DNA of 64,000 bases from Burkholderia sp. lig30 (GTDB lineage Bacteria; Pseudomonadota; Gammaproteobacteria; Burkholderiales; Burkholderiaceae). Below the pieces are notes generated by a model, which did not search any database, was not told where the DNA came from, and saw nothing but the letters and a program-made list of their open reading frames with translations. How positions within the stretch are numbered: the stretch's first letter is position 1; each line of letters begins with the position of its first letter. Shown piece by piece: positions 1 through 64,000 of this stretch. Made by a program: the position numbers and the translations under genes. The stretch covers positions 1 through 64,000 of the forward strand of contig NZ_JGVW01000064.1 in NCBI RefSeq assembly GCF_000687455.2, read 5' to 3'.

Positions 1-534
1 GCCGTGCAGCGCCTTCTTCGGTCGCACGACGTCGCGCAGCGTGCCGTCGACGCGAAAGCGCACGACCGACGCGTTCTCGAACGGCTCGATATGGATGTCC
101 GACGCCTGCTCGCGGGCCGCCTGCGTGAGCAGCGCGTTGATCATCCGGATGATCGGCGCGTCGTCTTCCGATTCGAGCAGGTCCTCGACTTCGGGAATGT
201 CCTGCATCAGCCGCGACAGGTCGACTTCGCCCTCGACCTCGCCGACCACCTGCGCCGCGCTGCCGTCCTGGCGCGCATAGGCCTCGTTGATCGCATCCGC
301 AAGTTCGTCGTCGGGCAGACAAACGAGCAAGATCCTGCCCATGCGCCTTGCGACTTCCGCGATCGCGCTCGTCGGCGTACGGGCGCTGACCCAGACTTCG
401 AGCATCTCGGGATGCGCGCGCGCGATCAGGATCTGCCCGTTGCGTGCGAAGCCGTAAGGCAACCTCGGCAACGGTTGCGGCGGCGAATCGGGTGGCGCTG
501 CGATGGCCGGGGCGAGCAATGCGTCGGGCGTCAC
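1..534 (-). CDS. gspE: Type II secretion ATPase GspE, N-terminal part (cut by window edge)
   Basis: Cytoplasmic AAA-type ATPase that powers pseudopilus assembly in the type II secretion system. The start is a GTG whose last two bases begin the gspD stop (GTGA overlap), so the two are translationally coupled; 178 codons run in frame to the window edge. The visible part is the N1/N2 region: a short proline-rich lead, then a GspE N-terminal domain, ending with the hallmark stretch DAPIIRMINALL..QASDIHIEPFE that precedes the ATPase core. Walker A and B motifs lie outside the window. The start of the family signature plus the neighbouring secretin make the call firm. Confidence 0.93.
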   Translation of the reverse strand, partial: MTPDALLAPAIAAPPDSPPQPLPRLPYGFARNGQILIARAHPEMLEVWVSARTPTSAIAEVARRMGRILLVCLPDDELADAINEAYARQDGSAAQVVGEVEGEVDLSRLMQDIPEVEDLLESEDDAPIIRMINALLTQAAREQASDIHIEPFENASVVRFRVDGTLRDVVRPKKALHG

Positions 535-2885
535 GGCCGTGCCCTCATCGCGTCCGGTTCGGTCGACGCGCCGGTCACCGGGGGTGGCGCGCGTTCGTCG
601 CGCGCGCCGGCATCTGCGCCATCCGCTGCGCCAGCCTGAGCACCGGATGCCGCGCCGGCCGTTGCCGCCGGATCGGGGCGCGTCATCCGGCTCAGGTCGA
701 AGATACCTTCCGACGCCGGCACGCCCTGCCCCGGCCCCGGCGCGCGCGGCGGCAGCGCCGGGCTGTCGTGGTCGCGCTCGATCCGGTTGTCCGAGCGGTA
801 GTCGCTCATCTGCTGCTGAAGCTGGTCGTAGCGCACACCGGAAACGCTCGCGGTCGTGTCGCTGTCCGGCAGGATCACCGGGCGCAGGAACACCATCACG
901 TTGGTCTTCGTGCGGTTCTTGTTCTCCGTGCGAAACAGCGAACCGATCAGCGGCAGATTGCCGAGGAACGGTACCTTGTCGTTGCCGTCCGCATAGTTGT
1001 CCTGGATCAGACCGCCGAGCACGATGATCTCGCCGTCGTCGGTCAGCACCGTCGACTGCACCGAACGCTTGACGATGGTGACGCCGCCGGGGTTATTGAT
1101 CGACGTCGGGTCCACCGACGAGTCCTCCGAGTAGATCTGCAGCTTGATCACGCCACCCTTCGTGATCTGCGGCTTCACGTGCAGCACGATCCCCACGTCC
1201 TTGCGGTCGAAGGTATTGAACGCGCTGACGCCAGTGCTCGACACCGCCGTCGCTGTCGAATACGAGCCCGTCTGCACCGGCACGTTCGAGCCAACGACGA
1301 TGCGCGCCTCCTCGTTGTCGAGCGTGATCAGGTTCGGTGACGACAGGATCGACGCGTTGCTGACCGTCGCCAGCGCCTGCACCAGCGCACCAAGCCCGAA
1401 AAACTTGCCGAACTTGTGCAGCAGGCCGATGTTGATGCCGTTGTTGAGCAGCGTCATCACGGTCGAGGTCGACAGCGTCTGTCCGAGCGTCTGGCCTTTC
1501 GCGGTCAGATCGACGATGCTCTGGCTCGTCGCCGTGCCGAAGTTCGTGCTGCCGTACAGCGCGTTGTTGCCGTTCCCGGATTGAATCGCGCCCTGCCACT
1601 GCACGCCGAGGTTCGCCGCCGATGTCGCGCTGATCTCGACGATCATCGCCTCGAGATAGACCTGCGCTCGCCTCAAGTCGAGCTGGTCGACCACGTTGCG
1701 GATGTTCTGGTAGACCGGCTCGGGCGCGGTGATGACGAGCGAGTTCGTCGCCGGATCGGCCTGGATCGTGCCCGCGCTGCCGTCACTGCCGCCCGTCGCG
1801 CCGGCGAGCAAGCCGCCCCGGCTCGTCGTCGAGTCGCTGCCCGTCGAACCGGACGACGCATCGATCGAGCCGGGCAGCGGCGGCAATCCGGGCGTGCCCG
1901 TCGACGTGCTCGATCCGCCGGTGCCGCTCTTGCTCGTGCTGCCGCCTGCGGCATCGCTGTAGTTCTTCAGTGTCGGATTCCCGGATGTCGTGCCGCTGTC
2001 GCCCGGCATGCCCATCATTCCGCGTAGCACCTTCACGAGTTCGGCTGCGTTCGCGTTCTGCAGCCGCACGACGTGCATGTTGCCCGGCACGCGCGTCGGC
2101 GCGTCGAGTTGCTTGATCAGCGCCTTCGCGTCGCTGATGCGGCCGGGGTCGGTCGCACGCAGCAGGATCGCGTTCAGGCGCGGGTTCGCGCTGACCGACA
2201 CCTTCAACGTCGCATCCGTGTTGCCGGTCGCGCTCGGATCGAGCATCTTCTGCACGATCGGCGCGAGGTCGACCGCGCTTTCGTGGCTCAGCGGCACGAC
2301 CGTGACCTTCTGCGAAGAGCCTGCATCGATGCCGGCGATGATCTCCGCGATGCGGCGCACGTTGTCCGCGTAGTCGGTCACGACGATCGAGTTGTCGTTC
2401 GGGTACGCGGCGATCGCGTTGTTCGGGCTGACGAGCGGCTTGAGCACCGGCAGCAGATTCGTCGCCGATTCGTTTCTCAACCGGAATATCTGCGTGATCA
2501 CGTGGTCGCCGCTCGCGCGCGGCGTGTTGCCGACGTAGGTCGGGCCGCCCTGCAGCTTCGCGTCGGCCTCGGGCACGACTTTAAGGATGCCGTGATCGCG
2601 CACGAGCGCAAAGCCCTGCATCCGCAACGATGCTTCGAGACTCTTCAGCGCACGCTCCTTGGTCACCGGGTTGTCGGACACAAGGTTGATCTGCCCTTTC
2701 ACGCGTGGATCGACGATGATCGTCGTGTCGGTCGCGGCGCCGATCGCCTTGGCGACCTGGCTCACGTCGACGTTCGCAAAGTTCAGCATGACCTGCGCTT
2801 GTGCGAATCGAACGACGAGGAGACCCACGGCCAACCACGTGCAACGAAACGAAAGACGGCTGGAACGGGAGCGTGTGCGTGTCAT
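531..2885 (-). CDS. gspD: Type II secretion secretin GspD
   Basis: Outer-membrane secretin that forms the exit channel of the type II secretion system. From the ATG at 2885 the product is 784 aa and begins with a basic stretch and hydrophobic core ending VRFAQA-QV, a plausible Sec signal peptide; an upstream ATG at 2972 would add 29 residues ahead of that signal and is less likely. Next come N0 (VMLNFANVDVSQVAKAIG), repeated N1-N3 KH-like subdomains, a Gly/Ser/Thr-rich insertion around residues 320-390, and the secretin core with the GSNVPVQTGSYS and VPFLGNLPLIGSLF signatures. It is the first visible gene of a gspD-gspE operon and overlaps gspE by 4 bp. No lipobox is seen. Confidence 0.95.
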   Translation of the reverse strand: MTRTRSRSSRLSFRCTWLAVGLLVVRFAQAQVMLNFANVDVSQVAKAIGAATDTTIIVDPRVKGQINLVSDNPVTKERALKSLEASLRMQGFALVRDHGILKVVPEADAKLQGGPTYVGNTPRASGDHVITQIFRLRNESATNLLPVLKPLVSPNNAIAAYPNDNSIVVTDYADNVRRIAEIIAGIDAGSSQKVTVVPLSHESAVDLAPIVQKMLDPSATGNTDATLKVSVSANPRLNAILLRATDPGRISDAKALIKQLDAPTRVPGNMHVVRLQNANAAELVKVLRGMMGMPGDSGTTSGNPTLKNYSDAAGGSTSKSGTGGSSTSTGTPGLPPLPGSIDASSGSTGSDSTTSRGGLLAGATGGSDGSAGTIQADPATNSLVITAPEPVYQNIRNVVDQLDLRRAQVYLEAMIVEISATSAANLGVQWQGAIQSGNGNNALYGSTNFGTATSQSIVDLTAKGQTLGQTLSTSTVMTLLNNGINIGLLHKFGKFFGLGALVQALATVSNASILSSPNLITLDNEEARIVVGSNVPVQTGSYSTATAVSSTGVSAFNTFDRKDVGIVLHVKPQITKGGVIKLQIYSEDSSVDPTSINNPGGVTIVKRSVQSTVLTDDGEIIVLGGLIQDNYADGNDKVPFLGNLPLIGSLFRTENKNRTKTNVMVFLRPVILPDSDTTASVSGVRYDQLQQQMSDYRSDNRIERDHDSPALPPRAPGPGQGVPASEGIFDLSRMTRPDPAATAGAASGAQAGAADGADAGARDERAPPPVTGASTEPDAMRARP

Positions 2886-3590
2886 TTGGATTGATTGCCG
2901 GGCTGCAGGCAGGCTCTGACGAACGCGCCTGCCCGTGCATCGGTACGCCGATGCACACCCCGCAGGCCGCATTTATTGATTGGGTCCGTTTTGGCTTGAT
3001 GCGTGCCGGACAGACGCGCAGGAGGGAGACTAAGGAAGGAAGTGGCGCAAATTTATGACGAATGTTGGGCTACCTTTTTGGTGCCTCCCGCCACTCGCAT
3101 GTAGAGCCTGTCCGACACTCGGTTTACGACGCGTAAACCGAATGCCGGGAAAATGCCATTCAGTTACCGTTCCCGTTAAGAAATCGAACGGTATAGCGGA
3201 AAGAACAGGCCTCAGCGACCCGGTCGCATTTGCGGCGCGGTCGTTTCACATTGGTCAGGGATTTCAAGCATTCCCGGCGGCACGCGGGCATCCAGGCGGT
3301 CATCTCGGCGACGAAGAGCACGATGACTGATCGCCGCTAGACAAAACACCGCCCGTCACGCTGGCCTGCCTGAGTGTCACGTTCTTTTAATCGCGATCTC
3401 TGCCATATGGGTAGGCGGATACTGGCGATACATGACAGGCCATTACGACGGTGGAAATAGATGGCAAACTGTTGGCGGGAGATGTATCAAAACGTAAATC
3501 TGGCAGGCTTTTTTCAATCAAATAACTTCCTGGCGGAAATTTTACGATTACCGCTACAACACGGAGCACGCAATTCCCTTGAAACCCTTT
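2886..3590. other. Non-coding interval between gspD and selC
   Basis: About 700 bases without a convincing gene. It should hold the gspD promoter (transcribed leftward) and the 3' region of the selenocysteine tRNA. Open frames here, such as a 91-codon one at 3055-3330 on the plus strand, lack a ribosome binding site and recognisable domains. The only strong structure seen is the palindrome at 3120-3140. The stretch 3380-3590 is noticeably more AT-rich than the flanking genes. Confidence 0.6.
3120..3140. promoter_or_regulatory. Perfect 9+9 bp palindrome upstream of gspD
   Basis: Arms CGGTTTACG and CGTAAACCG separated by three bases (ACG). It lies about 235 bp upstream of the gspD start. The symmetry and lack of a U-tract suggest a dimeric regulator site rather than a terminator. 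No family can be assigned. Confidence 0.4.
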
Positions 3591-3686
3591 TGGCGGAAGG
3601 CAGCCGGAGTCGAACCGACCTGGGAGCGGCTGACGCCCCCAACTGAGTTTGAAGCCCAGCCGCACCACCGGATGCGAATGCCTTCC
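3591..3686 (-). tRNA. selC: tRNA-Sec (anticodon UCA)
   Basis: A 96-nt selenocysteine tRNA. The 8-bp acceptor stem GGAAGGCA/TGCCTTCC is followed by discriminator G and an encoded CCA end (3591-3593). The anticodon loop reads CTTCAAA, with TCA as the anticodon, inside the GCTGGGCTTCAAACTCAGT arm. A long variable arm (GGGGGCGTCAGCCGCTCCC) and a T-loop GGTTCGACTCC follow. The extended acceptor stem, long variable arm and UCA anticodon together are diagnostic. It lies 19 bp beyond the selB stop on the same strand, so it may be processed from the sel transcript or have its own promoter. Confidence 0.98.
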
Positions 3687-3705
3687 GTCGCGACGAATTG
3701 ACTGC

Positions 3706-5628
3706 CTACGCCGTATCGAGCCAACCGCTATCGGGGCGCAGGAGATGCAAATCGCGGTGAAAGCGAGTATATCCAACGCGATCGAAGAACTCGAGAATCT
3801 GGATCGCGCGCTTGCGTCCCAGGCCGGTCGCATCGCGAAACGTCGCGGCATCGAGCGCGCCGCCGCGCGCGTCGGCGAGCTGCGCGACGAGCTGCGCCAG
3901 CTCACGCACCACTTGCGCGTGATAAAACAGATCGCGGACGACCTGATGCACGTCGCCGCGCCGCGCGAGCTTGCGCAGCAGTGCGCGCACCGCGTCCTCC
4001 GGCGCGCCGCATTCGCTGGCCAGATCCCGCACCCACGGCGGATCGAAGCGCCCGGCAAGCATCGACGGCAGCAGCTTCTGCGCAAGTGCCTCTTCGCGCG
4101 CATCGAAACTGACCGCATGCGACGGCAGATGCAACCACGGCCCGCTCCGGACGACGTCCCCCTCCGCCACGAGCGACTCGACCAGCGCGCGCCACAGCGC
4201 ACCGCCCGCCAGCGGCGCGACCATGCGGTGCAGGCGCGCCGAATCGATGCCCTGCTCATCCGGCATGCGTTCGTGAAACACGCCGAGCGTGTCGACAGCC
4301 TTGCCCCGCAACGCGAGCCAGTGCGCACGCGCGATCACGCAGCCGTCATTCGACGCGGGGCCGCGCTGACCGATCGGCAGCGCATCGTCAGGGAGCACGA
4401 GCGCATCGGGCGCATAGCCGGTCAGATGCGTCAGCGTCGCGCGCGCGATCCCCAGCGGCGCATGCGCAAGCAACGCATCGAGCCGGCCCTCGTCGAGCCA
4501 GGCCGCCAGCGCATCGAGCCACGCGCGGCGCGCCGGCGTGCGCCGCTTGCGCGCGGGACCGAACGGATCGAGCACGCGCCCGCCGCCGACGGTACGCATC
4601 GCCTGCGGATTGCGCACGATGAAGCGGTCGCCCGGCAGCGCGAACACCGGTTCGTCGAAAATCAGTTGCGCGCGCGCGTGCTGGCCCGGCGTGAGCGCGT
4701 CCCCGTCGAGCAGCGCCACGTGCGCGACGCGATGCAGCGTGCCGAGATGGACGTGCAGCGGCGCCCAGTGCGTCAGCGTGAGGCCGGCGTCCGGCAGCAG
4801 CGACAGGTCGACGTCCAGCCGCGGCGAGATCTCCGCCAGGCGCGTATCCGCGACCGTATCGCCGCGCGCGACCGCCGCCTTGTCGATGCCCGCGAGATTC
4901 AGCGCGCAGCGCTCGCCTGCATGCCCGGCCTCGACCGGCCGGTTCTGCGCATGGATGCTGCGCACCCGCGCCGCGTCGCCGGTACGCACGATCGCGAGCG
5001 TGTCACCGCTTCGCACCTGACCGGCGAACGCGGTACCGGTCACGACCGTCCCTTGCCCGGCAAGCGTGAACACGCGATCCACCGCGAGGCGGAACAGCCC
5101 GTCGTCCCGGCGCGCGCGCCACGCGATCGCCGTGTCGCACAGATGGCGCTTGAGCGCCGCGACGCCCGCGTCGTCCGGATCGGTCGCGCAGGTCTCGAAG
5201 ACCGGTGCGCCGGCCAATGCCGAGCCGGCGAGCCAGGTGGCGATTTCCTCGCGCACCTGCGTACGCCGCGCCGCGTCGACACGGTCGCATTTCGTCAGCG
5301 CAACCGCGCCATGCGCGACGCCGAGCAATTGCAGGATCGCCAGATGTTCGCGCGTTTGCGGCATCACGCCGTCGTCGGCGGCAATCACGAGCAGCGCGAA
5401 ATCGATCCCGCACGCGCCGGCGGCCATCGTATGAATGAGTTTCTCGTGTCCCGGCACGTCGACCAGGCCGAGCACGTCGCCGTTGTCGAGCGGCACATAC
5501 GCATACCCGAGCTCGATCGAGATGCCCCGGGCCTTCTCTTCCTTCAGGCGATCGGTGTCGACGCCCGTAAGCGCGCGCACCAGCGTCGTCTTGCCGTGGT
5601 CGATGTGTCCGGCGGTGCCGACGATCAT
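3706..5628 (-). CDS. selB: Selenocysteine-specific elongation factor SelB
   Basis: GTPase that delivers Sec-tRNA(Sec) to ribosomes paused at UGA codons with a downstream SECIS hairpin. The ATG at 5628 gives 640 aa and starts directly with [14 protein letters not shown] (G1 P-loop); it overlaps the selA stop by 4 bp (ATGA), which decides the start over the much longer upstream frame. Visible elements: [10 protein letters not shown] (switch I), [12 protein letters not shown] (G3), TKCD (G4), EF-Tu-like domains II/III, then a C-terminal third of winged helices that in this family bind the SECIS ([15 protein letters not shown].. region). Length is near the E. coli protein (about 614 aa). It is the penultimate gene of a leftward island ending in selC. 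Confidence 0.97.
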
Positions 5629-7061
5629 GCGGCGGGCCCCGCGCTTGCGCATTGCGCGACGAAGGCGGCCTCGTCGGCGGCTTCGAGGCAGCGCAGGTCG
5701 AGCCGCAGCGCGCCGTCGGCGACGCGGCCGAGCACCGGGCGCGGCCACTCGCGCAAGCGCTTTTCGAGCTGCACGATCGCGCGGCCGCTGCGCTTGCCGT
5801 CCGGCGTGCGCACGACAAGCCCGCAGCTCGGCAACTGGTCGACCGGCAGCGCGCCGCTGCCGATCTGGCTGAACATCGGCTCGACGCTCACTTCGTAGGC
5901 CGCGCCGAGCACCGCCTGCAACGCCGGCTGCACGCGCGCGGCCGCGTCGGCGATCTCCTGCTGCGAGCGCGTGAGCAGGCGCAGCGTCGTCAGCCGGTCG
6001 CGCAGGAATTCCGGCGCCTGATACAGGCGCAGCACCGGCTCCAGCGCGGCCAGCGTCAGCTTGCCGACGCGCAGCGCGCGCTTGAGCGGATGTTTCTTGA
6101 TCTTGTCGATCAGCGCGCGGCGGCCGACGATCAGCCCGGCCTGCGGCCCGCCGAGCAGCTTGTCGCCGCTGAACGTGACGAGGTCGGCGCCGGCTTCGAC
6201 GGTTTCGCGCACCGTCGCTTCGTGCGGCAGCCCCCATTGCGCGAGATCGGCCAGTACGCCGCTGCCGAGATCGACCGCGACCGGCAGCCCGTGCGCGCGC
6301 GCGAGCGGCGCCAGCTCGGCGAGCGTCACTTCCCTGGTGAATCCGCTGATCGCGTAGTTGCTGCAGTGCACCTTCATCAGCAGCGCGGTGCGCGGGCCGA
6401 TCGCATCGGCGTAGTCGCGCAGGTGCGTGCGGTTCGTCGTGCCGACCTCGCGCAGCCGTGCGCCGGCCCGGCTCATGATGTCGGGAATGCGGAACGCGCC
6501 GCCGATTTCCACCAGCTCGCCGCGCGACACGATCACCTCGCGCTTCGACGCGAGCGCCGACAGTGTCAGCAGCACCGCTGCCGCATTGTTGTTGACGACG
6601 GTTGCCGCCTCGGCGCCCGTCAGCTCGCAGATCAGGCCGTCGATCAGGTCGTCGCGATCGCCGCGGCGCCCGCTCGACAGGTCGAATTCGAGATTCGTCG
6701 GCTGCGTCAGCGCGGTCACGACCGCGCGCACCGCGTCGTCCGGCAGCAACGCGCGGCCGAGATTGGTGTGCAGCACCGTGCCCGTCAGGTTGAAGACCGG
6801 CCGCATCGCGCCGGCGCTCTGCTCGGCCAGCGCGCGCGCGACGGCTGTGGCGATGCGCGTCTCGTCGAGCGGCTCGGCGGCCGCCGGATCGCGCTGCGCG
6901 GCCGTGCGCCAGCGCGCCAGCTCGGCGCGCACCGCGTTCAGCACGCGGGTGCGGCCATACTCGTCGACGAGCGGCCGGACAGGGACGGACGCCAGCACGC
7001 GCTCGACGGACGGCACGCGCGCGAGCACGGCGTTCAACTCGTTCAGGCCAGGTTCGGTCAC
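5625..7061 (-). CDS. selA: L-seryl-tRNA(Sec) selenium transferase SelA
   Basis: PLP enzyme that converts Ser-tRNA(Sec) to Sec-tRNA(Sec) using selenophosphate. A GTG start at 7061 is preceded by AGGAG at a good distance and gives 478 aa, close to the E. coli enzyme; the frame is open further upstream but lacks a site. Family features include [11 protein letters not shown] at the N terminus, the NNNAAAVLL stretch, [12 protein letters not shown], and the PLP lysine in [14 protein letters not shown] (Lys301). Its stop overlaps the selB start. No selD (selenophosphate synthetase) is present in the window, so that step must be encoded elsewhere. Confidence 0.97.
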
Positions 7062-7181
7062 GTGGTGGGTCTCCTGTCGGCTGGATGTCGACCAGATGTC
7101 GGCCAAACTTTGCGCTTTAGTGCTTAGTTTGGCCCCATGCAAGGCTGCCCGATGCAGCGCGCTCCCGCCGCACGCAAAGCC

Positions 7182-8114
7182 TCATTCTTCGTCGGGCGAA
7201 GCCGGCCACAGCAGCGGGTTCGGCGAGCTGCGCCGATAGCCGGCCTCGTTCATCAACAGATCGAGCGTGAGGCTCGCGAGATCGTCGGCAAGCGGCTCGA
7301 ACTCGAAATCCTTGTCCTGATAGCCGATCTTGCGGTACGTCTTGCATTCGTCGCACGACTCGGCCTTCACGGCCTCGCTGCCGCCTTCGATGCCGTGGTA
7401 CGCAATGCCCTTTGTCGAGTCGCAGTGCGAGCACTTGGTGCGAACCATGTGCCATTCGGTCGCGCACAGGCCGCACTGCAGGAACCGGTAGCCCTGATAC
7501 TGGCCGCCGACCCGCACAATGCTCGCGACCGGATGCGAGCCGCACACCGGGCACAGCCCCGGTTGATCGAGAAACGGCACGTCGGCGGGCATCACGCGGC
7601 TCGCCAGGTCGGTCCAGACCACCTGCAGCGCGGCCGCGACGAACGGCGCCGATGCCAGTTCGACCTCCGCATGGCGCAGCGCGAGAATGGCGTCGGCCTG
7701 CGCGTCCAGTTCGGCGGGCGTCATCAGACGCAGCCGGTCGATCAGCTTCGCGAGTGGCGGATTGACGAGCCCGGCCCGTTCGATGCGGTCGAGCAGATGC
7801 TGCAGCACGTCGCGCCACTGCGGATCGCGCTCGCCGGACAGCGCCGGCACGAGCGGCATCGAATGCTGCTGCGCATGCGCGATCGCATCCGCCGGCGGCG
7901 CCTGCGCGAACAACGCGTCCAGCACCGCCTGCTGCGCGTCGGCGACGACCGCCATCAGGCGCAGGTAGCCACCGATCGGATTCAGGTCGGCGAGCTTGCG
8001 CAGGCGCGCGGCGCGCGCCGAGAAAACCGTCGCGCGTTCCGGCAGCCGGAAGCGCGGAATGGCCGAATGATCGAGCGCCGCGATGTCATTCGGTTCGAGA
8101 ATACGTTGAGTCAC
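7182..8114 (-). CDS. fdhE: Formate dehydrogenase accessory protein FdhE
   Basis: Rubredoxin-like cytoplasmic protein needed for maturation of the Tat-exported formate dehydrogenases N/O. 310 aa from a GTG start with AAAGG six bases upstream. The C-terminal half has four cysteine pairs typical of the family: CPVC, CGLC, CSHC and CDEC, which bind iron. The N-terminal half is the helical FdhE domain. It follows fdnI after about 110 bp that contain a terminator-like hairpin ending just 13 bp before this start, so its expression is probably lower than that of the structural genes. selA follows after 120 bp. Confidence 0.95.
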   Translation of the reverse strand: MTQRILEPNDIAALDHSAIPRFRLPERATVFSARAARLRKLADLNPIGGYLRLMAVVADAQQAVLDALFAQAPPADAIAHAQQHSMPLVPALSGERDPQWRDVLQHLLDRIERAGLVNPPLAKLIDRLRLMTPAELDAQADAILALRHAEVELASAPFVAAALQVVWTDLASRVMPADVPFLDQPGLCPVCGSHPVASIVRVGGQYQGYRFLQCGLCATEWHMVRTKCSHCDSTKGIAYHGIEGGSEAVKAESCDECKTYRKIGYQDKDFEFEPLADDLASLTLDLLMNEAGYRRSSPNPLLWPASPDEE

Positions 8115-8126
8115 ACTGTGCCTTTC

Positions 8127-8155
8127 AAAAAAACAAGCGCCGACGGATCGGCGCT
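8127..8155 (-). terminator. Rho-independent terminator or attenuator between fdnI and fdhE
   Basis: On the minus strand AGCGCCGA-tccg-TCGGCGCT forms a perfect 8-bp GC-rich stem with a 4-nt loop, followed by TG and seven Ts. The fdhE ribosome binding site lies directly after the T-run, so read-through would set the level of fdhE and possibly selA/selB. Confidence 0.8.
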
Positions 8156-8224
8156 ATCGACTGCTCCGGCCCGCGCGGAGCGGCTCGCCGTGACCGGCGT
8201 TCCGCCCCGGGCTCCGGGGTACGC

Positions 8225-8851
8225 TCACTTCACGCTTTCCCGGAACCATTTCGGGTGGTGCTTGCGCGCCCAGCCGGGCGTGACGGTGCCGCGCACCATC
8301 GCCCGTATCGAGCCCTTGATCCACAACGCCGCGTAGATATGCACGACGATGCCGGCAATCAGCACGAACGCCGCGGCGGCGTGGATCACCGACGCGAGGC
8401 GGATCGCCCCGATCGGGAAATAGAACGAGAAATACCGCCGCCAGATGACGATCCCGGACAGCAGCAACAGCGCGAGGCACGCCACCATCGCGAAGAATAG
8501 CAGCTTCTGTCCCGCGTTATAGCGGCCGACTTCGGGCAGCTTGTCGTCGCGGTTCGCGACCACGTCGCCGAGCTGGCGCAGCCATTGGCGGTCGCCCGCA
8601 TCGAGCACGTTGTGACGCCAGAACCGCACGGCCATCACCGCGAACGACGCGAACATCACGAGACCGACGAACGGATGCAGGATCCGCGTCCACTGGCCGC
8701 CGCCGAACAACGCGGTCAGCCAGAACATCGACGGATGGAACAGCGCGAGTCCCGACAATGCGAGCAGCACGAACGCAATCGCGGTGATCCAGTGGTTCGT
8801 CCGCTCGTTCGCCGTGTAGCGGACGATCAGGTTGGGGTCGTCATGCTTCAT
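8225..8851 (-). CDS. fdnI: Formate dehydrogenase cytochrome b556 (gamma) subunit
   Basis: Di-haem membrane subunit that passes electrons from the periplasmic FdnGH to quinone. 208 aa, starting at the ATG that overlaps the fdnH stop (ATGA). Four hydrophobic segments are visible (about residues 20-40, 55-75, 110-135 and 150-175), with candidate haem histidines in [17 protein letters not shown] and SVIHAAAAF...GIVVHIY. The end KHHPKWFRE is typical of the FdnI/FdoI family. Third gene of the fdnGHI operon. Confidence 0.96.
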
Positions 8852-9762
8852 TTCGCGTCCTCCTTGATGCGTCGCGCCTCGTCGCGGGCGGCGGCTTCGT
8901 CGTCCTCGGTCACCTCGTTCGGGCCGACCCGGGTGTAGTGGAAGAAGCCCGCGAGCGCCGACAGCGCGATGCCCGCGACGGCGAGCGGCTTCGCGATGCC
9001 CTTCCACAGCTTCACCATCGGGCTGATCGACGGGTTGTCCGGCAGGCCGTGATACAGCGACGGCTTGTCGGCATGGTGCAGCACGTACATCACGTGCGTG
9101 CCGCCGACGCCCGGCGGATCGTACAGCCCGGCCTTGTCGAAGCCGCGCTCCTTCAGGTCCTCGATCCGCTCGGCCGCGTGCTGCTTCATGTCCTCCTTGG
9201 TGCCGAACACGATCGCGCCCGTCGGGCAGGTCTTCACGCAGGCGGGCTCCTGGCCGACCGCGACGCGGTCGGAGCAGAGCGTGCACTTGTACGCGCGATG
9301 ATCCTTCTTCGAGATCCGCGGGATGTTGAACGGGCAGCCGGTCACGCAATAGCCGCAGCCGATGCAGTTCTCCTCGTGGAAATCGACGATGCCGTTGTTG
9401 TACTGCACGATCGCGCCCGGCGACGGGCACGCCTTCAGGCAGCCCGGGTCCTCGCAGTGCATGCAGCCGTCCTTGCGGATCAGCCATTCGAGGTTGCCGT
9501 CCGGGTTCTCGTATTCGGCGAACCGCATCACCGTCCACGAATGCTCGGACAAATCGGCCGGGTTGTCGTACACGCCGACGCTGGTGCCGACTTCGTCGCG
9601 CAGGTCGTTCCACTCCATGCACGCCGTCTGGCACGCCTTGCAGCCGATGCACTTCGACACGTCGATCAGCTTCGCGACACTGCCCGTCACCGGCTCGCGC
9701 GCGGTCGGCGGTGGCGTCGTGGTGGCGGAGACGCGCTTGATATCCAGCGATTGCCATGCCAT
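8848..9762 (-). CDS. fdnH: Formate dehydrogenase iron-sulfur (beta) subunit
   Basis: Electron-transfer subunit with four [4Fe-4S] clusters. 304 aa; four cysteine groups are seen in order: [11 protein letters not shown] near residue 38, [24 protein letters not shown], and CTLCSDR...CVKTCPTG. A single C-terminal hydrophobic helix ([16 protein letters not shown]) anchors it in the membrane, as in E. coli FdnH. The start lies 10 bp past the fdnG stop, and the stop overlaps fdnI. Confidence 0.96.
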
Positions 9763-9772
9763 CTCGTCCCCC

Positions 9773-12700
9773 TTACGCCTTTTCGACCTTCACCAGGAAC
9801 GACTTGAATTCCGGTGTGTACGAGTTGCCGTCGCCCACGGACGGAGTCAGGGTATTCGCGAGATAGCCGGGCTTCGTCAGCCCCTTGAAGCCCCAGTGCA
9901 GCGGGATGCCGACCGTCTGAACCTTCCTGCCGTCGACCATGAGCGGCTTGATCCGCTTCGTGACGAGCGCCACTGCGACGATATGGCCGCGGTTCGACGA
10001 CACCTTCACGCGGTCGCCGTGCACCACGCCGACCTCCTTCGCCAGATCCTCGCCGATCTCGACGAACTGCTCGGGCTGGATGATCGCGTTCAGCCGCGCA
10101 TGCTTGGTCCAGTAATGGAAATGCTCGGTCAGCCGGTAGGTCGTCGCGACGTGCGGGAACTGCGCGGCCTTGCCGAACGCCGCCCGGTCGCCCGGGAACA
10201 CGCGGGCGGCCGGGTTGTTCAGCGCCTGCGGGTTGTTCGGATGGAACGGGTTCGCGGCCAGCGGCGTCTCGAACGGCTCGTAGTGCTCGGGGAACGGGCC
10301 TTCGTTCATGCCGGCGCGCGCGAAGAAGCGCGCGACGCCTTCCGGGTTCATGATGAACGGGCCCATGCCGTTCTCGGGCGGCTCGTCGGCCTTGTAGTCC
10401 GGGATGTCCGGCCCCGTCCACGCGCTGCCGTTCCAGCCGATCAGCTTGCGGGTCGGGTCGAACGGCTTGCCGTTCGCGTCGCACGACGCGCGGTTGTACA
10501 GGATCCGCCGGTTCGCCGGCCACGCCCATGCCCAGCCGAGCGTCTGGCCGATGCCGGTCGGGTCGGCGTTGTCGCGCCGCCCCATCTGGTTGCCCGCCTG
10601 GGTCCACGCGCCGCAGAAGATCCAGCAGCCGCTCGCCGTCGTGCCGTCGTCCTTCAGCTGCGCGAAGCCCGCGAGCTGCTCGCCCTTCTTCACGAGCGTC
10701 TTCGCCGGGTCCTTCGGGTCGGGCAGGTCGGCGAGCGCGCGGCCGTTGAACTCCATCGCGATCTCTTCGGGCGTCGGGCTTTCCGGGTGCGCATACGGCC
10801 AGCTCAGGTTGACGATCGGATCGGGATACTTGCCGCCCTCGGTCTGGTACATCCGGCGCATGCGCAGGAACAGCCCGGACATGATCTCGAGGTCGCTCTT
10901 CGCCTCGCCCGGCGGCTCGCCGCCCTGCCAGTGCCACTGCAGCACCCGGCCCGAGTTGACGAGCGAGCCGCGCTCCTCGGCGAAGCACGTCGTCGGCAGC
11001 CGGAACACCTCGGTCCGGATCTTCGACGCATCGACGTCGTTGTAGTCGCCGTGGTTCTTCCAGAACTCGGACGTCTCGGTCGCGAGCGGATCCATGATGA
11101 CGAGCCACTTGAGCTTCGCGAGCGCCTCGGCCGTCTTCCCCTTCGACGGCGCCGCCGCGAGCGGGTTGAAGCCCTGCGCGATGTAGCCGTTCATCTTGCC
11201 CTGGTGCATCAGCTCGATCGTCTGCAGCAGGTCGTACTGCTTGTCGAGCTTCGGCAGGTAGTCGTAGCCCCAGTTGTTGTCGGCGGTCGCGGCGTCGCCC
11301 CACCATGCTTTCATGAAGCTGACGTGGAACGCGCGGTAGTTCTTCCAGTAGCTGAGCTGGTTCGGCCGCAGCGGCTGCTGCGTGCGCTTGTTGATGTAGT
11401 CGTCGAAGTTCTGCTCCGACTGCATCGGCAGCGTCATGTAGCCCGGCAGCAAGTTCGACATCAGGCCGAGGTCCGTGAGGCCCTGGATGTTCGAGTGGCC
11501 GCGCAGCGCGTTCATGCCGCCGCCCGCGATGCCGATGTTGCCGAGCAGCAGCTGCACCATCGCGCCGGTGCGGATCATCTGCGCGCCGATCGAGTGATGC
11601 GTCCAGCCGAGCGCGTACAGGATCGTGCCGGCGCGGCCGGGCACGGCCGTCGTCGCGAGCATCTCACACACCTTCAGGAATTTCTCCTTCGGCGTGCCGC
11701 AGACCTGCTCGACCTTCTCGGGCGTGTAGCGCGCGTAGTGCTGCTTCATCAGGTTGTACACGCAACGCGGATGCGCGAGCGTCGGGTCGACCTTCACGAA
11801 GCCGTCGTCGCCGCGCTCGTAGTCCCAGCTCGATTTGTCGGGATAGCCGTGCTTCTCCGCGTCGTAGCCGGAGTAGATGCCGTCGTTGAACGCGAAATCC
11901 TCGCGCACGATGAACGAGAAGTCCGTGTAGTTCTTCACGTACTCATGCTGGATCTTGTCGTTCGTCAGCAGGTAATTGATGATCCCGCCGAGGAACGCAA
12001 TGTCCGTGCCGGTGCGGATCGGCGCGTAGTAATCGGCCACCGACGCCGTGCGCGTAAAGCGCGGGTCGACGACGATCAGCCGCGCCTTGCGGTGCGCCTT
12101 TGCTTCCGTCACCCACTTGAAGCCGCATGGATGGGCCTCGGCCGCATTGCCGCCCATCACGAGAATCACGTCCGCGTTCTTGATGTCGACCCAATGGTTC
12201 GTCATCGCTCCACGGCCAAACGTCGGGGCAAGACCTGCCACCGTCGGGCCATGTCAGACACGCGCCTGATTGTCGAATGCGAGCATCCCCAGACTGCGGA
12301 CAGTCTTGTGGGTCAGGTAGCCGACTTCGTTGCTGCCGGCCGACGCGGCCAGCATGCCGGTCGTGAGCCAGCGGTTGACCTTCGCGCCGTCGTCCGCCGT
12401 CTCGACGAAATTCGCGTCGCGGTCGGCCTTCATCAGCTTCGCGATCCTGTCGAGCGCATCGCCCCACGCGATGCGCTCCCACTTGTCCGAGCCGGGCGCG
12501 CGGTATTCCGGGTGCACCAGGCGGCTGGGGCTGTGGATGAAGTCGATCAGGCTCGCGCCCTTCGGGCACAGCGTGCCGCGGTTGACCGGGTGGTCCGGAT
12601 CGCCTTCGATGTGGATGATGCTCGGCCGGGCGTTCTTCGCGCCGTCGCCGAGGCTGTACATCAGGATGCCGCACCCGACGGAGCAGTACGGACAGGTGTT

Positions 12701-12844
12701 GCGGGTCTCAACGGTACGCGCCAGTTTGTATTGACGGACCTCCGCGAGCGCTTCGGCCGGCGAGAAGCCCATCAGGGCCAGGCTCGATCCGGCAAGCGAC
12801 GTAGCCGTCACTTTGAGGAACTGGCGCCGGGACATGGGTAGCAT
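9773..12844 (-). CDS. fdnG: Selenocysteine-containing formate dehydrogenase catalytic (alpha) subunit
   Basis: Periplasmic bis-MGD molybdenum/tungsten enzyme oxidising formate. One 1023-aa gene whose frame is interrupted only by TGA at 12254-12256 (residue 197), between FDNQARV and [15 protein letters not shown]; in E. coli FdnG selenocysteine occupies the same place (residue 196). A twin-arginine signal (SRRQFLKV) sits at the N terminus, and CPYCSVGCG...LCPKG binds the N-terminal [4Fe-4S] cluster. A SECIS-like hairpin follows the UGA. selA, selB and selC lie downstream, so UGA decoding is expected. Automated callers would split this into 196-aa and 822-aa pieces, or call a pseudogene. The start could also be the ATG three codons later. 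Confidence 0.97.
12215..12256 (-). promoter_or_regulatory. SECIS element directly after the fdnG UGA codon
   Basis: The RNA just 3' of the UGA can fold with an apical helix GGCA/UGCC closing the loop GGUCU, beginning about 15 nt after the UGA. The bulged GGUCU-type apex resembles the SelB-binding apex of E. coli fdhF and fdnG. The lower stem (about GGCC..GGCC) is my reading and was not computed. Confidence 0.75.
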
Positions 12845-12970
12845 GATGGTCTCGGCTGTTATCGTGGGGGAATCGAAAGAAATTATAGACGTTCGCCTTC
12901 AATTCGCTCGTATCCTCATCCACAATTTCCCGCCCAGGCAATCGGCACCCGCACTACCCTCCGACACGAC

Positions 12971-13858
12971 ATGAAGCCATCGATATCCGCCCATGCGACG
13001 CGCACCGCGCGAGCGCACTTCGACTGGGCGCTCGCCGCATTCCGGCGCTACTCCGGCGACCGCTGCTCGACCATGGCCGCGAGCATCGCGTTCTACTCGG
13101 CGTTCTCGCTCGCGCCGATGCTCGTGATGGTGATTGCCGTGGCGGGCTCGTTCTTCGGCGACGACGCGGCGCGCGGACTGCTGTTCGAGCAGGCGCACCA
13201 CCTGATCGGCGACGAGGCCGCCGCGAGCGTGCAGGCCATCGTCGAGCACGCGCATCGCAGCGGCAATCGCAGCGGCACCGCCGCGCTGATGTCGTTCGCG
13301 GCGCTGGCGCTCGGCGCGTCGGCGACGTTCGCGTCGCTCAATACCGCGTTGAGCGTCATCTGGCCGGCGACCGAAAGCCGCTGGTCGAGCGTGCTCGGGC
13401 TGGTGCGCGTCCGGCTGGTCTCGTTCGCGCTGGTGTTGGGCGTCGCATTCCTGCTGACCGTGTCGCTCGTGCTCGACACGGCGATCACGTTCGTCGGACG
13501 CTGGCTGTGGGACGATTCGCCGTACCTGCTGGCCGGCAACCTGCTGCAGTTCTTCGTCGGCATCGCCGTGCTCGCATCCGCGCTCGCCGCGCTGATGAAG
13601 TTCCTGCCCGACGCGCACGTCGAGTGGCGCGACGCCGCAATCGGCGGCAGCGTATCGTCGATCCTGTTTGCCGGCGGCAAGAAGCTGTTCGCGCTGTATC
13701 TCGCGCGCACCGGGACGGCGAGCGCATTCGGCGCGGCGGGATCGTTCGCGGTGTTGCTCATGTGGCTGTATTTCTCTGCCGCCGTGCTGCTGCTCGGCGC
13801 GGAATTCGCGGCGGCGCGTGGCGCCGCGCGATCGCCCGCCACCGACGAGACGGACTAA
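12971..13858 (+). CDS. YihY/virulence factor BrkB family membrane protein
   Basis: Inner-membrane protein of unknown function, 295 aa. The family signature is seen: MAASIAFYSAFSLAPMLVMVIAV in the first transmembrane segment, ALGASATFASLNTALSVIW, then a second block with GTASAFGAAGSFAVLLMWLYFSA followed by the conserved LLLGAEF. About six hydrophobic segments are visible. Historically linked to ribonuclease BN by error and to serum resistance (BrkB) in Bordetella; the real role is unclear. Divergent from fdnG with 126 bp between starts. Confidence 0.88.
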   Translation: MKPSISAHATRTARAHFDWALAAFRRYSGDRCSTMAASIAFYSAFSLAPMLVMVIAVAGSFFGDDAARGLLFEQAHHLIGDEAAASVQAIVEHAHRSGNRSGTAALMSFAALALGASATFASLNTALSVIWPATESRWSSVLGLVRVRLVSFALVLGVAFLLTVSLVLDTAITFVGRWLWDDSPYLLAGNLLQFFVGIAVLASALAALMKFLPDAHVEWRDAAIGGSVSSILFAGGKKLFALYLARTGTASAFGAAGSFAVLLMWLYFSAAVLLLGAEFAAARGAARSPATDETD

Positions 13859-14279
13859 TCCGCCGAAGCGCCGTCACCTCGCCGGGCCGTGTCATTCGGC
13901 CCGCAACCGGCGCTGCGCGCGCCCGGGCGAAACGCATTAGCACGGTGTCCTTTCGGTGTCCATCCTCGTTCATACTGCCTTCGCAGCCCATGCGTACACG
14001 GTCGCGCACGACCAGCCGGCGGATCGGCCGGTACCGCACGATAGCCGCCGATCCCGCGCGACTGCAGACGGTTCACCGGCGATCACAACAATCGCAGCGC
14101 AGCAATTGTCAACTATTTCAAATTTCGGAATAGTCCTTAACATCCCTGAAAAGTAAGGACTTTTTCGTTCTGTGATGTTTTGGCGACACTTTATTTTTTG
14201 AGCTTTCTTGCGCGTACAGCACTGCGCTATTCTCCAATCCGCAACAAATAACGATTGACTCGCGTGGAGAAACTCAACA
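13859..14279. other. Interval between the YihY gene and the porin
   Basis: About 420 bases with no supported gene. The right-hand 180 bases are markedly AT-rich compared with surroundings and probably contain the porin promoter and a long untranslated leader; a GGAG motif precedes the porin ATG. A terminator-like hairpin is listed separately. Plus-strand frames here carry no domain. Confidence 0.6.
14132..14166 (+). terminator. AT-rich terminator-like hairpin upstream of porin
   Basis: AGTCCTTA (14132-14139) pairs perfectly with TAAGGACT (14154-14161), followed by further Ts (TTTTTC). It could end the YihY transcript 270 bp downstream of that gene, end a small RNA, or act in the porin leader. 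Confidence 0.5.
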
Positions 14280-15428
14280 ATGAAGAAACTTGCACTGTCT
14301 GCCCTCTCGTTCGCACTACTTGGCGCCACGGGTGCGGCTCATGCTCAAAACAGCGTGACGCTTTACGGCGTGATCGATACGTCGATCGCGTACGTCCACG
14401 GCAATGGTGGTAAGGCCAACAATGCATGGCAGATGCTGTCGGGCAATGAAAGCGGCAGCCGCTGGGGCCTCAAGGGCTCCGAGGATCTGGGCGCTGGCCT
14501 GAAGGCGATCTTCCAGCTCGAAAGCGGCTTCGATCCGGCCAACGGCGGCCTGGGTCAGAACAAGGGCATCTTCGGTCGCCAGGCCTACGTTGGCCTGCAA
14601 AGCGAAACGTACGGCGCGCTGACGCTGGGTCGTCAGTACGATCCGCTCACCGACCTGGTTCAAGGCCTGACGGGCGACAACATCGCGTTCCAATACGCGA
14701 CGCCGGGTGACGTCGACAACAACGACAACAGCGCTCGCTTCAACAACGCGATCAAGTACACGTCGCCGGTCCTGGGCGGCTTCCAGTTCGTCGGCATGTA
14801 CTCGCTGAGCGGCGTCGCCGGCAAGCCGGGCACGGGCCAGACGTGGTCGGCCGCGGGTGCGTACAACAACGGTCCGTTTGCTGTTGCAGCCGGCTACCTG
14901 CACCTGACGAACGGCACGACGCGCACGGACTGGACGAGCCCGACGGCAGACGCAGGCGCGGTGTTCGACGGCCCGATCAACGCCGGCTATAAAACGGCAA
15001 GCTCGGTCGGCATCGCGCACGTAGCAGGTCAGTACACGATTGGCCCGGTGGCTTTCGGCCTCGGCTACAGCAACGCGCAGTACTACCAGGACGGCTCGTC
15101 GGCGTTCGCTTCGACCGAGAAGTACAACACGGGTCGCGGCTGGGTGACGTACCAGGCTACGCCGGCTGTCCAGCTCGGCCTTGGCTATGCGTTCACGCGT
15201 GCGAGCGGCGATACGGACGCGAAGTACCACCAGGTCTCGGCGAGCGCGAGCTACGCGCTGTCGAAGCGCACGGACGTGTACCTGATCGGCGCTTACCAGC
15301 ATGCAAGCGGCGAGCAGCGCGTGAACGCGACGACGGTCCAGAGCGCGCAAGCGTCGATCGCTTCGTCGGGTGCCGCCGGCACGAACTCGCAAGAGATCGT
15401 GGCGCTCGGCATGCGTCACAAGTTCTAA
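14280..15428 (+). CDS. General diffusion porin (Gram-negative porin family)
   Basis: Outer-membrane trimeric 16-strand porin, 382 aa. The signal peptide (MKKLALSALSFALLGATGAAHAQ) cleaves after AHA; the mature protein opens with NSVTLYGVIDTSIAYV, the standard first strand in Burkholderiales porins, and ends with a C-terminal phenylalanine (GMRHKF) needed for BAM recognition. SRWGLKGSEDLGAGLKAIFQLESGF and FGRQAYVGL mark the family. Codon use is strongly biased, as in highly expressed genes. It stands alone, with a long AT-rich leader and a strong terminator 56 bp downstream. Confidence 0.95.
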   Translation: MKKLALSALSFALLGATGAAHAQNSVTLYGVIDTSIAYVHGNGGKANNAWQMLSGNESGSRWGLKGSEDLGAGLKAIFQLESGFDPANGGLGQNKGIFGRQAYVGLQSETYGALTLGRQYDPLTDLVQGLTGDNIAFQYATPGDVDNNDNSARFNNAIKYTSPVLGGFQFVGMYSLSGVAGKPGTGQTWSAAGAYNNGPFAVAAGYLHLTNGTTRTDWTSPTADAGAVFDGPINAGYKTASSVGIAHVAGQYTIGPVAFGLGYSNAQYYQDGSSAFASTEKYNTGRGWVTYQATPAVQLGLGYAFTRASGDTDAKYHQVSASASYALSKRTDVYLIGAYQHASGEQRVNATTVQSAQASIASSGAAGTNSQEIVALGMRHKF

Positions 15429-15483
15429 GCACCGCGCATCCGGCTCGCGCGGCGCCTTCGGGTGCCGCTCGGACGGATCGAAA

Positions 15484-15518
15484 GCCAGCCGGCGGCGTCA
15501 GCTCCGGCTGGCTTTTTT
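15484..15518 (+). terminator. Rho-independent terminator of the porin gene
   Basis: Perfect 9-bp stem GCCAGCCGG/CCGGCTGGC with an 11-nt loop, followed by six Ts, 56 bp after the porin stop. Confidence 0.9.
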
Positions 15519-15607
15519 GTTTTATGCACGACCCCGTCCGGAAGAGCCGGAATTATCCAGCCATGGCCGGAACGGAAATCAGGCTGGCCGCACACGATCG
15601 TCTCGAC

Positions 15608-15642
15608 AAAAAAAATCCCCACGCGCTTTCGCACATGGGGAT
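15608..15642 (-). terminator. Rho-independent terminator of the HU gene
   Basis: On the minus strand ATCCCCA...TGGGGAT closes a stem extended by TGTGCG/CGCG pairing around AAAG, followed by a run of eight Ts, about 55 bp after the HU stop codon. Confidence 0.88.
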
Positions 15643-15694
15643 CGCCGGACACTGCAGGCTGCCGGCGCATGTCCGGCACCCTGGCACGCCGCGA

Positions 15695-16138
15695 TTACGC
15701 AGCCGCGTCCTTCAGCTTCTTCAGCGCGCGTGCCTTCACGCGCACGCTGGCCGGCTTCGCCGGGAACCAGCGCTCTTCGCCCGTGAACGGGTCCTTGCCG
15801 AAGCGCTTCTTCTTCGCCGGCACAGCCTGAGCCGTGATCTTCAGCAGGCCCGGCAGCGTGAATTCGCCCGCGCCCTTCTTGTGGATCGAGCCCAGCACGG
15901 CGCTCTCGAGTGCGGCGAGCACAGCCTTCACTGCCTTCAGCTCGACGGCGGCGCGCTCGGCGATGTGCGACGCGAGCGATGCCTTCGTGAAGGTGTCCTT
16001 GATCGGCGTCGGAGCGGCCGGCGCCTTCGCAACAGCCTTCTTGGCCACTACTTTCTTCGCGGGCGCTGCTTTCTTGGCAGCCACTTTCTTGGCCGGTGCG
16101 GCAGCCTTCTTAGCCACCTTTTTTGCGGAAGTCGCCAT
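15695..16138 (-). CDS. HU-family DNA-binding protein with H1-like lysine/alanine tail
   Basis: Nucleoid protein of 147 aa. Residues 1-45 are low-complexity AKK/PAKK/AAKK repeats resembling the tail of bacterial histone-H1-like proteins. Residues 50-147 are an HU/IHF fold (FTKASLASHIAERAAVELKAVKAVLAALESAV, then KKGAGEFTLPGLLKI, then KRFGKDPFTGE, in place of the usual GRNPxTG DNA-contact arm). Ordinary HU is about 90 aa, so this is a tail-HU fusion as seen in Burkholderiales. It probably compacts DNA with the basic tail contacting the backbone. Monocistronic, with its own terminator. Confidence 0.9.
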   Translation of the reverse strand: MATSAKKVAKKAAAPAKKVAAKKAAPAKKVVAKKAVAKAPAAPTPIKDTFTKASLASHIAERAAVELKAVKAVLAALESAVLGSIHKKGAGEFTLPGLLKITAQAVPAKKKRFGKDPFTGEERWFPAKPASVRVKARALKKLKDAAA

Positions 16139-16702
16139 GTTTCTCCTACCAGGTGTGGTCGTTGGTTACGCGAAGCGCGCAACGCGCGCACTTCAAGGCC
16201 GGATTCTACAAGCGCAGCGACGCTTCGTGCAGTACTTTTGTGCGGAAAACACGGGTTTCCAGCAGGTTTTGTTGCATGCTGCTGATTCCGTGCCGCTCTC
16301 GCCGCTCGAAAAGCGCGGACAGGTACGCTGCAACGCACTTTTGGGCGCAGGGGAATGCTGCGTGGGGCGATCCACTCCCTGGCATTCCTGGCCGGTGCAT
16401 TCCTGCCCGGGTGGAATGCATGGTACGACGCGAACCTGGCGTGGTCGGACCGGTGTCCCGGAGAAGCATAATGTGCAGGGATACTAATCGATCCGGACAA
16501 GCGCGGGCAGGCAGTCGTGAAGATGCGCACCGGGTCGCGCATCCTGCCCGCCCCCCCGGCATGAAAAGCGCCGGGCGACGTCACGACAGGGCCTCTGCGG
16601 CCGATCGAAGCCGCCCCCGCCGGCGACATGCCCTGCTGCCACGGGGCGGTAAAACAAGGGGTGACGATGCGCACGGCACGCGCCGCGCGCATCGCAAACA
16701 CG
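16139..16702. other. Interval between HU gene and metZ
   Basis: About 560 bases with no supported gene. It holds the HU promoter on the right-hand side of the HU start and the 3' end of the metZ transcript. A 7-bp inverted repeat GATGCGC/GCGCATC at 16666-16693, with a weak T-run on the minus strand, may end metZ transcription. A separate 8-bp palindrome at 16396-16420 is listed. Confidence 0.5.
16396..16420. promoter_or_regulatory. Inverted repeat TGCATTCC-N9-GGAATGCA
   Basis: Perfect 8-bp arms separated by nine bases, about 260 bp upstream of the HU start. A further GGCATTCC half-site lies 15 bp to the left. It may be a regulator site for the HU promoter; no family can be named. Confidence 0.3.
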
Positions 16703-17893
16703 TCAGCCGACGAGACCGCGCGTGAGGTCGTTGCGCAGGTCCGCCACGTCCTCGAGACCGACCGCAAGACGGAGCAGCCCTTCCGTGATCCCTGCCGCCG
16801 CGCGCGCTTCCGGCGTGACGCGGGAGTGCGTCGTGGTAGCCGGATGGGTGATCGTCGTGCGCGTATCGCCGAGGTTGCCGGTGATCGAGATCAGCTTCGT
16901 GCCGTCGATCACGCGCCATGCATTCGCGTGCTGCGCTTCCGGCGTGTCGCCCTTCACCTCGAACGACAGGATCGCGCCGCCCGCCTTTTGCTGGCGCTTG
17001 GCGAGCGCATGCTGCGGATGCGACTCGAGCCCCGGATAGAACACGCGGGCGACGGCCGGATGCTGCTCGAGCCAGCGCGCGATCTCCAGCGCGTTCGCCG
17101 ACTGGCGCTCGACACGCAGCGACAGCGTCTCCATCCCCTTGAGCAGCACCCACGCGTTGAACGCGGACAGCGTCGGCCCGGCGCTGCGGACGAACGGAAA
17201 CACCTTGCCCATGATGAAGTCCTTCGAGCCGACCAGCGCGCCGCCGAGCACGCGGCCCTGGCCGTCGAGGAACTTCGTCGCCGAATGCATCACGACGTCG
17301 GCGCCCAGTTTCAGCGGCTGCTGCAGCACCGGGCTGCAGAAACAGTTGTCGACGACGAACAGCGCGTTCACGGACTTCGCGATCTTGCCGATCGCCTCGA
17401 TGTCGGCCAGCTCGGTGAGCGGGTTCGACGGCGTCTCGAGGAAGAACATCTTCGTTTCGGGACGCACGGCCTCCCGCCATGCGTTCAGGTCGGTCGGATC
17501 GACGAAGGTCGTCGTAATGCCGAACTTGCTGAAGATCTGCGAGAACATGCCGAGCGTCGAGCCGAACAGGCTGCGCGAGCTGACGAGGTGGTCGCCCGCC
17601 TGCAGCGCGGACATCACGACCGACAGGATCGCAGCCATGCCGGACGCGGTCGCGATGCACGCCTCGCCGCCTTCGAGCGCCGCGAGACGATCCTGGAACA
17701 TCGTCACGGTCGGGTTCGTGAAGCGCGAATAGGTGTAATAGTCTTCCGAGTTCGCGAAGCGCTCGGCCGCTTCCGCCGCGCTCTTGAAGCAGAAGCTCGA
17801 CGTGAGGAACAGCGCTTCGGAATGTTCGTTGAATTCGCTGCGAATCGTGCCCGCGCGCACGGCAAGCGTGTCGAAATTGAGAGAGTCGTCCAT
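16703..17893 (-). CDS. metZ: O-succinylhomoserine sulfhydrylase MetZ
   Basis: PLP enzyme that makes homocysteine directly from O-succinylhomoserine and sulfide. 396 aa of the Cys/Met metabolism family: YSRFTNPTVTMFQDRLAALEG near the N terminus, ASGMAAI, and PLP lysine in HSATKFLDGQGR (Lys207). SITGNLGDTRTTITHPATTTH and the closing VGLEDVADL are typical. The product resembles MetZ more than cystathionine gamma-synthase, by length and by its usual place after purF. Its 240-bp leader contains a SAM-II-like aptamer followed by a terminator, which suggests repression by S-adenosylmethionine. Confidence 0.93.
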   Translation of the reverse strand: MDDSLNFDTLAVRAGTIRSEFNEHSEALFLTSSFCFKSAAEAAERFANSEDYYTYSRFTNPTVTMFQDRLAALEGGEACIATASGMAAILSVVMSALQAGDHLVSSRSLFGSTLGMFSQIFSKFGITTTFVDPTDLNAWREAVRPETKMFFLETPSNPLTELADIEAIGKIAKSVNALFVVDNCFCSPVLQQPLKLGADVVMHSATKFLDGQGRVLGGALVGSKDFIMGKVFPFVRSAGPTLSAFNAWVLLKGMETLSLRVERQSANALEIARWLEQHPAVARVFYPGLESHPQHALAKRQQKAGGAILSFEVKGDTPEAQHANAWRVIDGTKLISITGNLGDTRTTITHPATTTHSRVTPEARAAAGITEGLLRLAVGLEDVADLRNDLTRGLVG

Positions 17894-17948
17894 GTTCCGT
17901 TCTTCCGTTATCGATGTCCGTGCGCGGCGCGCACGGCATCAGGCCAAC

Positions 17949-17983
17949 AAAAAAGCCCGCTATGCGTCGGCATCAGCGGGCTT
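17949..17983 (-). terminator. Terminator between purF and metZ, possibly the metZ expression platform
   Basis: On the minus strand AAGCCCGC...GCGGGCTT forms an 8-bp stem followed by TTTTTTG. It lies downstream of the SAM-II-like aptamer and 56 bp before the metZ start. It could end the purF operon or serve as a SAM-controlled attenuator. Confidence 0.85.
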
Positions 17984-18030
17984 CGGTGCGGTACGACAGC
18001 GGTCGACTCGGGCCGGCATCCGCCGGCCTT

Positions 18031-18091
18031 CGCTTTAGCTGTTTTGGGAAGTAGCCCCGCGTCCGCAAGCTGAAATCAAATCGACGCAAGG
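18031..18091 (-). promoter_or_regulatory. SAM-II (metA-type) riboswitch-like aptamer upstream of metZ
   Basis: The minus-strand leader contains in order the blocks I associate with the SAM-II class: a P1 strand CCTTGCGTC, then GATTTGA, then GCTTGCG, then the complementary P1 strand GACGCGGGG (nine pairs including two G-U), and after a linker the conserved GCTAAAG. The gene downstream is metZ, a known SAM-II-type target. I could draw only a short AGCU/AGCU pseudoknot by hand, so the assignment rests on motif order and context. A covariance-model search would settle it. Confidence 0.6.
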
Positions 18092-18130
18092 CCACATCGT
18101 ATCACGCTCGTACGTCGATGTGGTTCCGGT

Positions 18131-19666
18131 TCACTCCATCGACAGTTGCAGGTGCAACTGAGATTTCCCCGACGCATCGCCGTTCGCGTCGCGGTCCGCC
18201 TGCGCGGACGGCGCGAGACGCGCGCGCTCGATGCCGTCGAGATACTCGGGCGTGATGTCGCCGGTGACGTAGTCGCCGTCGAAGCATGACGCCTCGAAGC
18301 GCTCGATCGACGGGTTGATGTCGCGCACCGCCTTTTTCAGGTCCTCGACGTCCTGATAGATCAGGTAGTCGGCGCCGATGATCTTCGCGACTTCCTCATC
18401 GGTGCGGCCGTGCGCGACCAGCTCGCCGCGCGTCGGCATGTCGATGCCGTACACGTTCGGGTACTTCACGGGCGGCGCCGCCGACGCGAAGATCACCGAC
18501 TTCGCGCCCGCGTCGCGCGCCATCTGCACGATCTCGTGCGACGTCGTGCCGCGCACGATCGAATCGTCGACGATCAGCACGTGCTTGTCCTTGAACTCGA
18601 TGCTCATCGCGTTGAGCTTCTGGCGCACCGACTTCTTGCGCACCGCCTGCCCCGGCATGATGAAGGTCCGGCCGACGTAGCGGTTCTTGAAGAAGCCTTC
18701 GCGATACTCGACGCCGAGCTTCGCCGCGACCTGCATCGCCGCCGGACGCGACGAATCGGGGATCGGCATCACGACGTCGATCGGCACGTTCGGCAGCTCG
18801 CGCTTGATCTTCTCGGCGAGGTAGTCGCCCATGCGCAGGCGCACGTTGTAGACGGGCACCCCGTCGAGGCACGAATCCGGGCGGGCCAGATACACGTACT
18901 CGAACATGCACGGGTTCAGGCGCGCGCTGGCCGCGCACTGCTGGCTGTGGAAGTTGCCGTCGTTGTCGATGAAGATCGCCTCGCCCGGCTTCACGTCGCG
19001 CACGAACTCGAAGCCGACGCCCTCGAGCGCGACCGATTCCGACGCCACCAGCCATTCGACGCCCTGCGCGGTTTCCTGCTTGCCGATGCACAGCGGGCGG
19101 ATGCCGAACGTGTCGCGGAACGCGAGCAGGCCATAGCCGGCGATCACCGACACGACCGCGTACGAGCCGCGCACGCGGCGATGCACGCCCGCGACCGCCT
19201 TGAACACGGCGGCCGGATCGAGCTCCATGCCGGAGCTGGAGAGCTGCAGCTCGTGCGCGAGCACGTTGAGCAGCACTTCGCTGTCGGAATGCGTGTTGAT
19301 GTGGCGGCGGTCGATCCGGAACATCTCGTCCTTCAACTGCTCGCAGTTGGTGAGATTGCCGTTGTGCGCGAGGACGACGCCGAACGGCGCGTTCACGTAG
19401 AACGGCTGGGCCTCTTCTTCGCTCGACGCCGAGCCGGCGGTCGGATAACGAACCTGGCCGATGCCGGCCGTGCCCGGCAGGCTGCGCATGTTGCGCGTGC
19501 GGAACACGTCGCGCACCAGGCCGTTCGCCTTGTACATGTGGAAAGTGCTGCCGTTCGCGGTCGCGATGCCCGCCGCGTCCTGACCGCGATGCTGCAGGAG
19601 CAGCAGGCTGTCATAGATCAGCTGGTTGACCGGGGATTGGGAGATAACGCCTACGATGCCGCACAT
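18131..19666 (-). CDS. purF: Amidophosphoribosyltransferase PurF
   Basis: First committed step of purine synthesis: PRPP plus glutamine to phosphoribosylamine. 511 aa, starting MCGIVGVISQSP, so the catalytic nucleophile Cys2 is exposed after Met removal and there is no propeptide (proteobacterial type without an Fe-S cluster). QHRGQDAAGI and HNGNLTN belong to the glutaminase domain; VLIVDDSIVRGTTSHEIV is the PRPP-binding loop of the C-terminal phosphoribosyltransferase domain. It follows cvpA, as in many proteobacteria. Confidence 0.97.
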   Translation of the reverse strand: MCGIVGVISQSPVNQLIYDSLLLLQHRGQDAAGIATANGSTFHMYKANGLVRDVFRTRNMRSLPGTAGIGQVRYPTAGSASSEEEAQPFYVNAPFGVVLAHNGNLTNCEQLKDEMFRIDRRHINTHSDSEVLLNVLAHELQLSSSGMELDPAAVFKAVAGVHRRVRGSYAVVSVIAGYGLLAFRDTFGIRPLCIGKQETAQGVEWLVASESVALEGVGFEFVRDVKPGEAIFIDNDGNFHSQQCAASARLNPCMFEYVYLARPDSCLDGVPVYNVRLRMGDYLAEKIKRELPNVPIDVVMPIPDSSRPAAMQVAAKLGVEYREGFFKNRYVGRTFIMPGQAVRKKSVRQKLNAMSIEFKDKHVLIVDDSIVRGTTSHEIVQMARDAGAKSVIFASAAPPVKYPNVYGIDMPTRGELVAHGRTDEEVAKIIGADYLIYQDVEDLKKAVRDINPSIERFEASCFDGDYVTGDITPEYLDGIERARLAPSAQADRDANGDASGKSQLHLQLSME

Positions 19667-19717
19667 GGCATGTCCTTCATGAATACAAAAACGGTTTCGT
19701 CCTGCCCGGCCGCGTCG

Positions 19718-20212
19718 TCAGACGCGCACGTACCGGGCCATGCCGTCGGGCAGGAGCGCCTTCAGCTCGTGCACACCCTGTTCGACAAGCGGACGCGAAA
19801 GCGCATTGCGCCAGAATTCCTCTTTGGGCAGTTCGGTCAGCCCGGCCGCCGCCGCCAGCAATACCACCAGCAGCACGCCCCGCACGAGGCCGAACATCAT
19901 GCCCAGCGAGCGATCGACGCCGCCGAGCCCGGTCGCCTGCGCGACGCGCGACAGCAGCGCATTCGCCACGCCGGCGACCAGCACCACGCCGATCACGAGC
20001 ACCGCGAACGCGACCACCCACTGCGTCAGCGCGCCGCCCGGCCAGGTGGCCGGAATGTACGGCTCGACGAGCCCGACGTAGCGGCTGGCGATCGCGATCG
20101 CCGCGATCCAGCCGATCAGCCCGAAAATCTCGGATACGAAGCCGCGCCACGCACCGCGCAGCGCCGACAACACAATTACCGCCAATACAGCGTAGTCAAA
20201 AGCAGTCAGCAT
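19718..20212 (-). CDS. cvpA: CvpA family membrane protein
   Basis: Inner-membrane protein, 164 aa, with about four hydrophobic segments (residues 5-22, 30-45, 62-88, 105-128). The start MLTAFDYAVLAVIVLSALRG.WRG and the motif following it match the colicin V production family; RSLGMMFGLVRGVLLV is also conserved. In proteobacteria cvpA is co-transcribed with purF and has been linked to bile and antimicrobial tolerance. It lies 51 bp ahead of purF and 7 bp after the upstream SPOR gene. Confidence 0.92.
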   Translation of the reverse strand: MLTAFDYAVLAVIVLSALRGAWRGFVSEIFGLIGWIAAIAIASRYVGLVEPYIPATWPGGALTQWVVAFAVLVIGVVLVAGVANALLSRVAQATGLGGVDRSLGMMFGLVRGVLLVVLLAAAAGLTELPKEEFWRNALSRPLVEQGVHELKALLPDGMARYVRV

Positions 20213-20219
20213 CGTGCGT

Positions 20220-21029
20220 TTACTGGGTCAGCCCCGCCTCGCGCACCTTCGCGATCGCGGCGGCAGCCGCAGCACGGTCGGCGAACGGCCCCGCACGCAA
20301 GAGTGTAGTCGTGCTGCCGTCAGCCTGCTTGCCGTGCTCGACGTAGGCGGGCACCCCCGCCGATTTCAATTTCGCGGCCCAGGCCTTGGCCGTCGCGCCA
20401 TCCTTGAACGCGCCGAGCTGCAACGCAAAGCGCGCGCCGGCCGGCGCCGACGGCGTCGCGGCATCGCCGTCGTCCGCGCCGGATGCGTCGACGCTGGCGA
20501 CAGCCGCCGGTGCGGGCACGGGCTTCGCCGCCGGCGCAGGCGCGGCAGGCTTTTGCGCCGCCCTGGGCGCCACGCTGGCGGTCATGTCGGGAGTGGGTGC
20601 CGGGGCCGGCCGCCTGACGGGCGGCACGGCGGCTGCGACGGGGGTATCCGACGCGGGCGGCGCCTCGTGCGCGACGCCCGCCTGCAGATCGGCGGTGTCG
20701 TCGTCACGCGGCGTGCGTGCCTGGTGTGCGGGCCGGCTCGGAATATCGATCGCGATGTCGTCGGTCACCGGCTTCGGGTGAGAGTCGAGCACCATCGGCA
20801 ACACGACGACGGCGGCCACGACGAGCGCGATCGCGCCGACGAGGCGGCGGCGCGCCCGTTGCTTTTCCGGAAGGGTCGGATCAAGGAGCAGCGTGTCGGT
20901 TTCCGGGCGCTCGGTGCGGCGCGCGCGCCGCTCGACACGCTCGGCGCGACCGTTTCGCGCGCCCCCGGTACGACTGCCGCGCCGGGTGGGCGCGTCGTCG
21001 CCTTTATTGCCGAACGAGAAGATTCCCAT
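20220..21029 (-). CDS. SPOR-domain protein (DedD-like)
   Basis: Cell-division-associated peptidoglycan-binding protein, 269 aa. A basic cytoplasmic N terminus is followed by one transmembrane helix (residues 65-80, LVGAIALVVAAVVVLPMVL), a Pro/Ala-rich periplasmic linker (residues 85-190), and a C-terminal SPOR domain (FALQLGAFKDGATAKAWAAKL...VRAGPF-type end). It sits between folC and cvpA, the usual location of dedD. SPOR domains bind denuded glycan strands at the septum. Confidence 0.88.
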   Translation of the reverse strand: MGIFSFGNKGDDAPTRRGSRTGGARNGRAERVERRARRTERPETDTLLLDPTLPEKQRARRRLVGAIALVVAAVVVLPMVLDSHPKPVTDDIAIDIPSRPAHQARTPRDDDTADLQAGVAHEAPPASDTPVAAAVPPVRRPAPAPTPDMTASVAPRAAQKPAAPAPAAKPVPAPAAVASVDASGADDGDAATPSAPAGARFALQLGAFKDGATAKAWAAKLKSAGVPAYVEHGKQADGSTTTLLRAGPFADRAAAAAAIAKVREAGLTQ

Positions 21030-21054
21030 GAATGGCTGAGTCCGAAACTGCCCG

Positions 21055-22365
21055 TCAGTGTTGCTGCGATTTACGATAGGCCATCACGCCCGCTACCGTA
21101 TGGAAACTGCCGAAAACTACGATTCTATCATTCTCGGACGCTCTTTCGAGTGCGTCGCGGAACGCGTCGGCCGGCGACGCGAAGCGGGTCACGCTGCGAT
21201 CCGCGCCATCCTCCACGCCCGCCTTGCGCAGCGCCGCTTCGAGCTGCCCGGCGGAGGCCGCGCGCGGCAGCGGCAGGTCGGTCACGCACCAGTGGTCGAT
21301 CTCGCCTTTCAGGTGCTGCAGCACGCCGTCGATGTCCTTGTCGTGCATCGCGCCGAACACCGCATAGGTGTACGGGAAATAGCCCATGTTGCCGAGATTC
21401 TGCGCGAGCACGGCCGCCGCATGCGGATTGTGCGCGACGTCGAGCACGATCGACGGCTTGCCCGGCAGCACCTGGAAGCGACCCGGCAGCTCGACGTTCG
21501 CGAGCCCGAGGCGGATGTCCTGCGCGGACACCGGCAGCTGCGCGCGCAACGCTTCGAGCGCGGCCAGCGCGGCGGACGCATTGATGAGCTGGTTCGCACC
21601 GCGCAGCGCCGGATACGCAAGCGCCGGGTAGCGCTTGTCGCGACCGAGGTAGCTCCATTGCTGACGCTCGGTGCCCGGCTGCGGCGCGTAGCGGAAGTCG
21701 CGCCCGACCAGCCACAGGTCGGCGCCGATCGCCTGCGCATGGTCGATCAGCGTCTGCGGCGCAGCCGGATCGCCACAGATCGCCGGCTTGCCCGGCCGGA
21801 AGATCCCGGCCTTCTCGAACCCGATCTGCTCGCGCGTGTCGCCGAGATACTCGGTGTGGTCGATGTCGATGCTCGTCACGATCGCGCAGTCGGTGTCGAT
21901 GATGTTGACCGCGTCGAGCCGGCCGCCGAGGCCGACTTCGAGGATCACCGCATCGAGCCCGCGCGACGCGAACAGGTGCAGGATCGCGAGCGTCGTGAAT
22001 TCGAAATAGGTCAGCGACACCGGCTCGGCCAGCGACAGGCGCGCGCGCTCGACGGCCTCGAAATGCGGCAGCAGCGCGTCGTCGCCGACGGGCTCGCCGT
22101 TCACCCTCGCCCGCTCGTTGAACGCGAGCAGGTGCGGCGACGTGTGGCAGCCGACCTTGTATCCGGCGCGCACGAGGATGGTCTCGAGAAACGCGCAGGT
22201 CGAGCCCTTGCCGTTGGTGCCGCCCACCGTGATGACGGGACACGTGAATTCGAGCCCGAGCGCGGCCTTGACCTTGCCGATCCGGGCAAGGCCCATGTCG
22301 ATGCCGACCGGGTGCGCGCTTTCGAGATGGGACAGCCACGCGTCGAGAGTGGGAAAAGTGCTCAT
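21055..22365 (-). CDS. folC: Dihydrofolate/folylpolyglutamate synthase FolC
   Basis: Bifunctional ligase adding glutamate to dihydropteroate and polyglutamate tails to folates. 436 aa from the ATG at 22365; the frame is open 11 codons further but MSTFPTLDAWL is the usual start. The P-loop TVGGTNGKGST, TSPHL and the Mur-ligase-like IDHTEYLGDT are visible, as is the C-terminal domain with DVAHNPHAA. It lies downstream of accD but after a strong terminator, so it probably has its own promoter or depends on read-through. Confidence 0.96.
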   Translation of the reverse strand: MSTFPTLDAWLSHLESAHPVGIDMGLARIGKVKAALGLEFTCPVITVGGTNGKGSTCAFLETILVRAGYKVGCHTSPHLLAFNERARVNGEPVGDDALLPHFEAVERARLSLAEPVSLTYFEFTTLAILHLFASRGLDAVILEVGLGGRLDAVNIIDTDCAIVTSIDIDHTEYLGDTREQIGFEKAGIFRPGKPAICGDPAAPQTLIDHAQAIGADLWLVGRDFRYAPQPGTERQQWSYLGRDKRYPALAYPALRGANQLINASAALAALEALRAQLPVSAQDIRLGLANVELPGRFQVLPGKPSIVLDVAHNPHAAAVLAQNLGNMGYFPYTYAVFGAMHDKDIDGVLQHLKGEIDHWCVTDLPLPRAASAGQLEAALRKAGVEDGADRSVTRFASPADAFRDALERASENDRIVVFGSFHTVAGVMAYRKSQQH

Positions 22366-22396
22366 CGGATCAATTCGTGAATCAGGACGACAACGC

Positions 22397-22441
22397 AAAA
22401 AAACGAAGCGCGCCGCCCGGCGGCAAAGCCGGACGACGCGC
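22397..22441 (-). terminator. Strong Rho-independent terminator after accD
   Basis: On the minus strand a 14-bp GC-rich stem (with two G-U pairs), arms at 22428-22441 and 22408-22421 around a 6-nt loop, is followed by TTCG and seven Ts. It lies between the accD stop and the folC start. Confidence 0.9.
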
Positions 22442-22467
22442 GGGCGACGGACACGCGTGACGCAGGA

Positions 22468-23340
22468 TCAGGCCAGCGCGTCGGCCGGCTGACGCTGCAG
22501 CAGCGCGAGCAGCTGGGCGATCTCGTCACGCATCTTGCGGCGGTCGATGAGCATGTCGACCGCGCCCGTCTTCACCAGGAACTCGGCGCGCTGGAAGCCT
22601 TCCGGCAACTTTTCGCGCACGGTCTGCTCGATCACGCGCGGGCCGGCGAAGCCGATCAGCGCCTTCGGCTCGGCGATCACGACGTCCCCGAGGAACGCGA
22701 AGCTCGCCGACACGCCGCCCATCGTCGGGTCGGTCAGCACCGAGATGAACGGCAGCTTCGCTGCCGCGAGCTTGGTCAGCATCGCGGTGGTCTTTGCCAT
22801 CTGCATCAGCGACAGCAGGCTTTCCTGCATCCGCGCGCCGCCCGATGCGGTAAAGCAGATGAACGGCACTTGCTGTTCCAGCGCGTTCTGCGCGCCGCGC
22901 ACGAAGCGCTCGCCGACGACCGAGCCCATCGAGCCGCCCATGAACGAGAACTCGAAGCACGCGGCGACGACGGGCAGCGTGTGGATCGCGCCGCCCATCA
23001 CCACCATCGCATCGGTTTCGCCGGTGTCGTCCATCGCTTCCTTCAGACGATCCGGATACTTGCGGCTGTCCTTGAACTTCAGCGAGTCGACCGGCAGGAT
23101 CTCCTGGCCGATCTCGTAGCGGCCTTCCGCGTCGAGCAGGCCGTCGAGGCGCTCGCGCGCGCCGATCCGCATGTGGTGATCGCACTTCGGGCACACGTGC
23201 AGGTTCGCATCGAGGTCGTTGCGGTACAACACGGCCTCGCAGGACGGACACTTGACCCACAGCCCTTCCGGAATGCCCTTGCGGCTTTTCGGATCGGTCT
23301 GCTTGATCTTCGGCGGCAACAGTTTGTCGAGCCAGCTCAT
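22468..23340 (-). CDS. accD: Acetyl-CoA carboxylase carboxyltransferase beta subunit AccD
   Basis: Carboxyltransferase beta chain that forms malonyl-CoA together with AccA. 290 aa. N-terminal zinc ribbon CPSC...CPKC (residues about 33-55) followed by the crotonase-like core with [10 protein letters not shown]-type motif ([19 protein letters not shown]), [16 protein letters not shown] and [12 protein letters not shown]. It lies about 60 bp after trpA, an arrangement common in proteobacteria. The malonyl-CoA it makes is also the extender for the polyketide synthase at the right end of the window. Confidence 0.97.
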
Positions 23341-23401
23341 CGTATGGTTTCCTGTTCCGTGGCGGATCGGGCGGCATGCGCCCGGGCCCGCTTCATGTTG
23401 T

Positions 23402-24217
23402 TTATGCGGCCGTCTTGCCCGCGCCGTCCAGCGCGGCGCGCAGCTCGGCGATGAACGTCTTCAGCGCGGCGACGGCGGCCTCCGGCGCAGCCTCCTCGAG
23501 GAGCTGCACGAGACGGCTGCCGATCACGACGGCGTCCGACACCTCGGCCACCGCGCGCGCCGTCTGGGCGTCGCGGATGCCGAAGCCGACGCCGACCGGA
23601 ACCGGCACACGCGACTTGATGGTCGGGATTTTACCCGCAATGCTCGAAACATCCAGATTTCCGGAGCCGGTCACGCCCTTGAGCGACACGTAATACACGT
23701 AGCCGCTCGCGATCTTGCCGACTTCCGAGATACGTTCCTCGGTCGACGTCGGCGCGAGCAGGAAGATCGGATCGATCTGCGCGGCGCGCATCCGGTCGGC
23801 GAATACCGCCGCTTCCTCGGGCGGGTAATCGACGACCAGCACGCCGTCGACGCCGGCCGCCTTCGCCTCGGCGCCGAACGCGTCGACGCCCATCCGCTCG
23901 ATCGGATTCGCGTACCCCATCAGCACGACGGGCGTTTTCGCATCGCGCTCGCGGAAGCGCTTGACGTCGGCCAGCACGCTCCTGAGCGTCACGCCGCGTT
24001 CGAGCGCGCGCTCGGACGAGCGCTGGATGACCGGGCCGTCGGCCATCGGGTCGGAGAACGGCACGCCGAGCTCGATCACGTCGGCGCCGCCCTCGGCGAG
24101 CGCGTGCATGAAGTCGACGGTCTTCGCCGGATCGGGATCACCCGCGGTGATGAACGGGATCAGGCCCTTGCGGCCTTGTTCGGCGAGCGCGGCGAAGGTC
24201 TGCTTGATACGGGACAT
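23402..24217 (-). CDS. trpA: Tryptophan synthase alpha chain TrpA
   Basis: Cleaves indole-3-glycerol phosphate and channels indole to TrpB. 271 aa TIM barrel; [14 protein letters not shown]-type start ([15 protein letters not shown]), catalytic Glu in [19 protein letters not shown] with the second acid shortly after, and GSGNLD plus VGFGIRD phosphate-binding loops. It follows the methyltransferase gene by about 40 bp in the trpF-trpB-MTase-trpA run. Confidence 0.97.
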
Positions 24218-24256
24218 GGCAATTTTCCTCGATTCGTTCGCGATCGGCGGCGGGCA

Positions 24257-25096
24257 TCACGCATCCGCCGGCGCGGCAAGCGCGGCGACGCGCTCGCGCG
24301 CGATCGCGCAATAGCTTTCGTTGATCTCATAGCCGACGAAGTCGCGCCCCTGACGCGCGCAGGCCACCGCCGTCGTGCCGCTGCCCATGAACGGATCGAG
24401 CACGCGGCCGCCCGGCGGGCAGCTCGCGAGCACCATCCGCTCGATGATCTCGAGCGGCTTCTGGGTCGGATGGTCGACGCGCTCCGCGTGCTGCCGGTGC
24501 AGGCGCGAGACGGACCAGACGTCCTTCGGGTTATAGCCCATCTCCAGCCACTTGCTGCCTTCGAACAGCTTGCGCGAGCGGGCCTTCTTCGTGTCGGCGT
24601 CGTACGGGATGCGGACCGGATCGAGATCGAAGTAATACGCTTTCGATACCGCGAAAAAACCGATGTTGTCGTGCACCGACGTGAAGCGGCGCGTCGTGCC
24701 GCCCATGCTCGGCACGCGCCGGTCCCAGATGATCTCGTTGATCATCGTGAGCTTCGTCTTCAGGAAGCTGAAGATCTCCGGCGCATACTGCCACGTGCAG
24801 AACACGTACAGCGACCCGCTCGGCTTGAGCTTCGGGATCGCCAGCTCGAGCCATTCGCACGTCCAGGCGAGGTGTTCTTCGCCCGAGCGCTTGTCGGAAT
24901 CGTTGCCGTAATCCTTGCCGAGCCCGTAAGGCGGATCGGCGACGATCAGGTCGATCGACGCGTCGGGCAGGCGCGCGGCTTCGGTCAGGAAATCGCGGTT
25001 GAAGAGTTCGATGCCGGCGGGCAGCGCGCGCGGCGCGGCGACGGCAGCCGCCGCCCCCGCTTCGCTGGCCGCCGGATCTTCGATCAGGTCTCGCAT
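24257..25096 (-). CDS. Orphan beta-class DNA adenine methyltransferase inside the trp operon
   Basis: S-adenosylmethionine-dependent N6-adenine methyltransferase, 279 aa from the ATG at 25096 (an upstream extension reads through the trpB end and is ruled out). Catalytic motif IV DPPY is at residues 54-57, and the SAM-binding motif DPFMGSGTT is near the C terminus (about residue 235). The IV-then-I order defines the beta class (HinfI/CcrM type). No restriction gene is adjacent, so it is an orphan. It sits between trpB and trpA with gaps of about 10 and 40 bp and is probably co-transcribed. From memory, the B. cenocepacia protein at this locus is an orphan enzyme reported to methylate GTWWAC; this is recollection, not shown here. 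Confidence 0.9.
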   Translation of the reverse strand: MRDLIEDPAASEAGAAAAVAAPRALPAGIELFNRDFLTEAARLPDASIDLIVADPPYGLGKDYGNDSDKRSGEEHLAWTCEWLELAIPKLKPSGSLYVFCTWQYAPEIFSFLKTKLTMINEIIWDRRVPSMGGTTRRFTSVHDNIGFFAVSKAYYFDLDPVRIPYDADTKKARSRKLFEGSKWLEMGYNPKDVWSVSRLHRQHAERVDHPTQKPLEIIERMVLASCPPGGRVLDPFMGSGTTAVACARQGRDFVGYEINESYCAIARERVAALAAPADA

Positions 25097-25106
25097 CGGC
25101 GGGCTG

Positions 25107-26300
25107 TCAGAGTACGATGCCCGATCGCTCGGCGACCGTGTGCATGTCCTTGTCGCCGCGGCCCGACAGGTTGACGAGCAGGATCTTGTCCTTCGGCAGG
25201 GTCGGCGCGAGCTTGAGCGCATACGCGATCGCGTGGCTCGATTCGAGCGCCGGGATGATCCCTTCGATCCGGCAGCAATCGTGGAACGCCTTCAGCGCCT
25301 CGTCGTCGGTGATCGCGACGTACTGCGCGCGGCCGCTGTCCTTCAGCCATGCGTGCTCCGGGCCCACGCCCGGATAGTCGAGGCCTGCCGACACCGAATG
25401 CGTCTCGATGATCTGGCCGTTCTCGTCCTGCAGCAGGTACGTGCGGTTGCCGTGCAGCACGCCCGGGCTGCCGGCGATCAGCGACGCCGCGTGGTGGCCC
25501 GTCTCCAGACCGTCGCCCGCCGCCTCGACGCCGATCAGCTGCACCGACGCGTCGTCGATATACGGATAGAAGATGCCCATCGCGTTCGAGCCGCCGCCGA
25601 CGCACGCGATCACCGTATCCGGCTGCCGGCCGGCGAGCTCGGGCATCTGCACCTTGCACTCGTCGCCGATCACGCGCTGGAAGTCGCGCACCATCATCGG
25701 ATACGGGTGCGGGCCCGCGACCGTGCCGATGATGTAGAACGTGTTCTCGATGTTGGTGACCCAGTCGCGCATCGCCTCGTTGAGCGCGTCCTTCAGCGTG
25801 CGCGAGCCGGATTCGACCGGCACGACGGTCGCGCCGAGCAGCTTCATCCGGTAGACGTTGGACGCCTGGCGGCGCACGTCCTCTGCGCCCATGTAGACGA
25901 CGCATTCCATCCCGAAGCGCGCGCAGATCGTCGCGGTCGCGACGCCGTGCTGGCCCGCGCCGGTCTCGGCGATCACGCGGGTCTTGCCCATCCGCTTCGC
26001 GAGCAGCGCCTGGCCGATCACGTTGTTGATCTTGTGCGCGCCGGTGTGGTTCAGGTCTTCGCGCTTCAGGTAGATCTGCGCGCCGCCGAGCGTGTCGCTC
26101 CAGCGCTGCGCGTGATAGATCGGCGAAGGCCGGCCGACGAAGTGCTTGAGCTCGCGCTGGAATTCGGCGACGAAATCGGGATCGTTCTGGAATTTCGCGT
26201 AGGCGGCGCGCAACTCGTCCAGCGCGTGGATCAGCGTCTCCGCAACGAATACGCCGCCATAGGGGCCGAAATGGCCATGATCGTCAGGCAAGTTGTACAT
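25107..26300 (-). CDS. trpB: Tryptophan synthase beta chain TrpB
   Basis: PLP enzyme condensing indole with serine. 397 aa from the ATG at 26300 ([16 protein letters not shown] is the standard opening; the 17-codon extension is dropped). PLP lysine Lys90 in [20 protein letters not shown], and the phosphate-binding [10 protein letters not shown] loop. It is followed after 10 bp by the methyltransferase gene. Confidence 0.98.
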
Positions 26301-26360
26301 GATGTCGCTCTCATTCGGACGGTGCGCGCCCTGCTCCAGGCGGCCGCGCACCGGCTTGCA

Positions 26361-27065
26361 TCACCCGGCGTCCGCCGCGCGCACCGCGCGCACGAACGCC
26401 GCCATCCGGGCGTGATCCTTCACGCCCTTTGCGCCCGGCACTTCGATGCCGCTCGAGACATCGACCGCAAACGGACGCAGCTGACGGATCGCATCACCGA
26501 CGTTTTGCGCGTTCAACCCACCACTCAAAACGGCCCGACGCGCGAGCTCTGCAGGAATAAGTGACCAATCGAAGACCTTGCCGCTGCCGCCGTAGTCGGG
26601 CACGAGAGTGTCGAACAGGAGGCCGCGCGCTTTCGAATAATGAAGTGACGATTCTACCAAATCGGCCGACTGCGTCGAGGGCCCGACGCGCACCGCGCGC
26701 AGCCACGGCAGCCGGGCCGCGCGGCCGAGCGCGTCGCACTGCCCGGGGGTTTCGTCGCCGTGGAACTGCAGCAGCGTCAGCGGCACGTCGCGCACCACCG
26801 CCTCGATCTCGTCGACGGTCGCGTTCACGAACAGGCCGACCACCGACACGAACGGCGGCGCAAGCCGCGCCAGTTCGGCCGCCTGCGCGATCGTCACCGC
26901 GCGCGGGCTTTTCGGGTAGAACACGAGGCCGATCGCGTCGGCGCCGAGTGCCGCCGCGTGCTGGACATCCTCGGCGCGCGACAGGCCGCACAGCTTGATG
27001 CGCGTGCGTTGCGGCAACGCCGCGTCATCGGGCGCGGCAGTCGAAGGGAAAGCGTTGTCGGTCAT
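26361..27065 (-). CDS. trpF: Phosphoribosylanthranilate isomerase TrpF
   Basis: Amadori isomerase of tryptophan synthesis, 234 aa TIM barrel. [11 protein letters not shown] holds the catalytic Cys, the Asp lies in [19 protein letters not shown], and the end shows [14 protein letters not shown]. The ATG at 27065 overlaps the truA stop (ATGA), which fixes the start although the frame is open 110 codons upstream. trpB follows after 60 bp. Confidence 0.96.
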
Positions 27066-27874
27066 GACTGTCGATCCAGGTCGGCCCATACGTCGCTCCA
27101 CGGCACGCTGCCGAGCTGCGCGGGCGGGACGGCGAATTCCGCCGGATAGCCGACGTGGGCGAGATACAGCCCGTCGGCCATGAAAGTCGGCGCGGCGCGG
27201 TTGCGGTCGCGGCCGGCCAGCACGTCCGAGATCCACGCCGCCGGATAGCGCCCGCGCCCGACGGCGACGAGGCAGCCCATCAGGTTGCGAACCATGTGGT
27301 GCAGGAACGCATTGGCCCGGAACCGGAAATGAATGAAGTGCCCGGCGCGCCGGATGTCGATCTGATACAGGTGTTTGACCGGCGTCTTCGACTGGCATTC
27401 CGACGACCGGAACGCGGAAAAGTCGTGCTCGCCGATCAGCAGCGCCGCCGCCTCGCGCATCGCGTCATCGTCGAGCGGCGTGTGGATCCAGCCGGCCCGC
27501 GCCGCGAGCATCGGCGAACGCACCGGATGCACGTACAGCGCGTAGTAATAGGTGCGTTCGAACGCCGAGAAACGCGCATGGAATGCTTCCGGCATCGGCT
27601 TGGCCCACTGCACCGACACCGTCGACGGCAGGAACGCGTTCGTGCCGCGCACCCACGAAAAGTCCGCGCGGTCCAGCTCCGTGTCGAAGTGGACGACCTG
27701 GCCGAGCCCGTGCACGCCGGTGTCGGTGCGCCCTGCCACCGTGGTGTGCAGCGGCGCTTGCGCGAACTTGGCCAGCGCGCGCTCGAGCGCATCCTGGACC
27801 GTCTTGCCGTGCGGCTGCGATTGCCAGCCGCAAAACGCGGCACCGTCGTACTGAATGCCCAGCGCGATCCGCAT
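27062..27874 (-). CDS. truA: tRNA pseudouridine(38-40) synthase TruA
   Basis: Modifies U38-U40 in the anticodon arm. 270 aa; starts [18 protein letters not shown], catalytic Asp in the [16 protein letters not shown] motif, and [16 protein letters not shown] near the end. The ATG at 27874 overlaps the fimV stop (TGATG); a GTG one codon earlier is equally possible. It lies between fimV and trpF, with short overlaps on both sides, so it is translationally coupled. Confidence 0.97.
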
Positions 27875-30243
27875 CACGACGCGTCCGCCAGCTTCGTCAT
27901 CAATGCGCGCGCGTCGTCGCGCGTGCCGGCGTCGCTCGCGTCGAGCACCTCCTGCAGCAGCGTCCGCGCGCCGGACAAGTCACCCAGCTCCACATATTCG
28001 CTCGCGAGATCCAGCTTGTTGCGCGCGATTTTCGCCAGTTCCGCCGGCGTGAACGCAGGCAGCACGGCGCCCGGCACCGACGGCAGGTCGAGATCGAAGT
28101 CGAGCTTCAGCACGCCGAATTGCGCGCCGCCCAGCGGCGGCAGCACCGACGGACGGTTGGCTGCGCCGTCGCCGTTGCCGGTGAACGGCCTGATTCCGTC
28201 ATCGTCCAGCGGGCCGCCCTCCTGCTCGGCATCGTGCAGCGAAGCGGATGCATGATCCGCAACGGGCGGATGTGAAGAGGCTAGACCGTTAGTTGCATTT
28301 TTTTCATCAATGGAAAGCCCGCCCGAAATGGACGCGTCGCTCTCCAATGCCGACGGCTCACTCGCCGTGCGCGGCGGCAACGGCATGTCGAGGCTGTCGA
28401 GCGCCTCGATCGCATCGTGAGGAAACGCCTGCTGCGCATCGGCAGCGGACGGTGCGGACGACTGCCCGGCGGGCACGTCGTCGATTGCGCCCTGGACTAG
28501 CGGCTCGTTGTGAATCTCCATTACCTGTTGCTCGTCCTGCTGTTGCTTATCCTGCTGTTGCTCGGGTTTCGGTTGCTCGGGTTTCGGTTGCTCGACCCTC
28601 GGTTGCTCGATTCGCGGCTGCTCCATCTCCAGCCGTTCGGCCCTCGGCTGCTCAATCTTCGATTGCTCGGCCTTCGATTGCTCGACCTCCGGCTGCGTGG
28701 GCCGCTGTTGCACGGACACGAATGCGACCTCGCGCGCGGGAACCGGCAGCGGATCGGCAGCGGATTGTGCCGCAAACGCGTCCGCCGCGACGCCAGCCGC
28801 TGCCCGCTTCCCGGCCGTTACCGGTGCGCGCGCGATAGATGCATCCTGCGCGCCCGATGCCTCGGGTTGGCTCGACATTTCCGGCGCAACGGTCAGAAGC
28901 GGTTCCGCGCCACCGGCCGAGGACGGCGCGGCCGCTTCGGCCTCCTGCCCCTCGACCTGATCGGCACGACGCGCCTGCCTGCGCCTGCGCCATGCCCAAC
29001 CCGCCAACAACGCGGCCAGCACGCCACCCGCGCCGCCAACCGCGCGCCAGTCGATCTGGCTCGCAATAGCCGCCAGCGAAGGCGCCGCGGCAGATGCAGC
29101 CGGGCGGGCCGCCGGCTTCGCCGCCCGGGCCGTGCCCGTCGCCCCGCCACTCGCCGGAACCCCGCTTGCCGCCGATGCGGCGGCGGTCACGGCCGCACCG
29201 GGCCGTGGCGCAGGCGCGTCGGCCTGCGAGCGGCCGCCCCCCCCCGGACCAGCAGCCGGCGCCTTGCCGATGCCGTGTTTTTGCAACTCCATCAGCACGC
29301 GGTTCTTGAGGGCAAGCAGTTGCTGCAGGCTGGACGGACGAGGTTGCGGCGCGGCCGCGGCGGGCGCCGGGCTCGCGTGAGTCACCGGAGCGGGTACGCC
29401 GGCCGGAGCGGACGGCACCCCCGCATCGCTTCCTGCCACCGGCGCCGACTGGATCGCGCCGCTCCAGACGTGCGGCCCACTCCCCCCGCCCTCGGCAGGT
29501 ACCGCTTGCGCGGCGGACACGCCGACAGGCGTCGACGGCGCCGCCTTCGCCGTAATTCCGGCATCGGTGGCCGGCCCCGGATGCGCGGCAGGTGCGGCCT
29601 GCACGCCCGACGCGCCAGCCGCTGATGGTGCCGCATGCGTAGCCGGCGCGACCTGCGCGCCGGACACACCGAGCGCGGGCGATGCCGCATGCGCAGCAGG
29701 CGCGGCATGCGCTCCCGACACCGCGGGCGCAGGCGATGCGGCGTGCGGAGCGGGCGCAACTTGCGATCCTGACACAGCGGGCGCAGGCGACGCCGCATGC
29801 GAAGCAGGCGCAACGTGCGTTCCCGACACGGCAGGCGCCGACGTCGCCGCATGCGCGGCCGAACCGGCAGCGCTTGCCGATGCGCCATGCACGATCGCCG
29901 CGCCCGACGCATCGAGTGGCGGCACGGTCAGCGTCGCGCCCAGCCTGAGGCGGCTCGGATCACGCTTCATGAACGCCTGCTGGTTCGCATCGAACAGCGC
30001 GCGTCCCGCGTTGGCAAGCACCGTCGGATCGCGCGACTGCGTGACCGCGGCGGCGATGTCGTTGAGAGACTGGCCCGGCTGAACCGTAATGGCGTGCGGC
30101 GCCTGCCCGGCAGGCGCCGCTTTCTCACCGGCGCCCGTCGCCCAGACGGGCGCGGCGGCCGCGCTCAGGGTCAGGACGGCGACCGCGCCGCAAATAGCAT
30201 GTGACAGACGCGACGGAAACGGAAACGAAGAGGATCGGGACAT
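27874..30243 (-). CDS. FimV/LysM-like polar peptidoglycan-binding membrane protein
   Basis: 789 aa from the ATG at 30243 (signal-like [19 protein letters not shown]...). Layout: signal segment (1-35); LysM-type domain (about 45-100, [18 protein letters not shown]); a Pro/Ala/His/Ser-rich region with five 18-aa repeats (about 139-228); a coiled stretch [19 protein letters not shown], as in FimV; one transmembrane helix ([21 protein letters not shown]); an acidic cytoplasmic region with EQPK/EQPR repeats; and a C-terminal FimV domain ([24 protein letters not shown]). In Pseudomonas FimV organises the cell pole and type IV pili through cAMP signalling; in Burkholderia the job is less clear. It heads a coupled fimV-truA-trpF run. 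Confidence 0.88.
28540..28695 (-). repeat. 15-bp tandem repeats encoding EQPxx units in fimV
   Basis: About ten imperfect 15-bp units on the plus strand of the type GGTTGCTCGACCCTC, encoding [15 protein letters not shown] pentapeptides in the acidic cytoplasmic part of the FimV-like protein. Likely length-variable by slippage. Confidence 0.8.
29560..29829 (-). repeat. 54-bp tandem repeats in fimV (about five units)
   Basis: Five consecutive 18-aa units of the form [18 protein letters not shown] encoded by diverged 54-bp repeats in the periplasmic linker. The units differ mainly at positions 4, 5 and 10, so the array has drifted rather than being freshly expanded. Confidence 0.8.
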
Positions 30244-30320
30244 CGTTGACTCTATCGCCGCGCTGACGCGCGGCTGGAATTCGCGTTTGGGGAAATGCAA
30301 AGGTCGTCGCAGAAATGCAA

Positions 30321-30345
30321 AAGCGTCGCGTAAAACGCGACGCTT
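30321..30345 (-). terminator. Hairpin with weak T-run upstream of fimV
   Basis: Perfect 10-bp stem AAGCGTCGCG/CGCGACGCTT with a 5-nt loop, followed on the minus strand by TTGCATTTC. It could stop transcripts from the HEPN-MNT module before they reach fimV, about 80 bp ahead of the fimV start. Confidence 0.55.
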
Positions 30346-30505
30346 CGGGCGTGTCTGCGCGTCGTGACCGCGTAGTTTACTTCAGGAGGTCGAATTCAGG
30401 CCGAAATCGTCAACAAACGATGGCGCCGCCACGACATCGCGCATGCCGCCGGCGCGACACTGCCGACGAAGCCATCCTTCGCGACGCATTGGCCCGGCAC
30501 GAGGA

Positions 30506-30967
30506 TCAGGTTGTCGCAACGAGATCGGGATGATGCTGCACCAGCCAGGTCGACACGGTGGTCAGAACGGTGCTGGATAACTGCAATACGTCCCTCAACG
30601 TCTGCTCATCCACTGATTCGAAGCCGTCGTACTTGCTGTTGCGCAGGTCGAGCAGCGTTTCGAGTTCATCAAGCGTGCCTTCGCCCAAATCCAGCGCACC
30701 GGCGAGCCCTTCCATTGCGATCCGGTGGTGACCAGGTCTCGAAGAAATGCGATAGCCTTGCGCAGCAAAAACAGCCAGGGCACAGAACAGGATTGCATCG
30801 TAAGCCGCATCGAGTCGCGTCGGGCCGGACACGCTGGCGTTCTGGGAATCCTTGTATTTCTGCACAGCGGCGCGCAGTTGGGACTGGATTGTCTGCCGGT
30901 TTCTCGTGCGCTCCTGGCGGACCAGTTCCGGCTCGTCCTGAGACAAGGAAAACGGATTACGCAGCAT
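30506..30967 (-). CDS. HEPN-like protein (putative toxin partner of MNT protein)
   Basis: 153 aa, all-helical by composition. The features DAAYDAILFCALAVFAAQGYR and LETLLDLRNSKYDGF recall HEPN-type domains (SAV_6107-like), where an Arg-Asn or RX4-6H motif lines an RNase site; here RISSRPGH (R-X6-H) and LRNSKY are candidates. It begins 11 bp inside the end of the upstream nucleotidyltransferase gene, the standard order of MNT-HEPN pairs. In characterised pairs the HEPN partner is an RNase toxin and the MNT partner neutralises it by adding AMP to it. Function is inferred from pairing; I cannot confirm the family without a profile search. Confidence 0.6.
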   Translation of the reverse strand: MLRNPFSLSQDEPELVRQERTRNRQTIQSQLRAAVQKYKDSQNASVSGPTRLDAAYDAILFCALAVFAAQGYRISSRPGHHRIAMEGLAGALDLGEGTLDELETLLDLRNSKYDGFESVDEQTLRDVLQLSSTVLTTVSTWLVQHHPDLVATT

Positions 30968-31535
30968 AGTTGAACACTCCCTTCACCGGAATAACGGGGT
31001 GCGATACGACATTACTTGCAAAGCCTTCCCCATCGGCCAGCTTTTCCTCGAATTCCCTGCGTGAAACAACGGTCGCATGAATCTCGCGATGGTGCTTTCG
31101 GCCGACCGGCTTCAGTCGGGCGTTGACCTTCAGGCTGCTCAGGTGCTCCCCCAACACCAGCACATCGACGTCCGATCGAGCCAACTCCTTCCCTCGAGCG
31201 ACCGACCCAAATATGACGGCCGCTTCGGCCTCTTCAGGCAGGGCGCTCGCAATGTCATCCAGTATTTCGTCGCTCCGACGGGCCATGTCGGTCAGCCCGG
31301 CCAGCAAGGGGTCATTCGCCGCTTGATAAGTGATGTGCTGGCCATGTGCGACTCGCTTCGCCAACCCGACCTCCGCCCACTTCCGCAGCCATCTGGAAAC
31401 GTTGCCTCGATCGGCGCCAGCCATTCGGGCGAGCTCAACCGTGGTGTAACTGCACGTCGGGTCCTGATACAACGCGCGAAGCAGGGAAAAGCGTTGCGCC
31501 CCCCCAAACAGCTCGCTCAGCATGGCGTTCTTCAT
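30957..31535 (-). CDS. HTH-nucleotidyltransferase (MNT) fusion, putative antitoxin/regulator
   Basis: 192 aa from the ATG at 31535 with GAGGA upstream; the frame is open further but this start has the site. Residues 1-80 form a winged helix-turn-helix (ELFGGAQRFSLLRALYQ...YTTVELARMAGADRGNVSRWLRKWAEVGL). The rest is a minimal nucleotidyltransferase with the GSVARG...SDVDVLV signature (GS-X10-DxD). The fusion could repress its own promoter, where CATC-N3-GATG palindromes lie. It overlaps the HEPN gene by 11 bp. The pair interrupts the usual asd-fimV order and looks acquired. Confidence 0.78.
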   Translation of the reverse strand: MKNAMLSELFGGAQRFSLLRALYQDPTCSYTTVELARMAGADRGNVSRWLRKWAEVGLAKRVAHGQHITYQAANDPLLAGLTDMARRSDEILDDIASALPEEAEAAVIFGSVARGKELARSDVDVLVLGEHLSSLKVNARLKPVGRKHHREIHATVVSRREFEEKLADGEGFASNVVSHPVIPVKGVFNYAA

Positions 31536-31556
31536 GAAATCCTCGGTGTGCAATCG

Positions 31557-31631
31557 ACATCGGTGATGTGCAGGATACATCAACGATGCTCGGCGGCCAA
31601 GATGTTTAATGTACATCGATGATGTGCATTG
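31557..31631. promoter_or_regulatory. Palindromic CATC-GATG sites upstream of the HTH-MNT gene
   Basis: Two related inverted repeats lie upstream of the MNT start: ACATCggtGATGT (31557-31569) and TGTACATCgatGATGTGCA (31610-31628), followed by another TGTACA half-site. The shared CATC-N3-GATG core suggests an autoregulatory operator for the HTH-MNT protein. Confidence 0.55.
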
Positions 31632-31789
31632 TACATTCACACATCCTGTCTTCTGCTTCAGCCGGAGTGGCGGCCACAGAAGATGAAGTGCCGAATGGGC
31701 CGCTTCAGCTCTTGCGCGGCAAGCCGGTGCACGAGGGGTGTCGATGAAAGCCCCGGATGTCACTGCCCGACGACGGGGAACACCATGCG

Positions 31790-31822
31790 AAAAAGCCCCG
31801 GCCGCGCGAGCGGTCCGGGGCT
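31790..31822 (-). terminator. Rho-independent terminator of asd
   Basis: On the minus strand AGCCCCGG and CCGGGGCT pair as an 8-bp stem (31815-31822 with 31794-31801) around a 13-nt apex, followed by five Ts. It lies about 85 bp after the asd stop and separates the leu-asd operon from the HEPN-MNT module. Confidence 0.85.
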
Positions 31823-31908
31823 TCCGTGTTCTCATATGCAGCCGGCTCGGGCGCGACCGGCACGGCCCGCGTGCCCGCCTGAACGGCGGACATCGCAGGC
31901 ATGCGCGA

Positions 31909-33030
31909 TCATTTGTCGAGCAGAATGCGCAGCATGCGGCGCAGCGGCTCGGCCGCGCCCCACAGCAGCTGGTCGCCGACCGTGAACGCGGACAGGTATT
32001 CGCCGCCCATCGCCAGCTTGCGCAGGCGGCCGACCGGCACCGTCAGCGTGCCCGTCACCTTGGCCGGCGACAGGTCGCGCATCGACGCTTCGCGCTCGTT
32101 CGGCACGACCTTCACCCAGTCGTTCGCCGACGCGAGGATGCCGTTGATCTCGTCGAGCGGCACGTCCTTCTTCAGCTTGATCGTCAGCGCCTGCGAGTGG
32201 CAGCGCATCGCGCCGATCCGCACGCACAGGCCGTCGACCGGGATCGAGCCCGGCTCGCCCATCGCCGGCTTGCCGAGGATCTTGTTGGTTTCCGCGCCGC
32301 CCTTCCACTCTTCCTTCGACATGCCGTTGCCGAGATCCTTGTCGATCCACGGAATCAGCGAGCCGGCCAGCGGCACGCCGAAGTGGCTCGTCGGCATCGC
32401 ATCGCTGTTCATCGTGGCCAGCACGCGGCGGTCGATGTCGAGGATCGCCGACGCCGGATCGGCGAGCTGCTCCTTCACCGCGCCGTTCAGCGCGCCCATC
32501 TGCGACAGCAGTTCGCGCATGTTCTGCGCGCCCGCGCCCGACGCGGCCTGGTACGTCATCGCCGTCATCCAGTCGACGAGGTTCTCGCGGAACAGGCCGC
32601 CCAGCGCCATCAGCATCAGGCTGACCGTGCAGTTGCCGCCGACGAAGTTCTTCGTGCCGTTGACGAGCGCGTCCTTGATCACGTTCAGGTTGACCGGATC
32701 GAGAATGATGACCGCGTCGTCATTCATCCGCAGCGACGACGCCGCGTCGATCCAGTAGCCGTTCCAGCCCGCTGCGCGCAGCTTCGGGAACACTTCGTTC
32801 GTGTAGTCGCCGCCCTGGCAGGTGATGATGGCGTCGCACTTCTTCAGCTCGTCGACGTTCATCGCGTCCTTGAGCGTAGTCTCGTTTTTCGCGAACGACG
32901 GCGCCTTGCCGCCCGAGTTGCTGGTGCTGAAAAACACCGGTTCGATCAGGTCGAAATCGCCCTCTTCCTGCATGCGTTGCATGAGGACGCTGCCGACCAT
33001 GCCGCGCCAACCTACGAGACCTACGTTCAT
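31909..33030 (-). CDS. asd: Aspartate-semialdehyde dehydrogenase
   Basis: NADPH-dependent reduction of aspartyl phosphate to the semialdehyde, feeding Met/Thr/Lys and diaminopimelate. 373 aa from the ATG at 33030 ([16 protein letters not shown], the nucleotide-binding start typical of the long Gram-negative form). The catalytic cysteine is Cys134 in [32 protein letters not shown]-type and [12 protein letters not shown] segments also match. It lies downstream of leuB and ends at a strong terminator. Confidence 0.97.
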
Positions 33031-33112
33031 GACTAACCCTTTGAATGGAGCTTCCCCGCCATTTCCGTCCCCTGCGTGACCGCGCGGGGAAACAGGCGGG
33101 CACGACGGACGA

Positions 33113-33232
33113 TCAGCGTTTAATGAACGCTTTCGTGGTAATGGTTTTCGTGGTGATGATGGCGCGCGCACCCGCACGGGCAATCTTGCCGTGGAGTTTC
33201 AAGACCGGGGAGATCAGGGAAATCAGCGCCAT
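33113..33232 (-). CDS. Possible 39-residue basic peptide between leuB and asd
   Basis: A short frame in the 320-bp leuB-asd gap, encoding a strongly basic peptide that starts [16 protein letters not shown] and ends KAFIKR. No good ribosome binding site is visible and I do not recognise it. It may be chance. Nothing else was recognised in this gap, which should contain any asd promoter. Confidence 0.2.
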
Positions 33233-33350
33233 CGTTTGAGTCTACACAAACCCGGTTGGCCGCACAACGGCTAATTCGGTGCGGCCGCGCAGCGCGAACG
33301 CGCCGTTTTCGCGGCATCGTTCGCGCCCTTTTGTTTCAAGCCTTCAATGC

Positions 33351-34418
33351 TTACAGCGCCGCGATTACCGCGTCGCCCATGGCGACCGTGCCGACCTGCT
33401 GGCAGCCCGGCGTCGCGATGTCGCCGGTGCGATAGCCTTGCTCGAGCACCTTCTTCACCGCGCGCTCGATGCGATCGGCCTGCTCCGCGCGATTCAGCGA
33501 GTAGCGCAGCAGCATCGCGGCCGACAGGATCGTCGCGAGCGGGTTCGCAATGCCCTTGCCGGCGATGTCCGGCGCGGAGCCGTGCGACGGCTCGTACAGG
33601 CCCTTGTTGTTCTTGTCGAGCGACGCCGACGGCAGCATGCCGATCGAGCCGGTGAGCATCGACGCCTCGTCGGACAGGATGTCGCCGAACATGTTGCCGG
33701 TCACGATCACGTCGAACTGCTTCGGCGCCTTCGCGAGCTGCATCGCCGCGTTGTCGACGTACATGTGCGACAGCTCGACGTCCGCATACTCCTTCGACAC
33801 GTCGATCATGACGTCGCGCCAGAACTGCGAGGTTTCGAGCACGTTCGACTTGTCGACCGACAGCAGCTTCTTCTGACGCTTCTGCGCGGCCTGGAACGCG
33901 ACGTGCGCGATGCGGCGCACTTCCGGCTCCGAATAGCGCATCGTGTCGAAGCCCTCGCGCGCGCCGGCGAACGGGCCGTCCGGCGCCTGGCGGATGCCGC
34001 GCGGCTGGCCGAAGTAGATGTCGCCGTTCAGCTCGCGCACGATCAGGATGTCGAGGCCCGCGACCAGCTCGGGCTTCAGCGGCGACGCGTCGACGAGCTG
34101 CGGATAGCAGATCGCCGGACGGAAGTTCGCGAACAGCTCGAGATGCTTGCGCAGGCCGAGAATCGCCTGCTCGGGACGCAGCGCGCGCTCCAGCGAGTCG
34201 TATTTCCAGTCGCCGACCGAGCCGAACAGGATCGCGTCCGCCTCTTTCGCGAGCTTGAGCGTCGCGTCCGGCAGCGGATGGCCGCTCGCCTCGTAGCCGG
34301 CGCCGCCGACGGGCGCTTCCTCGAGTTCGAACTTCTCGTCGAGTGCGTTCAGCACCTTCACCGCTTCCTTGACGATCTCCGGGCCGATGCCGTCGCCGGG
34401 CAGCACTGCAATCTTCAT
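33351..34418 (-). CDS. leuB: 3-isopropylmalate dehydrogenase LeuB
   Basis: NAD-dependent oxidative decarboxylation in leucine synthesis. 355 aa, [20 protein letters not shown] start, substrate Arg region [24 protein letters not shown], and the metal-binding [25 protein letters not shown]. The order leuC-leuD-leuB is continued by asd. It starts 80 bp after leuD. Confidence 0.98.
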
Positions 34419-34498
34419 GCGTTATTCCTGACTGGGTAGAGTGTGAATTCCGAACGGCGGACGCACGCCGCGAGCGCGCGCCCGCCTGGCGGGCGATC

Positions 34499-35149
34499 TC
34501 AGCCGACCAGCTTGTGGTTGAGCCACGGCTGCTTCGCGAGGCGCTCCGCTTCGAACTGGCGGATCTTGTCGGCGTGACGCAGCGTGAGGCCGATGTCGTC
34601 GAAACCGTTCAGCAGGCAATACTTGCGGAACGCCGCGACCTCGAACGGATACTCGCGGCCGTCCGGCGCACGCACGACCTGCGCGTCCAGATCGATCGTC
34701 AGCTGATAGCCGTTGAACGCGTACGTCTCGTTGAACAGGTGATCGACCTGCTGCTCGGTCAGCACGATCGGCAACACGCCGTTCTTGAAGCAGTTGTTGT
34801 AGAAGATGTCGGCGAAGCTCGGCGCGATCAGCGCGCGGAAGCCGTACTGCTGCAGCGCCCACGGCGCGTGCTCGCGCGAGCTGCCGCAGCCGAAGTTCTT
34901 GCGCGCGAGCAGGACCGACGCGCCCTGGTAGCGCGGCTGGTTCAGCACGAAATCCGGGTTCAGCGGACGCGTCGAGTTGTCCTGGCCCGGCTCGCCGTGA
35001 TCCAGGTAGCGCCATTCGTCGAACGCGTTCGGGCCGAAGCCGGTGCGCTTGATCGACTTCAGGAACTGCTTCGGGATGATCGCGTCCGTGTCGACGTTCT
35101 CGCGATCGAGCGGCGCCACGACGCCGGTGTGCACAGTGAATTTATCCAT
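34499..35149 (-). CDS. leuD: 3-isopropylmalate dehydratase small subunit LeuD
   Basis: Swivelling domain of isopropylmalate isomerase. 216 aa from the ATG at 35149: [30 protein letters not shown] is the standard opening (the longer frame upstream runs into leuC). [15 protein letters not shown] is the substrate-binding loop. It lies 13 bp after leuC and acts as a heterodimer with it. Confidence 0.97.
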
Positions 35150-35162
35150 GATCGGTGTCCCG

Positions 35163-36572
<1,410 letters not shown>

Positions 36573-36842
36573 GGGTATGCGGGGTCCTTGTGACTACAAG
36601 CCTTGCGGATGGAGCCGATTATGCCACGCAGAGCCCGCCGCCGCGCAGGCCGGCCGAGAAAAAACCCATTAAAAACATGAGCTTGGCTGGTAGTCTCAAT
36701 ACCTGTATCAGGATTACCCGGCAGGGGGCGCGTCGAACTTGATTGGAAGTGAATGCAACTCTTGATTAGATCCGGATACAACATCGCGGCCTCGCCCGCC
36801 CGACCGGTACATTTCAGCGGTGACATCCCCCCGAGCCGACTG

Positions 36843-37421
36843 CTAGCCCAGATTTGCAAGCAGCATCGCCAAGGCGTCCTTCATGCGAGCACCGCTCGCT
36901 CCCGCCCGCACCATGACTTGCAAACCGGGAAACGCAACCGTGAATAGCCGTGCAAGCCGGCGCGCATTCTCCTTAGTGCGCACCGAACCGTCGCCCTGGC
37001 CACGAGCGATCGTCCTTGCAAGCGCATCCTCTATAAGTTGAAAATCTGCCTCGACCCGCGACTGAACATCCGGATCGTGTGGCGCCATTTCCACGGCCTG
37101 ATTGACACTCATGCAACCATGAGAAAATTCAAGTTGCTCTGCATGCCCGATGATCATGCGGAAAAAAGCCTCAATCGCCCCGCGAGCATTTCCGCGCTCC
37201 AAAATGCTGTACATCTCTCGCGCACGCTCATCTCGATAGGCGTCGTATGCTGAAAGAAACAGTTCGCGCTTTCCCCCGAACGCCGCATACAGACTGCTCT
37301 TGCTCAGCCCTGTAGCGGCAAGCAGGTCGCTCAGCGAAGTGGCCTCGTAGCCCTTGTTCCAAAATACGGCCATTGCCCGATGTAGCGTTTCATCGGTGTC
37401 GAATTGTTGCACCCGTCCCAT
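36843..37421 (-). CDS. TetR/AcrR family transcriptional regulator
   Basis: 192 aa. The N-terminal HTH (residues 8-55) reads TDETLHRAMAVFWNKGYEATSLSDLLAATGLSKSSLYAAFGGKRELFL, textbook for the family. The C-terminal ligand domain includes FSHGCMSVNQAVE with a lone Cys, the segment found in TetR regulators of electrophile or quinone responses. A perfect palindrome GGACTGAACAGTCC lies 36 bp upstream of its start, and three related palindromes lie before the isochorismatase and Old Yellow Enzyme genes, so it most likely represses all of them and itself. Confidence 0.9.
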   Translation of the reverse strand: MGRVQQFDTDETLHRAMAVFWNKGYEATSLSDLLAATGLSKSSLYAAFGGKRELFLSAYDAYRDERAREMYSILERGNARGAIEAFFRMIIGHAEQLEFSHGCMSVNQAVEMAPHDPDVQSRVEADFQLIEDALARTIARGQGDGSVRTKENARRLARLFTVAFPGLQVMVRAGASGARMKDALAMLLANLG

Positions 37422-37456
37422 GCATTTCTTCCTGCGAGCAAAGCGTCATTTTTCCG

Positions 37457-37470
37457 GACTGAACAGTCCC
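37457..37470. promoter_or_regulatory. Palindromic operator GGACTGAACAGTCC before tetR
   Basis: A perfect 6+2+6 palindrome related to the GGACC-N4-GGTCC sites at 39.2-39.5 kb. It lies between the tetR start and the pirin stop, consistent with autoregulation. Confidence 0.65.
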
Positions 37471-37580
37471 GTTCGATCAATGTAGCAGGTGCACGTAAGT
37501 GGGGCAAGGCTGCCGATTTGCCACTGCCGATCGATGCTAGCGCGGCTGGGCCGCGCTGCCATCATGCATCAAACCTATAA

Positions 37581-38438
37581 TTATTGCGCCGCCCCTACTG
37601 GTTGCAATCGCCCCATTTCGCCCGCATTGAACCGTGCCACAGCGTCAGCCAGTTGTCCCACCGAATTCATAATAAAGGGACCATGCATGACTAGCGGCTC
37701 CGTGAGTGCCGGCCCTGCCAGGACGAGCATGCGTGTTGACGCTTGCGGCATCAAATGAAGCAAGGCGGGGGCATCGCTCCGCAATCCTACTGCATCCCCA
37801 CGACGCAAGGCGATTTGCTTACCTGCCGCATCTACCTGAAGCATTCCTTCCAGCACATAAAGAATGGTATTCCAGTTGCCACGAAGCGGCAGTTGGCCCG
37901 GAACGTTCCATGTGCCATCAAGTAGCTGAAAAGGTTCAGCCGGCATGAGAGGCGAATATATCCCGTCGTAGTCGCCGACAACTACGCGAACGCGGTTTGC
38001 ACTGTCGTCACCGGCCACTGGAATATCGTCTCGCTTGACCCAAAACACCTTCGGATTGAGTTGCTTATTCGCGGCACTCAGATTGACAAAGCGTTGAATA
38101 CCATGGACCTCGCGACCGTTCTCAGCGGGAAACTCGTCATGCACCACACCGCAGCCCGCTTGCGTCCAGATGACATCCCCCGGAGCAGCCACGAAGTCGT
38201 GCCCCAGGGAGTCTCGGTTACGCATAGCCCCGGCGGAATCCTCGAACAAGTATGAGATCGCAGAAAAACCCGCGTGGGGATGCGGCGAAAATGTCGGTCC
38301 GCGCATCCTGAAATGATCAAGACCCACGACTGGATTGATAAAGCCCTCGAGTTCACGCAGATCGATACGAGCCGCTGCAAAATTCGTACCTCGCGGCGAC
38401 ATCTGATTATGGGTGAGTGAGGAAACGTGTACGGCCAT
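37581..38438 (-). CDS. Pirin family protein
   Basis: Bicupin protein of 285 aa from the ATG at 38438 (a TTG two codons earlier is possible). The metal-binding cupin motif FSPHPHAGFSAISYLFEDSAG, with HxH, and a second group further on (QAGCGVVHDEFP) are typical of bacterial pirins; some members are quercetin 2,3-dioxygenases, others redox sensors or enzyme regulators. It lies 72 bp after the isochorismatase gene on the same strand, so they form an operon. Confidence 0.88.
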   Translation of the reverse strand: MAVHVSSLTHNQMSPRGTNFAAARIDLRELEGFINPVVGLDHFRMRGPTFSPHPHAGFSAISYLFEDSAGAMRNRDSLGHDFVAAPGDVIWTQAGCGVVHDEFPAENGREVHGIQRFVNLSAANKQLNPKVFWVKRDDIPVAGDDSANRVRVVVGDYDGIYSPLMPAEPFQLLDGTWNVPGQLPLRGNWNTILYVLEGMLQVDAAGKQIALRRGDAVGLRSDAPALLHLMPQASTRMLVLAGPALTEPLVMHGPFIMNSVGQLADAVARFNAGEMGRLQPVGAAQ

Positions 38439-38510
38439 ATTCAATACCTGCTATTCGGGCGCGAGGCCACGACGGAAAAGCGACATGACCCCGCAATCGG
38501 ACAAAGTGAG

Positions 38511-39137
38511 TTACAGAGAGGCACCCTTCGTCGCGAGGAAGCTGCCAATCAGGTTGCCATAGAACGGAAGATGTTCACCCATGACGGCGCCGAGGTCCTG
38601 ACCGTGCGGATTGCGCCAATCGGCCTGCAACTCCGCGCCGACCGCGACCCACGTAATCGGAGTGACACCGGCTTGCACCATGCGTGCGACGGCCACCTCC
38701 TGAACCAGCTTGTTCCAGGTACCCGACGCGTCGATGACGGCGTACACATCGAAGCCTTCCTTCGCTGCCGACAGTGCGACGAATGCGACACATACTTCCG
38801 TCGACACGCCTGCAACAATCAACTTCTTACGCCCGGTCTTGCGAACCGCCTCGACAAAATCCTTGTTGTCCCAAGCGTTGATTTCACCCGGACGATGAAT
38901 CACCGGTGCGTTCGGCAGGATCTGGGAAATCGTCGGTAGCAGAGGGCCATTCGGACCGTCCGAAGCGCTCGTCGTGGCAACCGTGGGCAGGCTGAAGATC
39001 TTGCCGAGTTTGGCCAGTGCCGTGACTGCGGCCATGTACTCCGGGATGCTTTGATCCTGAATGCCGTTCGAGAGGCCAGTCTGGTGGTCGATCAACAGCA
39101 GAGCTGCATTGTCGGCGGTAAGACGTTCATAACTCAT
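38511..39137 (-). CDS. Isochorismatase-family hydrolase (YcaC-like)
   Basis: Cysteine hydrolase, 208 aa from the ATG at 39137 with AAGGAG upstream. The catalytic Asp is in LLLIDHQTGL, a Lys-containing segment KKLIVAGVSTEVCVAF carries the nucleophilic Cys, with a non-prolyl cis-peptide-like GVSTEV. It most resembles the YcaC subgroup rather than true isochorismatases. It is divergent from the Old Yellow Enzyme gene across a 410-bp region with three palindromic operators, and is followed by the pirin gene. Confidence 0.9.
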   Translation of the reverse strand: MSYERLTADNAALLLIDHQTGLSNGIQDQSIPEYMAAVTALAKLGKIFSLPTVATTSASDGPNGPLLPTISQILPNAPVIHRPGEINAWDNKDFVEAVRKTGRKKLIVAGVSTEVCVAFVALSAAKEGFDVYAVIDASGTWNKLVQEVAVARMVQAGVTPITWVAVGAELQADWRNPHGQDLGAVMGEHLPFYGNLIGSFLATKGASL

Positions 39138-39247
39138 GTTTACTCTCCTTGGTTGCTGCTGGCGGCTACGCCACCGGTCGTCGTGCGCGACACCTGCCCA
39201 TGACGAGGACGTCAACACCGGGCCAAGCATCACGCGCAAAATTTTCA

Positions 39248-39261
39248 GGACCAAATGGTCC
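39248..39261. promoter_or_regulatory. Palindrome GGACCAAATGGTCC, TetR-type operator 1
   Basis: A 5-bp arm GGACC and GGTCC around AAAT, about 110 bp upstream of the isochorismatase start. One of three copies in the divergent intergenic region. Confidence 0.65.
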
Positions 39262-39344
39262 AATTTGGACGCCAAAGGCCGTGTGTTTCCAATGCGGGCT
39301 CTTCGGCTACCGGGCGTCGCTCGACGCGATCCACCTCGACTTAC

Positions 39345-39360
39345 TGGACCGATTGGTCCA
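39345..39360. promoter_or_regulatory. Palindrome TGGACCGATTGGTCCA, TetR-type operator 2
   Basis: A 6-bp arm TGGACC and GGTCCA around GATT. It lies midway between the two divergent genes and is the best-conserved copy. Confidence 0.7.
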
Positions 39361-39484
39361 GTTATGACCAACGTTATCAACCGGCGCTCGAAACGTCAAG
39401 CGCCCAACCCGGGTGGATTTTCCTCATATCCGCAACAGTGAGTTCCCTTCCTACCACAACGCGCCCTATATCTTTGCGCTATAT

Positions 39485-39500
39485 TGGACCGATCGGTCCT
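39485..39500. promoter_or_regulatory. Palindrome TGGACCGATCGGTCCT, TetR-type operator 3
   Basis: Arms TGGACC and GGTCC(T) around GATC; it lies 48 bp upstream of the Old Yellow Enzyme start and probably overlaps its promoter. Confidence 0.7.
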
Positions 39501-39547
39501 GAATATTGATGTGACCGAGGACTTCCTTAAGGAGAAGGAGAACTTTC

Positions 39548-40642
39548 GTGCAATCGACTCAATCACCGTCAACCAATCATCTGCTGTCACCGGTTCAGCT
39601 GGGCAACCTGTCGCTGCGTAATCGCGCCGTCATGCCACCCCTTACGCGTAGCCGAGCCGACGATGGCGACGTACCAGGGCAGCTTGTCGTCGAGTACTAC
39701 CGTCAACGCGCCGATGCAGGCCTGATCATCACCGAAGGTTCACAGATCTCTGCCCAGGGAAAGGGCTATCCGAGGACACCCGGCATATTCACGCCGGAAC
39801 AAATTGCCGGCTGGAAAGCCGTGACCGAAGCCGTGCATAAGAAGGGAGGCCGTATCTTTCTTCAGCTCTGGCATGTCGGACGCCTTTCGCATAGCGCCGT
39901 GCAACCCGGACGCGAACTCCCTGTCGCTCCTTCCGCCATCCCTGCAACGGGGGAAATTTTCACGACCGAAGGGATGAAGCCCTATGAAACTCCACACGCG
40001 CTGACGACTGCCGAGATTCGCGAGATCGTCGGCGACTTCCAGCGTGCTGCGGAAAACGCGAAGGCCGCCGGTTTTGACGGTGTCGAGGTTCATGCCGCAA
40101 ATGGCTACCTCATCGATCAGTTCCTTCGCAGCGGGACAAATACCCGGACCGACGAATATGGTGGCTCGATCGAGAATCGAACTCGCTTTTTGCAGGAGGT
40201 GCTCGATGCCGTCATCCCCGTCTTTGGCGCGGAACGAGTGGGTGTGCGTATCTCGCCACGCTTCAACGTGTTTTCGATGAGCGATAGTGACCCTCAGGCG
40301 ACTTTCGGCTACGTCGCCGAGGCACTTCGTCCGTATGGACTGGCTTACCTGCATGTTGTCGAACTCGGCGAAGAATCGTTCGACTTTCGCACTCTGAAGC
40401 AGCGGTTTGGCGGTACCTATATCGCAAACGGCGGTTACACGTCAGAAACCGCCAACGCGGCTATCCACGCCGGCGATGCCGATCTGGTTTCGTTTGGCAC
40501 CCTGTTCCTTTCAAACCCGGATCTCATTCAACGATTCACGGCCGGCGGCCCCTTCAACGCTCCCGATTCGTCGACTTTCTACCAAGGCGAGGAACGCGGA
40601 TATATCGACTATCCGACGCTTGAACAGGCAACTGCCCTGTAA
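39548..40642 (+). CDS. Old Yellow Enzyme family ene-reductase (NemA-like)
   Basis: FMN-dependent NAD(P)H oxidoreductase reducing activated alkenes, quinones or nitro compounds. 364 aa from a GTG at 39548 preceded by AAGGAGAAGGAG. FMN-binding starts with LGNLSLRNRAVMPPLTRSRA; RIFLQLWHVGRLSH holds the substrate histidine region, and FDGVEVHAANGYLIDQFL with the catalytic HxxN pair, DEYGGSIENRTRF and the GYTSETANAAI phosphate loop are standard. It faces the isochorismatase-pirin pair and shares the palindromic control region, so it is likely induced by electrophiles through the TetR protein. Confidence 0.94.
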   Translation: MQSTQSPSTNHLLSPVQLGNLSLRNRAVMPPLTRSRADDGDVPGQLVVEYYRQRADAGLIITEGSQISAQGKGYPRTPGIFTPEQIAGWKAVTEAVHKKGGRIFLQLWHVGRLSHSAVQPGRELPVAPSAIPATGEIFTTEGMKPYETPHALTTAEIREIVGDFQRAAENAKAAGFDGVEVHAANGYLIDQFLRSGTNTRTDEYGGSIENRTRFLQEVLDAVIPVFGAERVGVRISPRFNVFSMSDSDPQATFGYVAEALRPYGLAYLHVVELGEESFDFRTLKQRFGGTYIANGGYTSETANAAIHAGDADLVSFGTLFLSNPDLIQRFTAGGPFNAPDSSTFYQGEERGYIDYPTLEQATAL

Positions 40643-40737
40643 CTGGCAGCTCGTAGCTGGAAGCTGCTTGACCGCTCGTGCGCGACCCCGACACCAAACG
40701 TCAACGTGCGTCGAGCGGTACTTACAGAGAATTTACA

Positions 40738-40959
40738 ATGATGGCATCGTCAGCAGATGACATGGTGCGGATCGATTCGAATTTCCCCGCATATTTTGAA
40801 AGTGTCGTAAGGCACAAGAGTTTCACCCAAGCCGCGCGGGAATGAGGTGTGAGCAAATCAAAACTCAGTCGTGCGATAGCGCGCCACCGGGCCTTGAAAG
40901 AACATGGCGCAGAACGCGCCACGTTCGGCACTGTGCTTCACACTCTCCGTCAATCGTAG
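40738..40959 (+). pseudogene. Remnant of a LysR-type regulator N-terminus
   Basis: From the ATG at 40738 the frame encodes FPAYFESVVRHKSFTQAARE, then a TGA, then GVSKSKLSRAIARH in the same frame: together these are the first two helices of a LysR helix-turn-helix, normally joined by one hydrophobic residue. Only about 50 residues are recognisable; the sequence then loses similarity and runs into the end of the symporter gene. The rest of the regulator is absent, so this is a truncated, stop-containing fragment, probably a scar of a deletion. Confidence 0.7.
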
Positions 40960-42257
40960 GCCGGACTGACAAGCGGCGTCTCGAGCGCCGCATCGGATCG
41001 TTCCGCGCTCGCTTTGGCTTCGGCCTCCGTCATGAGGCCGCCCTCCCACTTCGCGACGACTGCGCTGGCAATCGAGTTGCCCACCGCGTTGGTGGCTGAC
41101 CGCCCCATATCCAGGAACGTGTCGACGCCGAGAATCAGCAGCAAACCTGCCTCCGGGATGTTGAACTGGTGAAGCGTCGCCGCAATCACGACGAGGGACG
41201 CGCGCGGCACGCCGGCCATCCCTTTCGACGTGAGCATCAGAATCAACAACATCGTGACCTGCGTGCCAAGCGACAGATGTACGCCATACGCCTGCGCGAT
41301 GAACAGCGACGCGAACGTGCAGTACATCATCGAGCCATCGAGGTTGAACGAATAGCCCATCGGCATCACAAAGCTCGAGATCTTGCGACACACACCGAAA
41401 CGATCGAGCGCATCGATGATTTTCGGATAGGCGGCTTCGGAGCTCGCGGTCGCAAACGACAGCATGAACGCTTCCTTGATCAGCGCCATCAACTTGAACA
41501 CGCGCGGCCCGAGGACCAGCAGGCCCGCGCTGACCAGCACCGCCCAAAGCAGCATCAGACTGATGTAGAAGTCACGCATGAACACGACGAACTTCAACAG
41601 AATCGACAGTCCATTGACCGCAACGGTCGCGGCCATCGCCGCCAGCACCGCAAGCGGGGCAAGCTTCATCACGTATCCGGTCACCTTGAGCATCACCTGC
41701 GACAGTTGCTCGATGGCGTCGACCAGGACCCTCCCCTTTTCCCCAAGCGCGGCAAGCGCGACACCGAAGAACATCGAGAACACGACGATCTGCAGAATCT
41801 CGTTATTGGCCATCGCCTCCGCGAACGATTTCGGCACCATGTGCCCGACGAAATCCTTCAGCGTGAACTTGGACGTCGCAAGATTCGCCGACGCACCAAT
41901 GTCGGGCAGCGGCAAGCCAAGGTTCTCGCCCGGGTGGAGCACGTTTGCCATCAAGAGCCCCAGCATCAACGACACCAGCGACGCGGCGACAAACCAGCAA
42001 AGGGCTTTCGCGAAAACTCGCCCGACAGTGGACGCGTCCCCCATATGCGCGATCCCGACCACCAGTGTCGAGAACACCAGCGGGCCGATTACCATCTTGA
42101 TCAGACGCAGGAACACGTCGGAGACCAGCGAGATGTATCCCGCGATCTCGACGGCGGACTTCTTGTCCGGAAGTTGCGTAAAAATCATGTAGCCGATGAG
42201 GATGCCGATCACCATCGCGATCAAAATCCATACGGCCGCAGGGATTCTTTTGTTCAT
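40950..42257 (-). CDS. Dicarboxylate/amino acid:cation symporter (DctA/GltP family)
   Basis: Proton or sodium symporter for C4-dicarboxylates or glutamate/aspartate. 435 aa from the ATG at 42257, with an N terminus MNKRIPAAVWILIAMVIGIL and eight or so transmembrane segments. Family motifs: the serine-rich hairpin ATASSEAAYPKIID, MPMGYSFNLDGSMMYCTFASLFIAQ (NLDG), and the final DTFLDMGRSATNAVGN substrate site. Same strand as gamma-glutamyltransferase 150 bp upstream, which releases glutamate, so glutamate is the likeliest substrate. Confidence 0.92.
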   Translation of the reverse strand: MNKRIPAAVWILIAMVIGILIGYMIFTQLPDKKSAVEIAGYISLVSDVFLRLIKMVIGPLVFSTLVVGIAHMGDASTVGRVFAKALCWFVAASLVSLMLGLLMANVLHPGENLGLPLPDIGASANLATSKFTLKDFVGHMVPKSFAEAMANNEILQIVVFSMFFGVALAALGEKGRVLVDAIEQLSQVMLKVTGYVMKLAPLAVLAAMAATVAVNGLSILLKFVVFMRDFYISLMLLWAVLVSAGLLVLGPRVFKLMALIKEAFMLSFATASSEAAYPKIIDALDRFGVCRKISSFVMPMGYSFNLDGSMMYCTFASLFIAQAYGVHLSLGTQVTMLLILMLTSKGMAGVPRASLVVIAATLHQFNIPEAGLLLILGVDTFLDMGRSATNAVGNSIASAVVAKWEGGLMTEAEAKASAERSDAALETPLVSPAYD

Positions 42258-42405
42258 GTTGGAATTCCGTACACGGTAACCGTACAAAGAGATGAAACAT
42301 GTGCGCCCCATGCCGTGCCATGAGCGCGCAGTCACCCACACGCTGTCGCCGGATCAAACATGCAATCTCCCGAACGTCTGATTCCGGCGATTCAGCAATG
42401 AGCGG

Positions 42406-44154
42406 TCAATAGCCGACTGCCGATCCCGCAGGGCGGCGCGGGTCATTGAACCCGTAGATGAAGCCAACCCGCACGTTGCCGGATACCGACGAGTCGTTTC
42501 CGGAACTCTGACGGCTTGCGGCCTCGGTACCCGCCAGGCCGACGAGAATCAGCTCTGCCGCACCCCACGGCGTCTGTTCGACCATCTTGTAGCCCATGTT
42601 GCGCATGATCGCGAGCGTGTCGGGAGACAGGCCATAGGTTTCGTAATAGACCTCGTCAGGCAGCCACTGATGGTGAATGCGCGGCGCATCGACGGCATCC
42701 TGCGGCGACATGCCGTAGTCGATCACGTTCAGTACCGTCTGGAGCGTAATGGTGATGATGCGCGAGCCACCGGGCGAGCCGACCACCATGAACACCTTGC
42801 CGTCCTTCTTCACGATCGTCGGCGCCATTGACGAGAGCGGCCGCTTGCCCGGCGCGATCGCGTTGCGCGTGCCCTGCACGAGGCCGAACAGGTTCTGCGC
42901 GCCGACCTTCACGGTGAAGTCATCCATTTCGTCGTTCAGGAAGAAGCCCGTTCCCGGCGGAATGACCACGGCACCGAAGCGACCGTTGACCGTATAGGTG
43001 GTCGAGACTGCATTGCCGGCATGATCGATGACGGAGTAATGCGTGGTCTCCGGCTTCTCGTGCACGCCGAGACCGGGCTGCACGTCGACCGATGCCGTCG
43101 CCGTCTCGCCGCTGATGCGCTTGCGAATGTCCGCCGCGTATTCCTTGCTCGTCAGCTTGCTGACCGGATTGCTGATGAAGTCGGGATCGCCCAGAAGGGT
43201 ATTGCGGTCCTCGTACGCGTGCCGCATCGCTTCGGTCATGTAGTGAATCGCCGACGCGGAATGGTAGCCAAGCTTGCGCATGTCATACCCTTCCAGGACG
43301 TTCAACGTCTCGCACATGGTCACGCCGCCGGAACTCGGAGGCGGGGCGGAAACGAACTCGTAGCCGCGATACGTACATTTCAACGGCTCCATGTCCTGGG
43401 CCCGGTAGGACGCGAAGTCAGCGGCAGTGATCACGCCACCGGCTTGCCTGGCCGCCGCCTCGACCCTCTTCGGAATCTCGCCCCGATAGAACGCTTCGGG
43501 CCCTTGCGCCGCGATTCGCTCCAGCGTCCGCGCCAGATCCTTCTGAACCAGACGGTCTCCCGGTTGCAGCGGCGTGCCGTCGGCCCGGAGGAAGATGCGA
43601 GCCGCGTCCGGGTCCGACTTGAAATGCTGAACCGTCGTGTCGAGGATGTCGGTGTCGCCGCGCGTCAGGATGAATCCATCACGCGCGAGCCGAATCGCGG
43701 GGGCCATGACCTGCTTGCGGGTCAGGTTGCCGTATTTCCGCAGCGCGAGATCCAGACCGGCGACAGTCCCCGGCACACCGACGGCACGATAGCCATAAAG
43801 GCTTTCGTCCGGCCGGACATTGCCCGAGGTATCGAGATACATGTTCGCCGACGCGGCAGCCGGTGCGGTCTCCCGGAAATTGATGAACCGGTCCTGGCCA
43901 TTGGCAAGGTGAATGGTCATGAAACCACCGCCGCCGATATTGCCGCAACAGGGATTCGTGACCGCCTGCGCGTAGCCGACGGCAACGGCAGCATCAATGG
44001 CATTGCCCCCTTCTTTCAGTATCTCGACCCCGATCTCGGATGCGAGACGCTGCGAGGAGACGACCATCCCGTTTCGGGCTTCGACCGCAGGTTCGGATGC
44101 GGCGAACGCACAGCAATGGATGGCCAACAGGGTGAGTGCAACATACCGCCTCAT
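42406..44154 (-). CDS. ggt: Gamma-glutamyltransferase (glutathione hydrolase)
   Basis: Periplasmic Ntn-hydrolase, 582 aa, with a short signal peptide (MRRYVALTLLAIHCCAFAAS). The precursor self-cleaves before Thr370 in ETTHYSVID to give large and small chains. Substrate-binding NFRETAP, PCCGNIGGGGFM, LSSMAPTIV and GSPGGSRII are present. It removes glutamate from glutathione and other gamma-glutamyl compounds. It is divergent from an RpiR regulator and is followed by a symporter that could take up the freed glutamate. Confidence 0.94.
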   Translation of the reverse strand: MRRYVALTLLAIHCCAFAASEPAVEARNGMVVSSQRLASEIGVEILKEGGNAIDAAVAVGYAQAVTNPCCGNIGGGGFMTIHLANGQDRFINFRETAPAAASANMYLDTSGNVRPDESLYGYRAVGVPGTVAGLDLALRKYGNLTRKQVMAPAIRLARDGFILTRGDTDILDTTVQHFKSDPDAARIFLRADGTPLQPGDRLVQKDLARTLERIAAQGPEAFYRGEIPKRVEAAARQAGGVITAADFASYRAQDMEPLKCTYRGYEFVSAPPPSSGGVTMCETLNVLEGYDMRKLGYHSASAIHYMTEAMRHAYEDRNTLLGDPDFISNPVSKLTSKEYAADIRKRISGETATASVDVQPGLGVHEKPETTHYSVIDHAGNAVSTTYTVNGRFGAVVIPPGTGFFLNDEMDDFTVKVGAQNLFGLVQGTRNAIAPGKRPLSSMAPTIVKKDGKVFMVVGSPGGSRIITITLQTVLNVIDYGMSPQDAVDAPRIHHQWLPDEVYYETYGLSPDTLAIMRNMGYKMVEQTPWGAAELILVGLAGTEAASRQSSGNDSSVSGNVRVGFIYGFNDPRRPAGSAVGY

Positions 44155-44230
44155 AAGAGGAGTCTCCAGACGTAAGTAGGGTTAGATCGATATTCACGGC
44201 GGCACGGCGTGCATGCCCGCAAGCGCAGAG

Positions 44231-44248
44231 ATGTAACATTCATTACAT
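44231..44248. promoter_or_regulatory. Palindrome ATGTAA-N6-TTACAT in the ggt/rpiR control region
   Basis: Perfect 6-bp arms around CATTCA, 77 bp upstream of the ggt start. A candidate operator for the divergent RpiR-family regulator. Confidence 0.5.
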
Positions 44249-44339
44249 CCAAGGCGGCGGCGAGCATAACACATGAAATTTCGTGAAGAAAATCTGGGGT
44301 TAACGCCTACTTGTGGTGCATGCACACGGCAAATTGGTC

Positions 44340-44355
44340 TGAAATATTTATTTCA
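44340..44355. promoter_or_regulatory. Palindrome TGAAAT-N4-ATTTCA in the ggt/rpiR control region
   Basis: Perfect 6-bp arms around ATTT, in the middle of the 347-bp divergent region, which contains no gene. May bind the RpiR regulator or mark an AT-rich promoter. Confidence 0.4.
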
Positions 44356-44501
44356 TTACATATCTTCAGACAATTTCTTGCCAACGCACGCCCGTTCCCG
44401 CGAAGGATCGCCGCCTCACACGATGCGATAAGATCCATAACGGTCAGACAGGAGCGCTCGCTGCCGATTGGAGCGAGAAGCACGAAGGGTGGAGCACCTC
44501 A

Positions 44502-45350
44502 ATGGAAGCAAGTATCAGGGCGTTGTTGTTGTCTCAAATGGATTCATTTACGCCGGGGGAGCAAAAGGTTGCGCAAGCATTGCTCGACCGCTATCCGAGC
44601 CTTGGACTCGGACCCATTTCGGGCGTCGCGAAACAGGCAAACGTCAGCGATCCGACCGTCTTTCGCTTCGTCGTCCGGCTGGGCTTCCCCAGCTATGCAT
44701 CGTTCCAGCAAGCGCTGCACAACGAAATTGACGAGGCAATGAATTCGCCTCTGGATCGGATGCGCACCTTTCATTCCACTCCCGCTCAGAATGAAAGTCC
44801 GATGACTGTTTTCCAGCGCCTGTCCCAATCCCTCAATACGATGATCCTGGGGCTCGACATCAAGGCGTTTAATGAGGCCGCGTCCTTATTGGTCGAGCTG
44901 GACGCCCGCATTTTCTGCGGAGGCGGGCGGTACACCTCGCCGCTGGCTTCGATGTTCTCGTATGCGCTGGGCTACATGCGCCCCAACGTTCGCTGCATCG
45001 AGCCCGATCTGAAGATCGCCTCGATTGCGTTGGCCGATATGGGACCCGGGGACATCCTGGTGATCTTCGATTTTCGACGCTACCAGGAAGACAGCGTCAG
45101 ATTCGCAGAAGCGGCAAGCAAACTGGGCGTCAGGATCTTGTTGATAACCGACGAATGGATTTCACCGATCGGAGAATTTGCCGACGTCATCCTTTCCATC
45201 AAGGGCCGCCCTTTCGCGATGCTCGAAACCAAGGTACCGGCGCTTGCACTGTGCGAGGCAATCTTGATCAGCGTCACCAATCGATTGCCCGATTCGAGCA
45301 AGAAGCGAATGGAAATAATCGAAGCCCTCAGCGCCGGCGAGCTTCATTGA
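44502..45350 (+). CDS. RpiR-family transcriptional regulator (HTH plus SIS)
   Basis: 282 aa. Residues 5-80 form the RpiR helix-turn-helix (FTPGEQKVAQALLDRYPSLGLGPISGVAKQANVSDPTVFRFVVRLGF). Residues 110-280 form a SIS domain (ARIFCGGGRYTSPLASMFSYAL... and DILVIFDFRRYQEDSVRFAEAASKLG), which normally senses a phosphosugar or related ligand. It is divergent from ggt and the symporter and most likely controls them. The usual SIS serines are altered (FDFRRYQED instead of ISxSGxT), so the ligand may not be a sugar phosphate. Confidence 0.9.
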   Translation: MEASIRALLLSQMDSFTPGEQKVAQALLDRYPSLGLGPISGVAKQANVSDPTVFRFVVRLGFPSYASFQQALHNEIDEAMNSPLDRMRTFHSTPAQNESPMTVFQRLSQSLNTMILGLDIKAFNEAASLLVELDARIFCGGGRYTSPLASMFSYALGYMRPNVRCIEPDLKIASIALADMGPGDILVIFDFRRYQEDSVRFAEAASKLGVRILLITDEWISPIGEFADVILSIKGRPFAMLETKVPALALCEAILISVTNRLPDSSKKRMEIIEALSAGELH

Positions 45351-45461
45351 GCTGCAACGACAAGTGAATTCGGCGACAGCCACCGCAGTGCGTGGCAGTG
45401 CGTGGCACCGCGATGGCCGTCATCCGGCCCGACTGGCGCCACGCCTTCGCCGCTGCGACAC

Positions 45462-46421
45462 TCACTGAAACGGAAACAGCAACCTGCCCGTCACACTCGT
45501 ATAGCGGTACCCCTCTCCCCCGCCCACAAAGCTCGACGCACGGTTGTTGGTCGTTTCAACCGCGATGCGCCATTGGACCGAGCGCCTGCGGAGGTTCTCC
45601 AACCCGATCCGCGCGCTCCAGATGTTGTTTGCCGCATCGGCGGTATTCTGACGCCCGATGTCGGCGTTCACGAAAAACACCGCGATGTCGCTCAGCGCGG
45701 TCCGCCACGACAGCCCCCCCGAATACTCGGACAGCCAGCGCGGCGAGTAGTAGTCGCCCAGATAGGGCCGGCTGTTGTAGTAAGTCCTCGTCTTGACGTA
45801 CGCATTGAAGCCGCTGTTCGCCACCAGTTCGTAATTCCACCGCGTACGCAGCAAAGGACGCGCGTTGTCATCCGAAAACCACATCCCGCCCAACACGGCG
45901 CCCATCGTGAAACGCGGGGTGAATTGATGGTCCAGCACGAACGCCAGGCTGTTGTAGGTCAGCCCTCGCTGGAGGCCGACGATCGAGTCGACCACGTCGC
46001 GCTCGGCGCTCACGCCGAGCGCGGTGCTGGCGGTGACGTGCCGCTGGTAGTCGAGCATGCCCACCGCCGTGGTGTATCCGTTCGTATCCATGACGCCGAG
46101 ACGCGCGTCGATGGTCTGCTGCGCATTGACCTGGCGATACATGGCGTAGAGGCCGCGCCCGCTGGCCGTCCAGTCCGGCGCGTGAAAATACGTCACGCTC
46201 GCGCCCACGCCCCAGTTGTTCGGGAACAGATAGCCTGCGCTTGTCCGCAGTTCGTCGAAGCGATCGCTGTCGTTGCTGTAGAGCGCGTCGCCGATCAGCG
46301 CGCCGCCCGCCCCTTGCCCGGAACCGGAATCGGCATTCGCGTGCGTGCTGATCAACAATGTGCCGACGGCGAATAACGCACCCCAAAGCACCCGCACGTC
46401 CGGAGTACGCGTCGCATGCAT
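45462..46421 (-). CDS. Outer-membrane beta-barrel protein of the polysaccharide locus
   Basis: 319 aa with a signal peptide (ends HANA-DS). The mature part is rich in alternating aromatic/polar strands (RGLYAMYRQ, RWNYELVANSGFNAYVKTRTYYNSRPY, YSGGLSWRTALSDIAVFFV) and ends TGRLLFPFQ, a barrel-like C terminus. It resembles the C-terminal barrel of PgaA or YaiO-type proteins, without the TPR domain of PgaA. It begins 33 bp after the glycosyltransferase gene, so it is probably the export pore for the polymer. The family is not proven. Confidence 0.65.
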   Translation of the reverse strand: MHATRTPDVRVLWGALFAVGTLLISTHANADSGSGQGAGGALIGDALYSNDSDRFDELRTSAGYLFPNNWGVGASVTYFHAPDWTASGRGLYAMYRQVNAQQTIDARLGVMDTNGYTTAVGMLDYQRHVTASTALGVSAERDVVDSIVGLQRGLTYNSLAFVLDHQFTPRFTMGAVLGGMWFSDDNARPLLRTRWNYELVANSGFNAYVKTRTYYNSRPYLGDYYSPRWLSEYSGGLSWRTALSDIAVFFVNADIGRQNTADAANNIWSARIGLENLRRRSVQWRIAVETTNNRASSFVGGGEGYRYTSVTGRLLFPFQ

Positions 46422-46454
46422 GAATAGTCCCTTCCTGGTTTTATATGTTTCGAA

Positions 46455-47849
46455 TTATTTGGTGCCCCAGCGCTTGCTGCGGGTGATGAATTCCTGCACG
46501 TAGCCGACCACGCAGGCGGGCTGCAGCACAAGCCCGTAGAACAAGCTGTAGAACAGAAAACCCAGCGGATTCTGCCGCACCTTCAGGTGCTGCTCCCTGA
46601 ACATGCCCGCCTGGATATGAAACATGATCCCGTTGACGACCATCGCCATCGGCAGCACCAGCAGGGTCATGGGCCCCGCGATCCAGTAGATGCCGAAACA
46701 CGCCAGCACCAGCCCGGGTATGAACGCCAGCGTATAGGCGAGGTCCATGTACGGAAACAGCAGGTTCCACCAGATGAACAGCGTGGTCATCCGGGGTTTG
46801 AACAGCAGCCGCCAATGCACCTTGAACGCTTCCATCAGGCCGCGCGACCATCGCTGCCGCTGCCGAATGAACTGGCGCCACGTGGCAGGCGCGTTGGTGA
46901 ACAGGCATGCATTTTCCGCGAAGCCGACGCGATACCCTGCGCTCAGGATCGCCCAGGTCAGGACAATGTCCTCCCCCACCGCCACCGGCCAGCCCCCGAC
47001 CTGTCGCAGCAGGTCGGTGTCGTACGCGGAAAATGCCCCTTGCGCGACAAGCGTGCCTTGATAGAGACTCTGCAGCCGCTTGATCGCGGCGATGCCATGA
47101 AAATAGTCCCATTCCTGGATACGCGTGACGAGGTTGGTGCGCGAATTTCGCACCAGCACGGCGCCCGCCACGGCTCTCGTATCAGGCGGATCGCTCAGGT
47201 AACGACGCACCAGATTCTCCAGCGCGTTGCGATACAGGTAGGAATCGCCGTCCACCGTCACGGTAATGGCGGATCGCACGTGCTTCAGCCCCTCGTTCAG
47301 GGCCTGCGCCTTGCCCTGGTTGCGGGGCAGATGGATGACGCTGAGCCACGGATAGTCGAGCTGGTCGAGCACGGCAGCGGTGCCGTCGGAAGAGCCGTCG
47401 TTGATGACGATCACCTGCAGCGCGCCCGCATATTCCTGTTTGGCGATGCTCTCGAGCGTCTGCGCGATGCACGCCTCTTCGTTGTACGCGGCAACCAGAA
47501 TGCTGAGATCCGGCAAAGGCCCGGCCAGAGGGCGAAACGATGGCCGGCGATCCAGCAGCAGGCTCGCGATGAGGAAGGCATTCATGAAACCCGGCAGGAT
47601 CGCCACGCCAAACAGAATCAGATAGGCGGGCACCACGCCGAATATGGCGGCCATGTCCCCGAGCCAGCGCCGGCCGAGGTAAAGCGACGCAATGCTCCAT
47701 AGCACGGCGCACAGAATGGCCACCGTGAATTTGAGCCTGACCGGCACATACCATCGCGACGGCTGTTTACTGACCGAAGAATCCACGGCCAGCTCGGGAG
47801 CTGAAGATTCGCCAGTCGACTCGGGGGCAACGCGTTCACGGCTCTTCAT
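46455..47849 (-). CDS. Processive family-2 glycosyltransferase, PgaC/IcaA-like
   Basis: Inner-membrane polysaccharide synthase, 464 aa from the ATG at 47849 (the frame is open further but lacks a membrane-protein-like start). Two N-terminal transmembrane helices, a cytoplasmic GT-A domain with SILVAAYNEE, INDGSSDGT, DGDS (metal site), GEDIVLTW and the processivity motif QRQRWSRG, then about three C-terminal helices. Closest in layout to PgaC (poly-N-acetylglucosamine). No pgaB deacetylase or pgaD partner is adjacent. It faces a diguanylate cyclase gene, consistent with c-di-GMP control of polymer synthesis. Confidence 0.85.
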   Translation of the reverse strand: MKSRERVAPESTGESSAPELAVDSSVSKQPSRWYVPVRLKFTVAILCAVLWSIASLYLGRRWLGDMAAIFGVVPAYLILFGVAILPGFMNAFLIASLLLDRRPSFRPLAGPLPDLSILVAAYNEEACIAQTLESIAKQEYAGALQVIVINDGSSDGTAAVLDQLDYPWLSVIHLPRNQGKAQALNEGLKHVRSAITVTVDGDSYLYRNALENLVRRYLSDPPDTRAVAGAVLVRNSRTNLVTRIQEWDYFHGIAAIKRLQSLYQGTLVAQGAFSAYDTDLLRQVGGWPVAVGEDIVLTWAILSAGYRVGFAENACLFTNAPATWRQFIRQRQRWSRGLMEAFKVHWRLLFKPRMTTLFIWWNLLFPYMDLAYTLAFIPGLVLACFGIYWIAGPMTLLVLPMAMVVNGIMFHIQAGMFREQHLKVRQNPLGFLFYSLFYGLVLQPACVVGYVQEFITRSKRWGTK

Positions 47850-48172
47850 CTGAAAGGGTTGGAAGCCAGATTTGGTGTGATTAATTATGCCCACTATGCC
47901 CCTCCGCGACAATGCACTTCCGCTCGCCACCGAGGGGGTCCCGCTCTGCCCGCAAAGGCCATCGCCACCGGGCGATCGATCACCGGCGAATGCCCGTCCT
48001 GCGCGGCATGAGAAACAATCAGGCCATTTACATCGACTTGCCACGCGCGTCAATTAACCTTCGCATGCATATTTGACTCGAATCAATCATGGTGCGACTT
48101 TTGCTATGATTCGGCGCAGGCTCTGAAATTTGCACCCGCTTCGGCCCCACCTGGCAGCTCACAAAGAAAGCG
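47850..48172. other. Divergent control region between the glycan synthase and the diguanylate cyclase
   Basis: About 320 bases with no supported gene. The right half near 48040-48120 is AT-richer and should carry both promoters. No strong palindrome was seen. Confidence 0.5.
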
Positions 48173-49720
48173 ATGTCCCGACATTTGAAGTTCGCAAGCC
48201 GCAGCATACGGGCGGCGGCGTCCATGGTTCTGACGCCCATTGGGGTCATCGGTTGCGCGGGGTTGCTGTGGCTGTGCACGTGCGTGTTCTTTGCCGCGAT
48301 GCTGCTCGCGGCTCGGGAAGACGCCTACAACAACGAAGTGCAAAACGCTCGCCAGCTGGAGACCGCGCTCGAGCGCGACATTCTGCGAAGCATCGAGCTT
48401 TACGATCTGTCACTGAGCGCCGCGGCCCAAGGCGCCACCAATCCGCGCGTCATGTCATTGCCCGCCGATCTGCGAGACCCGGTGCTCTTCGACCGCGCTG
48501 CATCGGCCAAATATCTCGGCCCGATTTCCGTGCTGGATGCCAACGGGAAACTCCTGGTGAATTCCGGCAGCGCCCCGGCGGATAGAGTGGACTGGTCCGA
48601 ATTGCCTTTTTTTCGGATCCACAAGGAAAAAATCGATTCCGGCTTGTATATCAGTTTGCCGTATCCGTCCGAATTTCCGCCGCACGAGAAAGTCATCGCA
48701 CTGAGCCGCCGTATTAATGGACCGGACGGGTCGTTGACTGGCGTTGTCGTCGGGCGATTGAGCATCGATTATTTCAATCACTTGTTTGACGGGCTCTCGG
48801 TAGGGCGCGACGAGACCATCTTCGTCATGGCAACCGATGGCACGCTGATCGCGCGACTTCCGTATAACCGTGACGCCGTCGGAAAAAATCTTCAGGGTTC
48901 CGCTGTTTTTTCCGGCCTGTCGCACAGCCCGTCCGACGCCGTCTCCGGAATCTCGCGCATCGATGGCGTGCATCGGCTGTATGTCTACAGGCGCCTCCCG
49001 GGATTGCCGTTCGTCGTTGCCGCGGGCCCGGCCTGGAACGTCGTTTTCGCCGGCTGGCGTACCCGCGCCGAATGGCTGACCGGGTTCATGGTGCTGTTCT
49101 CCGTGGTCATCTGGGCTGGCACACTGTTGCTGGCTCGCGAGCTTCGCCGACGCCAGCGCGCCGAATGCGACCTGCAGAGACTGGCCCGTCGGGATGCGCT
49201 GACCGGGCTCGAGAACCGCGGCGCGTTCGACGAGGTATTGAGTCAGGAATGGGCGAACACGCAGCGCACGGGAAGGCCTCTGTCACTGCTCTTCATCGAC
49301 ATCGACCACTTCAAGTCCTATAACGATCATTACGGCCACCAGTCCGGCGATCGGGCATTGAAGGCGGTCGCATGTTGCATCTCCGCATGCGTTGCCCGCC
49401 CGTCCGATCATGTGGCACGTTACGGCGGCGAGGAGTTCGTCGTGATTCTCCCGGAGACCGCCGTCGACGGCGCCGCAATGGTCGCGGAGAAGATTCGGCA
49501 AGGCATCCGTGACATGCATGTCGCGCATGTGAAAAGCCGCTTCGGCTACGTCACGGTCAGCATCGGCGTTTCATCGTCTGCCCATCCTGCCGTCCACGGC
49601 GGGGACGCGCTGATCCGGGTGGCGGATCTGGCGGTGTATGAAGCCAAATCCCTGGGAAGAAACCGCGTCTGCATCGCGGCCGAAGCGATCGCTTCGGCGC
49701 CCGAGGCGGCATTGAAGTGA
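48173..49720 (+). CDS. Membrane-bound diguanylate cyclase with periplasmic sensor
   Basis: 515 aa. A first transmembrane helix (residues 18-45) and a second at about 300-318 flank a periplasmic Cache-like sensor (PISVLDANGKLLVNSGS...GVVVGRLSIDYFNHLF...MATDGTLIARLPYN). The C-terminal GGDEF domain has DALTGLENRGAFDE, an intact GGEEF active site (residues 418-422) and an RPSD inhibitory I-site five residues before it, so it should be active and feedback-controlled. It is divergent from the PgaC-like synthase and probably supplies c-di-GMP to it. Confidence 0.92.
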   Translation: MSRHLKFASRSIRAAASMVLTPIGVIGCAGLLWLCTCVFFAAMLLAAREDAYNNEVQNARQLETALERDILRSIELYDLSLSAAAQGATNPRVMSLPADLRDPVLFDRAASAKYLGPISVLDANGKLLVNSGSAPADRVDWSELPFFRIHKEKIDSGLYISLPYPSEFPPHEKVIALSRRINGPDGSLTGVVVGRLSIDYFNHLFDGLSVGRDETIFVMATDGTLIARLPYNRDAVGKNLQGSAVFSGLSHSPSDAVSGISRIDGVHRLYVYRRLPGLPFVVAAGPAWNVVFAGWRTRAEWLTGFMVLFSVVIWAGTLLLARELRRRQRAECDLQRLARRDALTGLENRGAFDEVLSQEWANTQRTGRPLSLLFIDIDHFKSYNDHYGHQSGDRALKAVACCISACVARPSDHVARYGGEEFVVILPETAVDGAAMVAEKIRQGIRDMHVAHVKSRFGYVTVSIGVSSSAHPAVHGGDALIRVADLAVYEAKSLGRNRVCIAAEAIASAPEAALK

Positions 49721-49965
49721 CCGCGCCTCGCTGAAGCATCCCGCTGTAACGTTGGCAGCGCGTCGCCTCGCCCCGATGACGTCCGGCGTCCGGGCGTCGT
49801 GGCGGTCGGACAGCCAACGGCCCCGCCGCGAGCCATGAAAGACGCGGCACCTTCCGCTCGGGCGCTCACCGCCCCGCGCTTGCCGTCACGCGACCGAATC
49901 CGAACGACAACGAACGGCGCCCGCCCATGCCCGGTACCGAGCAGCGCGTGCCGTCCGGACAAAGA

Positions 49966-49986
49966 CGCCCGCTTGCAAAGCGGGCG
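49966..49986 (-). terminator. Terminator-like hairpin after the small gene at 50.0 kb
   Basis: Perfect 9-bp stem (CGCCCGCTT with AAGCGGGCG) and a 3-nt loop, followed on the minus strand by TCTTTG; just 15 bp after the stop of the 77-aa gene. It may also act on the plus strand for the cyclase. Confidence 0.6.
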
Positions 49987-50001
49987 AGGTTCGTGACGGG
50001 C

Positions 50002-50235
50002 TCAGGCCGTCACGTTGATGACGGATCCCACTTTCTGGCCGCTGGCGTTGACGGTCGCCGCTGCCGGTTGCTGCGCGGTGGCCTTGACCGCCTTTGCGCC
50101 GGCATCGTCGCCGTCGCCGTCAACGTCCGGACCCACTTCACGCGCTTCCGGGGACGAGCCGCGCTGCGCCACCTTGGCTTGCGCGGAATGGACTTGCTGC
50201 GTCACCGGGTTACTGCCGACAGAACCGACGTTCAT
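50002..50235 (-). CDS. Conserved-looking small hypothetical protein (77 aa)
   Basis: 77 aa from the ATG at 50235 with AAGGAG seven bases upstream. It opens MNVGSVGSNPVTQQV, has an acidic DVDGDGDDA stretch around residue 37, and ends GQKVGSVINVTA. No signal peptide, membrane segment or recognised domain. A good ribosome site and adjacent terminator support a real gene. Function unknown. Confidence 0.65.
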   Translation of the reverse strand: MNVGSVGSNPVTQQVHSAQAKVAQRGSSPEAREVGPDVDGDGDDAGAKAVKATAQQPAAATVNASGQKVGSVINVTA

Positions 50236-50615
50236 GAACTTCTCCTTGAGGTTGCGGGCACGTACACCTGCCCAATCAGGTTTTCGGCAAATAAGCACAC
50301 TCGAATTAGGGTTATTCGTGAAACATTGCGTTGCACCCGCATATGACATGCGATGTCACGCCTGTCATTCAAAGCGCAGCCCGCGAATTCGTTAAATATT
50401 GTTTAGAAGCGTTTGCATTGCCCATTGATGGGTTAAGTTCCCTGCCCTCGCCGCGCACAACGACCCGATCCCCTGACGGGATGATTTGAAAAGGTCTGAA
50501 AAAACAATCAGCGAAAGCAGTCAAGAAAATTCATCGCCCGTGACGCAGGCAATGCATTGCGCAGGCCAATCGGGCCACAGGTCGACGAAACCATGCGAAA
50601 GGGCACGTTGTCGTG

Positions 50616-52676
50616 ATGACAGTACTAGGGTGCATCGTTCATAGGCACAATATCTGGCTGGTGATTCTCGCGGCGCTGCTGTGCGGCGCGGGCTCGTGGG
50701 TCACGGCACGGCTGTTCCTGCGCACCGCCAACACGACCGGCGCGCAGAAGATCGGCTGGCACGTCCTCGCGGCCATCTCGGCCGGCGTGGCGATCTGGTG
50801 CACGCACTTCGTCGCGATACTCGGTTTCAAGGCGGATGTGCCGATCGGCTTCAACGCCGCCCTGACGATCGTCTCGCTGCTCATCGCGGTCGGCGGCAGC
50901 ACCATCGGCTTCATCCTGGCGGGCACCCGCCTCACGCGTTTCACGCCGGCGCTGGGCGGCGCGATCGTCGGCGTGTCGATTGCCCTGATGCACTACACCG
51001 GCATGATCGCGTGGCGGCTGCAGGGCATCGTGTCCTGGGACATCGGCTACCTCTGCGCATCGATCCTGCTGTCCATCGCGCTGTCGGCCGTCGCGCTGCA
51101 CCTTGCGATGCGGCCGGACCCGCAGGCAGTCAACCACATGGCCGGCACGCTCGCCGCCGCGATCCTCTCGCTTCACTTCACCGGCATGACGGCCTTGAGC
51201 GTCACGCCCGTGAACGTCGGCAGCGCGTTTTCCGACGCCGACGCGCTGCACACGCTCGCGCTCGCGATTGCCGGCATGTCGCTCGTGATCGTCTGCACGG
51301 GGCTCCTGAGCTACCTGATCGACAGCAACGTGCGGGCCGAATCGCTCGAACACCTGCGCCGGATGGCGCTGAGCGACATGCTGACGGGCCTGCCGAACCG
51401 GAGCAGCTTCAACGAACGCCTGGACCACGAAATCGCGCTCGCCCGTCAGCGGGGCCGGCAGCTTGCGCTGATCGGGATCGACCTGAACCGATTCAAGGAA
51501 ATCAACGACCTGCGCGGCCACCATAGCGGCGATGAGGTGCTCCGCGTGCTCGCGCGGCGCATGACGAACCTGCTCGAGACCAACGAATTCGTCGCGCGCG
51601 TCGGCGGCGACGAATTCGCGGCGATCTGCCGCATGGAGGACGGCGCGGACCTGCCGGATTTCCTGTCCCGCCTCGAAACCGCGCTTCACAAGCCGGTGCG
51701 GCTGGACGAATACGATGTCGCGCCGGGCGCGAGTTTCGGCGTGTCGATCTACCCCGACGACGCACCGGACAAGGCGGCGCTCATCAACAACGCGGACCTG
51801 GCCATGTACCGCGCCAAGGGCAGCATGACACGCGCCGTCTGCTTCTACGAGCCGTCGATGGACGAACGGGTGCGGGCTCGGCGCAGCCTGGCCGCCGACC
51901 TGCGCGATGCGCTCGCCGGCAACCAGTTGAGCCTCCACTACCAGGTGCAGACATCGCTGTCGACCGGCGAGATTCGCGGCTTCGAGGCCCTGCTGCGCTG
52001 GCGGCACCCGACGCTCGGGCTCATTCCGCCATCCGGGTTCATCCCGCTCGCCGAGGAAAACGGCCTGATCCTGACGATCGGCGAATGGGTGCTGCGCGAC
52101 GCGTGCCGGACGGCCGCGTCCTGGCAGCCGCCGTACACGGTCGCGGTCAACGTGTCGGCCGTGCAGTTCATGCACGTCGACCTGACTCAGCTCGTCGCCG
52201 ACGTGCTCGACGAGACCGGCCTGCCTGCCCGGCGCCTGCAACTGGAGCTGACGGAGTCGACGATCTTCGCGGACCGCGAGCGGGCGCTGCATACGCTGCA
52301 GCAGATCAAGGCGCTGGGCGTGAGCGTCGCGCTGGACGATTTCGGCACCGGTTATTCGTCGCTCGACATCCTGCGCGCGTTCCCGTTCGACAAGATCAAG
52401 CTCGACCAGTCGTTCGTGACCCGGGCGGCGACCAGCCCGCGGGATCGCGCGATCGTCCGCGCGGTGCTCGCGCTCGGCAAGAGCCTGGGGATTCCGATCC
52501 TGGCCGAAGGGATCGAGACGCCGGATCAGCTCGCGCTGCTCGCGGAAGAAGGATGCGATGAAGCCCAGGGCTTCCTGCTCGGCCGGCCAATGCCGCTCGC
52601 CGAGATCGTCCGCGACGGGCAGATCGCCATGATCGCGACCGGCGATGAAGCTGCGGCCGATTCCGCGACGCGCTAG
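50616..52676 (+). CDS. MHYT-GGDEF-EAL c-di-GMP enzyme
   Basis: 686 aa from the ATG at 50616 (a GTG one codon earlier is possible). Residues 1-240 form the MHYT membrane sensor of seven helices: three copies of the motif appear as [15 protein letters not shown] and SLHFTGM, with His and Met thought to hold copper. The GGDEF domain has an intact GGDEF at 330-334. The EAL domain starts at residue 457 (FEALLRW), with NVSAVQF, ELTES and [10 protein letters not shown] active-site residues. All catalytic signatures are intact, so both activities are possible. It overlaps the converging SRAP gene by 4 bp. Confidence 0.94.
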
Positions 52677-53353
52677 ATGCGCGATGCCGCACGCGCGATC
52701 AGCGCCGGTCCATCCTGCGTGCCGGCGCGATTCACCGCCCGGCTGACCGGAAACCAGAGGAACGCGTCCGCCGGCAGCGCGCCTCGATGCACGAGACGGC
52801 TCGCCTGCTCGGGCGTCGTATGCGCGTCGATCCACGCGCGCGCGTCCGGCGCAGCAAACACGACCGGCCGGCGCGCATGCCGGTCGACGACGCCGTTGCC
52901 GGCTGGCGCGACGACGATCATGAAGCCGTCGTCGTCGCGCACATCGTCGTCCGCGCACAGCGTCGTCACGGCGGCCATGAACAGCGGCTCGGCATCGAGA
53001 CGCCGGATGAAGTAAGGCTGGCTGCCGTCCGCCTGCGGCAGCCATTCGAACCAGCCGTCGCAAGGCACGATCACGCGGCCCTCGCGCCAGCACGGCGCCC
53101 ACATCGATCCGGCCGCGCCGCCCACCGCGGCATCCATGATCGTCCGCAGCCGCTTGCCCGCGCTCCGCCGTCCGCGATAGCCCCAGCGCACGCAACGCGT
53201 GACGCCGGCCGGATAGATGACCGGTTGAACGGTGCCCGGCGCGATATTCCAGCTCGGACGGATCTCGTCGGCCGGGCGCGAATCGCACGGCCCGGACATC
53301 AGCGGCGACACGTAGTCCGGACCGGGCCGCGCACGCACGAAACGGATGCACAC
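52673..53353 (-). CDS. SRAP/HMCES-type abasic-site protein (YedK-like)
   Basis: Protects single-stranded abasic sites by forming a covalent thiazolidine link. I choose a GTG start at 53353 rather than an upstream ATG because it places the essential cysteine at position 2 (M-C-I-R-F) as the family demands; product 226 aa. Other conserved elements: SWNIAPG (Asn), [12 protein letters not shown] (catalytic Glu), and [10 protein letters not shown] (His). The opening RFVRAR replaces the common GRY/F. It is one of several leftward genes next to a 90-aa hypothetical. Confidence 0.85.
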
Positions 53354-53384
53354 TGTGCGGCCCCCTGGCGTCAATCGGCGGCGG

Positions 53385-53657
53385 TCATTGCGTTGCCTCG
53401 CCGACCAGCTCGAGGACTGCGTGGATGAGGCGCAGATCGATGCCGTCCAGCGATTCCGCGTGCCAGTCGATCAGGTTCTGCAGCGCGCCCGACAGTTGCC
53501 GCAGCGTGCCGCTCGAGCCCATCGCGAGCGGCCAGCCGCGCATCAGGTGCGCGAGCGGAATGACGCTGCGCAGCTTGCACCAGCGATCGAAAAGCGTGCC
53601 GCACAGATCGTCGATTTCGGCGGCATGGTCGGTGTATGAACGAGCGGCAACCAGCAT
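53385..53657 (-). CDS. Hypothetical protein (90 aa) upstream of the SRAP gene
   Basis: 90 aa with GGGAG seven bases before the ATG at 53657. Helical composition (DDLCGTLFDRWCKLRSV..., LRLIHAVLELVGEA), no membrane segment and no recognised domain. It lies 31 bp ahead of the SRAP gene and 51 bp after the oxoamine synthase gene, so it may share their transcript. Function unknown. Confidence 0.6.
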   Translation of the reverse strand: MLVAARSYTDHAAEIDDLCGTLFDRWCKLRSVIPLAHLMRGWPLAMGSSGTLRQLSGALQNLIDWHAESLDGIDLRLIHAVLELVGEATQ

Positions 53658-53708
53658 GTCGAGCTCCCGATGGTTGTTGTCACGCGGCGCGGCGCGCCGC
53701 TGGCCGTT

Positions 53709-55079
53709 TCATGGCTTGCCGGCCGCGACGCGGGCGAGCGCGTCGATCGCGGCATGGACATGATCGGACGTGTGCGTCGAGCAGATGAAGAAGCGCAGCC
53801 TCGCCAGCTTCTCCTCGACGGCGGGATAGAAGATCGGCTGCACGTTGATCCCGCGCTCGAAGAGCGCGTTCGACCACTCGACGGCCTTGCGCGAGCTTCC
53901 GGTGATCACCGGGATCACCGCATATCCGGCGCTCGTACCCGTGTTCAGGCCGATGCCGGCTGCCTCGTCGAGGAACTGGCGGCCGCGCTCGCGCAGCTGC
54001 GCGACGCGCTGCGGCTCGGCCAGCATGCCCTCGATCGACGCGAGCGACGCGGCGGCGAGCGCCGGCGCGAGCCCGACGCTGTACAGGAAGCCGGGCGCGA
54101 GATGGCGCAGGATGTCGATCAGCGCCTGCTCGCCCGCGATGAAGCCGCCGCACCCGCCGAGCGTCTTGCTCAGCGTGCCCATCCAGATGTCGACGTCGCG
54201 CCCGTCGATCCCGAAATGCTCGCGCACGCCGCGGCCGGTCTCGCCGAGCACGCCCAGCGAATGCGCCTCGTCCACCATCAGGAACGCCGCGTGCCGGCGC
54301 TTGATCTCGATGAAACGGTCGAGCTGCGGGTAGTCGCCGTCCATGCTGTACAGCCCTTCGATCGCGATCAGCACGCGCCGGTAGTCGCCCCGCACGCGCG
54401 CGAGCAGTTCGTCGAGCGCCTGCCAGTCGTTGTGCGGAAAGGTCAGCCGCTTCGCACCGCTCAACTGCGCGCCCTGCACGACGCTGTTGTGCGCGAGCGC
54501 GTCGTGTACGACGAGGTCCGACGGGCCGAACAACGCGCCAATGACCGTCACGTTCGTCGCATGGCCGCTCACGAACGCGACACAGTCGTCGACGTCGTAG
54601 AGCGCCGCCAGCGCGCGCTCCAGCGCGGCATGAACCGGCCGCTCGCCGGCCACCATGCGGCTCGCCGACGCGGACGTGCCGAACTGGTCGATCGCGGCCT
54701 TCGCGCGCGCCGACACGTCGGCCGATCCCGAGAAGCCGAGATAGTTGTAGTTCGCGAAATTCACGTAGGTCTTGTCGCCGATCTGCGTCGTCGCGCCGGC
54801 AACGCCGTCATGCACGCGAAAGAACGGCGACGCGATGCGCAGCTGCTCGCGCATTTGCCTCAGGATCGCCACCTGCTGATAACCCGGCATCGTGTCGAAA
54901 CGGCACATCGCCGCCAGATCGGCCGCGCCGGGCGCGGGCGCGCGCCCGCCCGGCGCCGGCGAACCGGGCGCTTCGTACACGGCCGGCACCACGCCGCCGA
55001 CGTCGTTGCTCACCCGGTCGAGTTGACGCTTGAGCGCCTTCGCGGCGAGCTGCTGCCTGAGTTGCTGACCCAATCCCAT
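53709..55079 (-). CDS. Alpha-oxoamine synthase (KBL/BioF/SPT family) paired with the PKS
   Basis: PLP enzyme that joins an amino acid to an acyl thioester with loss of CO2, giving an alpha-aminoketone. 456 aa from the ATG at 55079 with GGAGGA upstream. After a helical N-terminal extension of about 70 aa comes NYNYLGFSGS, then SGHATN, FLMVDEAHSLGVLG (PLP-binding Asp-Glu-Ala-His) and PLP lysine Lys305 in GTLSKTLGG. BioF is about 385 aa, so the extension is distinctive and may dock to the carrier protein. It lies 130 bp after the polyketide synthase, which lacks a thioesterase, so this enzyme is the likely chain-release step. Confidence 0.88.
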   Translation of the reverse strand: MGLGQQLRQQLAAKALKRQLDRVSNDVGGVVPAVYEAPGSPAPGGRAPAPGAADLAAMCRFDTMPGYQQVAILRQMREQLRIASPFFRVHDGVAGATTQIGDKTYVNFANYNYLGFSGSADVSARAKAAIDQFGTSASASRMVAGERPVHAALERALAALYDVDDCVAFVSGHATNVTVIGALFGPSDLVVHDALAHNSVVQGAQLSGAKRLTFPHNDWQALDELLARVRGDYRRVLIAIEGLYSMDGDYPQLDRFIEIKRRHAAFLMVDEAHSLGVLGETGRGVREHFGIDGRDVDIWMGTLSKTLGGCGGFIAGEQALIDILRHLAPGFLYSVGLAPALAAASLASIEGMLAEPQRVAQLRERGRQFLDEAAGIGLNTGTSAGYAVIPVITGSSRKAVEWSNALFERGINVQPIFYPAVEEKLARLRFFICSTHTSDHVHAAIDALARVAAGKP

Positions 55080-55209
55080 ATCGTCCTCCGATCTCCTGCC
55101 CGTTAGCCATGCCGGCGCGCCGGCGCGAGCCGGGCCGGCGGCGCCGCGCGCCGGCCGGCCTCGCGACACCGCCGCCGCATCCGTTGTCGCACGTCACCCG
55201 CCGCGCGCG

Positions 55210-58200
55210 TCAACGGCCGCCCTCCTCGTTGAGCGCCGCCTGCCGCGCGCCGTCCGCGGTCTCCCTGATATCGGCGTCCGTCAGCTCGACCGCGTGCGCG
55301 GCCGCCAGCGCGGCCACCTGCTCCTCCAGTTCGGCGTCCGGACGCTCGGGCCGGGCATCCGCCTGGATCAGCTCGACGATCCTGCGCGCGATCGAATTCA
55401 CGGTCGCGCCCTGCGCGAGCATCATCACGGACAGCTTGACCTGGAAGCATTCCTCGACCGCCATGCGCAGCTCCATGCCCATCAGCGAGTCCATCCCGAG
55501 CTCGAGCACGGAGCGGTCCGGATCGATCTTCGCCGCCGTCATGTTCAGGATCCGCGCGACTTCGGCGCGAAGCGCCTCGGCGACGACCGCCTGGGCGTCG
55601 TCCGGCGCCAGCCCCAGGATGTCTTCGCGCAGGCTCCCGCCCTCGGCCCGCTGCGCATCGCGCTGATCGCGGCCGCGCATCTCGACATACCGCTCCGAAC
55701 GCGCGGACGGGATCACCTTCGCGATCGCGTCCCAGTCGAGCCACGCGACGGCTTCGCCGGCCGCGCCCGCGAGCAGCACGCGCTCCAGCGCCGACATCGC
55801 CTCGCGCGACGTGATCGAGCGGCCGCCGATGCGCGCCTCGAGCGCATCGCGCGTCTGGCGGTTGCGTGCGAGGAAGCCGACGTCGTCGATCGGCCCCCAC
55901 GCCATGAAGCAGGCCGGCAGCCCCGATGCGCGGCGCAGCCGCACGAGCGATTCGAGGAACGCGTTCGCGGCGACGTAGTTCGACTGCCCCGGATTGCCGA
56001 GGAACGTCGTGGCAGACGAGTACACGACGAAGAAATCCAGCGCGCGGCCCGCAGTGGCCCGATGCAGGTTCCACGCGCCGGCCACCTTCGGCGCCATCAC
56101 GCCGCGCATGCGCGCATCGTCGAGGTTCGCGATCAGGCCGTCGGCGATCGACAGCGCCGAATGCACGACGCCCTTGAGCGGCGTGCTCGCGCCGTCGATC
56201 TTCTCGACGAGCCGCGCGACTGCCGCGGCGTCGGTGACGTCGCACGACGACAGCGTGAGCGTCACGCCCATCGCCTCGGTCCAGCGCCGCGCCTGCGCGG
56301 CCAGTTCCGGCGCGAGCGTCGCCGACCGGCTCGCGAGCACGACGTGCCGCGCGCCCTTCTCGACCAGCCACGCGGCGGTCGCAAAGCCGAGGCCGCTGGT
56401 GCCGCCGACCACCAGGTAGGTCGCGCGCGGCTCGAGCTGCAGCGTGCCGCCCGGCGCCGCCTGCGGCGCGGGAACACCGCCGCGGAAACTCAGCAGGATC
56501 TTGCCGATCTGCCGGGCCTGCTGCATGTAGCGGAACGCGTCCTCCGCACGCTCGGCGGGAAAGACCCGATACGGCAGCGCGTGCAGCGTGCCGTCGGCGA
56601 TCAGGTCCAGCACCTCGTTGAAGAGCTGCGAGGTCAGCTCGGGCGACTCGCGCATCAACTGGTCGGCATCGATGCCGAAGTAACTGATGTTGTTGCGGAA
56701 CGGACGCAGGCCGATGCGCGTGTTCTCGTAGAAGTCCCGCTTGCCCAGCTCGAGGAAGCGCCCGAACGGACGCAGAACGTCGATGCTGCGCACCATCGCC
56801 TCGCCCGCGAGCGAGTTGAGCACGACGTCGACGCCGCGCCCTTCCGTGCTCGCCAGGATCTCGTCCGCGAACGCAAGGCTGCGCGAGTCGAACACGTGGT
56901 CCGCCCCCAGCAGCCGCACGAATTCGCGCTTCTCGCGGCTGCCCGCGGTCGCGAACACTTCCGCGCCGAGATGCTTCGCGAGCTGGACGGCCGCGATGCC
57001 GACGCCGCCCGCCGCTCCGTGCACCAGCACGCGCTCGCCGGCGCGCAGCTGCGCGAGCCGGTGAAGCGCGTAATAGACGGTGAAGAACGTGGTCGGAATC
57101 GTCGCGCCCTCGTCGAAGCTCAGCCGCTCCGGCTTCAGCGCGATCGCGCTGACGCGTGTCCTGACGCGCGACGCGAAGCAGGCCGGCGCGAAGCCCAGCA
57201 CCGCGTCGCCCACCTTGAAGCCGGCGACGTCGCGCCCCGCGCGCACGATCCGGCCGGACACTTCCATGCCGACGGTCGGCCCGGCAAAGCCGTTCTCGAC
57301 TGCCTCGTCCGACAGCAGCCCCATCGCATACATCACGTCGCGGAAATTGAGGCCGGCGGCAACCGGCTCGATCTCCACCTCATCCGCGCCGAGGTCGCAC
57401 TCCGGCAGCGGGAACCAGCGCAGGTTCCGCAGCGACCCCGGCGCCTCGAAGCCCAGATACGCCGGCCGCGCCGAAGCGGACGCAGCGCGCCACTCGCCGC
57501 GCAGGTCCCGCAGCGCGGCGGGCGCCATGCGCGTGACGTAGCGGCCGCCCGACGCGAGCAGCGTCTCGTCCCCGCTCTGCTGCGACAGCAGCTCGCGCAC
57601 GAGCCGCGCGGGGGGCGCGGCGCAGCCCGGCTCGATGTCGACCAGCCGGCAATGCAGCTCGGAATGCTCGTTCATCAGGACCCGCGCGAATCCCCACAGC
57701 GTCGCCTGCTCAGGCCGCGCCGCCACGCCGTCCGGCCCGGCGGCCAATGGCGCGCCGCCGCTCGTCACGATCCACAGGCAGAGATCCCCCTGCCGCGGCA
57801 GTTGCACGAGCGCGCGGGCCAGCTGGGCGAGCGCGATCGCCGTGCTTTCCTGCGCGTCCATCATCGCCGCGCCGTCCGCGCCGGGCGGCACGCCGTCTGC
57901 CGACGCCGCGACGAACACGACATGGCGCGCACGATTGCCGGCCGCCTGCTCGAGCGCCGCCCATTCGTCCGCGAGCGCCGCGTGTTCACCACACGTCACG
58001 GCCTGGTTCTTGGCCTGCAATGCGCCGGCGAGGTCGTCCGCCAATGCGCGCTGTGCGGCCCCGCCAGCGACCACGTGCCACCACGCCGGTTCGGCATCGA
58101 CACGTGCCGCAGGTGCATCGCCCTCGTGCCGCCGTGCCGCGATGACGACCGGCGTCCCCTCGATCTCGAGGTCAGTCTCGGAATGAAGCACAACATGGTC

Positions 58201-61200
58201 AAACCCCTCTGCGTTCAGCAGCGTCTCGATCGCGCCCGCCTCGAGCAATCCGCAGCGTTCGTGCGCCCACGCGTCGGCGTCGAGGCCGAACACGATGTCC
58301 GAAAAGCGGCTCGGCTGGCTTTCGACAGCGAGCAGGATGCCGCCGGGCGCCAGCCATGCGCGGGCAGCCTGCAACAGCCGTGCCGCTTCGCCGCCGGCGC
58401 GCAGCATGTTCCTGACGACCACCACGTCGTAGCGCGCGGGACGGCCCGCCTCGGTCGCGAGCGCGAATCCGTCGGTGGTATCCAGCTCGACGGTGCGTAT
58501 CAGCGGATACACGGCGGCGTCGACCGACGCGAGCTGCTCCGCGCTGCCGGCGACCGCGTAATCGCACCGCGCCTGCACCTGCGGCGCGAGCGGCTGAAAG
58601 AGCCCCGTGCCCGGCGTGACGACTTCGAGCACCGTCAGCGTCCGGTCGTCGCGCCACGCGTCGACCGCGGCTTCGACGCACGCACGCGCCACGGCGTTCG
58701 CGTGCGCCCCGCTCGGCGACGCATCGTGCAGGTGGTCGACCAGATCGCCATGCCCGTGCGGCAGCACCGCGTCCGCGGCCGTCTCGCCCGCCAGCACGGC
58801 GGGCAGCGCCGCGCCGCAGTGCGCGAGCAACGTCAGTTCCGCGACGTGCGCGGGCGACAGCGCGAGCAGCCCGCGCCACAGATCCTCGATCGACGGCAGC
58901 GTTTCCTCACCCCGCTCGAGCCGACCGTCGACGACCGCCAGCACGCCGTCCTCGACGAGCATTGCGACGAGCCGCTCGAACAGCGCGCGGTTGTGCGTGG
59001 CCGGCGGCGGCGCGGCGCCGATCGCGCCGATCGCCTCGACCGCGCGCAGCGCGAAGCTCGCGGCCAGCACGTCGAACAGCGGCATGACCTGCGTCAGGTG
59101 GGTCGCGCGCTGTTGCGCGTCTTCCTGCGCCGACACCGCGGCGCAGGACGCCTCGACGAGCCGCGCGGGATCGGGCAGGCCCGCCGCGCTGAGATCTTCG
59201 TCATACGGCCGGGCCAGCGCGGTGAACGTATAGCGGCCGGGCTCCGCCTTGTGACGGCCGGTGAAATCGACGCGCCGGAAGCGGCACGCGTCGATCGTCG
59301 CAACGACCTTCGCGTCGCTGTCCATGTAAGTGAACGACGCGACGAGCGAATGCGGGCTGCGCCGCACGATCCGCACCAGCACGCGCCGCACCGGATCGCC
59401 GCCGAAGAACGCGATGCGGCCCATCTGCACCGGCACGTAGGCCGCAGACGCCGCCCCGGCCCACGCCTCTTCCGCGAGCAGCGCAAACAGCGGATGAAAA
59501 CCGCTGTCCATCGCGGCCGGGTGCAGCGCGTAATCCGGCAACGTGCCCGCCAGCGCCGCAGGCATCTCCAGCTCGGCGAGCACCGCGCCCGGCAGCAGGC
59601 GCAGCGACGTCACCCAACGGAAGGTGTCCCCGTAACCGAGCCCGATCGCCGCCGCGGCATCGTAGAGCGATGCCGCATCAAGCGGCGGCTGCGTGTCGAA
59701 ACCGGCCAGCGTTTCAGCCGGCACCAGCGGCACGGCCGGCGTAGCGCCGATCCGGAACAGGCGTCCCGTGACGTTGACCGTCCACGGTTCGTCCGACAGG
59801 CGGCCGCGCGTCTCGATGACGAAGCCGGAGGTCTGCGTGTCGATCGTCAGGCGGAACAGCTTCGACTGCTGCGGCTGAAACACGACCGGCGCGCGGATCT
59901 CGAGGTTCTCGATCCCGCAGGCAGGCGTGCCGAAATGGATCTGCGCGGCGGCGATCGCCATTTCCGCGTAGCCCGCGCCAGGGAACGTGATGCCTCCGTC
60001 GACGACGTGGTCGGCGAGCATCGGCATGCTGACCGGATCGATCTGGTTTTCCCAGGCCGCCGCGTGGTCCTTCAGCCGATAGCCGAGCAACGGGTGCGCG
60101 CGGCGGCGATGAATCAGGCGGTATCCCTCCGAGGTCTGTTCCACTTCGTGCCGCTCGCGCTGCCACGGATAATTCGGCAACGCCGCGTGCGCGCCGTCCG
60201 GCTCGGCCGGCACGAGCGCCGCCAGATCGACGCGCGCGCCGTTGGCGAGCGCCGCGTACAGCGCGCGGGCGAGTTCCGCCGCGCCGTCCTGATTGCGGAT
60301 CAGCGTCGGCAGCGATCGCCCGCCGACCTTCGCGTCGTCGATCGTCTGCGTGAGATAGGTGCGCAGGATCGGATGCGGGCCGATCTCCAGAAAGATCCGC
60401 ACGCCGGCGTCGAGCAACGCGCGCGTCGCATCGGCAAAGCGCACCGGCTCGCGAATGTTGCGCCACCAGTACGCCGCGTCCAGCGCCTGCCCGGACAGCA
60501 GGCTGCCCGTCACCGACGATGCGAACAGGCACTGCGACTCGTGCGGGCGAAGATCGTCGAGACCGTCGAAGACGAGCGCACGGATCGGGTCCATCCGGTC
60601 GCTGTGGAACGCATAGTCGAGATCGAGGATCTGGAAGAACTGCCCGCGCTCGAGCATCACCGCCTGCACCGCGTCGAGCGCCTGCGGCGCGCCGGCGAGC
60701 GTGACGGACTGCGGGCTGTTGACCCCGGCGATGACGAGTTCGCCCCCGAGCCCGAGCGTGTCGATCAATTGACGGGCCGCCGCCTCGTCGAGCCCCACCG
60801 CCGCCATCTTGCCGGTGCCGCGGGTTTGCGCCTGGGCGCCGCTGCGGACCTTGATCACGTGGATCGCCTGGTCGAGCGTCAATGCGCCGGCCGCCCATGC
60901 CGCGGCGATCTCGCCGACGCTGTGACCGAAGCAGGCGTCGAATTGCAGGCCGCGCTGCAGCAGCACGCTCAGCACGCCGAATTGAACGGCGAAAAGAAGC
61001 GGCTGCGCGTACTCGGTCGCCGCCAGATGCTCGGCCGTCACGCCGCCGCGCAGCTGTTCGACGAGCGACGGGCTGCCGTCTGCCCGCCACAGCACGTCGA
61101 GCTCGGTCAGCGCCGCGCGGAAATGCACGTCCTCTTCGAACAGGCGCTGCCCCATCCCCGCCCATTGCGCGCCGTTGCCCGAGAACACGAGCGCGAGCTT

Positions 61201-62796
61201 TCCGCCGCCGTCGGGCACCTCGCCGGTGACGACCGATGGCGCGCCTTCGCCCCGCGACAGCGCGTCGAGCGCGTCGATGCCCTCGTCGACGCTGGCTGGG
61301 CCGACGACCGCGCGATGGGCCAGCCACTCACGCCGGTGCGCGGCGCCGGCCGCGAGCGCGGCCCACGACTCGCCCGCCTCGACACGCGCCTTGTACGCGC
61401 CGGCAAGCGCGTGGAGCGCCTTCGGCGAGCGTGCGCCGAGCATGAGCGGCGGCAAGCCGGCATGCTCCGGCGCCAACGGCGCGCGTGGCGCGGCATCCGG
61501 CCCGGCGTCGGCTTCGCGCAGCAGCACGTGCGCGTTGGTCCCGCCGAACCCGAACGAATTGACGCCGACCGTCAGCGGATGCCCGCTGCCGGAAAGCGGC
61601 GTATACCGGTCGACGACCCGCAGCCCGCCGCCGTCGAAGTCGATGTTCGGATTGGGCGTGCGGAAATGGATCGTCGCCGGCACTGCCCGGTGCTTCAGGC
61701 ACAGCACGGCCTTCAGCAGGCCGGCCATGCCGGAGGCCGGCTCGAGGTGCCCGAGGTTGCTTTTCACCGAGCCGATCATCAGCGGGTGGCCAGGATCGCG
61801 CCCGCGGCCGAGCACCTCGCTCAGCGCGCGGGCTTCGGTCGGATCGCCGACCGCCGTGCCGGTGCCGTGCGCCTCGACATAGCTGATGTCGCGCGGGTCC
61901 ACGCCGCCGCGCGCGCAGACCTGCTCCAGCAGCGCCGCCTGCGTCGCCGACGCCGGCACGTTGATCCCGCCTTGCGAATGGCCGTCCGAGTTCACGCCCG
62001 ACGAGACGATCACCGCATGGATCGTGTCGCCGTCGGCGATCGCCTTGTCGAGACGCTTCAGCAGCACGAGCGCGCCGCCCTCGGATCGCACGTAGCCGTC
62101 GCCCGACGCGTCGAACGCGCGGCAGCGGCCCGTCGGCGACAGCATCGACGCCTTCGAGAAGCCGATGAACGGATACGGATGGAGCAGCAGGTTCACGCCG
62201 CCCGCGAGCGCGGCGTCGGCTTCGCCCGCGCCGATCGACATGCATGCCTGGTGGACGGCCACCAGCGACGACGAGCAGGCCGTGTCGATCGACATGCTCG
62301 GCCCGCGCAGGTCGAACAGGTAGGAGATCCGGTTCGACACGATGCTGATCGTGTTGCCGGTCGCCGAATACGCATCGATGATGCTCAGGTCGTCGGTGTT
62401 GCGGTCGCCGTAGTCCTTGCTCGATACGCCGATGAACACCGCGCAGTTGCTGCCGGTCATGTCGGCGGGCCGGCGCCCCGCATTCTCGAACGTTTCCCAC
62501 GCCAGTTCGAGCAGCAGGCGCTGCTGCGGGTCCATCTGCGCCGCTTCACGCGGCGAGATGCCGAAGAACGCGGCGTCGAATTCCATGACGTCGCCGATCA
62601 CGCCGGCGGCGAACGTGTAGCTCTTGCCGGGCTCGCGCTTCGCGGGATGCCGGTAAAACTCGGTACCGAAGCGCTCCGGCGGAACCTCTGTGACCGCATC
62701 CCTTTCCTCGACCAGCAACTCCCAGAGTTCATCCGGATGACGCACGCCGCCCGGCAGGCGACATGCCATTCCCACAATTGCAATTGGCGTGTTCAT
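55210..62796 (-). CDS. Single-module highly reducing type I polyketide synthase
   Basis: 2528 aa. Domains in order: ketosynthase (1-425; Cys174 in DTACSSS, EAHGTGT, KSNLGH), acyltransferase (about 530-830; Ser626 in GHSVGE, YAFHS near 745 suggesting malonyl-CoA), dehydratase (about 895-1170; His930 in DHVVDGGITFP, Asp1097), a methyltransferase-like region (about 1200-1590) with a damaged SAM motif, enoylreductase (about 1690-2030; HGAAGGVGIAAVQ), ketoreductase (about 2130-2330; GGTSGLG, Tyr2274 in SNYVAAN), and acyl carrier (Ser2437 in GMDSLMG). No thioesterase. All reducing domains look active, so iterative use would build a saturated chain. Next to an alpha-oxoamine synthase and lipid transport genes. 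Confidence 0.93.
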   Translation of the reverse strand: MNTPIAIVGMACRLPGGVRHPDELWELLVEERDAVTEVPPERFGTEFYRHPAKREPGKSYTFAAGVIGDVMEFDAAFFGISPREAAQMDPQQRLLLELAWETFENAGRRPADMTGSNCAVFIGVSSKDYGDRNTDDLSIIDAYSATGNTISIVSNRISYLFDLRGPSMSIDTACSSSLVAVHQACMSIGAGEADAALAGGVNLLLHPYPFIGFSKASMLSPTGRCRAFDASGDGYVRSEGGALVLLKRLDKAIADGDTIHAVIVSSGVNSDGHSQGGINVPASATQAALLEQVCARGGVDPRDISYVEAHGTGTAVGDPTEARALSEVLGRGRDPGHPLMIGSVKSNLGHLEPASGMAGLLKAVLCLKHRAVPATIHFRTPNPNIDFDGGGLRVVDRYTPLSGSGHPLTVGVNSFGFGGTNAHVLLREADAGPDAAPRAPLAPEHAGLPPLMLGARSPKALHALAGAYKARVEAGESWAALAAGAAHRREWLAHRAVVGPASVDEGIDALDALSRGEGAPSVVTGEVPDGGGKLALVFSGNGAQWAGMGQRLFEEDVHFRAALTELDVLWRADGSPSLVEQLRGGVTAEHLAATEYAQPLLFAVQFGVLSVLLQRGLQFDACFGHSVGEIAAAWAAGALTLDQAIHVIKVRSGAQAQTRGTGKMAAVGLDEAAARQLIDTLGLGGELVIAGVNSPQSVTLAGAPQALDAVQAVMLERGQFFQILDLDYAFHSDRMDPIRALVFDGLDDLRPHESQCLFASSVTGSLLSGQALDAAYWWRNIREPVRFADATRALLDAGVRIFLEIGPHPILRTYLTQTIDDAKVGGRSLPTLIRNQDGAAELARALYAALANGARVDLAALVPAEPDGAHAALPNYPWQRERHEVEQTSEGYRLIHRRRAHPLLGYRLKDHAAAWENQIDPVSMPMLADHVVDGGITFPGAGYAEMAIAAAQIHFGTPACGIENLEIRAPVVFQPQQSKLFRLTIDTQTSGFVIETRGRLSDEPWTVNVTGRLFRIGATPAVPLVPAETLAGFDTQPPLDAASLYDAAAAIGLGYGDTFRWVTSLRLLPGAVLAELEMPAALAGTLPDYALHPAAMDSGFHPLFALLAEEAWAGAASAAYVPVQMGRIAFFGGDPVRRVLVRIVRRSPHSLVASFTYMDSDAKVVATIDACRFRRVDFTGRHKAEPGRYTFTALARPYDEDLSAAGLPDPARLVEASCAAVSAQEDAQQRATHLTQVMPLFDVLAASFALRAVEAIGAIGAAPPPATHNRALFERLVAMLVEDGVLAVVDGRLERGEETLPSIEDLWRGLLALSPAHVAELTLLAHCGAALPAVLAGETAADAVLPHGHGDLVDHLHDASPSGAHANAVARACVEAAVDAWRDDRTLTVLEVVTPGTGLFQPLAPQVQARCDYAVAGSAEQLASVDAAVYPLIRTVELDTTDGFALATEAGRPARYDVVVVRNMLRAGGEAARLLQAARAWLAPGGILLAVESQPSRFSDIVFGLDADAWAHERCGLLEAGAIETLLNAEGFDHVVLHSETDLEIEGTPVVIAARRHEGDAPAARVDAEPAWWHVVAGGAAQRALADDLAGALQAKNQAVTCGEHAALADEWAALEQAAGNRARHVVFVAASADGVPPGADGAAMMDAQESTAIALAQLARALVQLPRQGDLCLWIVTSGGAPLAAGPDGVAARPEQATLWGFARVLMNEHSELHCRLVDIEPGCAAPPARLVRELLSQQSGDETLLASGGRYVTRMAPAALRDLRGEWRAASASARPAYLGFEAPGSLRNLRWFPLPECDLGADEVEIEPVAAGLNFRDVMYAMGLLSDEAVENGFAGPTVGMEVSGRIVRAGRDVAGFKVGDAVLGFAPACFASRVRTRVSAIALKPERLSFDEGATIPTTFFTVYYALHRLAQLRAGERVLVHGAAGGVGIAAVQLAKHLGAEVFATAGSREKREFVRLLGADHVFDSRSLAFADEILASTEGRGVDVVLNSLAGEAMVRSIDVLRPFGRFLELGKRDFYENTRIGLRPFRNNISYFGIDADQLMRESPELTSQLFNEVLDLIADGTLHALPYRVFPAERAEDAFRYMQQARQIGKILLSFRGGVPAPQAAPGGTLQLEPRATYLVVGGTSGLGFATAAWLVEKGARHVVLASRSATLAPELAAQARRWTEAMGVTLTLSSCDVTDAAAVARLVEKIDGASTPLKGVVHSALSIADGLIANLDDARMRGVMAPKVAGAWNLHRATAGRALDFFVVYSSATTFLGNPGQSNYVAANAFLESLVRLRRASGLPACFMAWGPIDDVGFLARNRQTRDALEARIGGRSITSREAMSALERVLLAGAAGEAVAWLDWDAIAKVIPSARSERYVEMRGRDQRDAQRAEGGSLREDILGLAPDDAQAVVAEALRAEVARILNMTAAKIDPDRSVLELGMDSLMGMELRMAVEECFQVKLSVMMLAQGATVNSIARRIVELIQADARPERPDAELEEQVAALAAAHAVELTDADIRETADGARQAALNEEGGR

Positions 62797-62925
62797 CTCT
62801 TCTCCGCATCAGCGTTGTCTCACTCCGTCACCGCACCGGCAGCCGCGACACCCCGATATCGGCCGCTTCGGTCCGATGCAGCAACTCCGCTCTCGCTCCC
62901 GCTATCGTTGGCGTTATCGCTATCG

Positions 62926-63669
62926 CTATCGCATGAACAGATTCAGGTCGAACACGTAGTCCGGCAACGGCTCGACGCGCGGATTGCGCAGGCTCAGATA
63001 GGTGATCGAGCCGTTCATCAGCTCGCCGCGCAGCGTGATCTTCGAGATGAACGGCCTGCTCGCGCCCGACACCCGCACGACGTTGTCGTAGTTCATCGTC
63101 GACGACTTGAACTCCTTGCCCGACACGGTGTAATACTTCGCCTTGATGCCCACGAGGCGCTTCTTCGACACCCAGTATTTGATCCGGTCGTAGGTGGTCT
63201 TGTCGTTCTTCGCCTTCAAGTCGAACACATAGCAATCCTCACCGCTTACGTCGTCGTCGGGAAGCTGCGCGGCCTCGTAGTTGTCTGCGTAATTCGTCGC
63301 CGCGATGTCGCCGTAGGCCGCATCGCCGAGCAGCTTCTGCCGCTGCGAGATCGGCACCGGCTTGCTGAGCCCGGGCTTGTAGAACCACATCGCGGTGTTG
63401 AGCATCAGCAGTTTCTCGCCCTTGTATTTCGGCGGCGCGAGACTCATGCCGGACACGTCGAAGCCGCGCGCCTTGATGTCGTACACCATCGTATCCATCA
63501 CCTGCTCGTTCTCGGTCGATTCGATCGTCACCTGCCACGCGACGCCCGCGACGTTGCCGCGCGCCTCGTCGGCCGCTTTCAGGATGTCCCGCGTGCTCAG
63601 CGAGGCCGGCGCGCTGGTGCTCACGAACAGCCCCGTCAGGATGGGCACGATGTAGCGAAGTCGCTTCAT
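62926..63669 (-). CDS. LolA-like outer-membrane lipoprotein-sorting family protein
   Basis: 247 aa with a signal peptide (MKRLRYIVPILTGLFVSTSAPA-S). The mature protein reads STRDILKAADEARGN, then KARGFDVSGMSLAPPKYKGEKLLML..MWFYKPGLSKPVPIS, the hallmark of the lipoprotein-sorting (LolA-like) family associated with lipid or MMPL/ABC export loci; a barrel-like half fold binds lipid. It lies between an FtsX-type permease (22 bp upstream) and the polyketide synthase (129 bp downstream), and its stop falls in a run of GCGATA/AGCGAT hexamers. Likely carries the product across the periplasm. Confidence 0.85.
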   Translation of the reverse strand: MKRLRYIVPILTGLFVSTSAPASLSTRDILKAADEARGNVAGVAWQVTIESTENEQVMDTMVYDIKARGFDVSGMSLAPPKYKGEKLLMLNTAMWFYKPGLSKPVPISQRQKLLGDAAYGDIAATNYADNYEAAQLPDDDVSGEDCYVFDLKAKNDKTTYDRIKYWVSKKRLVGIKAKYYTVSGKEFKSSTMNYDNVVRVSGASRPFISKITLRGELMNGSITYLSLRNPRVEPLPDYVFDLNLFMR

Positions 63670-63690
63670 GTCTGTCTCCCCGAAGTGCGG

Positions 63691-64000
63691 TCACGCATAC
63701 GCCAGCGCGCCGACGATCACCATCCGCGCCGCCTTGCGCGCCGGCAGCAGCGCCGACAGCAGCGACAGGCACAGCAGCAGCAGCACGCTGTACAGCCAGT
63801 AGTCCGGCACGAGATAGATCTGCAGCGGGATCTGCCGGCTCACCTGCGGCGGCACCCAGGTCGGCTGGAAGTAGCCGACCGCGCCGAGCACGGCCAGGTT
63901 CAGGACGACCCCGAGCACGGCGCCGAACGCGCCCAGCATCAGGCTTTCGAGCGCGAACAGCCCGACGATCCCCTGGCGCTTCACGCCGAGCGCGCGCAGC
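63691..64000 (-). CDS. FtsX/MacB-family ABC transporter permease, C-terminal part (cut by window edge)
   Basis: The visible 103 codons run in frame to the window edge (an internal GTG could be mistaken for a start). It reads LRALGVKRQGIVGLFALESLMLGAFGAVLGVVLNL, the typical FtsX-type juxtamembrane segment and third transmembrane helix, followed by a periplasmic loop and the last helix with LLPARKAARM. Such permeases pair with LolA-like carriers in lipoprotein or lipid export. Its ATPase partner should lie beyond the right edge. Confidence 0.85.
   Translation of the reverse strand, partial: LRALGVKRQGIVGLFALESLMLGAFGAVLGVVLNLAVLGAVGYFQPTWVPPQVSRQIPLQIYLVPDYWLYSVLLLLCLSLLSALLPARKAARMVIVGALAYA

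What the first reader, a model, noticed from the sequence alone, without database searches (positions are those of the whole stretch)
53709..64000. Polyketide synthase paired with alpha-oxoamine synthase and a lipid-transport module: candidate sphingoid-like aminolipid pathway
The sequence shows a complete single-module KS-AT-DH-(MT)-ER-KR-ACP synthase without a thioesterase, followed by a PLP alpha-oxoamine synthase, and preceded by a LolA-like carrier and an FtsX-type permease. By established chemistry of alpha-oxoamine synthases (serine palmitoyltransferase, CqsA, fungal Fum8p with the Fum1p PKS), the chain on the carrier would be released by condensation with an amino acid, giving a saturated long-chain aminoketone, a sphingoid-base analogue. 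The envelope genes suggest the product is a membrane lipid or exported signal rather than a diffusible antibiotic. This gene combination is not one I can name as a described Burkholderia pathway.
Basis: partly seen in the sequence, partly recalled or inferred. Interest (0 to 1): 0.85.

Follow-up and report, generated by a model that had tools for sequence, protein, structure and literature searches.

The report
Relocated sphingolipid synthase with lipid exporter
This bacterium carries a recently described two-enzyme machine that probably builds sphingolipid-like membrane lipids, but here the usual capsule-linked finishing genes are missing beside it and it sits next to a phenolic-lipid synthase and a lipid-type exporter, which looks like a new arrangement of known parts.

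Summary
A mono-modular PKS (KS-AT-DH-degenerate MT-ER-KR-ACP, no thioesterase; 55210-62796, minus) precedes an alpha-oxoamine synthase (AOS; 53709-55079, minus). Upstream lie a LolA-like protein, an FtsX permease and, beyond 64 kb, the predicted ATPase. The proposed chemistry is sound but no longer new. Peters et al. 2025 (PMC12134224) showed that the homologous SgaA/SgaB of Pseudomonas fluorescens makes C24-C28 sphinganines from serine, and reported homologous clusters mostly in Burkholderia. By gene order the pair also matches WcbR/WcbT (Burkholderia capsule locus) and RkpA/RkpG (rhizobial K-antigen locus). The setting is unusual. In 40 of the 46 other Burkholderia genomes with this AOS, the pair lies in a capsule-type locus. 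Here that locus's capsule protein and phosphoglycerol-transferase-like gene gave no hit in the whole genome, and its reductase and LpxC-like gene only 33% relatives elsewhere. Instead the pair follows, on one strand, an ars-type phenolic-lipid locus and ATPase-FtsX-LolA. Three other Burkholderiaceae pair a distant PKS-AOS (45-47% AOS identity) with the same kind of exporter cassette, which supports a functional link. Best reading: a capsule-decoupled sphingoid or aminoketone lipid, possibly exported with phenolic lipids. New variant of a known kind.

The parts
53709..55079 (-). Alpha-oxoamine synthase, SgaB/WcbT/RkpG type (456 aa; probable ATG start at 55079, longer GTG frame from 55169); probably condenses the PKS-bound acyl chain with serine
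   Evidence: PF00155 E 1.9e-46; 202 bits to bacterial SPT 8guh/3a2b; Lys305, Asp270, His273, His197, Arg427 and Arg429 conserved in at least 128 of 131 aligned sequences; start as in annotated homologue
55210..62796 (-). Mono-modular highly reducing type I PKS, SgaA/WcbR/RkpA type: KS-AT-DH-(degenerate MT)-ER-KR-ACP, no thioesterase (2528 aa)
   Evidence: Pfam domains, active-site motifs, 54-65% identical to the homologues in loci with the LpxC-like gene
62926..63669 (-). LolA-like periplasmic carrier (247 aa; hydrophobic N-terminus that looks like a signal peptide, by eye)
   Evidence: PF17131 E 2e-31
63691..64000 (-). FtsX-type (LolC/E-like) ABC permease, C-terminal part; the gene continues to contig 64941 and its ATPase lies at contig 64938-65675
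   Evidence: PF02687; LolCE model 75.6 bits, under its cut-off of 362; ATPase PF00005 with Walker A and LSGGQ

Best explanation
SgaA-type PKS and SgaB-type AOS make a very-long-chain 3-keto sphingoid base (aminoketone lipid). The single module works iteratively and reduces the chain fully. The chain stays on the ACP because there is no thioesterase and is taken off by decarboxylative condensation with an amino acid, most likely L-serine, on the PLP enzyme. In relatives the base is then reduced and probably given a phosphoglycerol head group, in or near a capsule locus. Here those partner genes are missing, so the product is probably a free or differently modified sphingoid/aminoketone lipid. 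It is probably moved out of the inner membrane by the adjacent ATPase-FtsX-LolA module, perhaps together with phenolic lipids made by the ars-type locus upstream on the same strand. Shown here: gene content, domain and catalytic-residue integrity, family placement, lack of the capsule-type partners, recurrence of the PKS-AOS/exporter pairing. Inferred: substrate, chain length, reduction step, export, co-transcription and joint use with phenolic lipids.
For: PKS and AOS intact. AOS 60-61% identical to homologues in two Pseudomonas clusters whose gene order fits the locus-tag spacing described for MYb115. SgaAB function shown in PMC12134224. Window PKS groups with Cupriavidus/Ralstonia copies, local support 0.987. 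LTA-synthase-like and KpsS-like genes: no hit in the own genome, while tblastn with the same queries matches genus loci at 56-70% and 62-71%. LpxC-like and SDR: only 33% relatives elsewhere. PKS-AOS next to ATPase-FtsX-LolA and an extra 458-aa-type protein recurs in G315, G014 and G072 with a distant AOS (45-47%).
Against: No product is known. None of the 83 loci L007-L089 shows LolA or FtsX near the pair, though several loci are short. In 3 of the 5 sampled genomes of the order that hold both a SgaB-type AOS and a LolA relative the two are unlinked (G167, G189, G277). Ars-type loci of Beijerinckia and Methylosinus also carry a permease and ATPase, so the exporter could belong to the phenolic-lipid side. 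AOS genes without the PKS beside them exist (G077, G189). No dedicated 3-keto reductase was found. The best PDB score of the AOS is to a BioF/Kbl enzyme (217 bits), above SPT (202 bits). Gly308 near the PLP lysine is unique to the window among 131 aligned sequences.
Confidence: 0.68

Rival explanations
1. The exporter belongs only to the ars-type phenolic-lipid locus; the PKS-AOS pair was placed downstream by chance and works alone, making a sphingoid base that stays in the inner membrane.
For: Ars-type loci on Beijerinckia and Methylosinus plasmids are also followed by an ABC permease and ATPase. Gaps on either side of sgaA (about 130 bp) are larger than those inside the ars-exporter block (at most about 80 bp). 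G+C differs between the sga genes (0.69-0.71) and the exporter (0.65). In 44 of 46 other Burkholderia genomes the fetched stretch shows no such exporter.
Against: Those ars-linked permeases gave no hit with the window FtsX at E <= 1e-6 and come with an RND adaptor rather than LolA. The LolA-type cassette recurs beside PKS-AOS in G315, G014 and G072.
Confidence: 0.25
2. The pair still serves a surface polysaccharide: its lipid is the anchor or carrier for a capsule or exopolysaccharide made elsewhere in the genome.
For: Homologues lie in capsule-type loci, and rkp-1 is described as making and modifying a specific lipid carrier for the K-antigen (PMC4881576, passage).
Against: KpsS-like and LTA-synthase-like queries gave no hit in the genome, the LpxC-like and SDR partners have only distant relatives, and the exporter is of lipid type. 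Other capsule families were not searched for.
Confidence: 0.1
3. One hybrid pathway: the ars-type FAS, type III PKS and the PKS-AOS act on the same chain to give a single product carrying both a resorcinol/pyrone part and an amino part.
For: All genes lie on one strand with short gaps, and the DH-PPTase of the ars-type locus was found in 0 of 60 other genus genomes.
Against: Both halves occur apart elsewhere: PKS plus AOS in 44 of 46 other genus genomes (G069 is cut by its contig end, G077 shows no PKS), ars-type loci in alphaproteobacteria with no AOS annotated in the stretch. Each half has its own KS, AT, KR and ACP.
Confidence: 0.06
4. The AOS is a threonine-breakdown (Kbl), biotin (BioF) or haem (ALAS) enzyme unrelated to the PKS.
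For: NCBIfam best scores are to BioF (330.9 bits) and PRK06939 (298.4 bits); the best PDB hits are BioF/Kbl enzymes.
Against: All these curated cut-offs are missed (BioF 426, PRK06939 460, Kbl 493, ALAS 339). The AOS lies with the PKS in 81 of 83 homologous loci (the two others are cut short) and in 44 of 46 genus genomes.
Confidence: 0.03

Closest known systems
SgaA/SgaB (with SgaC) of Pseudomonas fluorescens MYb115, Peters et al. 2025, PMC12134224
   Same: Mono-modular iterative PKS plus adjacent AOS; AOS 60-61% identical to two Pseudomonas homologues held here (the MYb115 protein itself was not available)
   Different: MYb115 has a KDSR-like SDR (SgaC) in the cluster and makes putative phosphoglycerol sphingolipids. 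The window has no SDR beside it, its genome gave no LTA-synthase-like hit, and an exporter and an ars-type locus lie next to it
wcbO-wcbT part of the Burkholderia capsular polysaccharide locus
   Same: PKS and AOS of the same family. Of 46 other genus genomes 39 show LTA-like, PKS, LpxC-like, AOS and GNAT genes together, 37 of them also the SDR and 34 the KpsS-like gene. This fits the six genes wcbO to wcbT; PMC2945791 names only the ends (BTH_I1343-1338 similar to wcbT-wcbO; passages), and giving single letters to single genes is recalled or inferred
   Different: The window has none of these partner genes beside the pair
rkp-1 region of Sinorhizobium meliloti (rkpA-rkpG-rkpH-rkpJ)
   Same: PKS followed by AOS (52% identical), SDR and capsule gene (rkp letters for these genes are recalled); literature: lipid carrier for K-antigen (passage)
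   Different: Distant; the window lacks the SDR and capsule genes
arsABCD of Azotobacter vinelandii (phenolic lipids of cysts)
   Same: The locus upstream has a type I FAS, a type III PKS with 547 bits to PDB 3vs8/3vs9 and a PPTase-containing protein; ars functions from PMC4824345 passages. That 3vs8 is ArsC is recalled
   Different: One type III PKS instead of two, a DH domain fused to the PPTase, and exporter plus PKS-AOS downstream
LolCDE/LolA lipoprotein transport
   Same: ATPase, FtsX-type permease, periplasmic LolA-like carrier
   Different: LolCE model scores 75.6 against a cut-off of 362; a single permease; PF17131 rather than LolA proper
Fungal Fum1p/Fum8p (fumonisin)
   Same: Works alike: reducing PKS released by an AOS (recalled; PMC12134224 draws a parallel to FUM13 for the reductase)
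   Different: Chain and tailoring differ; homology of the clusters was not tested

Membership tests
SgaAB-type PKS-AOS sphingolipid synthase | Mono-modular reducing PKS with ACP and no thioesterase | tested here: met
SgaAB-type PKS-AOS sphingolipid synthase | Adjacent PLP alpha-oxoamine synthase with intact catalytic residues, in the same sequence family | tested here: met
   trees (MYb115 itself not in the trees; Pseudomonas L009 and L081 are)
SgaAB-type PKS-AOS sphingolipid synthase | KDSR-like SDR (SgaC) in the cluster | tested here: not met
   No hit with a cluster SDR in 44-80 kb of the contig; best relative elsewhere 33% identical, a PRK07024-family protein. The paper's defining pair is SgaAB, so this lowers the match to the full pathway, not to the pair
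SgaAB-type PKS-AOS sphingolipid synthase | L-serine specificity and sphinganine product | not testable with these tools
   Needs enzyme assay and lipidomics
wcb/rkp capsule lipid locus | Linked KpsS-like, SDR and LTA-synthase-like genes | tested here: not met
   None in 44-80 kb of the contig; KpsS-like and LTA-like queries gave no hit in the genome
arsABCD phenolic-lipid locus (upstream neighbour) | Type I FAS with ars-type type III PKS and PPTase | tested here: met
arsABCD phenolic-lipid locus (upstream neighbour) | Two type III PKSs (ArsB and ArsC) | tested here: not met
   Only one found in the ORFs scanned; the Methylosinus locus also annotates one, the Beijerinckia locus two
LolCDE-LolA | Curated LolC/E permease model | tested here: not met
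   75.6 bits against 362; works like, not a member
Serine palmitoyltransferase (canonical bacterial) | Curated SPT models NF047599, NF047600, NF047603 | tested here: not met
   283, 271 and 220 bits against cut-offs 500, 640 and 670

The most novel reading that the evidence does not exclude
A dual membrane-lipid operon: one transcript makes ars-type phenolic lipids and PKS-derived sphingoid lipids and moves both to the outer membrane through one ATPase-FtsX-LolA-like exporter. It would have arisen by lifting the capsule-lipid PKS-AOS pair (SgaAB = WcbRT = RkpAG) out of its capsule locus. A corollary: the special lipid of rkp/wcb capsule loci is itself a phosphoglycerol-type sphingoid lipid, with the LTA-synthase-like gene adding the phosphoglycerol.
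Probability: 0.28. Interest if true: 0.8.

Novelty: new variant of a known kind. Interest (0 to 1): 0.5.

Why it matters
PKS-made bacterial sphingolipids were reported only in 2025, and the sections and passages of that paper seen here name no exporter and no head-group enzyme. The window, with G315, G014 and G072, offers a candidate exporter for this lipid class. Seeing that the pair belongs to the wcbRT/rkpAG family gives a testable candidate for the capsule lipid carrier and for the phosphoglycerol transferase. The window strain is a natural experiment: the lipid synthase kept, the capsule-type partners missing.

Tried and rejected
Threonine-breakdown, biotin or haem role for the AOS: all these curated cut-offs missed. 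Vertical origin with the genus copies: not supported, since the window PKS and AOS group with Cupriavidus/Ralstonia copies L010, L011 and L019 (local support 0.987 for PKS, 0.737 for AOS), so gain from outside the genus is more likely; no topology test was run. The PKS tree used 57 of 62 chosen loci plus the window (five short loci dropped), the AOS tree 130 of 132 loci plus the window (two rows with internal stops dropped). An exporter specifically shared with the PKS-AOS loci of G315/G014/G072: not supported, since the window ATPase is closer to cassettes without PKS (54-60% in seven of eleven regions; 48-51% in two; none seen in two short contigs) than to these three (46-51%), so the pairing looks like separate recruitment. 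Of 13 fetched LolA-cassette regions, 2 lie beside a PKS (G315 PKS-AOS; G278 PKS-NRPS) and 11 gave no PKS or AOS hit. A swf-type PKS (sponge symbionts) was considered from paper passages; that cluster carries reductase and sulphotransferase, not AOS. The single-chain hybrid product is kept only as a weak rival. No structure prediction was run, since sequence matches to solved SPTs were enough.
Full report
What is there. The window lies on contig C64 (102,416 bp) of a 5.5-Mb genome, G000. On the minus strand run, in order of transcription: type I FAS (start near contig 76.4 kb, stop 68829; NMO/ER, KS, AT, ACP, KR), type III PKS (68832-67603), DH-PPTase (67603-65756), ABC ATPase (65675-64938), FtsX permease (64941-63691), LolA-like protein (63669-62926), PKS (62796-55210) and AOS (55079-53709). 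Neighbouring genes overlap or are at most about 130 bp apart. An AMP-binding ORF (77353-76406) lies just upstream and looks short. About 1 kb beyond the AOS, on the plus strand, ends an MHYT-GGDEF-EAL gene; the ORFs between gave no Pfam match.

The PKS and AOS. The PKS domains and the motifs looked for are intact except the methyltransferase, which has lost the usual SAM motif and falls below the Pfam cut-off. The AT motifs GHSVGE and YAFH suggest malonyl-CoA (motif meaning recalled). The AOS matches bacterial SPT structures 8guh and 3a2b with 202 bits, below BioF/Kbl structures (210-217 bits). It keeps the PLP lysine, Asp and His of DEAH, the stacking His and the two Arg of the C-terminal motif (roles recalled; conservation). 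It has about 85 residues before the stretch that aligns with SPT, a possible docking part (inference). No NCBIfam equivalog cut-off is reached.

Known relatives. Peters et al. 2025 (PMC12134224; abstract, sections 7, 8 and 9 and found passages seen) showed that sgaA and sgaB of P. fluorescens MYb115 are both needed for C24-C28 sphinganines, that PfSgaB uses L-serine almost exclusively, and proposed that an SDR (SgaC) reduces the keto group; they proposed phosphoglycerol sphingolipids from a 154-Da shift. They found 6,101 homologous clusters, dominantly in Burkholderia. In the main text the terms capsul, rkp, wcb and LTA do not occur. A Pseudomonas plasmid held here carries PKS and AOS and then, on the other strand, PhyH-like, capsule, GNAT, LTA-synthase-like and SDR genes in a row, which fits the locus-tag spacing given for MYb115; this match is an inference. 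The Burkholderia version fits wcbO-wcbT (passages of PMC2945791) and the S. meliloti version fits rkp-1 (passages of PMC4881576). Searches for papers joining these names (listings seen) showed none that joins rkpA/rkpG or wcbR/wcbT with sphingolipid or oxoamine synthase; one paper with serine palmitoyltransferase and rkp concerns the carrier protein RkpF as a comparison (PMC9386255, passages). The library holds open-licence papers only, so this is not proof that nobody has said it.

How the window differs. Of 65 genus genomes, 47 hold a SgaB-type AOS at E <= 1e-75 with the G315 AOS as query. The surroundings of the 46 other than G000 were fetched (20 kb each, one shorter) and searched (recount). 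40 of 46 are of the capsule type: 39 show LTA-synthase-like, PKS, LpxC-like, AOS and GNAT genes (37 also the SDR, 34 also the KpsS-like gene; the fetched stretch ends early in some), and one (G069) is cut by a contig end and shows LpxC-like, AOS and GNAT. Three (G005, G071, G082) have PKS and a 63% AOS without these partners in the stretch. Two (G014, G072) have PKS, AOS, ATPase, FtsX, LolA and a protein of the 458-aa type. One (G077) has an AOS without the PKS. Ars-type genes (type III PKS, DH-PPTase) appear in 0 of 46. The DH-PPTase protein is found in 0 of 60 other genus genomes. In G000 itself the LTA-like and KpsS-like queries give no hit (the tool warns that an empty answer needs a positive control, and the control here is tblastn with the same queries on genus loci). 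The LpxC-like query finds one 33% match in a 315-aa frame, probably the housekeeping gene, and the best SDR is a 33% PRK07024-family protein. G+C is 0.69-0.72 over the sga genes, FAS and DH-PPTase but 0.65 over the exporter and type III PKS, which fits assembly from parts.

The exporter. A LolA-protein search over 300 sampled genomes of the order found relatives in 62; an AOS search over 300 at E <= 1e-70, which scored at most five candidates a genome, found 19. Five hold both (G000, G167, G189, G277, G315); in G000 and G315 they are adjacent, in three not. G315, G014 and G072 have the order PKS-AOS-ATPase-FtsX-LolA-extra protein with AOS 45-47% identical to the window. In the window the cassette lies before the PKS, and its ATPase resembles other cassettes more. 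So the pairing has probably formed more than once, which argues for a functional link but rests on few cases. The extra protein (435-458 aa, no Pfam match; an outer-membrane role is my guess) has a relative in 11 of the 13 fetched LolA-cassette regions. It is not beside the window cassette; a relative lies on the same contig at about 86295-87947, plus strand.

Mechanism and limits. Chain building and AOS release follow from the established SgaAB work and intact residues. Amino acid, chain length, reduction and export are inferred. The missing phosphoglycerol-transferase-like gene predicts that this strain does not make the phosphoglycerol lipid by that route. The ars-type locus is expected to make phenolic lipids, which in Azotobacter become cyst membrane lipids (PMC4824345, passages); joint action with the sphingoid lipid is a guess from gene order.

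Verdict. Observation confirmed; interpretation right in its chemistry, not new as a pathway, new in its arrangement.

Noticed in passing
contig C64 65756 to about 76400 (L006 5756-16400), just beyond the window: Ars-type phenolic-lipid locus (type I FAS, type III PKS with 547 bits to 3vs8, DH-PPTase); the DH-PPTase was found in 0 of 60 other genus genomes.
   Followed up: partly
contig C64 76406-77353 (L164 406-1353): AMP-binding ORF of 315 aa just upstream of the FAS, short for an acyl-AMP ligase; may be truncated or broken.
   Followed up: no
contig C64 86295-87947 (L164 10295-11947): 550-aa ORF without Pfam match, related to the protein that follows ATPase-FtsX-LolA in most of the other Burkholderiales regions fetched.
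   Followed up: partly
window 53709-55079, residue Gly308 of the AOS: Only sequence of 131 aligned with Gly at this place near the PLP lysine; 122 have Ala and 8 Ser.
   Followed up: no
L154 (G005), L169 (G082), L170 (G071): A third architecture in the genus: PKS plus a 63% AOS without LTA-like, SDR, LpxC-like or GNAT partners in the fetched stretch.
   Followed up: no
L166 (G189), L203 (G077): AOS relatives (47% identical) with no PKS hit in the fetched stretch.
   Followed up: no
L144/L163 (G278): The ATPase-FtsX-LolA cassette next to an AMP-ligase-KS-AT-aminotransferase-MT-C-A synthase, perhaps an amino-fatty-acyl lipopeptide.
   Followed up: partly
L161 (G014): PKS and FtsX reading frames of the PKS-AOS-exporter locus look broken in this fragmented assembly.
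   Followed up: no
window 3591-3686 (-): ARAGORN calls a selenocysteine tRNA.
   Followed up: no
window 48173-52676 (+): Two c-di-GMP signalling genes (dCache-GGDEF and MHYT-GGDEF-EAL), the nearer ending about 1 kb from the AOS end.
   Followed up: no
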